NCBI GenBank assembly: GCA_024275145.1
Contig: JAJRZR010000075.1
Coordinates: forward strand, 1-33,113
Length of the DNA stretch: 33,113 nucleotides
Direction of reading: 5' to 3'
From: Deltaproteobacteria bacterium
GTDB taxonomy: Bacteria; Desulfobacterota; Dissulfuribacteria; Dissulfuribacterales; QOAL01
The position numbers were made by a program, and so were the translations under genes. The stretch's first letter is position 1, and each line of letters starts with the position of its first letter. The notes under the pieces are model-generated. The model did not search any database. It worked only from the letters and a program-made list of their open reading frames with translations, and had not been told where the DNA came from. Of this stretch, positions 1 through 33,113 are shown piece after piece.

Positions 1-1
1 A

Positions 2-616
2 AAGGAAAACCTGCCCGGGGTGCCGGTTGTAACCTATGTAAATTCTTCGGCGGAGGTCAAGGCGGAAAGCGATATATGTTGTACCTCGGCCAACGCGGTC
101 CAGGTCGCCAAATGGACAAAGAGCCCTGAGGTATTGATGACACCTGACAGGAACCTGGCGATGTGGGTCCAGAGACATACCGATCAAAAGATCCATTTCT
201 GGCCAGGCTACTGTCCCGTGCATAACAATCTTACTGTAAGGGCAGTGGAGCAGGCCAGGCAGGAACATCCTGGAGCGGTATTGATGGCCCATCCTGAATG
301 CCCGCCAGAGGTTTTGGATATTGCCGATGTGGTTCGCAGCACCGGAGGTATGCTGGATTATGCCAAGAATTCTCCAGAAAAGCAGTTCATAGTGGCAACA
401 GAGGTAGGTCTCCTGTATCCGCTCAAGAAGGCAAGCCCCGAAAAGGAATTCTATCCGGCATCCCCTGAAATGATCTGCCAGGACATGAAAAAGACCACGC
501 TGGTAGAACTCCTCAAGGCGCTCGAGACAGAAAGTCCGGAGGTAAAAGTACCGGAGGGCATAAGGGTCAAGGCCTTGAGGGCGGTTGAGCGGATGATGGA
601 GGTGCCAAGGGACTAA
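2..616 (+). CDS. nadA: Quinolinate synthase NadA, 3' part (5' end outside window)
   Basis: The protein condenses iminoaspartate with dihydroxyacetone phosphate to quinolinate, in de novo NAD synthesis, using a [4Fe-4S] cluster. The frame is open from base 2 and about 204 residues are visible, against roughly 300 for the family, so about the first 100 are missing. The GTG at 20 is internal, because family-like sequence (ENLPG) precedes it. Visible landmarks are VNSSAEVKAESDICCTSANA with a cluster-ligand Cys, GYCPVH, the conserved AHPEC segment, and a C-terminal ICQDMKKTTL segment that fits the last cluster Cys. The gene runs convergently towards paaK. Identity is secure. Confidence 0.95.
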   Translation, partial: KENLPGVPVVTYVNSSAEVKAESDICCTSANAVQVAKWTKSPEVLMTPDRNLAMWVQRHTDQKIHFWPGYCPVHNNLTVRAVEQARQEHPGAVLMAHPECPPEVLDIADVVRSTGGMLDYAKNSPEKQFIVATEVGLLYPLKKASPEKEFYPASPEMICQDMKKTTLVELLKALETESPEVKVPEGIRVKALRAVERMMEVPRD

Positions 617-632
617 GTTCCCCCGTGCCCTT

Positions 633-672
633 GCCATATCGGAGGATAGGCGGGCTATCCTTGAGATATGGC
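633..672. terminator. Imperfect hairpin between convergent nadA and paaK
   Basis: The arms GCCATATC (633-640) and GATATGGC (665-672) enclose AGGATAG (643-649), loop GCGGG and CTATCCT (655-661). The stem has 15 pairs with one internal bulge region. No T run follows on either strand, so it is a weak candidate for a bidirectional terminator. The repaired 3' extension of paaK would read through it. Confidence 0.35.
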
Positions 673-748
673 TCAATGGTCCTGATTTCCACCGGCTTGA
701 TACGGCAAGAGATGCCCGTGACCTCTTTGAATGCGTTTTACATCGCTC

Positions 749-1924
749 TTATCCAGTTGTGGAGTGAGGTAGGCTTCCGGAGAATATCTCTTCGTTGATG
801 GCTATCCAAAGCTCCAGCCTGGTAAGGTAATCCTTGTCAGACAGGACCATCAGGAATGGAAGCCTCTTGCCACCTGCCCACATGGCAATGAGGTTACTCG
901 TGTCCGCCGGGTCGATCAGAACGCCGCGGATTGCCAGGAGTCCGTCTGTGCGCCCCCTGACCGGGGCCATTCTCCATGTCGTGCGACCGCATTCACAAGG
1001 CTCTATGTTCAACCTGGTAAGGTCCCCTGTCCGGAATCTGATCAACGGGTTTGATCTGGTGGTAACGGTAGTGATGGCCAGTTCTCCCCAATGGCCGGGC
1101 CCGAGCTGCTGGCCGGAACAGGGATCTATAACCTCCGGGATTATATGATCCAGGGAAAGGTGAAGGCCGCACTTGCAGGGACATTCATAGGCCAGGCCAG
1201 GGCCGGTTGCCTCCGATACCCCGTATCCGGCCCTGGTCTCCATATCCAAGCCCAGCTCTATTTCCCTCCGGGTTTCTTCATCGAGGGTTTCACCCACCAG
1301 TATGAGCCTCTTTAGTGAAAGACTTGCCAGGGGCAGGCCATTCTGGACTAGATGCCTCATCAGGTATCTGGCGTAGGAAGGAGTGGTTATCAAGACACTT
1401 GTCTTGAAATCAACCAGGACCTGGAGCCTAGTCTTGGTTGATAAAGGGTCTGGGGGAATTACCAGTGCACCCAGTGCCTCGGCTCCCTCCTTGAGATCCT
1501 GTCCCGGTATCGCCATGCCCGGATCTAGGCAAATTTGAACAATATCTTCAGGTGTTACGCCACAGGTAACTAGGAACCTTCGGGTCAGCCACTTGCGATT
1601 GTTCAGGTCCTGAGCGGTATAACCCAAGACTATCGGATTGGTCGATGCCGATGTGCCGAGGGTATGGATCCTTACGATGTCCCTTAATGGCACCGCGAAG
1701 AAGCCATAGGGATAATTGGAGGCAAGGTCTGTTCTGGAGGTGAAAGGAAGGGCCTTGAGATCTTCCATGGATCTGATCTCTTCCGGCCTTATCCCGGCCT
1801 CGTCCAGCACCTTTTTGTAAAATGGCATCCGTTCATATACCCGGTTTACCGTACTTTGAAGCAGCTCCGTGTGCCATTGCCGCCAGGCATCTTCAGGCAA
1901 ATATTCAACCTTGTCGTTTTCCAT
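749..1924 (-). CDS. paaK: Phenylacetate-CoA ligase / F390-synthetase family AMP-forming ligase, 3' end apparently frameshifted
   Basis: This is an adenylate-forming acyl-CoA ligase of the PaaK family (COG1541). Visible motifs are a Gly/Ser-rich loop in the unusual form HTLGTSASTNP, then AGYGVSEATG, the Cys-containing YECPCKCGLHLSLDHIIPEV, IRFRTGDLTRL, CECGRTTWR and RGRTDGLLAIRG. The open frame gives 391 residues and ends abruptly in SGSLPHSTTG. Removing one base in the CCGG at 777-780 and one in the T run at 736-739 (both on the plus strand) restores a PaaK-like tail: SEAYLTPQLDKSDV, then NAFKEVTGISCRIKPVEIR. That frame stays open to about 567. The gene starts 30 bases after livF and is probably co-transcribed with it. 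The substrate is unknown; linkage to a Liv transporter suggests an imported organic acid. Either two sequencing errors or a real C-terminal loss would explain the end. Confidence 0.85.
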   Translation of the reverse strand: MENDKVEYLPEDAWRQWHTELLQSTVNRVYERMPFYKKVLDEAGIRPEEIRSMEDLKALPFTSRTDLASNYPYGFFAVPLRDIVRIHTLGTSASTNPIVLGYTAQDLNNRKWLTRRFLVTCGVTPEDIVQICLDPGMAIPGQDLKEGAEALGALVIPPDPLSTKTRLQVLVDFKTSVLITTPSYARYLMRHLVQNGLPLASLSLKRLILVGETLDEETRREIELGLDMETRAGYGVSEATGPGLAYECPCKCGLHLSLDHIIPEVIDPCSGQQLGPGHWGELAITTVTTRSNPLIRFRTGDLTRLNIEPCECGRTTWRMAPVRGRTDGLLAIRGVLIDPADTSNLIAMWAGGKRLPFLMVLSDKDYLTRLELWIAINEEIFSGSLPHSTTG

Positions 1925-1954
1925 GGATATGTCCCCGCAGTTTCCCGTCTCCGA

Positions 1955-2695
1955 TCAGTGCCTCTGAGAGATTTCCTTATAATCCTTTCCCAGATAGGCC
2001 CTTCTAACCTCGCTGTCTTCGCTTAGCTCCGATGACTTCCCCTGAAGTATTATCCTACCGGTTTCAAGCACGTAGCCCCTGTTGGATATCTTGAGCGCCT
2101 TTTTTGCATTTTGTTCTACGAGTAAAATGGTTATGCCTCGGTTATTGAGGGTCTTTATGGTATCCATAATGGTATCCACGAGCCTTGGTGCAAGACCCAG
2201 TGACGGTTCATCAAGAAGCAGCAGCCTGGGATTTGCCATGATAGCCCTGCCAATGGCCAGCATCTGTTGTTCACCGCCGCTCAGTGTTCCGGCCATTTGT
2301 TCCCGCTTCTCATGAAGCCTGGGGAAAAGGCGAAAGACCTCATTGAGGTCCCTGGCGATGTTTTCTTCCCTGTTCTTGCCATGCCTATGGAAGGCACCAA
2401 GCCTGAGGTTTTCAAGTACGCTAAGAGGGGCGAAGATTTGCCTTCCCTCTGGGGCTTGGCTTATGCCGAGTTGCACAACCCTTTCCGGCCGCATTCCACT
2501 AATCTCATTGCCATCGAAAACGATGCTTCCACTTGAAGGCTTAATCAGGCCGGATATTGTGAGAAGGAGGGTTGTCTTGCCTGCTCCGTTTGCACCTATG
2601 AGACATACGGTTTCGCCCTCATCCACATGGAGCGAGACGTTTCTGATAACGGAAATCGGGCCATATTTCGTATGTAGGTTCCTTATATTCAACAT
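1955..2695 (-). CDS. livF: Branched-chain amino acid ABC transporter ATP-binding protein LivF
   Basis: This is one of the two cytoplasmic ATPases that power a Liv-type importer, 246 residues, normal family length. It has Walker A GANGAGKTT near residue 34, the signature LSGGEQQ, Walker B LLLLDEPSLGLAP and a VEQNAKKAL switch region. The segment SQAPEGRQIFAPLSVLENL is typical of LivF rather than LivG. It is transcribed divergently from livK-H-M-G and followed by paaK on the same strand, so the five transporter genes are split over two divergent units sharing one 308-base spacer. The upstream Shine-Dalgarno is weak (ACAGG close to the ATG). Confidence 0.95.
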   Translation of the reverse strand: MLNIRNLHTKYGPISVIRNVSLHVDEGETVCLIGANGAGKTTLLLTISGLIKPSSGSIVFDGNEISGMRPERVVQLGISQAPEGRQIFAPLSVLENLRLGAFHRHGKNREENIARDLNEVFRLFPRLHEKREQMAGTLSGGEQQMLAIGRAIMANPRLLLLDEPSLGLAPRLVDTIMDTIKTLNNRGITILLVEQNAKKALKISNRGYVLETGRIILQGKSSELSEDSEVRRAYLGKDYKEISQRH

Positions 2696-3003
2696 ACCTG
2701 TCTTGTTCTTTCACTTAGTTCCTAATGGCCGCCATGCAAAATTAGCCAGACAACCTCCTGGAGATGAGGGTTTGGTGTGATGCTCTGTAGCTTACATCTC
2801 AGGTAAAAACCGTTGGCTATGATACTTCGGTATACCAACACATGTTAAGCCAGGATTATTCCACAGCTATGGGCATGTTTCCAGGTCTTTTGTCCCGAAA
2901 TGGACATAAACAACGCATTTCCCATGCCATAAATGGGCTATCCTTGACAGTAGACGCTATTATCCTTAGGATGCCGCAATAAAATTTTAGGAGGCAAGGT
3001 GTT
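2696..3003. promoter_or_regulatory. Divergent livF / livK control region with livK promoter
   Basis: This 308-base spacer holds no gene. For livK a good sigma-70-like promoter is seen: TTGACA at 2944-2949, a 17-base spacer and TAGGAT at 2967-2972. A clear ribosome site AGGAGG lies at 2989-2994, nine bases before the ATG at 3004. A small inverted repeat, CCCAT/ATGGG, lies just upstream of the -35 box and could be an operator. No convincing promoter was found for livF. Confidence 0.6.
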
Positions 3004-4152
3004 ATGAAAAGATGTAGCTTGTATGTTTTGACAGGCCTTATTTTGACCTTTGCGATGTTTTTTTGCGTCCCTGCCTTTGGGGCCGACACCCTGAAGATTG
3101 GTTCCTTTCTGTCGGTCACCGGGCCGGCATCATTCCTTGGTGATCCCGAGCTAAAGACACTTCAAATGTATATCGATGAGATCAACTCCAAGGGTGGAAT
3201 CGAGGGGAAGAGGATAGAATTTGTTCATTATGACACCAAGGGAAAGGCCCAGGAGGCGAAAAAATACGTAACCCGTCTCATAAAAAAGGACCGGGTGGAT
3301 GTCATTATAGGTGGGACTACCTCTGGAAATACCCTTGCGGTGATCGATATCGTACAGAATGCCCATGTACCTCTCATCTCCTTGGCTGGATCGGTCAAGA
3401 TCATAGAACCCGTAAAGAAATGGGTCTTCAAGACACCCCATACAGACCGTATGGCCGCGGCAAAGATATATGAGGACATGAAAAAGCGCGGGATCAGCAG
3501 GGTGGCATTGATAACTGGTAATGGTGGCTTCGACAAGTCAGGCAGGGCACAGTGCCTGGCCCTTGCCCCCAAGTATGGCATCACGATCGTGGCAGATGAA
3601 CAATACGGCAATTCAGATACGGATATGACCACTCAGCTTACCAAGATCAGGGCCACTAACGCCCAGGCAATACTTAACTTCGGATTCGGTAAGGCCCCTG
3701 CAATAGTTACGAGGAACGTCCGCCAGCTAGGGATCAAGCTTCCTCTCTATCAGTCCCATGGGGTGGCTTCCAGAAAGTTCATAGAGCTTGCGGGAAAGGC
3801 GGCAGAGGGCGTAAGGCTTCCGGCCGCCGCCCTCCTGGTAGCCGACCTTCTGTCCGATTCCGATCCCCAGAAAAGGGTCCTGATAGATTACAAAACCAAA
3901 TACGAGACCAAATATGGTCCGGTATCGACATTTGGCGGGCATGCATATGATGCCCTTTTCATTACCCTCGGTGCGGTTGAGCGTGCCCATTCTATCGACC
4001 GAGCGAAGATAAGGGACGAAATCGAGAAGACCCACGGTTTTATTGGTACGGGCGGCATTTTTAATATGACTCCCAAGGACCACCTGGGCCTGGGATTAGA
4101 TGCCTTCAAGATGTTAGAGATCAGAAACGGCAGCTGGACCTTGGTCGACTAG
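3004..4152 (+). CDS. livK: Branched-chain amino acid type ABC transporter substrate-binding protein LivK
   Basis: This is the periplasmic type I solute-binding protein that delivers substrate to LivHM, 382 residues. The N-terminus has a basic start (MKRCS), a hydrophobic core to about residue 24 and a likely signal peptidase I site before ADTLKIG; no proper lipobox is visible. The mature protein begins with the family sequence LKIGSFLSVTGPASFLGD, followed by the hinge-and-ligand region GGTTSGNTLAV. The C-terminal part has FGGHAYDAL. AGGAGG lies nine bases upstream. The ligand may be a branched-chain amino acid or, given the nearby ligase, an aromatic or other carboxylic acid; sequence alone cannot decide. 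Confidence 0.93.
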   Translation: MKRCSLYVLTGLILTFAMFFCVPAFGADTLKIGSFLSVTGPASFLGDPELKTLQMYIDEINSKGGIEGKRIEFVHYDTKGKAQEAKKYVTRLIKKDRVDVIIGGTTSGNTLAVIDIVQNAHVPLISLAGSVKIIEPVKKWVFKTPHTDRMAAAKIYEDMKKRGISRVALITGNGGFDKSGRAQCLALAPKYGITIVADEQYGNSDTDMTTQLTKIRATNAQAILNFGFGKAPAIVTRNVRQLGIKLPLYQSHGVASRKFIELAGKAAEGVRLPAAALLVADLLSDSDPQKRVLIDYKTKYETKYGPVSTFGGHAYDALFITLGAVERAHSIDRAKIRDEIEKTHGFIGTGGIFNMTPKDHLGLGLDAFKMLEIRNGSWTLVD

Positions 4153-4491
4153 CCTGCCCAGAGACATGGCCTTCCAAACCTGGATCATACAGACTGCAAG
4201 ATTTCGGGTTTTTGCGGCAGGATTGCACATAACACCCGTAAGAGGTGACAAACAGGGGGCGTTCTCTCCCTTGTGGATGGGGGCATGGGGCCTTTTAGTG
4301 TAATAAAGGGGGAAACACCAGGTCTGATGTTCATCCCCGTATAACCTTTTACCGTGAGGGTACATCCCGCCCTTGGGCCGTGTTTTCATGTTCTGGTGGC
4401 GCGGCTTCAGGGTGTAGGGCCACATGAGGATTCAGAGGCTTGCAATGGTACATTACAGTGCTTGGCACCCTTTCTGTCGGTTGTGTCCAGG
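4153..4491. other. Long spacer between livK and livH, nothing recognised
   Basis: This 339-base stretch between livK and livH has no convincing gene and no strong terminator. The livH frame stays open upstream to about 4354, but that part carries no membrane or family-like sequence. The length is unusual inside a Liv operon. A leader, processing site or separate promoter is possible; none was identified. Confidence 0.5.
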
Positions 4492-5367
4492 ATGTTAGAC
4501 CAGTTATTACAGTTTTTGATCAGTGGGATAACCGTAGGTTCTATCTATGCCTTGGTAGGGCTGGGATTCGCCATCATATATAATGCCTCGGATGTGGTAA
4601 ATTTCGCCCAGGGTGAGTTTGTCATGATAGGAGCGATGAGTGCGGTCTTTCTCGTTGGAAAGGGTGTACCGTATCCCTTGGCTGTATTTTGTGCCGTAAC
4701 GATCACCATCATGGTCGGGTTTGCACTGGAGAAATTCGCCATAGAACCTGCCAGGGATGCGTCGGTAGTTACGACGATCATCATCACTATAGGTGCCTCC
4801 ATATTCTTGAGGGGGGCAGCCTTGCTGATATGGGGAAAGGATGTCTATGGCCTGCCACCGTTTACCGGTGACAGACCTATATCTGTTGGGCCTGCCACCA
4901 TGCTTCCCCAGAATCTTTGGGTAATAGGTGGAACCTTGTTGTCTGTGATGGCGGTGAAATTTTTCTTCGACCGTACCCTTACGGGTAAGGCGATCCTCGC
5001 CTGTTCCTTCAACAAGAAGGCCGCCTATCTTGTGGGGATAAACGTAAGGAAGATGCTTCTTATCGCCTATGGGCTCTCTGCCGCCTTGGGGGCAATTGCA
5101 GGCATACTCATAGCCCCCATCACATATACATCCTACGACGCCGGTGTCATGTTAGGGCTTAAGGGTTTTTGCGCCGCCATCCTGGGCGGTATGGGAAGCT
5201 CGATGGGTGCGGTAGCCGGTGGGCTTCTGCTGGGCGTGCTTGAAACCATGGGGGCGGGCTTCATATCCTCCGGATACAAGGATGCGATTGCCTTTGTGGT
5301 AATCCTGCTTGTACTGTTCTTCAGACCCAGTGGTATCCTCGGAAAGCAGGAGGCGGATCGGGTATAG
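4492..5367 (+). CDS. livH: Branched-chain amino acid ABC transporter permease LivH
   Basis: This is an inner-membrane permease subunit, 291 residues from the ATG at 4492. That start gives the family N-terminus MLDQLLQFLISGITVGSIYALVGLG; the upstream extension to 4354 looks non-coding. The conserved VVNFAQGEFVMIGAM segment, the LGINVRKM-like AYLVGINVRKMLLIAYG segment with its EAA-type loop, and GLKGFCAAILGGMGS are visible. About eight hydrophobic helices are expected. The ribosome site is poor (CCAGG directly before the ATG), so translation may depend on the upstream leader. livM follows after three bases. Confidence 0.93.
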   Translation: MLDQLLQFLISGITVGSIYALVGLGFAIIYNASDVVNFAQGEFVMIGAMSAVFLVGKGVPYPLAVFCAVTITIMVGFALEKFAIEPARDASVVTTIIITIGASIFLRGAALLIWGKDVYGLPPFTGDRPISVGPATMLPQNLWVIGGTLLSVMAVKFFFDRTLTGKAILACSFNKKAAYLVGINVRKMLLIAYGLSAALGAIAGILIAPITYTSYDAGVMLGLKGFCAAILGGMGSSMGAVAGGLLLGVLETMGAGFISSGYKDAIAFVVILLVLFFRPSGILGKQEADRV

Positions 5368-5370
5368 TCT

Positions 5371-6324
5371 ATGCGTCTGGCCGGGTTCTATCTGTTTGCC
5401 CTGTTTACAGGGATACTACCTGTGCTCTTCCCGGACAGCTATTATGTAACCGTCGTAGGTGTGACCATATGCACCAATATAATCCTTGCGGTCAGCCTCA
5501 ATCTTTTGATGGGATATGCAGGCCAAATATCCCTGGGCCATGCAGCCTTTTTTGGCCTGGGGGCCTATGCCTCCGCGATCTTGACTACAAGGTATAGTCT
5601 CGATCCATGGGTAGCCATGTCCATTGGCGCTGTTTTGGTAGGCATCTTTTCCCTTGTCCTGGCAAGGCCCATACTCAGGCTCAAGGGCCATTATCTCGCA
5701 ATGGCCACCCTTGGCTTTGGGATCATTATACACATCCTTTTCGTACAGATGGACAGTTTGACCGGCGGGCCGGACGGTATGTCAGGCATTCCGGTCTTGA
5801 GGCTGTTTGGGATCCCGATCGACAGTGATTTGAAGTGGTACGTGGTTATGGCCTCTGCTATGCTCTTCAGTATCTGGCTTTCGCTCAATATAGCGGATTC
5901 ACGTGCAGGTAGGGCACTTGCCGCCGTGCATGGTAGCGAGGCAGCGGCCCAGACCATGGGGGTGGATACGGCCAGGGTTAAATCACACGTGTTTGTCTTC
6001 TCCGCGGTCATGGCCGCCCTTGCAGGGAGCCTTTTTGCCCATCAGCAATCCTTTGTGAGCCCCGAGTCGTTCAGTTTTTTCTTTTCCATAGAGCTTGTAA
6101 CAATGGTGGTCCTGGGTGGCCTGGCCTCTACTTTTGGTGCAGTGTTTGGGGCCATTGTCTTGAGCCTTCTGCCAGAGTTTCTCCTGGTTTTCGAGGACTT
6201 CGAGGTTATTATATATGGCACCATCCTCATGGCCATGATGATATTCCTTCCCCAAGGACTTTTTGTAACCCTGAGCCGGAAACTCCATTGTATGTTTGCC
6301 TCAAGACTTCAGGGGACAAAATAG
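5371..6324 (+). CDS. livM: Branched-chain amino acid ABC transporter permease LivM
   Basis: This is the second permease, partner of LivH, 317 residues, highly hydrophobic. Family landmarks are LNLLMGYAGQISLGHAAFFGLGAYASA near residues 43-69, the LRLKGHYLAMATLGFG segment near 108-123, LTGGPDGMSGIP, and ELVTMVVLGGLASTFGAVFGA near the C-terminus. The ATG lies three bases after the livH stop and livG starts immediately after the livM stop, so the three are translationally linked. Confidence 0.95.
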   Translation: MRLAGFYLFALFTGILPVLFPDSYYVTVVGVTICTNIILAVSLNLLMGYAGQISLGHAAFFGLGAYASAILTTRYSLDPWVAMSIGAVLVGIFSLVLARPILRLKGHYLAMATLGFGIIIHILFVQMDSLTGGPDGMSGIPVLRLFGIPIDSDLKWYVVMASAMLFSIWLSLNIADSRAGRALAAVHGSEAAAQTMGVDTARVKSHVFVFSAVMAALAGSLFAHQQSFVSPESFSFFFSIELVTMVVLGGLASTFGAVFGAIVLSLLPEFLLVFEDFEVIIYGTILMAMMIFLPQGLFVTLSRKLHCMFASRLQGTK

Positions 6325-7131
6325 ATGGCCTGTGTTGAGGTGCAACATCTGGACAAATCCTTTGGTGGGGTAGCCGCTATCAGCGATCTCAGCTTTCAGG
6401 TCCAGGAGGATATTATATTCTCTGTGATCGGTCCGAACGGGGCTGGTAAGACCACGCTGTTCAATCTTCTCACCGGGCTCTACAGCCCTACGGGGGGGGT
6501 CATAAAGATCAATGGTAAAGGTATAACCGGCCTCAAACCCTATGAGATTGCGTCCATGGGGGTAGCCCGCACGTTTCAAAACCTTCAGGTGTTCATGAAT
6601 ATGACGGTTCTTGAGAACGTAATGGTAGGCTGTCATATGCGTTCAAGATCAGGACTGGTTGCAGGGGCGCTAAGGCTGCCTTCTGTTTTAAGAGAAGAAA
6701 AGCAGGTAAGGGAAATGGCCATGGAGGCCCTCGAGTTTTGTGATATGGCCGACCTTGCAGGACGTGACGCCGATTCGTTGGCATATGGATTGCTAAAAAA
6801 ACTTGAGATTGCCAGGGCCCTGGCCGCTGCTCCCGGGCTTCTTCTCATGGATGAACCGGCTGCTGGGCTGAATGACACGGAAACCCTTATGTTGGGCCGG
6901 TTGATCGAACGTATAAGTGAAAGGGGCGTTACCGTCCTTCTTGTGGAACACAACATGGGATTGGTCATGGGCATATCACACGAGGTGCTGGTCCTGAACT
7001 ATGGAAGGCTGCTTGCCCAAGGCAGCCCTGAGGAGGTTCAACGCAATCCAGAGGTCATAACGGCCTATCTTGGGGATGAAGGCCGGGAGATACCACATAG
7101 ACGCCTGAGCGGGTGTAATCGTCCGGGATAA
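6325..7131 (+). CDS. livG: Branched-chain amino acid ABC transporter ATP-binding protein LivG
   Basis: This is the second ATPase of the importer, 268 residues. It has Walker A GPNGAGKTT near residues 37-45 and the LivG-type GVARTFQNLQVFMNMTVLENV segment. The signature is modified to LAYGLLKKLEIARALA (usually LPYGxQRRLE). Walker B is LLLMDEPAAGLN, followed by VEHNMGLVM. The ATG directly abuts the livM stop codon with no gap. The last 25 or so residues (GREIPHRRLSGCNRPG) are a poorly conserved tail. Confidence 0.95.
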   Translation: MACVEVQHLDKSFGGVAAISDLSFQVQEDIIFSVIGPNGAGKTTLFNLLTGLYSPTGGVIKINGKGITGLKPYEIASMGVARTFQNLQVFMNMTVLENVMVGCHMRSRSGLVAGALRLPSVLREEKQVREMAMEALEFCDMADLAGRDADSLAYGLLKKLEIARALAAAPGLLLMDEPAAGLNDTETLMLGRLIERISERGVTVLLVEHNMGLVMGISHEVLVLNYGRLLAQGSPEEVQRNPEVITAYLGDEGREIPHRRLSGCNRPG

Positions 7132-7280
7132 GTGCTTGACTGTGATCCCATGGCCGGTTTATCGTATTTTTACCGTTCTTTGGGGGTACGGTGTCAATGG
7201 TACGGGGGCACAGGGGAGTATAGAGGGATATGTTTTATACAGGATGATCTTGGGCATATCACGTTTAAAAGGAGATATCT

Positions 7281-7619
7281 TTGCAGGGACGAGGTGTTAA
7301 GAGGGCTGTGCGATATGGCGCTTCCTCCCACCAATCGAGATCCAGGTTAAAATTTTGGCTTGTCGTATGCGTGATGCTCGGCATGATGTTCTGGGACATC
7401 GCCGGGCCATATGGTATTTGGAAGCTCTACAGGCTGGAGGTGCAACGCCAGGAATTATACCAAAAAAATGTGGAGCTGGTAAAACTGAATACGAAACTCA
7501 GAAATAATCTCGCCCGGTTGGAACATGACAGGCAGTACCAGGAAGAGGTGGTGCGGAAGGAGCTTGGCTGGGTCAGGGATGGAGAGATACTTTATCAGTT
7601 CGTCGGGAAAGACAAGTAG
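7281..7619 (+). CDS. ftsB: FtsB/DivIC-like septum formation initiator protein
   Basis: This is a small bitopic division protein, 112 residues. It has a basic N-terminus, one membrane helix at about 24-45, a coiled coil at about 50-88 rich in Leu, Glu and Lys, and the DivIC-family end VVRKELGWVRDGEILYQF. By family it would act in the FtsBLQ-type divisome subcomplex. The start is TTG at 7281, supported by AAAGGAGA at 7267-7274 with a six-base spacer; no ATG is better placed. A weak promoter (TTGACT at 7136-7141, TATCGT near 7160) lies after livG. Two small genes follow with spacers of only three bases. Confidence 0.82.
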   Translation: MQGRGVKRAVRYGASSHQSRSRLKFWLVVCVMLGMMFWDIAGPYGIWKLYRLEVQRQELYQKNVELVKLNTKLRNNLARLEHDRQYQEEVVRKELGWVRDGEILYQFVGKDK

Positions 7620-7622
7620 AAC

Positions 7623-7847
7623 GTGTTTAAGGTAAAGGATATACAGGAATTTAAGGACTACCTCTCCAGCGGGCGTTGGGAGGAGGACTTTGACTACCGG
7701 ACAGCCGATGGCCAGGCCGAAATGCTGGATTTTATAGAGGCCTTGTTCGAGTTGTGCGAGCTGGCTGACAAGATACTTACCAGGAAGTTATACAAGAATA
7801 TGATGGGAGATGAGTTCGATGAACATGGCCAGGAATCAGATGGTTAG
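7623..7847 (+). CDS. Small acidic protein of unknown function
   Basis: This 74-residue protein is not recognised. It is strongly acidic (many Asp and Glu) and looks mainly helical, with DFIEALFELCELADKILTRKLYKNMM in the middle and an acidic hydrophilic tail. The start is GTG at 7623, three bases after the ftsB-like stop, with no clear ribosome site, so translational coupling is likely. It lacks a signal peptide or membrane segment. The short uninterrupted spacing to both neighbours is the main reason to accept it as a gene. Confidence 0.6.
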   Translation: MFKVKDIQEFKDYLSSGRWEEDFDYRTADGQAEMLDFIEALFELCELADKILTRKLYKNMMGDEFDEHGQESDG

Positions 7848-7850
7848 ATC

Positions 7851-8225
7851 ATGATAAGAGTGCATACCCACCTCAAGTATGCCAGGTTTCATCTCCAGGA
7901 ATGCGAGGCGGCATTGGAGGAAGAGAATTTTGAAGGCTGCCTTGTCCGTGCTTCGGATGTCCGGGTCAACCTGATCAAGGCCTTGGCCGAGGCCTTACCA
8001 GGGGTGAGGCAGGATCTTTTTTCAATGGATGAGAAGACCTTGGCCAGCACCGTTGAGGATCTCTCCCAGGGGACCATTACAGGCAAAGAGGTATCGGGGG
8101 CCATCTTCAGATTACGTAATTGCTGCGAAAAGAGTCGGAGCCAGGTGGGGCGAACGGAGGCCGAGGGGGCCCTCGTTCGGGCTGGTGAGGCCTTTCGCCT
8201 GGTGCATGACCTTCTATCTTTCTGA
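7851..8225 (+). CDS. All-helical protein of unknown function
   Basis: This 124-residue protein is not recognised with confidence. It looks all-alpha, and the first 45 residues (HLKYARFHLQECEAALEEENFEGCLVRAS and on) resemble the helix pattern of HEPN-type or four-helix proteins, but the HEPN catalytic Rx4-6H motif is absent. It starts with ATG three bases after the preceding 74-residue gene and would be the last gene of the ftsB-like unit. It converges on aat. No function is assigned. Confidence 0.65.
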   Translation: MIRVHTHLKYARFHLQECEAALEEENFEGCLVRASDVRVNLIKALAEALPGVRQDLFSMDEKTLASTVEDLSQGTITGKEVSGAIFRLRNCCEKSRSQVGRTEAEGALVRAGEAFRLVHDLLSF

Positions 8226-8361
8226 TTCTGGGTCGCTCCTCCCCTTTGCCCGCGCCAAAACAGGTGGTCGGCTTGTCCAGGCCGTAACGTATGCAGGCCA
8301 GGGTGTTTCAGGAATCCCTTCCCAGTAGGTTTAGGGATAGGGTGGCCAGTGACGGGTTCAC

Positions 8362-9066
8362 TCACTGCCTGGGATCTTTCGCTTCCAGGTGCCAAGGTGA
8401 CGATACGCAGGTTGGGGCCTTCAATAGAACATCTAACAGTTCGAGAAACTCCCTTCTCGGTATCTCTTCAGCCCCGAAGCTCAACAGATGTTTCGTGGTT
8501 ACCTGGCAATCTATCAATCTGAAACCCCATTTCGATAGTTGACGCACAAGGGTCACGAAGGCAACCTTCGAGGCATTCGACACGGTTGAGAACATGGATT
8601 CTCCAAAGAAGACCTTTCCCATGGCTACGCCATAGAGACCACCTGCGAGCCTTCCGTCCAGCCAGGCCTCGGCAGAGTGCGCAAAGCCCGCCCTGTGAAG
8701 TTCTATGTACGCCCTTATCATTTGGTCCGAAAGCCAGGTATCCTGGCCACGTTCCAGGCGTGTCCTGGCGCACTGGACTATCACATTGGTAAAATCCCGG
8801 TCCAGGGTAACGGCAAAACGTCCCTGGCGGATCAAGCGGGCGAGCCTTTTTGCTACCCGGAGCCTTTCCGGGAATAGTACCAGCCGCGGATCGGGTGACC
8901 ACCATAATATGGGGTCCTGGGGATTGTACCACGGGAATATGCCGTTTCGGTACGCAAGGAGCAGCCTGGCGAGGCTGAGATCACCTCCAACGGCAAGCAG
9001 TCCATCGGGATTTGCCATGTCAGGCGGGGGAAACAAAAGCTTCTGTGATAACAGGTAGACTGGCAT
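8362..9066 (-). CDS. aat: Leucyl/phenylalanyl-tRNA--protein transferase Aat
   Basis: This enzyme adds Leu or Phe from aminoacyl-tRNA to N-terminal Lys or Arg, making N-degrons for ClpS/ClpAP. From the ATG at 9066 it has 234 residues starting MPVYLLSQKLLFPPP, which matches the usual N-terminus. In-frame upstream starts at 9081 (ATG) and 9111 (GTG) exist, and none of the three has a good ribosome site. Conserved parts are DGLLAVGGDLS, YRNGIFPWY, WWSPDPRLVL, HSAEAWLDGRLAGGLYGVAMGKVFFGESMFS and IDCQVTTKHLLSFGAEEIPRREF. It lies downstream of trpB2 on the same strand. Confidence 0.95.
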   Translation of the reverse strand: MPVYLLSQKLLFPPPDMANPDGLLAVGGDLSLARLLLAYRNGIFPWYNPQDPILWWSPDPRLVLFPERLRVAKRLARLIRQGRFAVTLDRDFTNVIVQCARTRLERGQDTWLSDQMIRAYIELHRAGFAHSAEAWLDGRLAGGLYGVAMGKVFFGESMFSTVSNASKVAFVTLVRQLSKWGFRLIDCQVTTKHLLSFGAEEIPRREFLELLDVLLKAPTCVSSPWHLEAKDPRQ

Positions 9067-9197
9067 GACAGGGAATATCATCTTGGCATTTGATCCCGGT
9101 ATTACAGGCACAACCTCTTGATCTATGTCTGTTTTACTGGGTGCTATGTTGCCAGACGTCGAGGCACAAGGTGCACGTAGCCTGCGAGAGGTCCAAT

Positions 9198-10568
9198 TTA
9201 CAGTCCGGTTGGGAATTTTGGCAGGTCCTTAAGCGCTTCTCTGATCTTTTCGTCAGGATATTCATAATCTACCAAGCGTCCTTCCATGAAATCGTCATAG
9301 GCGCTCAGATCGAAGTGTCCATGCCCGCTGAAACAGCATACTATCGCCTTTTCTTCTCCTGTCTCCTTGCACTTTAATGCCTCGTCGATTGTACCTTTTA
9401 CGGCATGTGAGGTCTCGGGCGCAGGTATTATGCCCTCTGTCCGGGCAAAGAGCACGGCCGCCTCGAATACAGGGTTCTGTGTATATGCCCTGGGCCTTAT
9501 GAGCCCAGATTTTACCATATTGCACAGTACGGGCGCATCCCCATGATATCTGAGCCCTCCCGCATGTATGCCGGGTGGTTCGAAGGTGTGGCCCAGCGTA
9601 TACATGAGCATGAGAGGGGTCATCCCTGCGGTGTCGCCAAAATCGTATTCATAGAGCCCTTTGGTAAGGGTAGGGCAGGATTTGGGTTCTACCGCTATAA
9701 TTTCGATCTGGCTTTTACCCTCCACTTTGTCTTTGATGAACGGTGCTACCATGCCGCCGAAGTTTGAACCACCGCCAACACAGCCGACGATCACATCTGC
9801 CTTGTCTCCCGCAAGCTCGAGTTGTTTACGTGTTTCAAGGCCTATAATGCTTTGATGTAGAAGTACGTGGTTTAGAACACTGCCAAGGGCATAATTTGTG
9901 TCCTCATGGGTGGCGGCATCCTCAACCGCCTCCGATATCGCTATTCCAAGGCTGCCCATGGAACCAGGGTTTTGGGAAAGTATCGTCCTTCCGGACCGGG
10001 TCCTTTCCGTTGGCGACGGATAGACTTCGCCGTCCCAAAGGTGCATGAGTATTCGACGGTAGGGTTTTTGCTGGTAACTTACCTTGACCATGTAGACCGT
10101 GCATTGCATTTCAAACAGTTTGCAGGCAAAGGACAGGGCACTGCCCCATTGTCCTGCCCCTGTTTCAGTGGCCAGCCTGGAGATTCCCGCCTTCTTATTG
10201 TAATAGGCCTGGGCGACAGCGGTATTGGGCTTGTGACTGCCAGGAGGGCTTACGCCCTCGTTTTTGTAGTAGATCCTTGCAGGGGTGCCAAGCGCCTTTT
10301 CAAGCCTTCTTGCCGTGTGGAGTGGGCTTGGGCGCCAAAGTTTATAGATTTCCCTGACTTCGCCAGGGATTTCGATCCAGGGCCCGCTGCTGACCTCCTG
10401 TTCGATGAGGGAATCCGGGAATATGGGCCGTAGATCTTCAGGGGTTACAGGCTTTCCTGTTGCAGGATTGAGTGGGGGGGCCAGGGGCTCCGGCAGGTCA
10501 GGGACAACGTTGTACCATGCGGTAGGAAGTTCCTTTTCACTCAGGATTATTTTGTAGCTGTCATCCAT
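9198..10568 (-). CDS. trpB2: Tryptophan synthase beta chain, TrpB2 type
   Basis: This PLP enzyme makes L-tryptophan from indole and serine. It is 456 residues, longer than TrpB1 (about 400), with the TrpB2-type extended N-terminus ending in [16 protein letters not shown]. The PLP lysine is Lys113 in GSHKPNTA; the phosphate-binding loop is [13 protein letters not shown]. No trpA or other trp gene is adjacent, which is common for TrpB2, thought to salvage free indole. A good ribosome site AAGGAGAT lies eight bases upstream of the ATG. aat follows 131 bases downstream on the same strand. Confidence 0.95.
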
Positions 10569-10710
10569 ATTTCTTTATCTCCTTATATCCAGGGTTGAGC
10601 CAATCAATGAATTGCCATTCCTCGTACGGTCCCTTTGGCAGCCGTTTTGTCACGCCTTGGAATTACAAAAAATAACGGTGTCTCCCTGCGGCATTGTTTA
10701 TGATTCCATA

Positions 10711-10954
10711 ATTATGCACTTCAAATGCTGAATAAATAGGATTGTGTTAAAATCACAAGATGTTATAAGCAAATCACTATTCTCTTCGGTTCACCCAAAA
10801 GGTGCATCAACTTCTCAACGAAATCATCCAGCATTTGAAGCCGCAAGGGGCTCGCAATTTTACCGAATTTGCTGCGTTGTCGGTCAGTTGAAGTACACAA
10901 ATACGTCTGCGTGTCCTCCGCCTTGTATCTTCGCAAGATTGCGAGTTGCATAAT
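10711..10954 (+). repeat. 244-bp intergenic repeat A, copy 1
   Basis: The ends are inverted: ATTATGCA (10711-10718) and TGCATAAT (10947-10954). Inside, CTTCAAATGCTG (10719-10730) is the exact complement of CAGCATTTGAAG (10829-10840). In the right half, CTCGCAAT (10851-10858) pairs with ATTGCGAG (10938-10945), with a longer imperfect continuation. A copy of the same length lies at 29363-29606. No open frame or transposase is present. It sits between trpB2 and the outer-membrane protein gene and could be a MITE-like or structured-RNA element. Confidence 0.88.
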
Positions 10955-10963
10955 CCGGGATGA

Positions 10964-11060
10964 TTGCCCCATACCTTTATTCGCTCCGTGTTCTTTAGGC
11001 CGCACCACGGGGCATGAGAATACGGTCCAGGCCCAGGAAGAACGGGATATGTTTTCACGA
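10964..11060 (+). repeat. Short repeat B, copy 1
   Basis: This segment is about 70% similar to 31075-31168. The best block is CCGCACCACGGGGCATGAGA here against CTGCACCCTAGGGCATGAAA there. It can fold by TGCCCC (10965-10970) with GGGGCA (11009-11014), or CCGTG with CACGG. It starts right after repeat A copy 1 and ends just before the stop of the outer-membrane protein gene, so a role in 3'-end formation is possible. Confidence 0.6.
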
Positions 11061-11064
11061 TACA

Positions 11065-12075
11065 TTAGAAACAATAGGTGAGCTTGAACCAGGCATTTCC
11101 ACCTTGGCTCTTGTTGCGTGCCCTGAATTCCCACTGGGAGCGCAGGCTGGCTACGAGGTTCTTCTTGTGGTACCAGATCCCAGGACCAAGTGCCCACACC
11201 TGGGACTGTTCCCTCTCCATGTCCTTGAGCATTACTTTGAGCAGGGCCGGAAACCTGCCAAGGTTGTGATAGTCATCATTCTTTACCTGCCTGTAATAAT
11301 AACCGGATAGTCCTATCCTCAGTCCGTCGGACACCGCGTAGGAGGTATTGAAATCCACATGGAATTCCTGGCCAGGGGTCCGGTCTACCTTTACTGGAGG
11401 ACCTGGCTGGTAATCCTCCTGGCGTGAGTTGAAGTCATACATGAATTTCGCAGAGAATTCCCACGAGACATGAGGCAGCCAGGTAACGGCAAGGACCGGC
11501 TCTATCGTCCAGTAGTTTCTGCCTAGTGAAGCGATGTTGTTGGTGTCTTCGTTGTAAAGCGGCACATAGATATCGGCCGTATCCAGCACCACGTGTAATT
11601 TCCCGGACATCAGGTGCCAGGTGAGTAGGCACGGTGACCAGATGAGATAGGGAACATCTGTATCCCGGTAATGTTTCTTGAGCCTTGTGCCAGCCGGGTG
11701 TTTCAGGTCCATATCCACGTTGGCAAGCATAAAGAAGGCGTGTTGGCCGTAGTTGGCACCCAATACCTTATGTTTCGATATCCAGATCAGCCTTGCTACC
11801 TCTGCCCATACGTTCAGCCTGTCTAGGGTGCCGGCATCGTGTCCGCTTCCGTTTTTGATCCTGTCGGCCGTATAAAAATAGACATAGTTCACCAGGGTGA
11901 GACCTGGCGGTGGTGCTGCCCCTACCATGAAGGCCTCGGCCCCATTGGGATAGGCCTGGCCACCACCCGCAAAGGCCAGGCCATGCATGCCGACATTAAG
12001 CAGTGGGAATACCAGCAATATTGTTAGAAGTGAAGAAATCAGAAGATTGGAGACAGACGAGGACAATCTTTTCAT
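11065..12075 (-). CDS. Outer-membrane beta-barrel protein, MetA-pathway-of-phenol-degradation (SphA-like) family
   Basis: This 336-residue exported protein has a signal peptide (basic MKRLSSSVSN, long hydrophobic stretch, cleavage probably at AFA before GGGQAYPNG). The body has alternating aromatic/polar strands ending in a C-terminal Phe (KLTYCF), as in outer-membrane barrels. The segments GAAPPPGLTLVNYVYFYTADR and GPGIWYHKKNLVASLRSQWEF match the Phenol_MetA_deg family, whose members are thought to move hydrophobic or aromatic compounds, though function is rarely proven. The ribosome site AAGGGGG is well placed before the ATG. It is transcribed divergently from hrcA. Confidence 0.82.
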   Translation of the reverse strand: MKRLSSSVSNLLISSLLTILLVFPLLNVGMHGLAFAGGGQAYPNGAEAFMVGAAPPPGLTLVNYVYFYTADRIKNGSGHDAGTLDRLNVWAEVARLIWISKHKVLGANYGQHAFFMLANVDMDLKHPAGTRLKKHYRDTDVPYLIWSPCLLTWHLMSGKLHVVLDTADIYVPLYNEDTNNIASLGRNYWTIEPVLAVTWLPHVSWEFSAKFMYDFNSRQEDYQPGPPVKVDRTPGQEFHVDFNTSYAVSDGLRIGLSGYYYRQVKNDDYHNLGRFPALLKVMLKDMEREQSQVWALGPGIWYHKKNLVASLRSQWEFRARNKSQGGNAWFKLTYCF

Positions 12076-12130
12076 GATGTGTTTTTCCCCCTTTTATTTT
12101 TAAATGACGCTGCCCCACATTGTTGAGAAT

Positions 12131-12149
12131 GGGCCCAGATCCTGGGTCC
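12131..12149. other. Palindrome in the leader of the outer-membrane protein gene
   Basis: GGGCCCAG (12131-12138) and CTGGGTCC (12142-12149) form a near-perfect palindrome with a three-base centre, about 55 bases upstream of the minus-strand ATG at 12075. It may be an operator or a leader hairpin. Otherwise the 325-base spacer 12076-12400 holds only the hrcA promoter and CIRCE. Confidence 0.4.
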
Positions 12150-12277
12150 ACCTGCCTTGAATGACTAGAATGATTACACTAAACTGAATAGGGATTCAAT
12201 AAAAAGAGGAACATGGGTGGCCTTTCTTGATAACTTACTGAAATGGCAAAAAATAAATTAGAGCCTGACTTCCCAGG

Positions 12278-12306
12278 TTGACACGGATAGCCACCGGCAT
12301 TAATGT
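12278..12306 (+). promoter_or_regulatory. hrcA operon promoter
   Basis: A perfect -35 box TTGACA (12278-12283) is followed by a 17-base spacer and TAATGT (12301-12306) as a weak -10. The CIRCE operator begins four bases later, exactly where a bound HrcA repressor would block initiation. This placement supports the call despite the poor -10. Confidence 0.7.
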
Positions 12307-12309
12307 CCT

Positions 12310-12336
12310 TTAGCACTCTGTATGCCTAAGTGCTAA
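12310..12336 (+). promoter_or_regulatory. CIRCE operator (HrcA binding site)
   Basis: TTAGCACTC (12310-12318), nine bases, then AAGTGCTAA (12328-12336). The consensus is TTAGCACTC-N9-GAGTGCTAA, so 17 of 18 arm positions match. It lies at the expected transcription start of hrcA-grpE-dnaK and implies HrcA autorepression relieved by heat. Confidence 0.95.
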
Positions 12337-12400
12337 CAGGGGAAATGTCCTCCATGTTAGATAACTACTTGGTAATTCTCCTGGTAGGAGACCTTCGAAA

Positions 12401-13441
12401 ATGGCTGAGGAAATCAAAAAAGACACAATATCCCTGCGTAACCGTCATATTTTGAAGGCGGTAGTTAATTCATATATACAGACCGCTGAACCAATAGGAT
12501 CGCGAAGTGTTGCCAAGACATCGGGACTGGGGCTCAGCCCGGCCACCATCAGGAACTGCATGGTTGATCTGGAAGACGAGGGACTTTTGTTCCAGCCCTA
12601 TGTGAGCGCTGGCCGGCTTCCAACGGAATCAGGGCTTAGGTTCTATGTGAAATACCTGCTTGAAAAAGAATCCTTGTCATGGGGGGATCAGGTGGCCATA
12701 GAAAGGGAGATAATGATCGATGTGCCGGACATAAGCGCGGTACTAAAGAAGGTGGTCCAGGTTCTTGCATACTATTCAGGACATGCAGCGGTGGTTAGTT
12801 GCCCCAGGTTGTCCAATGAGAAACTCAAGCATATCGAGTTTTTGAAGGTTCGGCCCGGCCTGATTCTGGTCATCACCGTTTCAGAGCGCGGTATGACGCA
12901 GAACCGTCTGGTTCAGTTCGAAAAGGATATATCCGAAAAAAGGCTCGAGTATCTAAACAAGTACATAAAGGCCGAGATGAAAAATTCCAGCCTTGAGGAT
13001 TTGAGATCCGAGTTGGTAAGGGCGCTGGAAGATGATAAAAGGGTGCTTAATTTGTTGATCGAGGGGATAACGGGGGCGCGGCTTGCCAACGAGGCATTGG
13101 TAGACATCCTGGTCGAGGGCAAGCTTAATCTGCTCAATGAACCCGAGTTCGCCGATATTCCGCAGATCAAGGCACTCCTTGAGGCATTCGAAGAAAAACA
13201 GTCACTTGTTGCCATCCTCGACAGGTGCCTAGACGCCGAAGGCGTGCAGGTGCTTATCGGTGCAGAGGGATTGGGACGGGATGTGCCAGGGTGTGGTATG
13301 GTCCTGGCGCCTTACGTGGAGCGGGGACGCCCACTGGGCAGCCTTGGGATAGTTGGCCCTATGAGAATGAATTACGCCAGGATGGTGGCGTTGGTGGAAT
13401 ATGCAGCAGAGGTCCTCAGTGAGAGGTTTAAGGAGCGGTGA
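12401..13441 (+). CDS. hrcA: Heat-inducible transcription repressor HrcA
   Basis: HrcA represses chaperone genes by binding CIRCE and needs GroEL for activity. It is 346 residues. The N-terminal winged helix is visible (RNRHILKAVVNSYIQTAEPIGSRSVAK, then LSPATIRNCMVDLEDEGLL), followed by the family segment PYVSAGRLPTESGLRFYV. The C-terminal part carries the GAF-like domain end LGIVGPMRMNYARMVALVEYAAEVLSE. AGGAG lies ten bases upstream of the ATG, and a CIRCE site lies 65 bases upstream. Its stop is three bases before the grpE start, so the two are coupled. Confidence 0.97.
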   Translation: MAEEIKKDTISLRNRHILKAVVNSYIQTAEPIGSRSVAKTSGLGLSPATIRNCMVDLEDEGLLFQPYVSAGRLPTESGLRFYVKYLLEKESLSWGDQVAIEREIMIDVPDISAVLKKVVQVLAYYSGHAAVVSCPRLSNEKLKHIEFLKVRPGLILVITVSERGMTQNRLVQFEKDISEKRLEYLNKYIKAEMKNSSLEDLRSELVRALEDDKRVLNLLIEGITGARLANEALVDILVEGKLNLLNEPEFADIPQIKALLEAFEEKQSLVAILDRCLDAEGVQVLIGAEGLGRDVPGCGMVLAPYVERGRPLGSLGIVGPMRMNYARMVALVEYAAEVLSERFKER

Positions 13442-13443
13442 AA

Positions 13444-14043
13444 ATGGGAAACAAGGAAAAGGAAAACGTTAAGGATATGCAGGAAAGGGAAGGGATGAAA
13501 ATGGAACAGGGGCGGGAAGGCCCCTCTGAGGGTGTCACTAAGGGTGCAGACCTCAGGAAGGAGCTTGAAGAAAAGACGGCCGAACTTGAAAAGTGCCAGG
13601 ACAAGGTGCTTCGCCTGGCTGCAGAACTGGAGAATTTCAAGAAACGGATCGAAAGGGAAAAGGCCGAACATATGAAGTATGCCCTGGAGGCCTTTGCCAA
13701 GGAGCTTCTTCCCTTCCTGGACAATCTGGAAAGGGCAGTTGATGCCGCAAAGGAGAGCAAGGATATTGACAAGCTCATAGATGGTCTTGAATTGACCCTT
13801 TCCGGATACCTCAAGACATTGGAGCGTTTTGGCCTAAAGGTCTTTGCATCTGAAGGACAGAGGTTCGATCCAAACCTTCACGAGGCATTGACCGTCGAGA
13901 TGACAGATGAGTTTGAAGACAACACGGTAATCAAACAGTTGCTCAAGGGTTACACCCTGCACGAAAAGGTGCTCAGGCCCGCGTTGGTTATAGTATCTAA
14001 AAAGAATAAAAAAGAAGGTGGACAAGGCGAAACCAGTGCTTAG
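13444..14043 (+). CDS. grpE: Nucleotide exchange factor GrpE
   Basis: GrpE releases ADP from DnaK. From the ATG at 13444 it has 199 residues; this start is preferred because AAGGAG at 13430-13435 gives an eight-base spacer. The GTG at 13438 overlaps the hrcA stop and would be too close. The first 35 residues are charged and probably disordered. A long coiled coil follows (about 36-90: ELEEKTAELEKCQDKVLRLAAELENFKKR), then the four-helix part (ELLPFLDNLERAVDAA) and the C-terminal beta domain with GQRFDPNLHEALTVE and LRPALVIVSK. Confidence 0.96.
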   Translation: MGNKEKENVKDMQEREGMKMEQGREGPSEGVTKGADLRKELEEKTAELEKCQDKVLRLAAELENFKKRIEREKAEHMKYALEAFAKELLPFLDNLERAVDAAKESKDIDKLIDGLELTLSGYLKTLERFGLKVFASEGQRFDPNLHEALTVEMTDEFEDNTVIKQLLKGYTLHEKVLRPALVIVSKKNKKEGGQGETSA

Positions 14044-14121
14044 TTTAAGTGGAAGTAAGAGAAAACAAAGAAAGTTTTATCTGTTTTTTATATTTTTGAA
14101 ATCTGAAGGAGGATATTGAAA

Positions 14122-16053
14122 ATGAGCAAAGTGATTGGCATTGATCTGGGTACCACAAATTCGTGCGTGGCCCTGATGGAAGGGGGGGAGCCGAAGGTAC
14201 TTACAAATGCCGAAGGGGGCAGAACTACCCCTTCCGTGGTTGCCTTTACTGATAAGGGCGAGCGTCTGGTGGGGATGCTCGCGAAGCGTCAGGCGGTTAC
14301 CAATCCAGAGAATACGATCTTTGCGGTCAAGAGACTTATTGGAAGGAAATTTACCGATCCTGAGGTCCAGAAAACCAAGGAGATAGTTCCCTATAAGATT
14401 GTAGAGGGCCCTAACGGGGATGCATATGTCGAGGTTCAGGGCAAGAAATACAGCCCAGCCGAGATATCCGCCATGATCCTTGGCAAGATGAAACAGACCG
14501 CCGAGGAATATCTGGGCGAAAAGGTGAAGGAGGCCGTCATCACGGTCCCGGCATACTTCAATGACAGCCAGCGCCAGGCCACAAAGGATGCTGGTCGTAT
14601 TGCCGGGCTCGACGTACTGCGGATTATCAATGAGCCGACCGCTGCGGCCTTGGCATATGGTCTGGACAAGAAGGGTGAGGAAAAGATTGCGGTCTTCGAC
14701 CTTGGAGGCGGTACCTTTGATATCTCCATTCTGGAGATAGGCGAAGGTGTCTTTGAAGTGAAATCCACCAACGGGGATACCTTCCTCGGGGGTGAGGATT
14801 TCGACCTCAGGATAGTTGACTGGCTTGCCGACGAGTTCAAAAAGGAGAACGCGATAGATCTGAGACAGGACAGGATGGCGCTTCAGAGGCTCAAGGAGGC
14901 GGCAGAAAAGGCGAAATGCGAACTGTCTACCACACCTGAGACCGAGATAAACCTTCCATTTATAACGGCGGATGCAAGTGGCCCCAAGCACTTGGTGATA
15001 AAGCTTACCAGGGCAAAGCTCGAGTCTCTTGTTGCGGATTTGATCGATCGCCTCACCGCACCTTGTGACACGGCGCTCAAGGATGCCGGCCTTACCAAGG
15101 CGGATATAGACGAAGTGATACTGGTCGGCGGAATGACCCGTATGCCCAGGGTACAGGAGAAGGTCAAGGAAATTTTTGGCAAGGAGCCACACAAAGGGGT
15201 CAATCCAGACGAAGTGGTGGCTATAGGTGCAGCGATACAGGGTGCTGTGCTCAAGGGCGAGGTGAAGGACGTATTGCTCCTTGATGTTACACCACTGTCG
15301 CTTGGCATCGAGACCATGGGCGGAGTCATGACCAAACTTATAGAGAAGAATACCACGATCCCGGCCAAAAAGAGCCAGATTTTTACTACTGCTGCCGATA
15401 ATCAGAATGCGGTTACCATACACGTGTTGCAGGGTGAACGTGAAATGGCTGCCGACAATAAGACCATAGGCAGGTTTGAACTGGTGGGCATACCACCTGC
15501 GCCAAGGGGGGTTCCTCAGATAGAGGTCACCTTTGACATCGATGCCAACGGCATATTGAACGTTTCTGCCAAGGACCTCGCCACGGGCAAGGAACAATCC
15601 ATCCGGATCCAGGCATCGAGCGGCCTTACGGAGGAGGAGATAAAGAGGATGGAGAAAGAGGCAGAACTCCATGCCGAGGAAGACCGTAAGCGCCGTGAAC
15701 TCATAGAGGCGAGGAATCAGGCAGACAGCCTGATCTATTCCACTGAAAAGAGCCTGAAAGAGCTTGGCGACAAGGTAGACGAGGCCACCAAGGGTGATAT
15801 CAACGATAAGATACAGGCCCTTAAGAAGGCCATGGAGGGTGAGGACAAAGACGCCATCCAGAAGGCCCAGGATGCCCTTATGCAGGCCTCCCACAAGCTT
15901 GCCGAGCTTATGTATCAGCAGACCCAGGCAGGCGGAGGTGGAGCAGCCGCTGGGGCCGCTGGCGAAGCTGGTGAGCAGGCTGCTGGGGGTACGGGTAGCT
16001 CAGGCGGCGGAGACGATAATGTGGTTGATGCCGATTTCGAAGAGGTAAAATAA
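14122..16053 (+). CDS. dnaK: Chaperone DnaK (Hsp70)
   Basis: This ATP-dependent Hsp70 is 643 residues from the ATG at 14122, chosen because AAGGAGG at 14106-14112 is nine bases upstream; the in-frame TTG at 14116 is too close. It has the N-terminal phosphate loop [13 protein letters not shown], the DnaK-specific [35 protein letters not shown], the second phosphate motif [12 protein letters not shown], and the linker [14 protein letters not shown] before the substrate domain. The end has a Gly/Ala-rich stretch and the C-terminal EEVK. No dnaJ follows. A strong terminator lies 150 bases downstream. Confidence 0.98.
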
Positions 16054-16086
16054 GATTTATACCCTCCCTATCATAAATGATTCGGG

Positions 16087-16189
16087 ATGATATATTTCAA
16101 GCATCCGATGAAGGGATTTCAATAGCAGTAGTTTTCGATTGTTCAATGGTTGTTCGGATGATAGCCTTGTAGGCTGCCTAATCCGGGAT
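16087..16189 (+). repeat. Possible short diverged repeat A relative
   Basis: The left end GATGATATATTTCAAGC resembles the left end of repeat A (closest to GATTATGTATTTCAAC at 31181). The right end GCTGCCTAATCCGGGAT (16173-16189) resembles GTTGCATAATCCGGGAT at copy 1. The middle is not similar, so this would be an internally deleted form. It lies between the dnaK stop and its terminator. Weak evidence. Confidence 0.35.
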
Positions 16190-16203
16190 AGAGTGACTTG
16201 ATG

Positions 16204-16248
16204 AGACCGTGACGGCCTTCTGGTAGGCTGGTCACGGTCTTTTTTTTT
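16204..16248 (+). terminator. Rho-independent terminator of hrcA-grpE-dnaK
   Basis: AGACCGTGAC (16204-16213) pairs perfectly with GTCACGGTCT (16231-16240), and inner GCCT/AGGC extends the stem. A run of T follows (16240-16248). The rest of the spacer to 16465 has only a small GGGCT/AGCCC hairpin and no recognised gene. Confidence 0.93.
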
Positions 16249-16465
16249 ACCATGGGGGAAATATATCCTGCCCCTGGGCTTCAGCCCCGTGTGTACAGGT
16301 CGATGGCGGTTTGGGTTTAGAGGATGATAAAGGGAATGTTTTTTGCTAATATTTTGCATAAGCAGGTAACTGTGGCTATAGCTTTGATTTCGTTCCAAGG
16401 TGGCCAGATGTTTACCGGGAGCTGCCTCGGCAGTTATTAGATCTACCAGAGGGTGACAGGCCAAG

Positions 16466-17203
16466 ATGGTTAACAGGTATAGAATACATTGTCTGCTCCT
16501 TTTGTTTTTGGCGTTCTTGTCGCTATGTATTTGTAATTGTACGGGTAATTCTGTCCACAAAGGCGATGAGAAAACAGTGACTTCTTCGATGAGCGAGCAG
16601 GATAAGAAGTCCGGTGCGGATCATAAATCCATCCACATGCCTGAAACGGGCAGGGTCGGCACAGAGGCGCTGGAGGCCGGCAAGGCAAAGATCCCCAGGG
16701 GAGATTTCAGCAAAGGCAAACGTATCGTCATCGATAAGACCAAGAGGAAGCTTTTCCTTTACTCGGGTAACAGGTTGCTTCGTTCCTATCCTATAGTCCT
16801 TGGCAGGGATCCTTCCACGGACAAGGAAAGACAGGGTGACGGATGTACGCCAGAGGGCAGATTCTATATCTGCACCAAGAACCCAAAGAGCAAATTCTAC
16901 CTATCCCTAGGGATCAGCTATCCCAACAAGGAGGATGCTGTAAGAGGGCTCAAGGAAGGGATAATCTCCAGGCATGAATACGATGCCATTGTCTATGCCA
17001 TTGATCACAAACGACAGCCTCCATGGAATACCAGGCTTGGTGGGGCCATTTGTATTCATGGGGGTGGTACCGGCTGGGACTGGACACTGGGTTGTATCGC
17101 CCTCGAAAACAAAGACGTGCGCGATCTGTTTCGTCTGGTTCCCCTGGGGACCCCTGTAGTCATCATCCGCTCGCCTCAGCACCTGGCGGTTCTCAGGAAT
17201 TGA
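16466..17203 (+). CDS. L,D-transpeptidase (YkuD family)
   Basis: This is a cell-wall enzyme of the YkuD fold, which cross-links peptidoglycan or attaches proteins to it. It is 245 residues. The N-terminal hydrophobic segment (about 7-23) followed by CICNC suggests a signal peptide, perhaps lipoprotein, though no standard lipobox is seen. Residues 25-80 are a hydrophilic linker. The catalytic domain has IDKTKRKLFLYSG, TPEGRFYICTKNP, and the active-site segment with His198 (CIHGGG) and Cys210 (TLGCIAL). The gene stands alone between two spacers; its ribosome site is weak. Confidence 0.9.
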   Translation: MVNRYRIHCLLLLFLAFLSLCICNCTGNSVHKGDEKTVTSSMSEQDKKSGADHKSIHMPETGRVGTEALEAGKAKIPRGDFSKGKRIVIDKTKRKLFLYSGNRLLRSYPIVLGRDPSTDKERQGDGCTPEGRFYICTKNPKSKFYLSLGISYPNKEDAVRGLKEGIISRHEYDAIVYAIDHKRQPPWNTRLGGAICIHGGGTGWDWTLGCIALENKDVRDLFRLVPLGTPVVIIRSPQHLAVLRN

Positions 17204-17361
17204 TTAGGGTTTCTCGCCTTTTTCCCTGTGAATATTTCAAAGTATACCTCCCACAAACCTTCTCATGACTGCCCGATCCTCGTACATGCCTTCCGGGACA
17301 CGAAAGTTTAGAGATTGTATTGATTTGCCTTGCTAGATCTTCTGGTTCCTGGCATTATCCC

Positions 17362-17440
17362 GGATCATGCAGTTCGCAGGTTTGCCGATCTCTGGGGACG
17401 TGCGAAGGTACGGGTCGCACGAAGGTCTAGCAATAATCCC
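17362..17440 (-). repeat. Diverged fragment of repeat A, reverse orientation
   Basis: CGGATCATGCAGTTCGCAGG resembles the reverse complement of the right end of repeat A copy 1 (CGGATTATGCAACTCGCAAT). An inner hairpin GTGCGA/TCGCAC follows, then AGCAATAATCCC as a possible opposite end. It lies in the 269-base spacer before the LtaS-type gene. Similarity is partial and judged by eye. Confidence 0.45.
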
Positions 17441-17472
17441 TGTGGTAAATTATTGAAGAGAAGGTCGTTTGG

Positions 17473-19569
17473 ATGAAAGATAATTCAAAATTTGTTTTTT
17501 TGCCTCCGGAAGCCAGTTTCCTTGCCAGGTTGTTCCTGGGGCTTATGCTCGTTTTTTCCTTGTTCCGTCTGGTCCTTCTTCTCAGGAACTGGTCACTGGC
17601 CGATGGTATCCCCGGGGCGGTCCTTTTTGAAAGCTTCATTGTTGGAGCCCGGTTTGACATGGCAGTGACCGGTTATCTGTTACTTCCCATTGCTGTGTGG
17701 TCATTATTGCCAGTCCTGGGTTGGCAGTACCGTGCTGGAACGGTACGGGCGATGCCTGCGCTCCTGTCGTTTTTGCTGTCACCGGTAATATTTTTGGGGC
17801 TTGCGGAGTCTGAATTCTACAGGGAATTCCACGACCGGTTCAATCAATTGGCGATACAGTATATTAGCGATGATCCGGCGACGGTTCTCAGCATGGTGTG
17901 GCATGGGTATCCGGTGCTGACATATCTTTTGGCATGGGCAGCCCTGGTATCGGTGTTGTATTGGTTCATAAAAAAGACAGTCCTCCCGGCAGGACTTCCC
18001 GTGTCCTTTTCACGTTCCGGGTATATAACCAGAACCTTTCCCTCGGTAATGATTGTGGTGATACTTTTGGTCTTTGGGGCCAGGGGGGGCTTTCAAAAAG
18101 GGGCCCCAATAAGGTGGGGGGATGCGTATTTTTCACGATATACCTTTGCGAACCATCTGGCTTTAAACGGTATGTTTACCCTCACAAGGGCGGTGCTTGA
18201 ACGGAAAAACAGCAAGACTGCCCGCTTCTGGGCCAAAAGATTGCCAGCAAGGGAGGCCCTTGAGATCACCCGTAAGATGGTCTTACAGCCAGGGGATCAC
18301 CTGCTCCTGCCCGATCAATATCCCCTCTTGAGGATTCCAGGGGACCAGGGGCGCTGGCTCTCCCTGGATCCTGTGCCGGAAAACGTTGTGCTCATCCAGA
18401 TGGAAAGCCTGTCCGCACAGTTTGTGGGGGCATTGGGGGCTAGCTACGGGGTTACCCCTGTATTCGATAGCCTTTCCAGGAAGGGGATTCTGTTCAGCCA
18501 CTTTTTTTCCCAGGGCACCCATACCCATCAGGCACTTTTTGCCGCCATGTGCAGTTTTCCGAATCTGCCTGACTACGAATATCTCATGCAGAACAGCCTT
18601 GGTCAGCAGCCATTCAGATCCCTGCCAGCAATTTTGAAGGCGCGGGGATTCAGAACCTTATATGTATACAATGGAAGTTTTACCTGGGACAACCAGGAGG
18701 GTTTTTTCAGAAATCAGGGGATCGAGAGGTTCATAGGCAAGGATGACTTCAAAAATCCCAGTTTCATGGACCCAACCTGGGGCGTTTCCGACAAGGATAT
18801 GTTTTTAAGGGGGGTCGATGAGATTGATCGGCTTAATAAGGATGGCAGGGTATTCGCCTTACTCCAGACCTTGAGTAATCATGCCCCCTTTGACCTGCCT
18901 CCCCCAGCGCCTTTCAATGGGATCAAGGGGCCGGATGCATTGATGCCAAGGCTCAATGGGATTCGTTATGGGGATTGGGCCCTTGGTAAATTTTTCGAGG
19001 AGGCGCGAAAAAGGCCATGGTTCAACAAGACACTGTTTGTCATCTACGGTGACCACGGGTTTGCCTTTGAACGGCCTAGGGCCATGATGGATTTGACCCG
19101 CCAGCACATTCCCCTTCTGCTCTATTATCCAGGTGATACCAGGCATGCCGGATTGGTGGTAAAAGAGGTTGGTAGTGAAGTGGATATACTGCCCACTGTA
19201 TTGGGGTTGCTGAATATAAGGGCCATCAACCAGGCTTGGGGGCGTGATCTGTTCAGGCCTTGTAATGAACCTGCCGGTTGGGCGGTTATAAAACCTTCTG
19301 GTGGGAACCCGACCGTGGCCATGATCGATGGTGGTGAGTTCCTGGTGGAGGCGCCGGGATTACGCCCGGTACTATATGACTTCAGCCTCTATCCCTGGAA
19401 GGTCAACCAGCTCACCTTGCAGGGTCGTTCAAGGCCGTCCATCCTCAAGAGACGATTAGAGTCCTATGTCGAGGTCGGCATCAGGACCCTCAAGGCACAC
19501 AGGGCAGGGGTCAGTGAAGAGGTGCTAAAGAATATTGTCCGCCACGGCGGTATGGCGGCCCTTCCTTGA
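17473..19569 (+). CDS. LtaS-type membrane phosphotransferase (sulfatase / alkaline phosphatase fold)
   Basis: This inner-membrane enzyme is 698 residues, with about five membrane helices in the first 210 residues and a large periplasmic sulfatase-fold domain from about residue 300. The domain has ENVVLIQMESLSAQFVG (metal-binding Glu), the nucleophile region SQGTHTHQALF with Thr349/Thr351, SNHAPFDLPPP, and the metal motif YGDHG (Asp527, His528). LtaS relatives move phosphoglycerol or phosphoethanolamine from phospholipids to envelope glycans. Upstream of msbA and LPS-type transferases, decoration of LPS or periplasmic glucan is the likely role; true lipoteichoic acid synthesis is unlikely in this envelope. 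Confidence 0.85.
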   Translation: MKDNSKFVFLPPEASFLARLFLGLMLVFSLFRLVLLLRNWSLADGIPGAVLFESFIVGARFDMAVTGYLLLPIAVWSLLPVLGWQYRAGTVRAMPALLSFLLSPVIFLGLAESEFYREFHDRFNQLAIQYISDDPATVLSMVWHGYPVLTYLLAWAALVSVLYWFIKKTVLPAGLPVSFSRSGYITRTFPSVMIVVILLVFGARGGFQKGAPIRWGDAYFSRYTFANHLALNGMFTLTRAVLERKNSKTARFWAKRLPAREALEITRKMVLQPGDHLLLPDQYPLLRIPGDQGRWLSLDPVPENVVLIQMESLSAQFVGALGASYGVTPVFDSLSRKGILFSHFFSQGTHTHQALFAAMCSFPNLPDYEYLMQNSLGQQPFRSLPAILKARGFRTLYVYNGSFTWDNQEGFFRNQGIERFIGKDDFKNPSFMDPTWGVSDKDMFLRGVDEIDRLNKDGRVFALLQTLSNHAPFDLPPPAPFNGIKGPDALMPRLNGIRYGDWALGKFFEEARKRPWFNKTLFVIYGDHGFAFERPRAMMDLTRQHIPLLLYYPGDTRHAGLVVKEVGSEVDILPTVLGLLNIRAINQAWGRDLFRPCNEPAGWAVIKPSGGNPTVAMIDGGEFLVEAPGLRPVLYDFSLYPWKVNQLTLQGRSRPSILKRRLESYVEVGIRTLKAHRAGVSEEVLKNIVRHGGMAALP

Positions 19570-19709
19570 GCGGTAGTAATGGTCTGGAAACGACAGATAT
19601 GGAAGTTGCCGTGAAAATATGGCCCACTAGGCAAGGCCTGTGTTTTTATGCCTGGCCTGGTACCCGTAGAGGCGGCCGGGAAGGCAGGAGGATTTAGGGA
19701 TATAATCGA

Positions 19710-21461
19710 ATGTTTTCGACGAGTTCATCGCTTTCACGTCCTGTGCTGGGCAAGGTCTATCGCCTGATACGTCCATACGTTCCCAGGGTAGTTCTGGCCA
19801 CCCTGTTCAGCCTGGCAGTATCAGGACTTAACGGGGCCATCGCCTGGCTGGTAAAACCTGCCATGGACAGGATTTTCATAGAAAAGCGCTATGAATACAT
19901 CTACATCCTTCCTATAGGTATCATAGTCCTGTATGTCTTCAGGGGGGCATGCAGCTTTGTCCAGTCTTATTTGATGAGAACCGCTGGGATGAAGTTGGTG
20001 CGGGATATGAGGAACCGCTTCTTCGCACACCTGGTGCATCTGCCGATGCCTGTAATTTCCCGTTCTACCAGTGGGGATATGCTCTCCAGGCTCATGAACG
20101 ACGTCGGGGCCTTGAGTGATCTGTTATCCCAGAGTTTCAGGACCTTTCTCATACAATTCCCCTCGGTGATCGTCCTTCTCGGGGTGGCGCTATACCGCAG
20201 GTGGGACCTTGCCCTTTTGAGCTTTATACTCCTTCCCTTCATTGCGATTGGGACCAAGGCATTAAGCCGCCTGGTAAGGAGGCGCAGGAAGCGCGTCCAG
20301 CGTTATCTGGCCATTTTGACCCACAGGGTCAGTGAGGCATTACAGGGGCTGAAGGTCATAAAGATATTCGGCATGGAGTCTGTCAAGGAGGAACAGTTCA
20401 ACAGGGAAAATATGACCGCCTACAGACAGATGGCCAGGGTAATAAGGTTGAGGGAAGGCACCAGGTTCTTCATAGAGTCATTGTCTGGCCTGGCCGTGGC
20501 GGTGATCCTGGGGTACGGAGGGAACCTGGTGGCCAAAGGGGCCATGACATCAGGGGATTTTTTCTCCATTTTGACCGCCATAGTAATGGCCTTTACGCCT
20601 CTTAAGAAACTGGGGCGCGCATATGGCCAGTTTCAGGAGACCATGGGCGTGATGGAACGGGTGGATCATTTTCTTGACCAGGAAACCGAATGTCAAGATG
20701 GGCGCATGATATCAGGCCTTGAGAAGGAAATAGTCTATGATGGCGTATCCTTTGTGTATTCTGGAAGTGAAACACCAGTGCTCTCCGATATAAAACTGTC
20801 GGTGCCTGCCAGGAGGATCCTGGCGATTGTGGGACCTAGTGGTGCAGGAAAGAGTACCCTGGTGGACCTGCTTCCCAGGTTCTATAATCCAACTTCCGGG
20901 AGGATCTTGTGGGATGGTGTGGACCTGAAAGAGCTTTCCCTTCCGTCTCTTAGAGGGCATATGGCCATAGTCACCCAGGATGTCATATTGTTTACCGATA
21001 CGGTCTACGAAAACATACTGGCTGGTAGGCCGAGTGCAAAACGGGAGGAGGTGATAAAAGCGGCAAAGGCTGCCCAGGCACATGGGTTTATCAAGGGCCT
21101 TCCCAAGGGTTATGATACCGTGCTCGATGAAAGGGGCCTCAACCTTTCAGGGGGACAACGCCAACGCATAGCCTTGGCAAGGGCTATCCTCAGGAATCCA
21201 CCACTTTTGATCCTTGATGAGGCAACGAGTGCGCTGGATAGCATGTCTGAAAAGGCGGTGCAGGAGGCCCTGGAGCATGTGATGCAGGGTAGAACGACCA
21301 TCGTAATAGCCCATAGGCTTTCGACGATAATCAATGCTGAGCAGGTGGCTGTGATGGATCAAGGCAGGATTGTAGCAATAGGGAGCCACCAGGAACTTAT
21401 GGAAAGGAACGATCTCTACAGAGAGCTTTACCAGAGCTGGGAAGGGAGCGGTATAAGTTGA
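19710..21461 (+). CDS. msbA: Lipid A export ATP-binding/permease protein MsbA
   Basis: This half-type ABC exporter flips lipid A-core across the inner membrane as a homodimer; 583 residues, normal for MsbA. Six helices occupy about residues 20-310. The ATPase part has Walker A GPSGAGKST near 374-382, Q-loop VTQDVILF, the signature LSGGQRQRIALARA, Walker B LLILDEATSALD and the switch His in IAHRLST. An AGGAGG lies about 20 bases before the ATG, further than ideal, but no better start is visible. Its stop overlaps the next start (TGATG). Confidence 0.93.
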   Translation: MFSTSSSLSRPVLGKVYRLIRPYVPRVVLATLFSLAVSGLNGAIAWLVKPAMDRIFIEKRYEYIYILPIGIIVLYVFRGACSFVQSYLMRTAGMKLVRDMRNRFFAHLVHLPMPVISRSTSGDMLSRLMNDVGALSDLLSQSFRTFLIQFPSVIVLLGVALYRRWDLALLSFILLPFIAIGTKALSRLVRRRRKRVQRYLAILTHRVSEALQGLKVIKIFGMESVKEEQFNRENMTAYRQMARVIRLREGTRFFIESLSGLAVAVILGYGGNLVAKGAMTSGDFFSILTAIVMAFTPLKKLGRAYGQFQETMGVMERVDHFLDQETECQDGRMISGLEKEIVYDGVSFVYSGSETPVLSDIKLSVPARRILAIVGPSGAGKSTLVDLLPRFYNPTSGRILWDGVDLKELSLPSLRGHMAIVTQDVILFTDTVYENILAGRPSAKREEVIKAAKAAQAHGFIKGLPKGYDTVLDERGLNLSGGQRQRIALARAILRNPPLLILDEATSALDSMSEKAVQEALEHVMQGRTTIVIAHRLSTIINAEQVAVMDQGRIVAIGSHQELMERNDLYRELYQSWEGSGIS

Positions 21462-22912
21462 TGCCGTATCGTCCTGTTTCTGCAATGGGCAGCCCGACTT
21501 CTGTTTCGGCCTGTATCGTACTGGCCGTCGGGCTCGTGGTGGTGGCATTTTTGATATTTTGGAACCTGGGCTGTGGCAGTATTGATTTGAGGGACGAGGC
21601 ATTGACCGCAGGGCGGAGTCTCTACGTGTATAAAACCCATGACATCCTGGGGCTCAAGGTAAACGGTGTATTATCTGTCAGGAAGCCGCCGCTTGTCTAT
21701 ATACTAACTGCAATTTCATATAGGCTCTTTGGCCTTAACGAGTTTGGGCTTAGGTTGCCCAATGCTGTGATGGGCCTCGGGGTGTTCTTTGTGGTCGCAT
21801 GGGGTGCACTGCGTACACTTGGGCCTGGATGGGCAAGTCTTTCCCCTTGGCTGTTGCTTGGCTGTTTCAATATATTCAGGGTTTCCAGGGAGGCGCTCAC
21901 GGATACCGGCCTTCTTTTGGGCCTGTCCATGGCCTTGATAGCAGGGTTTCTTGAGCTTTGGTTTAAGGATAATGGGGAAAAAACCAGGCGGTTGCCTTTA
22001 ATCTTCGGGATAGGGGTTTTTACAGCTACCTTCAGCAAAGGCCTTCTCGGTCTATATGCCCCTGCTTCCGTGTTGATAGCGTTTTTCCTGCTTAACAGAG
22101 AGCGCCTTGGGACCTATCTTCTGGTGTCCATCCTGGCCTCAGTCCCCTTGTTTGTCTGGATGGTTGCTGAGGCATTGAGCGATGCAGGCTTTATCTCCAT
22201 ATTCCTAGGCCAGGAGTACATGGAACGGTTGAACTATCGGTCCAGTTTTCTGACCCAGTTTATAAGGTCTCCCTTCTGGTATGCATCGAACATGTGGCGG
22301 TGGTTCAGGGTGACCGGCATCATGGCTATAGCCTTTGGTGTATGGCAGTTTTTTGCATGCCTTGGCAATTCCGGACTGCGCAATTCCCTGAAAAGGGTGA
22401 AAACAACCATCTGCCCGGCCTGCATATATCTCAATTTTGCCTGGTTGGGATATTTTTTAATGGTATCACTGGCGTCTCATAAGTCCAGGAGATATGTCCT
22501 GCCCGTATTCCCACTACTTACCTTGAGTTATCTGGTTGGTTTCAGAATGGTATGGAACGATATCATCCATAGGTCATCTCGGGCATTAGCTATTGTGTTC
22601 ATATGCGCCAGCATACTTGCAGGGGGGGTGGCCCTTGCGTCTCATTATAGGAAGGTCCCTGATTACCTGCCTGGAAGGAAGGCGGCTGCAATGGCATTGA
22701 GGGAATATCTAGACTCTGGATATGCAATCTACACCAATGACGATCATTTAGCCCCTATACTTCACTTCTATCTAGATACCATAGTGCCGGTGGTCTCAAG
22801 TACTGAAGACATCGAAGGAGAGAAAAATAATAAATGGGTCTGGGTCACAGACCATCCTGTAGATGGAGCAGGAAGGCTTGCTGGATACTATATTATTGTT
22901 CATTCACCGTGA
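21461..22912 (+). CDS. GT-C fold glycosyltransferase, ArnT/PMT-like
   Basis: This polytopic inner-membrane protein of 483 residues belongs to the ArnT / protein-mannosyltransferase superfamily (GT83-like), whose members use polyprenyl-phosphate sugars. The first helix (about 17-37) is followed by the periplasmic loop with acidic motif DLRDEALTAGRSLY and the KPPLVYIL segment typical of ArnT. The ATG at 21461 overlaps the msbA stop by one base. It probably adds a sugar or aminosugar to lipid A or core. Substrate unknown. It starts a tandem pair with the next gene. Confidence 0.83.
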   Translation: MPYRPVSAMGSPTSVSACIVLAVGLVVVAFLIFWNLGCGSIDLRDEALTAGRSLYVYKTHDILGLKVNGVLSVRKPPLVYILTAISYRLFGLNEFGLRLPNAVMGLGVFFVVAWGALRTLGPGWASLSPWLLLGCFNIFRVSREALTDTGLLLGLSMALIAGFLELWFKDNGEKTRRLPLIFGIGVFTATFSKGLLGLYAPASVLIAFFLLNRERLGTYLLVSILASVPLFVWMVAEALSDAGFISIFLGQEYMERLNYRSSFLTQFIRSPFWYASNMWRWFRVTGIMAIAFGVWQFFACLGNSGLRNSLKRVKTTICPACIYLNFAWLGYFLMVSLASHKSRRYVLPVFPLLTLSYLVGFRMVWNDIIHRSSRALAIVFICASILAGGVALASHYRKVPDYLPGRKAAAMALREYLDSGYAIYTNDDHLAPILHFYLDTIVPVVSSTEDIEGEKNNKWVWVTDHPVDGAGRLAGYYIIVHSP

Positions 22913-22927
22913 GATCATAAGGGGTTA

Positions 22928-24754
22928 ATGGAAACCACAAATAAACCAGATGCACGCAAATCTGCCTTTGCCGGTAGAAGTGGGGCAGATCGGGCACAGG
23001 AAGACACGTCCACAGTTTTGGGCCATGGTGCTCTGTTACTATCTATGGCCTTTTTGCTCCTGACCGCATCGTGGCTTTTGTTTTGCCATCTCGGGCTGGC
23101 ACCCTTGTGGAAACCTGAAGGCCGTGTTGCTGAGGTCGTACGGGAGATGTTCGTGAGGCATGATTTCATTCATCCAACATCGGGATGGATTCCACATGTA
23201 ACGAAACCATTGCTTCCTTACTGGTTGATAGTGGGGGTGTCCAAGCTGGCCGGTGGACTCAGTGAACTTACCATAAGGATACCGAGCGCCATGGCAGCGG
23301 TAATAGCAGTCCTTTCCACCGCTGTGCTTGGAATGAAATTGTTTTCCCCAAGGACAGGTTTTTATGGAGCGGTGATCCTTTGTTCTACCTATGGCTTTGT
23401 CCTCTGGGGTAGGTGCGGGGCAGCAGATATGCTGAGCCTATCTTCCATAGTACTTTCAGTGAGTTGGTACTGGTGGTGGCGAGAAAGACCGAATATCGTT
23501 GTGGCGGCCCTGTTCGGTTTTCTGTTGGCACTTGCTGCCCAGATGAAAGGGCTCGTAGGCATAGCCATTCCACTGCTTGTTATTGCCCCTGACTTGCTAT
23601 TTTCAGGACGATACAGGTCCATCCTGCGGCCTGGTCTGGTGATTTCCTTCCTGGCAGGTCTGTCTTTTTACAGCATACCCTTCCTTGTATCGGCACTTTC
23701 CACCCAAGTAGAAGGCTTTTCATGGTTTTCAAGGGCCGTGCATGAAAGTGTTACACGCTTTGTCCATCCTTTTGATCACGAGGGTTCCGTATGGATGTAT
23801 ACCTATTTCGTTCCCGTATGGATGTTGCCCTGGACCCCTGCCTTTCTCCTCTCGCTTTTTTTCTCCGTAAGGGATATTCGTGTTGCGGTATACGAAAAGA
23901 GATGGCTGATTATCGCTATTCTTGTAATATTTTTATTCTTTACCTCAGCCGGTTCACGCAGGAGCTATTATGTGCTTCCTATCATACCGTTTTGTGCCAT
24001 CCTGACCGCTGAGGTCCTTGGTACAGCCGTTGAAGGATGGAAGCCGGAGAGGATGAGACGGGTTTCCCTGGCAAGGATGATCATATGGCCTCAGTTGATG
24101 TTTTTTATTCTTGTTGGCATGGCCGAGATGGCTGCCTTTGTTCTGGGATACACCCTGCTTTCAGGTATGGCCTTGCCCTCTCAATTACTCACGGCAATGG
24201 CCCTTTCCGGTATCCTGGTACTTATTCCTTGCGTTTTTACACTTTTTTACCTTTTGACCAGCCAGAGGGGAGGGTCTCCCGGATATGCCATACTTTCGAT
24301 GTTGATTACCGGTGTCCTTGTCATTGGTAGCATATTTTGTATCCAGAAACCCGTGCTCGACCATCAGGCAACAGAAAAACCCTTTATCCTTGGCGTGAGG
24401 TCCTACCTGAACAGGCACAAGGAGGCCGTACCTGCCTATTTCCTCGTAGGGGCCAGGCCCCGAACTAGGCTCAGTTTCTACCTTGGGCGTAAGGAACCGG
24501 TCAAGGTGCTAAGGAGTGTCGAAGAGCTGGACAGGTTCCTCAGTACCCATAATTCATGGGTAATAATCTGTGTCAGGGAAGATGAGAAGGATATCCTTGA
24601 AGGATTCGGGAGGGCCGATATCACTTACAGGGTGTTGCTAGAGGAGACCACGCATCCTTGGGAGGGTTATCCGAAGGACATCTCGCTGAAGCGTCGGAAG
24701 AAATACCTGGCCTTTGTCACGGCATACAGGCATGATCCAGGGGATATATCTTGA
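22928..24754 (+). CDS. GT-C fold glycosyltransferase, ArnT/PMT-like (second copy)
   Basis: This 608-residue polytopic membrane protein is related in fold to the preceding gene but longer and clearly divergent. After a hydrophilic N-terminal stretch of about 35 residues come the first helix and the loop LWKPEGRVAEVVREMF, where the usual Asp-Glu pair is reduced to a Glu (PEGR), then VTKPLLPYWL. About twelve membrane helices are followed by a soluble C-terminal domain (about 490-600) with a Leu/Lys-rich alpha/beta pattern. AAGGGG precedes the ATG. The stop overlaps the next start (TGATG). Confidence 0.83.
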   Translation: METTNKPDARKSAFAGRSGADRAQEDTSTVLGHGALLLSMAFLLLTASWLLFCHLGLAPLWKPEGRVAEVVREMFVRHDFIHPTSGWIPHVTKPLLPYWLIVGVSKLAGGLSELTIRIPSAMAAVIAVLSTAVLGMKLFSPRTGFYGAVILCSTYGFVLWGRCGAADMLSLSSIVLSVSWYWWWRERPNIVVAALFGFLLALAAQMKGLVGIAIPLLVIAPDLLFSGRYRSILRPGLVISFLAGLSFYSIPFLVSALSTQVEGFSWFSRAVHESVTRFVHPFDHEGSVWMYTYFVPVWMLPWTPAFLLSLFFSVRDIRVAVYEKRWLIIAILVIFLFFTSAGSRRSYYVLPIIPFCAILTAEVLGTAVEGWKPERMRRVSLARMIIWPQLMFFILVGMAEMAAFVLGYTLLSGMALPSQLLTAMALSGILVLIPCVFTLFYLLTSQRGGSPGYAILSMLITGVLVIGSIFCIQKPVLDHQATEKPFILGVRSYLNRHKEAVPAYFLVGARPRTRLSFYLGRKEPVKVLRSVEELDRFLSTHNSWVIICVREDEKDILEGFGRADITYRVLLEETTHPWEGYPKDISLKRRKKYLAFVTAYRHDPGDIS

Positions 24755-25914
24755 TGAAGGATGGAGCCGGTTCCAGGAAAATCATGCGTGATGTTACCAT
24801 AATCCGCATGGATTGTGGATTGGGCCATGGCGGGGCAGAGCGCTATTGCCACTCTCTTTGTGAGGGGTTGTTGTCTTCGGGTTTCAAGGTCAGGCTCGTG
24901 GGGGAAAGATGTGACGAGGACCTTAAGGGATGGGTGGATTTCGTACCAGTGGAGGTCGTGAGGATCAATTCGGTCACAAGGAATCTTTCCTTCCATAGGG
25001 GGGTCCAGGCCGCGTTGAGGAGATATCCACATACCATATCCTACAGCCTTTCGCGCACCTGGCCAGTGGATATTTTCAGGGTTACTGACCCAATTCACCG
25101 TCATAGCCTGAGCCGGAAATACAGCAGTTTCCCTGGCAGGGTATGGAGCGCTATAAGTCCAAGGCACAGGGTTCTTTCAGGGCTGGAAAAAGGGGTCATG
25201 GGGCCGGAGGGGTGCAAGAAGATAATAACCATATCGGAGCTGGATAAGAGCTTGGTGCAGGAGTACTTCGGTGTTCCCGCCGAGAAGGTCACAGTGATAT
25301 ATAATGGCGTTGACCTTGAATATTTTGCTCCCTTGTCGCCAAGGCAGACAAGACGGATACGAATGGACCTAGGTGTCGAGGATGATGTCACCTGTTATAT
25401 ATTTCCTGCCATGGATTTCAAAAGGAAGGGGCTGGCTACATTACTTTCAGGGCTTGCGCTATTGCCGTTTCCCTGGAGGCTTCTGGTGGTCGGTAAAGGT
25501 AATGTCCGCAGGTTCAAAAGGATGGCGGCAGGGCTTGGGATAGGGGAACGTGTTCTGTTCCTAGGGAGGCGCAACGAAATGAGGGAACTCTACTGTGCAG
25601 CCGACTTGATGATCCTGCCCACTCTCTATGATCCCTTTGGCAATGTACATCTGGAGGCCCTGGCTTGTGGAACACCCGTTCTGACCACGGCAAACGCGGG
25701 GGGGGCAGAATCGATCATCCCAGGGCGTACGGGTTATGTGTTACGTGACAGCAAGGACGTGTTGACCCTGGTCCGCTATCTCTACGATTTTGAGCATAGA
25801 AGAGACGAATGGAAAACCTGGAGGGATAATGCTCGGAAAAGTGCCATGCAGTTTACCCGTGAAGAAAACATCCGAAAGACCATAGAGGTCATTGAAGAGG
25901 TATCGGGGGCCTAG
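24754..25914 (+). CDS. GT4 family glycosyltransferase, WaaG-like
   Basis: This cytoplasmic GT-B enzyme has 386 residues from the ATG at 24754; the in-frame TTG at 24751 is less likely because TGATG overlaps with neighbours are the local pattern and AGGGGAT is well placed. The donor domain has the GT4 motif LPTLYDPFGNVHLEALACGTPV with the E-x7-E type pair, preceded by LFLGRRNEMRELYCAADL. The N-terminal domain has GHGGAERYCHSL. The overall pattern is close to WaaG (RfaG), which adds the first outer-core glucose; the WaaP-like kinase directly after supports core assembly. Confidence 0.88.
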   Translation: MKDGAGSRKIMRDVTIIRMDCGLGHGGAERYCHSLCEGLLSSGFKVRLVGERCDEDLKGWVDFVPVEVVRINSVTRNLSFHRGVQAALRRYPHTISYSLSRTWPVDIFRVTDPIHRHSLSRKYSSFPGRVWSAISPRHRVLSGLEKGVMGPEGCKKIITISELDKSLVQEYFGVPAEKVTVIYNGVDLEYFAPLSPRQTRRIRMDLGVEDDVTCYIFPAMDFKRKGLATLLSGLALLPFPWRLLVVGKGNVRRFKRMAAGLGIGERVLFLGRRNEMRELYCAADLMILPTLYDPFGNVHLEALACGTPVLTTANAGGAESIIPGRTGYVLRDSKDVLTLVRYLYDFEHRRDEWKTWRDNARKSAMQFTREENIRKTIEVIEEVSGA

Positions 25915-25917
25915 GGA

Positions 25918-26745
25918 ATGTACAAGGTCAAGGCTGGTGACGATTTCATGCCTCCAAGCCATGAGGTCAGGTCCCTGGATTCGGGGAGATTGTTGATCAG
26001 GAGTGAATATTATGAATATTTCCAGTATGGCGGCCTTCTCACCTTTGAGGACATCTTCTTTCATCCAGGCCATGCCGTGGCGAAGTGTGCCGTTACCGAC
26101 AGGAATACGGTGCGCCTAGATCTTGGCACGGAATCTGGTTCAAAGCAAAGTTTTTTTGTCAAACGTCATTTCGATGATGCCCATGCTTCTGTTTCAGAAT
26201 GGCACGCCATGTGGCGTTTTCTCGAATTGGGCATAGCCGGTCCTGTCCCTGCTGCCTTCGGTTCCAATGGGAGGCATTCCCTAGTTGTCTCCAAGGGGGT
26301 CCACTACGACATGAAACTGAGTGAATGGGCGAGGGTAAATCTTTTGCCGGGTGTACCCCATCTAAAGGGAATCAGGTCGTTAAAATCGAGGGTTATAGGT
26401 TTGGTGGCAGAGATAGTTGGCAGGATGCATGCTGCTGGTATGAGTCATCAAGACCTTTACTTGTGCCATTTCCTGATGCAAGAGGGAAAAGGCGGGCCAA
26501 GCCTTACCTTGATTGACCTCCAAAGGGTGAACCTGTTCAAGAATCTTCCCATTAGGTGGCGGATCAAGGACCTGGCACAACTTTACTTTTCAGCCTCAAA
26601 TTACGTAACCATGCAAGATATTGATCTTTTTTGGAGGTGTTATATTTCAATATCTCCGGTCAAATTTCCCCGCTCTCTTCTATGGTTTATGATCCTTTTG
26701 AAAAGCTGGAGGATCAGGAGGCATACCGCCAAGCACAACCTCTGA
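25918..26745 (+). CDS. WaaP/RfaP-like lipopolysaccharide core kinase
   Basis: This 275-residue protein kinase-like enzyme phosphorylates an LPS core sugar (heptose or Kdo) using ATP. Seen motifs are FFVKRHF with the likely ATP-binding Lys82, Glu94 in SEWHAMWRF, the catalytic MSHQDLYLCHFLM (Asp179), and LIDLQRV (Asp200, the metal-binding position). These match WaaP, where HxDLYxxHFL is typical. It starts three bases after the GT4 gene. Whether heptose or Kdo is the target cannot be read from sequence. Confidence 0.85.
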   Translation: MYKVKAGDDFMPPSHEVRSLDSGRLLIRSEYYEYFQYGGLLTFEDIFFHPGHAVAKCAVTDRNTVRLDLGTESGSKQSFFVKRHFDDAHASVSEWHAMWRFLELGIAGPVPAAFGSNGRHSLVVSKGVHYDMKLSEWARVNLLPGVPHLKGIRSLKSRVIGLVAEIVGRMHAAGMSHQDLYLCHFLMQEGKGGPSLTLIDLQRVNLFKNLPIRWRIKDLAQLYFSASNYVTMQDIDLFWRCYISISPVKFPRSLLWFMILLKSWRIRRHTAKHNL

Positions 26746-26762
26746 TTTCGAGGTAAGTATAT

Positions 26763-27881
26763 ATGCGGATATTGTTTTTTATGGGGGTCTATCTTCCCCG
26801 GACCGGTGGTGTTCCCAGGAATACACACAATATGGTTATGCGCTTGAGGGATATGGGGGTGGATGTGGAGGTTTTGGCGCCTCATGAGGTTGGTGACAAG
26901 GATTGCAACCTGTCCTATCCAGTCTACCGGTATCCGCGTTGGCCTGTAAAACGATTATTTACCAGGGCATATCTTGCCTGGCTTTGGACAATCCTCAAGA
27001 GAAAAAGGATTGACTTGGTTCATTGTCATGGTGTAGATCCAGCGGCCTACTGTGCATCCTTCTTCAAATCCCTTTGTAAAGTGCCCTATATTGTTACCCC
27101 AAGGCGGACCAACCTGTTAAAGGTCCCTAGGCATATGCTTCACATACGAAGGAACAGGCGTGTGGAAAGGGGACTGTGCCATGCAAACTGTGTAACAGCC
27201 TTGAGCTCAGAGATCGCAAGGATTGTACGTGCTTGCGGTGTCCCGGAGGAACGGATTGTAATGATTCCCCATGGTATTGATCCTCTACCCTTTGAACGGG
27301 TCGAACCTATGAAGAGGTCAAGGCCCTATTTTCTGGCCTTGGGGCGTATGGTGGCCTTTAAGGGATTCGACTGCCTGATTAAGGCATTTGCCATGATCGC
27401 CGGGAAATATCCTGTAATCGATCTGGTAATTATTGGGAGCGGACCCAAGATGGCTTCCTTGAAGAGGCTTGCTGCCAAGATCGGACTGACCCACAGGGTG
27501 TTGTTTACGGGAAGGAAGGAGGGTATAGAAAAAATGGCATGGTATAAGGGTGCCAAGGCCTTTGTTCTTCCTTCAAGGCCTGGTAATGAAGGCTTTCCCA
27601 ACGTACTACTCGAGGCGATGGCCGCAGGCTTGCCGATTATAGCAACAAGGGTAAGCGGTGCGGAGGATGTTGTAATCCCTGGTGTTACGGGGTACCTTGT
27701 CCCACCATCTAACATAGTGGAACTCGCCAGCACTATGGACACATTTCTGGAAAATGAACAGGCAATAGAGAGACAGACGGTTAAGAAATACTTAGAACCC
27801 TACCATATCGACAGGATCATAGGGCGTTACAAAGGCCTTTATGAGAGGCTGTTGCGTCTTAAAGAGACGAATGCAGTTTAG
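26763..27881 (+). CDS. GT4 family glycosyltransferase
   Basis: This 372-residue GT-B enzyme starts MRILFFMGVYLPRTGGVPRNTHNM, a typical GT4 acceptor-domain N-terminus. The donor domain has ALGRMVAFKGFDCLIKAFA, VIIGSGPKMASLKRLA and the catalytic-region motif RPGNEGFPNVLLEAMAAGLPIIAT. GAGGTAAG precedes the ATG. It follows the kinase with a 17-base gap and is probably the next core or O-unit glycosyltransferase of the cluster. Sugar and linkage are unknown. Confidence 0.88.
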   Translation: MRILFFMGVYLPRTGGVPRNTHNMVMRLRDMGVDVEVLAPHEVGDKDCNLSYPVYRYPRWPVKRLFTRAYLAWLWTILKRKRIDLVHCHGVDPAAYCASFFKSLCKVPYIVTPRRTNLLKVPRHMLHIRRNRRVERGLCHANCVTALSSEIARIVRACGVPEERIVMIPHGIDPLPFERVEPMKRSRPYFLALGRMVAFKGFDCLIKAFAMIAGKYPVIDLVIIGSGPKMASLKRLAAKIGLTHRVLFTGRKEGIEKMAWYKGAKAFVLPSRPGNEGFPNVLLEAMAAGLPIIATRVSGAEDVVIPGVTGYLVPPSNIVELASTMDTFLENEQAIERQTVKKYLEPYHIDRIIGRYKGLYERLLRLKETNAV

Positions 27882-27983
27882 TGGAAAGAATGAATTCCGT
27901 TCCAGAGGAAAATCCCAAGGGATAATGTTTTCTTTTGTGCTTTGCTGCCGGTGATGTGAGAGGATAAACGGATCGAAGTACCT

Positions 27984-28994
27984 ATGGAACCTAGACGCAT
28001 CCTGATGCTCACCAAGTTCAAAAGGCCTTGGAACAATGGTTACTTCATGGCCAGGGCCCTTGAGGACATGGGCTACGAGGTCATAAGGCTGGACACCCCT
28101 TCTCAACTGGTGGGTCTGGACGCCGCCTTGGCAAGGAAACCATGGCTTGCCCTTGCGACCAAGGCCGACGGAATGAATGTTGATATGGTTACTGCTATAA
28201 AGCAGAGAGGTGTTCCTTTCGTTGTCTGGTATCCCGATCCTATCCCTCCAGAGCCACATATAGTTTCCATTGCAAGGCACTCTGATTATTTCTTTATAAT
28301 GGCACAGGGCAGGATAGGGGAATATCGAAAACAGGGGGTAAATAATATTGCCTGGTTGTCTCAGGCAGTTACCCCTTCTTTTTATGAGAACATAATTTTG
28401 ACCCCGTGGGATAAGGCCCATTATGGTTCCCAGGTGGCCTTTGTAGGGAATTTGGGTACACTGCCACAATACCGTCCGCGCAGGAAGATGCTGGGAAAGG
28501 TTATTCAGGCCGGCTTCCAGCTAAAGTGGTGGGGTAGAAGGCCTTCAAGAAAGATTAAGGACCTGCCCTTTCTCTTTTCCAGGGTGTGCAGGTCTTACGG
28601 TGGTGAGTTCGTGAAGCTTGATACCTTTTATAAGGTGGCCAGAGCAGCAAAGATATTTCTGTCGCTCGATTCGTATCCGGAGGTACGCCTTTCCATGAGT
28701 GTCAGGATATATACAGCTATATGCTGCGGGGCCTTTTATATGTCCAGGAAGGTGGAAGGGATAGAAGAGGTGTTTGAGCCTGGCAAGGAAATAGAGGTCT
28801 TTGAAACTTATAGAGAGATGATAGACAAGATAGGATATTATCTGGCCCATGAAGAAAAGAGGAAGGCGATTGCCGAGGCAGGAAGGGCAAGGGTGATTGC
28901 CCAGCATACCTATAGACATCGTTTTAGCGAAATGTTTAATATATTAAAGGAAAAAGGTGTGCTTGAAGATACAGATCCGGGTTTTTCTGTATGA
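27984..28994 (+). CDS. CgeB-like glycosyltransferase
   Basis: This 336-residue protein resembles the CgeB / spore-maturation-like glycosyltransferases. The N-terminal part has PFVVWYPDPIPPEPHIV and HSDYFFIMAQGRIGEYRKQGV, typical of the family's acceptor domain. The C-terminal part has YPEVRLSMSVRIYTAICCGAFYM, GIEEVFEPGKEIEVFETYREM and AGRARVIAQHTYRHRF, the conserved donor-site pattern. It lies 102 bases after the GT4 gene and closes the envelope cluster. No strong ribosome site is seen. Confidence 0.83.
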   Translation: MEPRRILMLTKFKRPWNNGYFMARALEDMGYEVIRLDTPSQLVGLDAALARKPWLALATKADGMNVDMVTAIKQRGVPFVVWYPDPIPPEPHIVSIARHSDYFFIMAQGRIGEYRKQGVNNIAWLSQAVTPSFYENIILTPWDKAHYGSQVAFVGNLGTLPQYRPRRKMLGKVIQAGFQLKWWGRRPSRKIKDLPFLFSRVCRSYGGEFVKLDTFYKVARAAKIFLSLDSYPEVRLSMSVRIYTAICCGAFYMSRKVEGIEEVFEPGKEIEVFETYREMIDKIGYYLAHEEKRKAIAEAGRARVIAQHTYRHRFSEMFNILKEKGVLEDTDPGFSV

Positions 28995-29362
28995 TGTTTT
29001 ATTTTGTAACCGCGATCTTAATTGGCACCTTCCCCACGACCACCTTGCCAAATGCCGACATTAATCAAGCCAGGCCGGACGTCAGTGAAACCTGGCATGA
29101 ATTCAAAGGCTGGTTCGATGATGTTGCTCTATCATCGCTCTGGATGGATCAGGCTGTTTGAGCTCCAATATAGAAGTCGGGTAAGAGAGATCTCTTGTTC
29201 CCTAATTTTCCACGGATGTGCTAGGGAATTATGCCCTGGCCTTTCGTGGTTAATTTCATGATACGATCTCCCTACAATGTATTACCGGTGTAATAATAAA
29301 TTTTATAATACCAAATCAAAGCACGCTTTAACCCAGGGCTCGGCCGCCTGGATTTATCCCAA
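28995..29362. other. Intergenic stretch without a recognised gene
   Basis: Three hairpins are visible: CGATGAT/ATCATCG around 29117-29138, TTCCCTA/TAGGGAA near 29199-29231, and CCAGG/CCTGG near 29333-29350. None has a T run. The sequence turns AT-rich after 29270. Repeat A copy 2 follows directly. Confidence 0.4.
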
Positions 29363-29606
29363 ATTATGCACTTCAAATGCTGAATAAATAGGATTGCGTT
29401 AAATCTACAAGATGTTACAAGCAAATCGGCATCCTCTTCGGTTCACCCAAAAGGTATATCACTTCTCAACAAAATCATCCAGCATTTGAAGCTGCAAGGG
29501 GCTCGCAACTTTGCCGAATTTGCTGTGTTGTCGGGCAATTGGTACAACAAGTACGTCTGCGTATCCTTCCGCCTTGCATCTTCGATAAACTTGAGAGCTG
29601 CATAAT
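29363..29606 (+). repeat. 244-bp intergenic repeat A, copy 2
   Basis: This copy has the same length as copy 1 and is about 80% identical by eye. The ends are ATTATGCA (29363-29370) and TGCATAAT (29599-29606). The internal 12-base arms CTTCAAATGCTG (29371-29382) and CAGCATTTGAAG (29480-29491) are exact. The second hairpin pairs CTCGCAACTTTGCCGAA (29502-29518) with TTCGATAAACTTGAGAG (29581-29597) at 13 of 17 positions plus a wobble. It ends six bases before the stop of the DUF202 gene. Confidence 0.9.
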
Positions 29607-29612
29607 CCAAGT

Positions 29613-30053
29613 TTATTTCTTAAAGGTCAAAAAAAGGGCATTATGCCAGTTGAATACATAGAGCAGTATAAAGGCGGAGAGTACCAGGAATATCAAGGCA
29701 AAAAGCACATCCATGACCTCGGATGGATGGAATGAGTTGTCCTCAATTTCCTTTTCCACATGCATGAATCTTGCAATTGCCAACAATCCCATGATGCCGC
29801 CGAGACCTATGAAGACTATCCCTAGTAGATTGGATGCCACAAGGGAGGAATCCGGGCCTGACACCCCCTTTGCGAGATCAATCCATAAAAACAGGGAGAA
29901 TTTTTCCACAATGAAGCCAAAGGCCATAATAGATATGGCCGTTCGGATCCATGCCAGGAAGGTTCGTTCATTCGCCAGGTGAGCCCGTCTGTGCTCTACG
30001 TGGCTCTTTTTTTGTTTACTGTTAAGGCGTCTGTGTCTACGAAAAAATAGCAC
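29613..30053 (-). CDS. DUF202 / YidH-family small membrane protein
   Basis: This 146-residue inner-membrane protein carries the DUF202 signature HRRAHLANERTFLAWIRTAISIMAFG at about residues 21-46, then two more hydrophobic helices (about 72-92 and 115-135). The function of the family is unknown. The start is GTG at 30053 with a weak ribosome site; residues 1-18 are very basic and not conserved, and no internal ATG precedes the signature. It is alone on the minus strand, downstream of a spacer with a repeat A fragment. Confidence 0.85.
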   Translation of the reverse strand: MLFFRRHRRLNSKQKKSHVEHRRAHLANERTFLAWIRTAISIMAFGFIVEKFSLFLWIDLAKGVSGPDSSLVASNLLGIVFIGLGGIMGLLAIARFMHVEKEIEDNSFHPSEVMDVLFALIFLVLSAFILLYVFNWHNALFLTFKK

Positions 30054-30221
30054 CTAGATAAAACGTCTCCGCTGTTTTCAGGTCATTTTTGGAAAGGGCA
30101 GCATTCCCTGTTGAAATCCCCCATTGAAATTGCATGCAGCAGGCTTTTTTCGATGAATAAAATCGGTTTCCATGCGCCTGATTTCGTGCAATCTTGCCTG
30201 TAGCAAAAGCCCTTTCTGCCC

Positions 30222-30306
30222 GTATCATGCAACTCGTAGGTTTGCCTGAGATATAAAGCTGCAAGGATACAGATATACCGTTTTTAAAGCATGCAAACCA
30301 GGTTGA
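30222..30306 (-). repeat. Diverged fragment of repeat A, reverse orientation
   Basis: ATCATGCAACTCGTAGG (30224-30240) matches the reverse complement of the right end of copy 1 (ATTATGCAACTCGCAAT), and GATATAAAGCTGCAAGGATAC continues the similarity. GGTTTGC at 30239-30245 pairs with GCAAACC at 30293-30299. It occupies part of the 331-base spacer between the DUF202 and uspA genes; the rest of that spacer holds nothing recognised. Confidence 0.6.
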
Positions 30307-30349
30307 AGGCCCGTTGGCGTAAGAGAAAATTGCTGCCATGATAACAGGG

Positions 30350-30372
30350 ACAAACAAGGGAATGCTCCCCTC
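30350..30372 (-). terminator. Weak terminator candidate downstream of uspA
   Basis: On the minus strand GGGA-GCAT-TCCC is followed by TTGTTTGT. The stem is short and the T tract interrupted, so this is only a candidate. Confidence 0.35.
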
Positions 30373-30384
30373 CCCCAAGGTACC

Positions 30385-30837
30385 TCAGTCTGCCTGGACC
30401 ACCAGGATGGGACAAGGACTTTTTGATCCCAGTAGTTTTGTGGTGATACTGCCCATGGCATAATCCATTACACCGGTCTTTCCATGTGAGCCCACTACTA
30501 TAAGATCAGCATCTTGTGTGGTAGCGGCGTTAAATATCTCTTTTACCGGATTGTCTCCCTCCACTACAATTGCCTCGGCATTCACCCCTTTTGCTTTAGC
30601 CATGTCCTCGATTCTTTTCACTGCCTCTTCGCCTTCTTCCCTGAGACGTTCCAGGATGGTGGATTTCATTGGAATATACATGTCGGCAAGCTCCATACCT
30701 GCAAGGAATTCGAGAGCGTCTGCCACATAGATGCAATAAACATCACACTTCATTTGTGATGCCATGTCTATAGCAAAGGCCCCGGCCTTTTCTGCGGTTT
30801 CAGAGCCATCGGTAGCGATTAGGATTTTTTTGATCAT
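30385..30837 (-). CDS. Universal stress protein UspA family
   Basis: This 150-residue single-domain Usp protein starts MIKKILIATDGSETAEKAG and ends PCPILVVQAD. The ATP-binding motif G-x2-G-x9-G-S is present in VGSHGKTGVMDYAMGS, so it belongs to the nucleotide-binding Usp type. The ATG at 30837 is chosen over the longer frame to 30894 because AGGAGG lies seven bases upstream and the family N-terminus begins here. A perfect FNR-type site lies far upstream at 31366-31379, with repeats in between. Confidence 0.93.
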   Translation of the reverse strand: MIKKILIATDGSETAEKAGAFAIDMASQMKCDVYCIYVADALEFLAGMELADMYIPMKSTILERLREEGEEAVKRIEDMAKAKGVNAEAIVVEGDNPVKEIFNAATTQDADLIVVGSHGKTGVMDYAMGSITTKLLGSKSPCPILVVQAD

Positions 30838-31074
30838 GACGTTTCCTCCTTCTATAACGGTTTGATGTACACGTACTGCAGAGAATGTGATCATTCAATA
30901 GCTACAGTCAATGCCTTTTGGGCCCCTCCCAGTGTTCTGCCTGGTTTTTTCAGGTACTCCCCATATGTTTCTGAAAAGACAATATTTCTGTTTTCCCAAT
31001 GGTAGGAGTTCTAGTTTGGAGATGGGTATCGACTTGTATGTGAGATGTTTATACCAAGCCAATGAAGTCGGGGC

Positions 31075-31168
31075 AAGGTGCCCCCCAAGCTTCATGCAGC
31101 CCGCATCTTTTACGCTGCACCCTAGGGCATGAAAATACAGCCCTGATGGATGTGTATTTTCTCGGTAA
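31075..31168 (+). repeat. Short repeat B, copy 2
   Basis: This is the partner of 10964-11060. Local folds are GGGGCA/TGCCCC (31072-31086) and GCAGC/GCTGC. The shared block is CTGCACCCTAGGGCATGAAA. Here it lies directly before the left half of a repeat A copy, whereas copy 1 of B lies directly after a repeat A copy. Confidence 0.6.
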
Positions 31169-31181
31169 ATTTTTATCCTGG

Positions 31182-31250
31182 ATTATGTATTTCAACTGTT
31201 GAACAAATAGAATTATCCTGAGACTACAAAAGGTTACAAATAAGCCAGCA
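31182..31250 (+). repeat. Repeat A, left half (copy 3)
   Basis: ATTATGTATTTCAACTG, AACAAATAGAATT and CTACAAAAGGTTACAA follow the order and spacing of the left ends of copies 1 and 2. Similarity fades after about 70 bases. The right half of a copy lies at 31755-31840, so the two halves flank the thioredoxin-like gene. Confidence 0.7.
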
Positions 31251-31365
31251 AATTGGGTTAATACCTGCTATACCATTTACAGGGGGGATATCCTGGTGCG
31301 AACCTCCAAGGCCCGGTGATGCCAGGTAAAAAACTACAATCCAGGGAATTCATGGGCCTGTTGCC

Positions 31366-31379
31366 TTGATGTGCATCAA
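31366..31379. promoter_or_regulatory. FNR-type binding site
   Basis: TTGAT-GTGC-ATCAA matches the FNR/Anr consensus TTGAT-N4-ATCAA perfectly, and the palindrome extends by one C/G pair. It lies six bases beyond the TAA of the extended thioredoxin-like frame and about 530 bases upstream of uspA, so its target is unclear. Confidence 0.55.
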
Positions 31380-31384
31380 GAGGG

Positions 31385-31717
31385 TTAACCCGATGCCTTT
31401 AAAATGGCATCACGCAGGGTTCGTTTCGGTATGGCCTTGGAGAAGCGGCCCGCTTCGTTTGGATAGACCCGTCACCCTAATCCAAAGGCCTTTCTTGCTT
31501 CGGCATCCGGTTCGATATCGATTCCGTTGATCCTGATGGAGGGTGATCCCAGGAAGTTGATCCTTGCCGCCACTTCGTGGGTTGAGACGGTGATTTCACG
31601 TATCCTGGCTTTGATACCGAGATGGTCGGTTAGTTCATGCACCATGGCGATGGTACTGTCACGGGAGCTGCACCCAGGTGTAAAAAGGCATTCAATCAAT
31701 ATGGGGTTTTTTTTCAC
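31385..31717 (-). CDS. Small thioredoxin-like protein, candidate selenoprotein (in-frame TGA at codon 82)
   Basis: A plain reading gives 81 residues (31472-31717) ending FGLG at a TGA. Reading through TGA gives 110 residues with the tail RVYPNEAGRFSKAIPKRTLRDAILKASG before TAA. From memory of the family (small thioredoxin-fold proteins, some annotated as (seleno)proteins), the usual sequence here is FGLxCRxY, so TGA sits at the Cys position. The N-terminal half has LFTPGCSSRDST with a Cys pair (Cys10, Cys16), then FLGSPSIRINGIDIEP, the conserved GSPxxRxNG core. The start is GTG at 31717 with AAAGGAG five bases before it; the open frame upstream to 31837 is repeat sequence. The alternative is a nonsense mutation. 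Its partner or substrate is unknown. Confidence 0.62.
31442..31474 (-). promoter_or_regulatory. SECIS-like hairpin after in-frame TGA
   Basis: The UGA is at 31474-31472. After 15 bases the RNA forms GAAGCG-GGC-CGCUUC (31456-31442), a perfect six-pair stem with loop GGC starting 21 bases after UGA. Bacterial SECIS elements typically have the loop 16-37 bases after UGA with a G among the first two loop bases; both hold. Confidence 0.5.
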
Positions 31718-31754
31718 GAGGGCTCCTTTCGGGCAGGTAGAGGGATTGTGTTTT

Positions 31755-31840
31755 TCCCAGGGGCTTGCGACCTTGTCAAACTTGCCCTGTACAAGGTACG
31801 GTTTCGCCTCGTGCCTTGGCAAGTTCGCAAGCTCCATAAT
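31755..31840 (+). repeat. Repeat A, right half (copy 3)
   Basis: The hairpin arms are GCTTGCGACCTTGTCAA (31763-31779) and the right arm ending TTCGCAAGC (31824-31832), followed by the end CCATAATCCGGG. Two pairs in the outer stem differ from copy 1 in a compensatory way (C-G to T-A, A-T to G-C). It lies between the methyltransferase and the thioredoxin-like gene. Confidence 0.75.
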
Positions 31841-31852
31841 CCGGGCAAAGGT

Positions 31853-32680
31853 TCAGAAAGATTTTTCGGGAATATCCTGTTTCTGTTTGTCCAGGGCCAG
31901 AGACTCCACTAATGTGATGCCAGGCATTGGTTTTTCCCTTGCCGCCTCCATGAGTCTCTGATCTAGTGGGTTTAGTATCGCAGCGGTAAGGCCGATTGTC
32001 TTCAGTAACTTCAATACCGAGCAATGGAGCTGGGACCTTTTGCCCCTGGGAAGGCCGAGAGAAATATTACTGAGTCCAACTATCGTGTGAATTCTACTGG
32101 TTCTGAGTCTGGCTATCAAGGGTATCGCTTCGACAATAGGACCAAGGTCCATGGCGGTACAGGTAACGTCATGGGCTATAGGGTCTATTCTTGGCCTCAG
32201 TATCGGGTCAAGATAAAGCCTATCGATTGGGAAATCCCGCTTTTCAGCCTCTTCGATCACCTCTTCTGCCACGAGACATATTTCATCGGTCGTAGTAGGC
32301 AGGCAACCAGGTTTTACAAGGAGCACCACAAGGTTGGCCTCGAAGCAATTTGCTGCTGACATGGCCCTGGGCAGGGAGTCCGGGTCTGCTGTGACGGCAT
32401 TTATGGTCGGGCGCCCTCGATGAAGTTTGAGGCCCTCTGCCAGTCCTATGACATCCGCTGTAAAGAAGAGCTGCGTATCCACGGCTTCTTGTATTGCCTC
32501 AATTACCTTTGGCAGATATCTTCCGTACCTGCGTCCCGGTCCTAGATTGACATCCAGTGCCTCTGCTCCGGCCGTTGTTTGGACCTTTGCAAGTTCCTTT
32601 ATGGGATTGAGATTGCCTTGTTCCAATGCCTTGTAAACCATGGGATTCAAGACGTTGATCTTCTCGCCTACAACCAGCAT
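31853..32680 (-). CDS. Methyltetrahydrofolate:corrinoid methyltransferase-like (pterin-binding) protein
   Basis: This 275-residue TIM-barrel protein of the pterin-binding (DHPS / AcsE / MtgA) family starts MLVVGEKINVLNPMVYKAL. It has DVNLGPGRRYGRYLPKVIEAIQ, FTADVIGLAEGLKLHRGRPTINAV, LYLDPILRPRIDP and TIVGLSNISLGLP, the conserved Asp and Asn positions that hold methyl-THF. Such proteins move a methyl group between THF and a corrinoid protein. AGGAGG lies five bases before the ATG. A cobalamin riboswitch lies upstream on the same strand, which fits corrinoid use. No corrinoid protein gene is visible in the window. It is not a folP-type DHPS by sequence feel, but that cannot be excluded here. 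Confidence 0.85.
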   Translation of the reverse strand: MLVVGEKINVLNPMVYKALEQGNLNPIKELAKVQTTAGAEALDVNLGPGRRYGRYLPKVIEAIQEAVDTQLFFTADVIGLAEGLKLHRGRPTINAVTADPDSLPRAMSAANCFEANLVVLLVKPGCLPTTTDEICLVAEEVIEEAEKRDFPIDRLYLDPILRPRIDPIAHDVTCTAMDLGPIVEAIPLIARLRTSRIHTIVGLSNISLGLPRGKRSQLHCSVLKLLKTIGLTAAILNPLDQRLMEAAREKPMPGITLVESLALDKQKQDIPEKSF

Positions 32681-32924
32681 GTTCTCCTCCTATTCTATTC
32701 AACCCAAGTTAGACGTTATAAATTAGAGCCTAGGATAGCCCTGGATAACCAAGTTGCATAAATAAGTCCAGATATACGGGTAACCAGTGGAGACTAAAAG
32801 GAGAAATCGCGGAGGAAGCGCTGGAATCCGATAAAGATTTGGCCCTTGTCCAAAGAGCCTGACCTAAGGGATTGAAGACGATCCGGATCGGCCTTTAGCC
32901 TCGAAGCCACCCGTTTTTTACCCT
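32681..32924 (-). other. Leader between cobalamin riboswitch and methyltransferase
   Basis: This 244-base leader contains no convincing gene. Visible structures are GATCCGGATC near 32880 and CTGGA/TCCAG around 32751-32771 (plus strand). No T-run terminator was found, so control may be translational, at a distance, or by a terminator I could not see. Confidence 0.4.
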
Positions 32925-33113
32925 CGGGCCGGTCTCCCGGCTTGCGGATCAACCTACTTGCCGCACCTTCCCGTGAATACCCGTAAATAATCAAAGGGGG
33001 GCTTTCACAGTGGTTTAATAAGGTCTTTGAAAAAACGATTCCTTGTGCGGTTTTCGTACTCGCTTACGGTTGCGGGCCAGCGCCGGACTTTCACCGGACT
33101 TCCCGATTATCCC
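32925..33113 (-). ncRNA. Cobalamin (B12) riboswitch, 5' edge cut by window end
   Basis: On the minus strand the core is clear: GGGAAGTCCGGTGAAAG then TCCGGCGCTGG, followed by CCCGCAACCGTAAGCG (33077-33061 region), then a variable arm, CACGGGAAGG, and the B12 box AGCCGGGAGACCGGCC at about 32927-32942. All match the conserved order of cobalamin aptamers. Only the first P1 strand is outside. The nearest downstream gene on this strand is the methyltransferase-like gene at 31853-32680. Confidence 0.95.

Follow-up and report, generated by a model that had tools for sequence, protein, structure and literature searches.

A predicted DF-family selenoprotein gene with a proposed Cys16/Sec82 pair, and the spread of selenocysteine in its family

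The analysed stretch of 33,113 nucleotides, here called the window, carries near its right end a short gene interrupted by an in-frame TGA, together with neighbours that are shared with a second species of the genus. The features are as follows.

30385–30894, minus strand: universal stress protein gene, downstream of the DF gene; a conserved neighbour in the genus
31385–31717, minus strand: predicted DF-family selenoprotein gene, with GTG start, selenocysteine (Sec) at residue 82, 110 residues and TAA stop
31442–31456, minus strand: SECIS-like hairpin of six pairs (GAAGCG/CGCTTC) with loop GGC, 15 nt past the TGA
31472–31474, minus strand: in-frame TGA (Sec82), opposite Cys in most homologues by alignment column
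31670–31672, minus strand: codon of the Cys that is invariant in the alignment (Cys16), the proposed redox partner of Sec82
31853–32680, minus strand: methyltetrahydrofolate:corrinoid methyltransferase-like gene, upstream of the DF gene; order kept in the second species
32910–33113, minus strand: cobalamin riboswitch (82.6 bits), upstream of the methyltransferase-like gene and running off the contig end; also present in the second species

The DF gene begins with GTG at 31717–31715, closely preceded on its 5' side by AAAGGAG, and runs through 81 codons to the TGA at 31474–31472 and a further 28 codons to the TAA at 31387–31385. A preliminary description of this DNA had given an 81-residue frame, a TGA and 28 codons up to TAA; each of these details is exact, and the strand, which it did not give, is minus. 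Elsewhere in the window, positions 17473–27881 hold a run of envelope genes encoding an LtaS-like protein, an MsbA-like transporter, an RfaP-like kinase and glycosyltransferases.

The read-through protein matches the NCBIfam model NF049942, 'DF family (seleno)protein', over its full length (model positions 1–96 of 96; E 4.1e-29, 100.5 bits against a cut-off of 70), and it carries the C-terminal motif FGLx[U/C]RxY with Sec or Cys that marks the family. The first report of the DF family, under the name 'hypothetical protein DF', used the deep-Sep method (Xiao & Zhang 2025, PMC12013277), and a 2026 review lists it under 'Hypothetical protein DF' (PMC13188914). The original report described a Sec form in Desulfosediminicola flagellatus and Cys homologues, with no other TGA-containing homologue (PMC12013277). 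The preliminary description had proposed a candidate new selenoprotein, which is wrong: because of the full-length match and the 2025 report, the window gene is a new member of a known Sec/Cys family. Two broader thioredoxin-like models, Thioredoxin_3 (PF13192) and DUF2703 (PF10865), match most DF members weakly and have the thioredoxin-like fold in common with them; the window protein scores 14.9 and 22.0 bits, below the respective gathering cut-offs of 24.8 and 23.6. In contrast to these two families, DF has a single Cys in its N-terminal part and a Cys/Sec near its C-terminus rather than a CxxC. We found no paper joining DUF2703 with selenocysteine.

The distances given earlier are correct: 15 nt from the TGA to the six-pair stem and 21 nt to the GGC loop, which has a G early on. 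By itself this hairpin is unconvincing, because 38 of the 1082 TGA triplets of the window (about 3.5%) are followed by one that scores as well, and taken alone it is weak evidence for Sec insertion. Against a null of protein-preserving codon shuffles it reaches p ~ 0.025, a nominal significance only, and it folds no more stably than dinucleotide shuffles do, which gives no significance for this gene alone. Across the family, the same codon-shuffle test yields a combined Fisher p of 5e-11 for 23 Sec genes, a value that overstates independence because the sequences are related, while nine Cys homologues show no hairpin excess (p 0.80). The contrast between Sec genes and Cys homologues is the stronger point in favour of a SECIS element. 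By the codon-shuffle measure, a hairpin is lacking in one Sec gene (L027), and a few others are non-significant. Within one Sec clade (n=8), 87.5% of the helix cells are paired, compared with 39–55% when the helix is slid, and two pairs have changed on both sides, a covariation that consists of small counts. The precise pairing varies among Sec clades; the position of the hairpin and a G-rich loop are mostly common to them.

The genome that carries the window gene also encodes the machinery for which the preliminary description had proposed a search, namely selA (603 bits), selB (352 bits) and selD (379 bits), all above cut-off, and a tRNA-Sec with anticodon tca called by ARAGORN. Its selD has an in-frame TGA of its own near the N-terminus, in ERVKASGUASK. 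At locus L009 (G000:C57, 405–1469), the frame directly upstream of selD also crosses one in-frame TGA; instead of a selenoprotein, this may be a pair of distinct genes. In the window gene, SelB, the hairpin behind the UGA and tRNA-Sec would together insert Sec at residue 82.

We aligned the window protein with the products of 80 loci from named genomes. Among these 81 proteins, column 82 holds Sec in 21, Cys in 59 and Ser in one, and all rows that cover column 16 have Cys there. The Cys/Sec column expected at residue 82 of the homologues is thus present, and the TGA does take the place of a conserved Cys of FGLxCRxY, as had been proposed. Ser, neither Cys nor Sec, occupies the C-terminal redox column of the DF homologue from Candidatus Scalindua (L144). 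Terriglobus roseus has a homologue of the Cys type. The same-genus relative, a deltaproteobacterial MAG (WFZW01) of a second species, keeps the TGA, the TAA and the frame between them. Of the 28 codons after the TGA, 17 are identical in the two species, 5 differ synonymously and 6 nonsynonymously; past the TAA, the bases of the window and of the second species have no evident similarity. It is the homology, and not the hairpin, that rules out a chance origin.

These comparisons bear on two simpler readings. The TGA could be a true stop, giving an 81-residue thioredoxin-like product followed by a relic frame; this agrees with the ordinary use of TGA and with the frequency of equally good hairpins in the window. 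However, in many genomes conservation extends past the TGA as far as the TAA, most homologues have Cys at this column, and the genome holds the full Sec machinery together with a TGA-bearing selD. We regard a true stop as highly improbable. An error of sequencing or assembly could instead have turned a Cys codon into TGA, as is conceivable for a multi-contig assembly, but the same TGA recurs across many independent genomes, those of Desulfacinum hydrothermale DSM 13146 and D. infernum DSM 9756 among them, and we give such an error practically no weight. The conserved frame, the recurrent TGA and the Sec machinery lead us to reject both. The 110-residue selenoprotein put forward in the preliminary description is backed by the Sec/Cys column, the machinery, the conservation of the frame and the SECIS statistics of the group; machinery, hairpin and conservation together indicate that the UGA of the DF gene is almost certainly read as Sec at residue 82.

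Beyond the 21 Sec members in the alignment, we found 16 more. An order-level survey recovered a member above cut-off in 7 of 46 genomes, all with an in-frame TGA at the same column, and a sample across the phylum contained both Sec and Cys forms. In these searches a single-sequence query of genome contigs gave no match, while an alignment query gave matches. Judged from the TGA codons, Sec in the DF family is far more widespread than the one organism reported: set against the 2025 description, the predicted Sec form occurs here in several dozen genomes, two of them with TGA at both redox positions. The latter two (L032 and L034, in genomes G054 and G126 of one genus) have in-frame TGA codons at columns 16 and 82, with a weak hairpin behind the first, and are probably double-Sec proteins. 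In a tree of 100 rows, Sec and non-Sec must have replaced each other three times, a number also forced by its well-supported branches; the tree is arbitrarily rooted, has many open forks and gives no direction of change. As read from this tree, the family needs Sec and Cys to have been interchanged at least three times.

An AlphaFold2 model built from 52 aligned sequences, an input that left out homologues known only from genome searches, reaches a pLDDT of 88.8, and its elements follow one another as in thioredoxin-like proteins. The solved structures that match it best are thioredoxins, whose scores are middling (Z no higher than 9.1), and KaiB follows closely; the modelled DF fold is thus thioredoxin-like, with no close solved relative. 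Residues C16, G57-S58-P59, N64, G65 and residue 82 are invariant in the 52 sequences. The preliminary description had placed the Sec in a C-terminal redox position, apart from a CxxC-like N-terminal site. The first part stands, as the Sec lies in the C-terminal FGLxURxY; the second does not, since the N-terminal site has a single conserved Cys16. We propose that Sec82 of this motif would work with Cys16, where helix 1 starts, the two either forming a selenenylsulfide reversibly or serving together as ligands of a soft metal. Such a pairing, of either kind, seems rather likely.

A MerR-, MerT-, MerC- or MerA-like gene lies near the DF gene in 24 of the 80 loci, and some DF loci also hold a second small thioredoxin. 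All MerR-like genes start upstream of the DF gene and no more than about 1.3 kb from it, among them those at four loci (L067, L069, L070 and L072) whose Sec members are closely related to the window gene. Representative neighbours match the MerR, MerT, MerA and MerC models, several of them under the curated cut-offs, and the MerR, CueR and ZntR models score alike on the MerR-like regulator. One Cys-type DF member occurs as a fusion with a MerC domain. DF is not itself a component of the mer operon, and no mer genes adjoin the window DF gene, whose neighbours are the methyltransferase-like and universal stress protein genes; searches for MerA and HgcB in its own genome gave nothing above cut-off. 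Because many relatives lie with mer-type genes, the family most likely has its role in handling mercury or thiophilic metals like it, a role that we put forward tentatively. The link is a lead only, because the loci were chosen by query similarity and have no matched background.

Within the genus, the order of cobalamin riboswitch, methyltransferase-like gene, DF gene and universal stress protein gene is kept in the second species, with identities of 82% for the methyltransferase-like gene and 92% for the universal stress protein gene. The riboswitch of the second species is preceded by genes resembling a cobalt transporter. This collinearity would suit a selenoprotein that serves corrinoid or methyl-transfer metabolism in this genus rather than metal handling. 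However, the corrinoid neighbourhood was not recovered outside the genus and the recurrent DF neighbours elsewhere are of the mer type, so that we consider a corrinoid role unlikely. Among the first 20 relatives compared, no neighbourhood was conserved across them. The more specific picture of DF as a mercury- or soft-metal-handling thioredoxin-fold protein, with the distant Cys16 and Cys/Sec82 as its pair, repeated Sec/Cys swaps and Sec at both positions in one genus, is possible, although we hold it with little confidence. Overall, the best explanation of the locus is very probably a 110-residue thioredoxin-fold DF selenoprotein with Cys16 and Sec82 and a soft-metal lead.

The new results are how widely the family uses Sec, the three or more Sec/Cys changes that its tree needs, the members in which both redox positions are TGA, and the mer-type genes near many loci. 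As a whole, the comparisons give strong support to a selenoprotein family that was earlier known from one organism without TGA-containing homologues, and annotation ending at the TGA would wrongly shorten its genes. For this family of unknown function, Cys16 and residue 82 provide a testable pair of residues, and the mer-type neighbours provide a functional lead.
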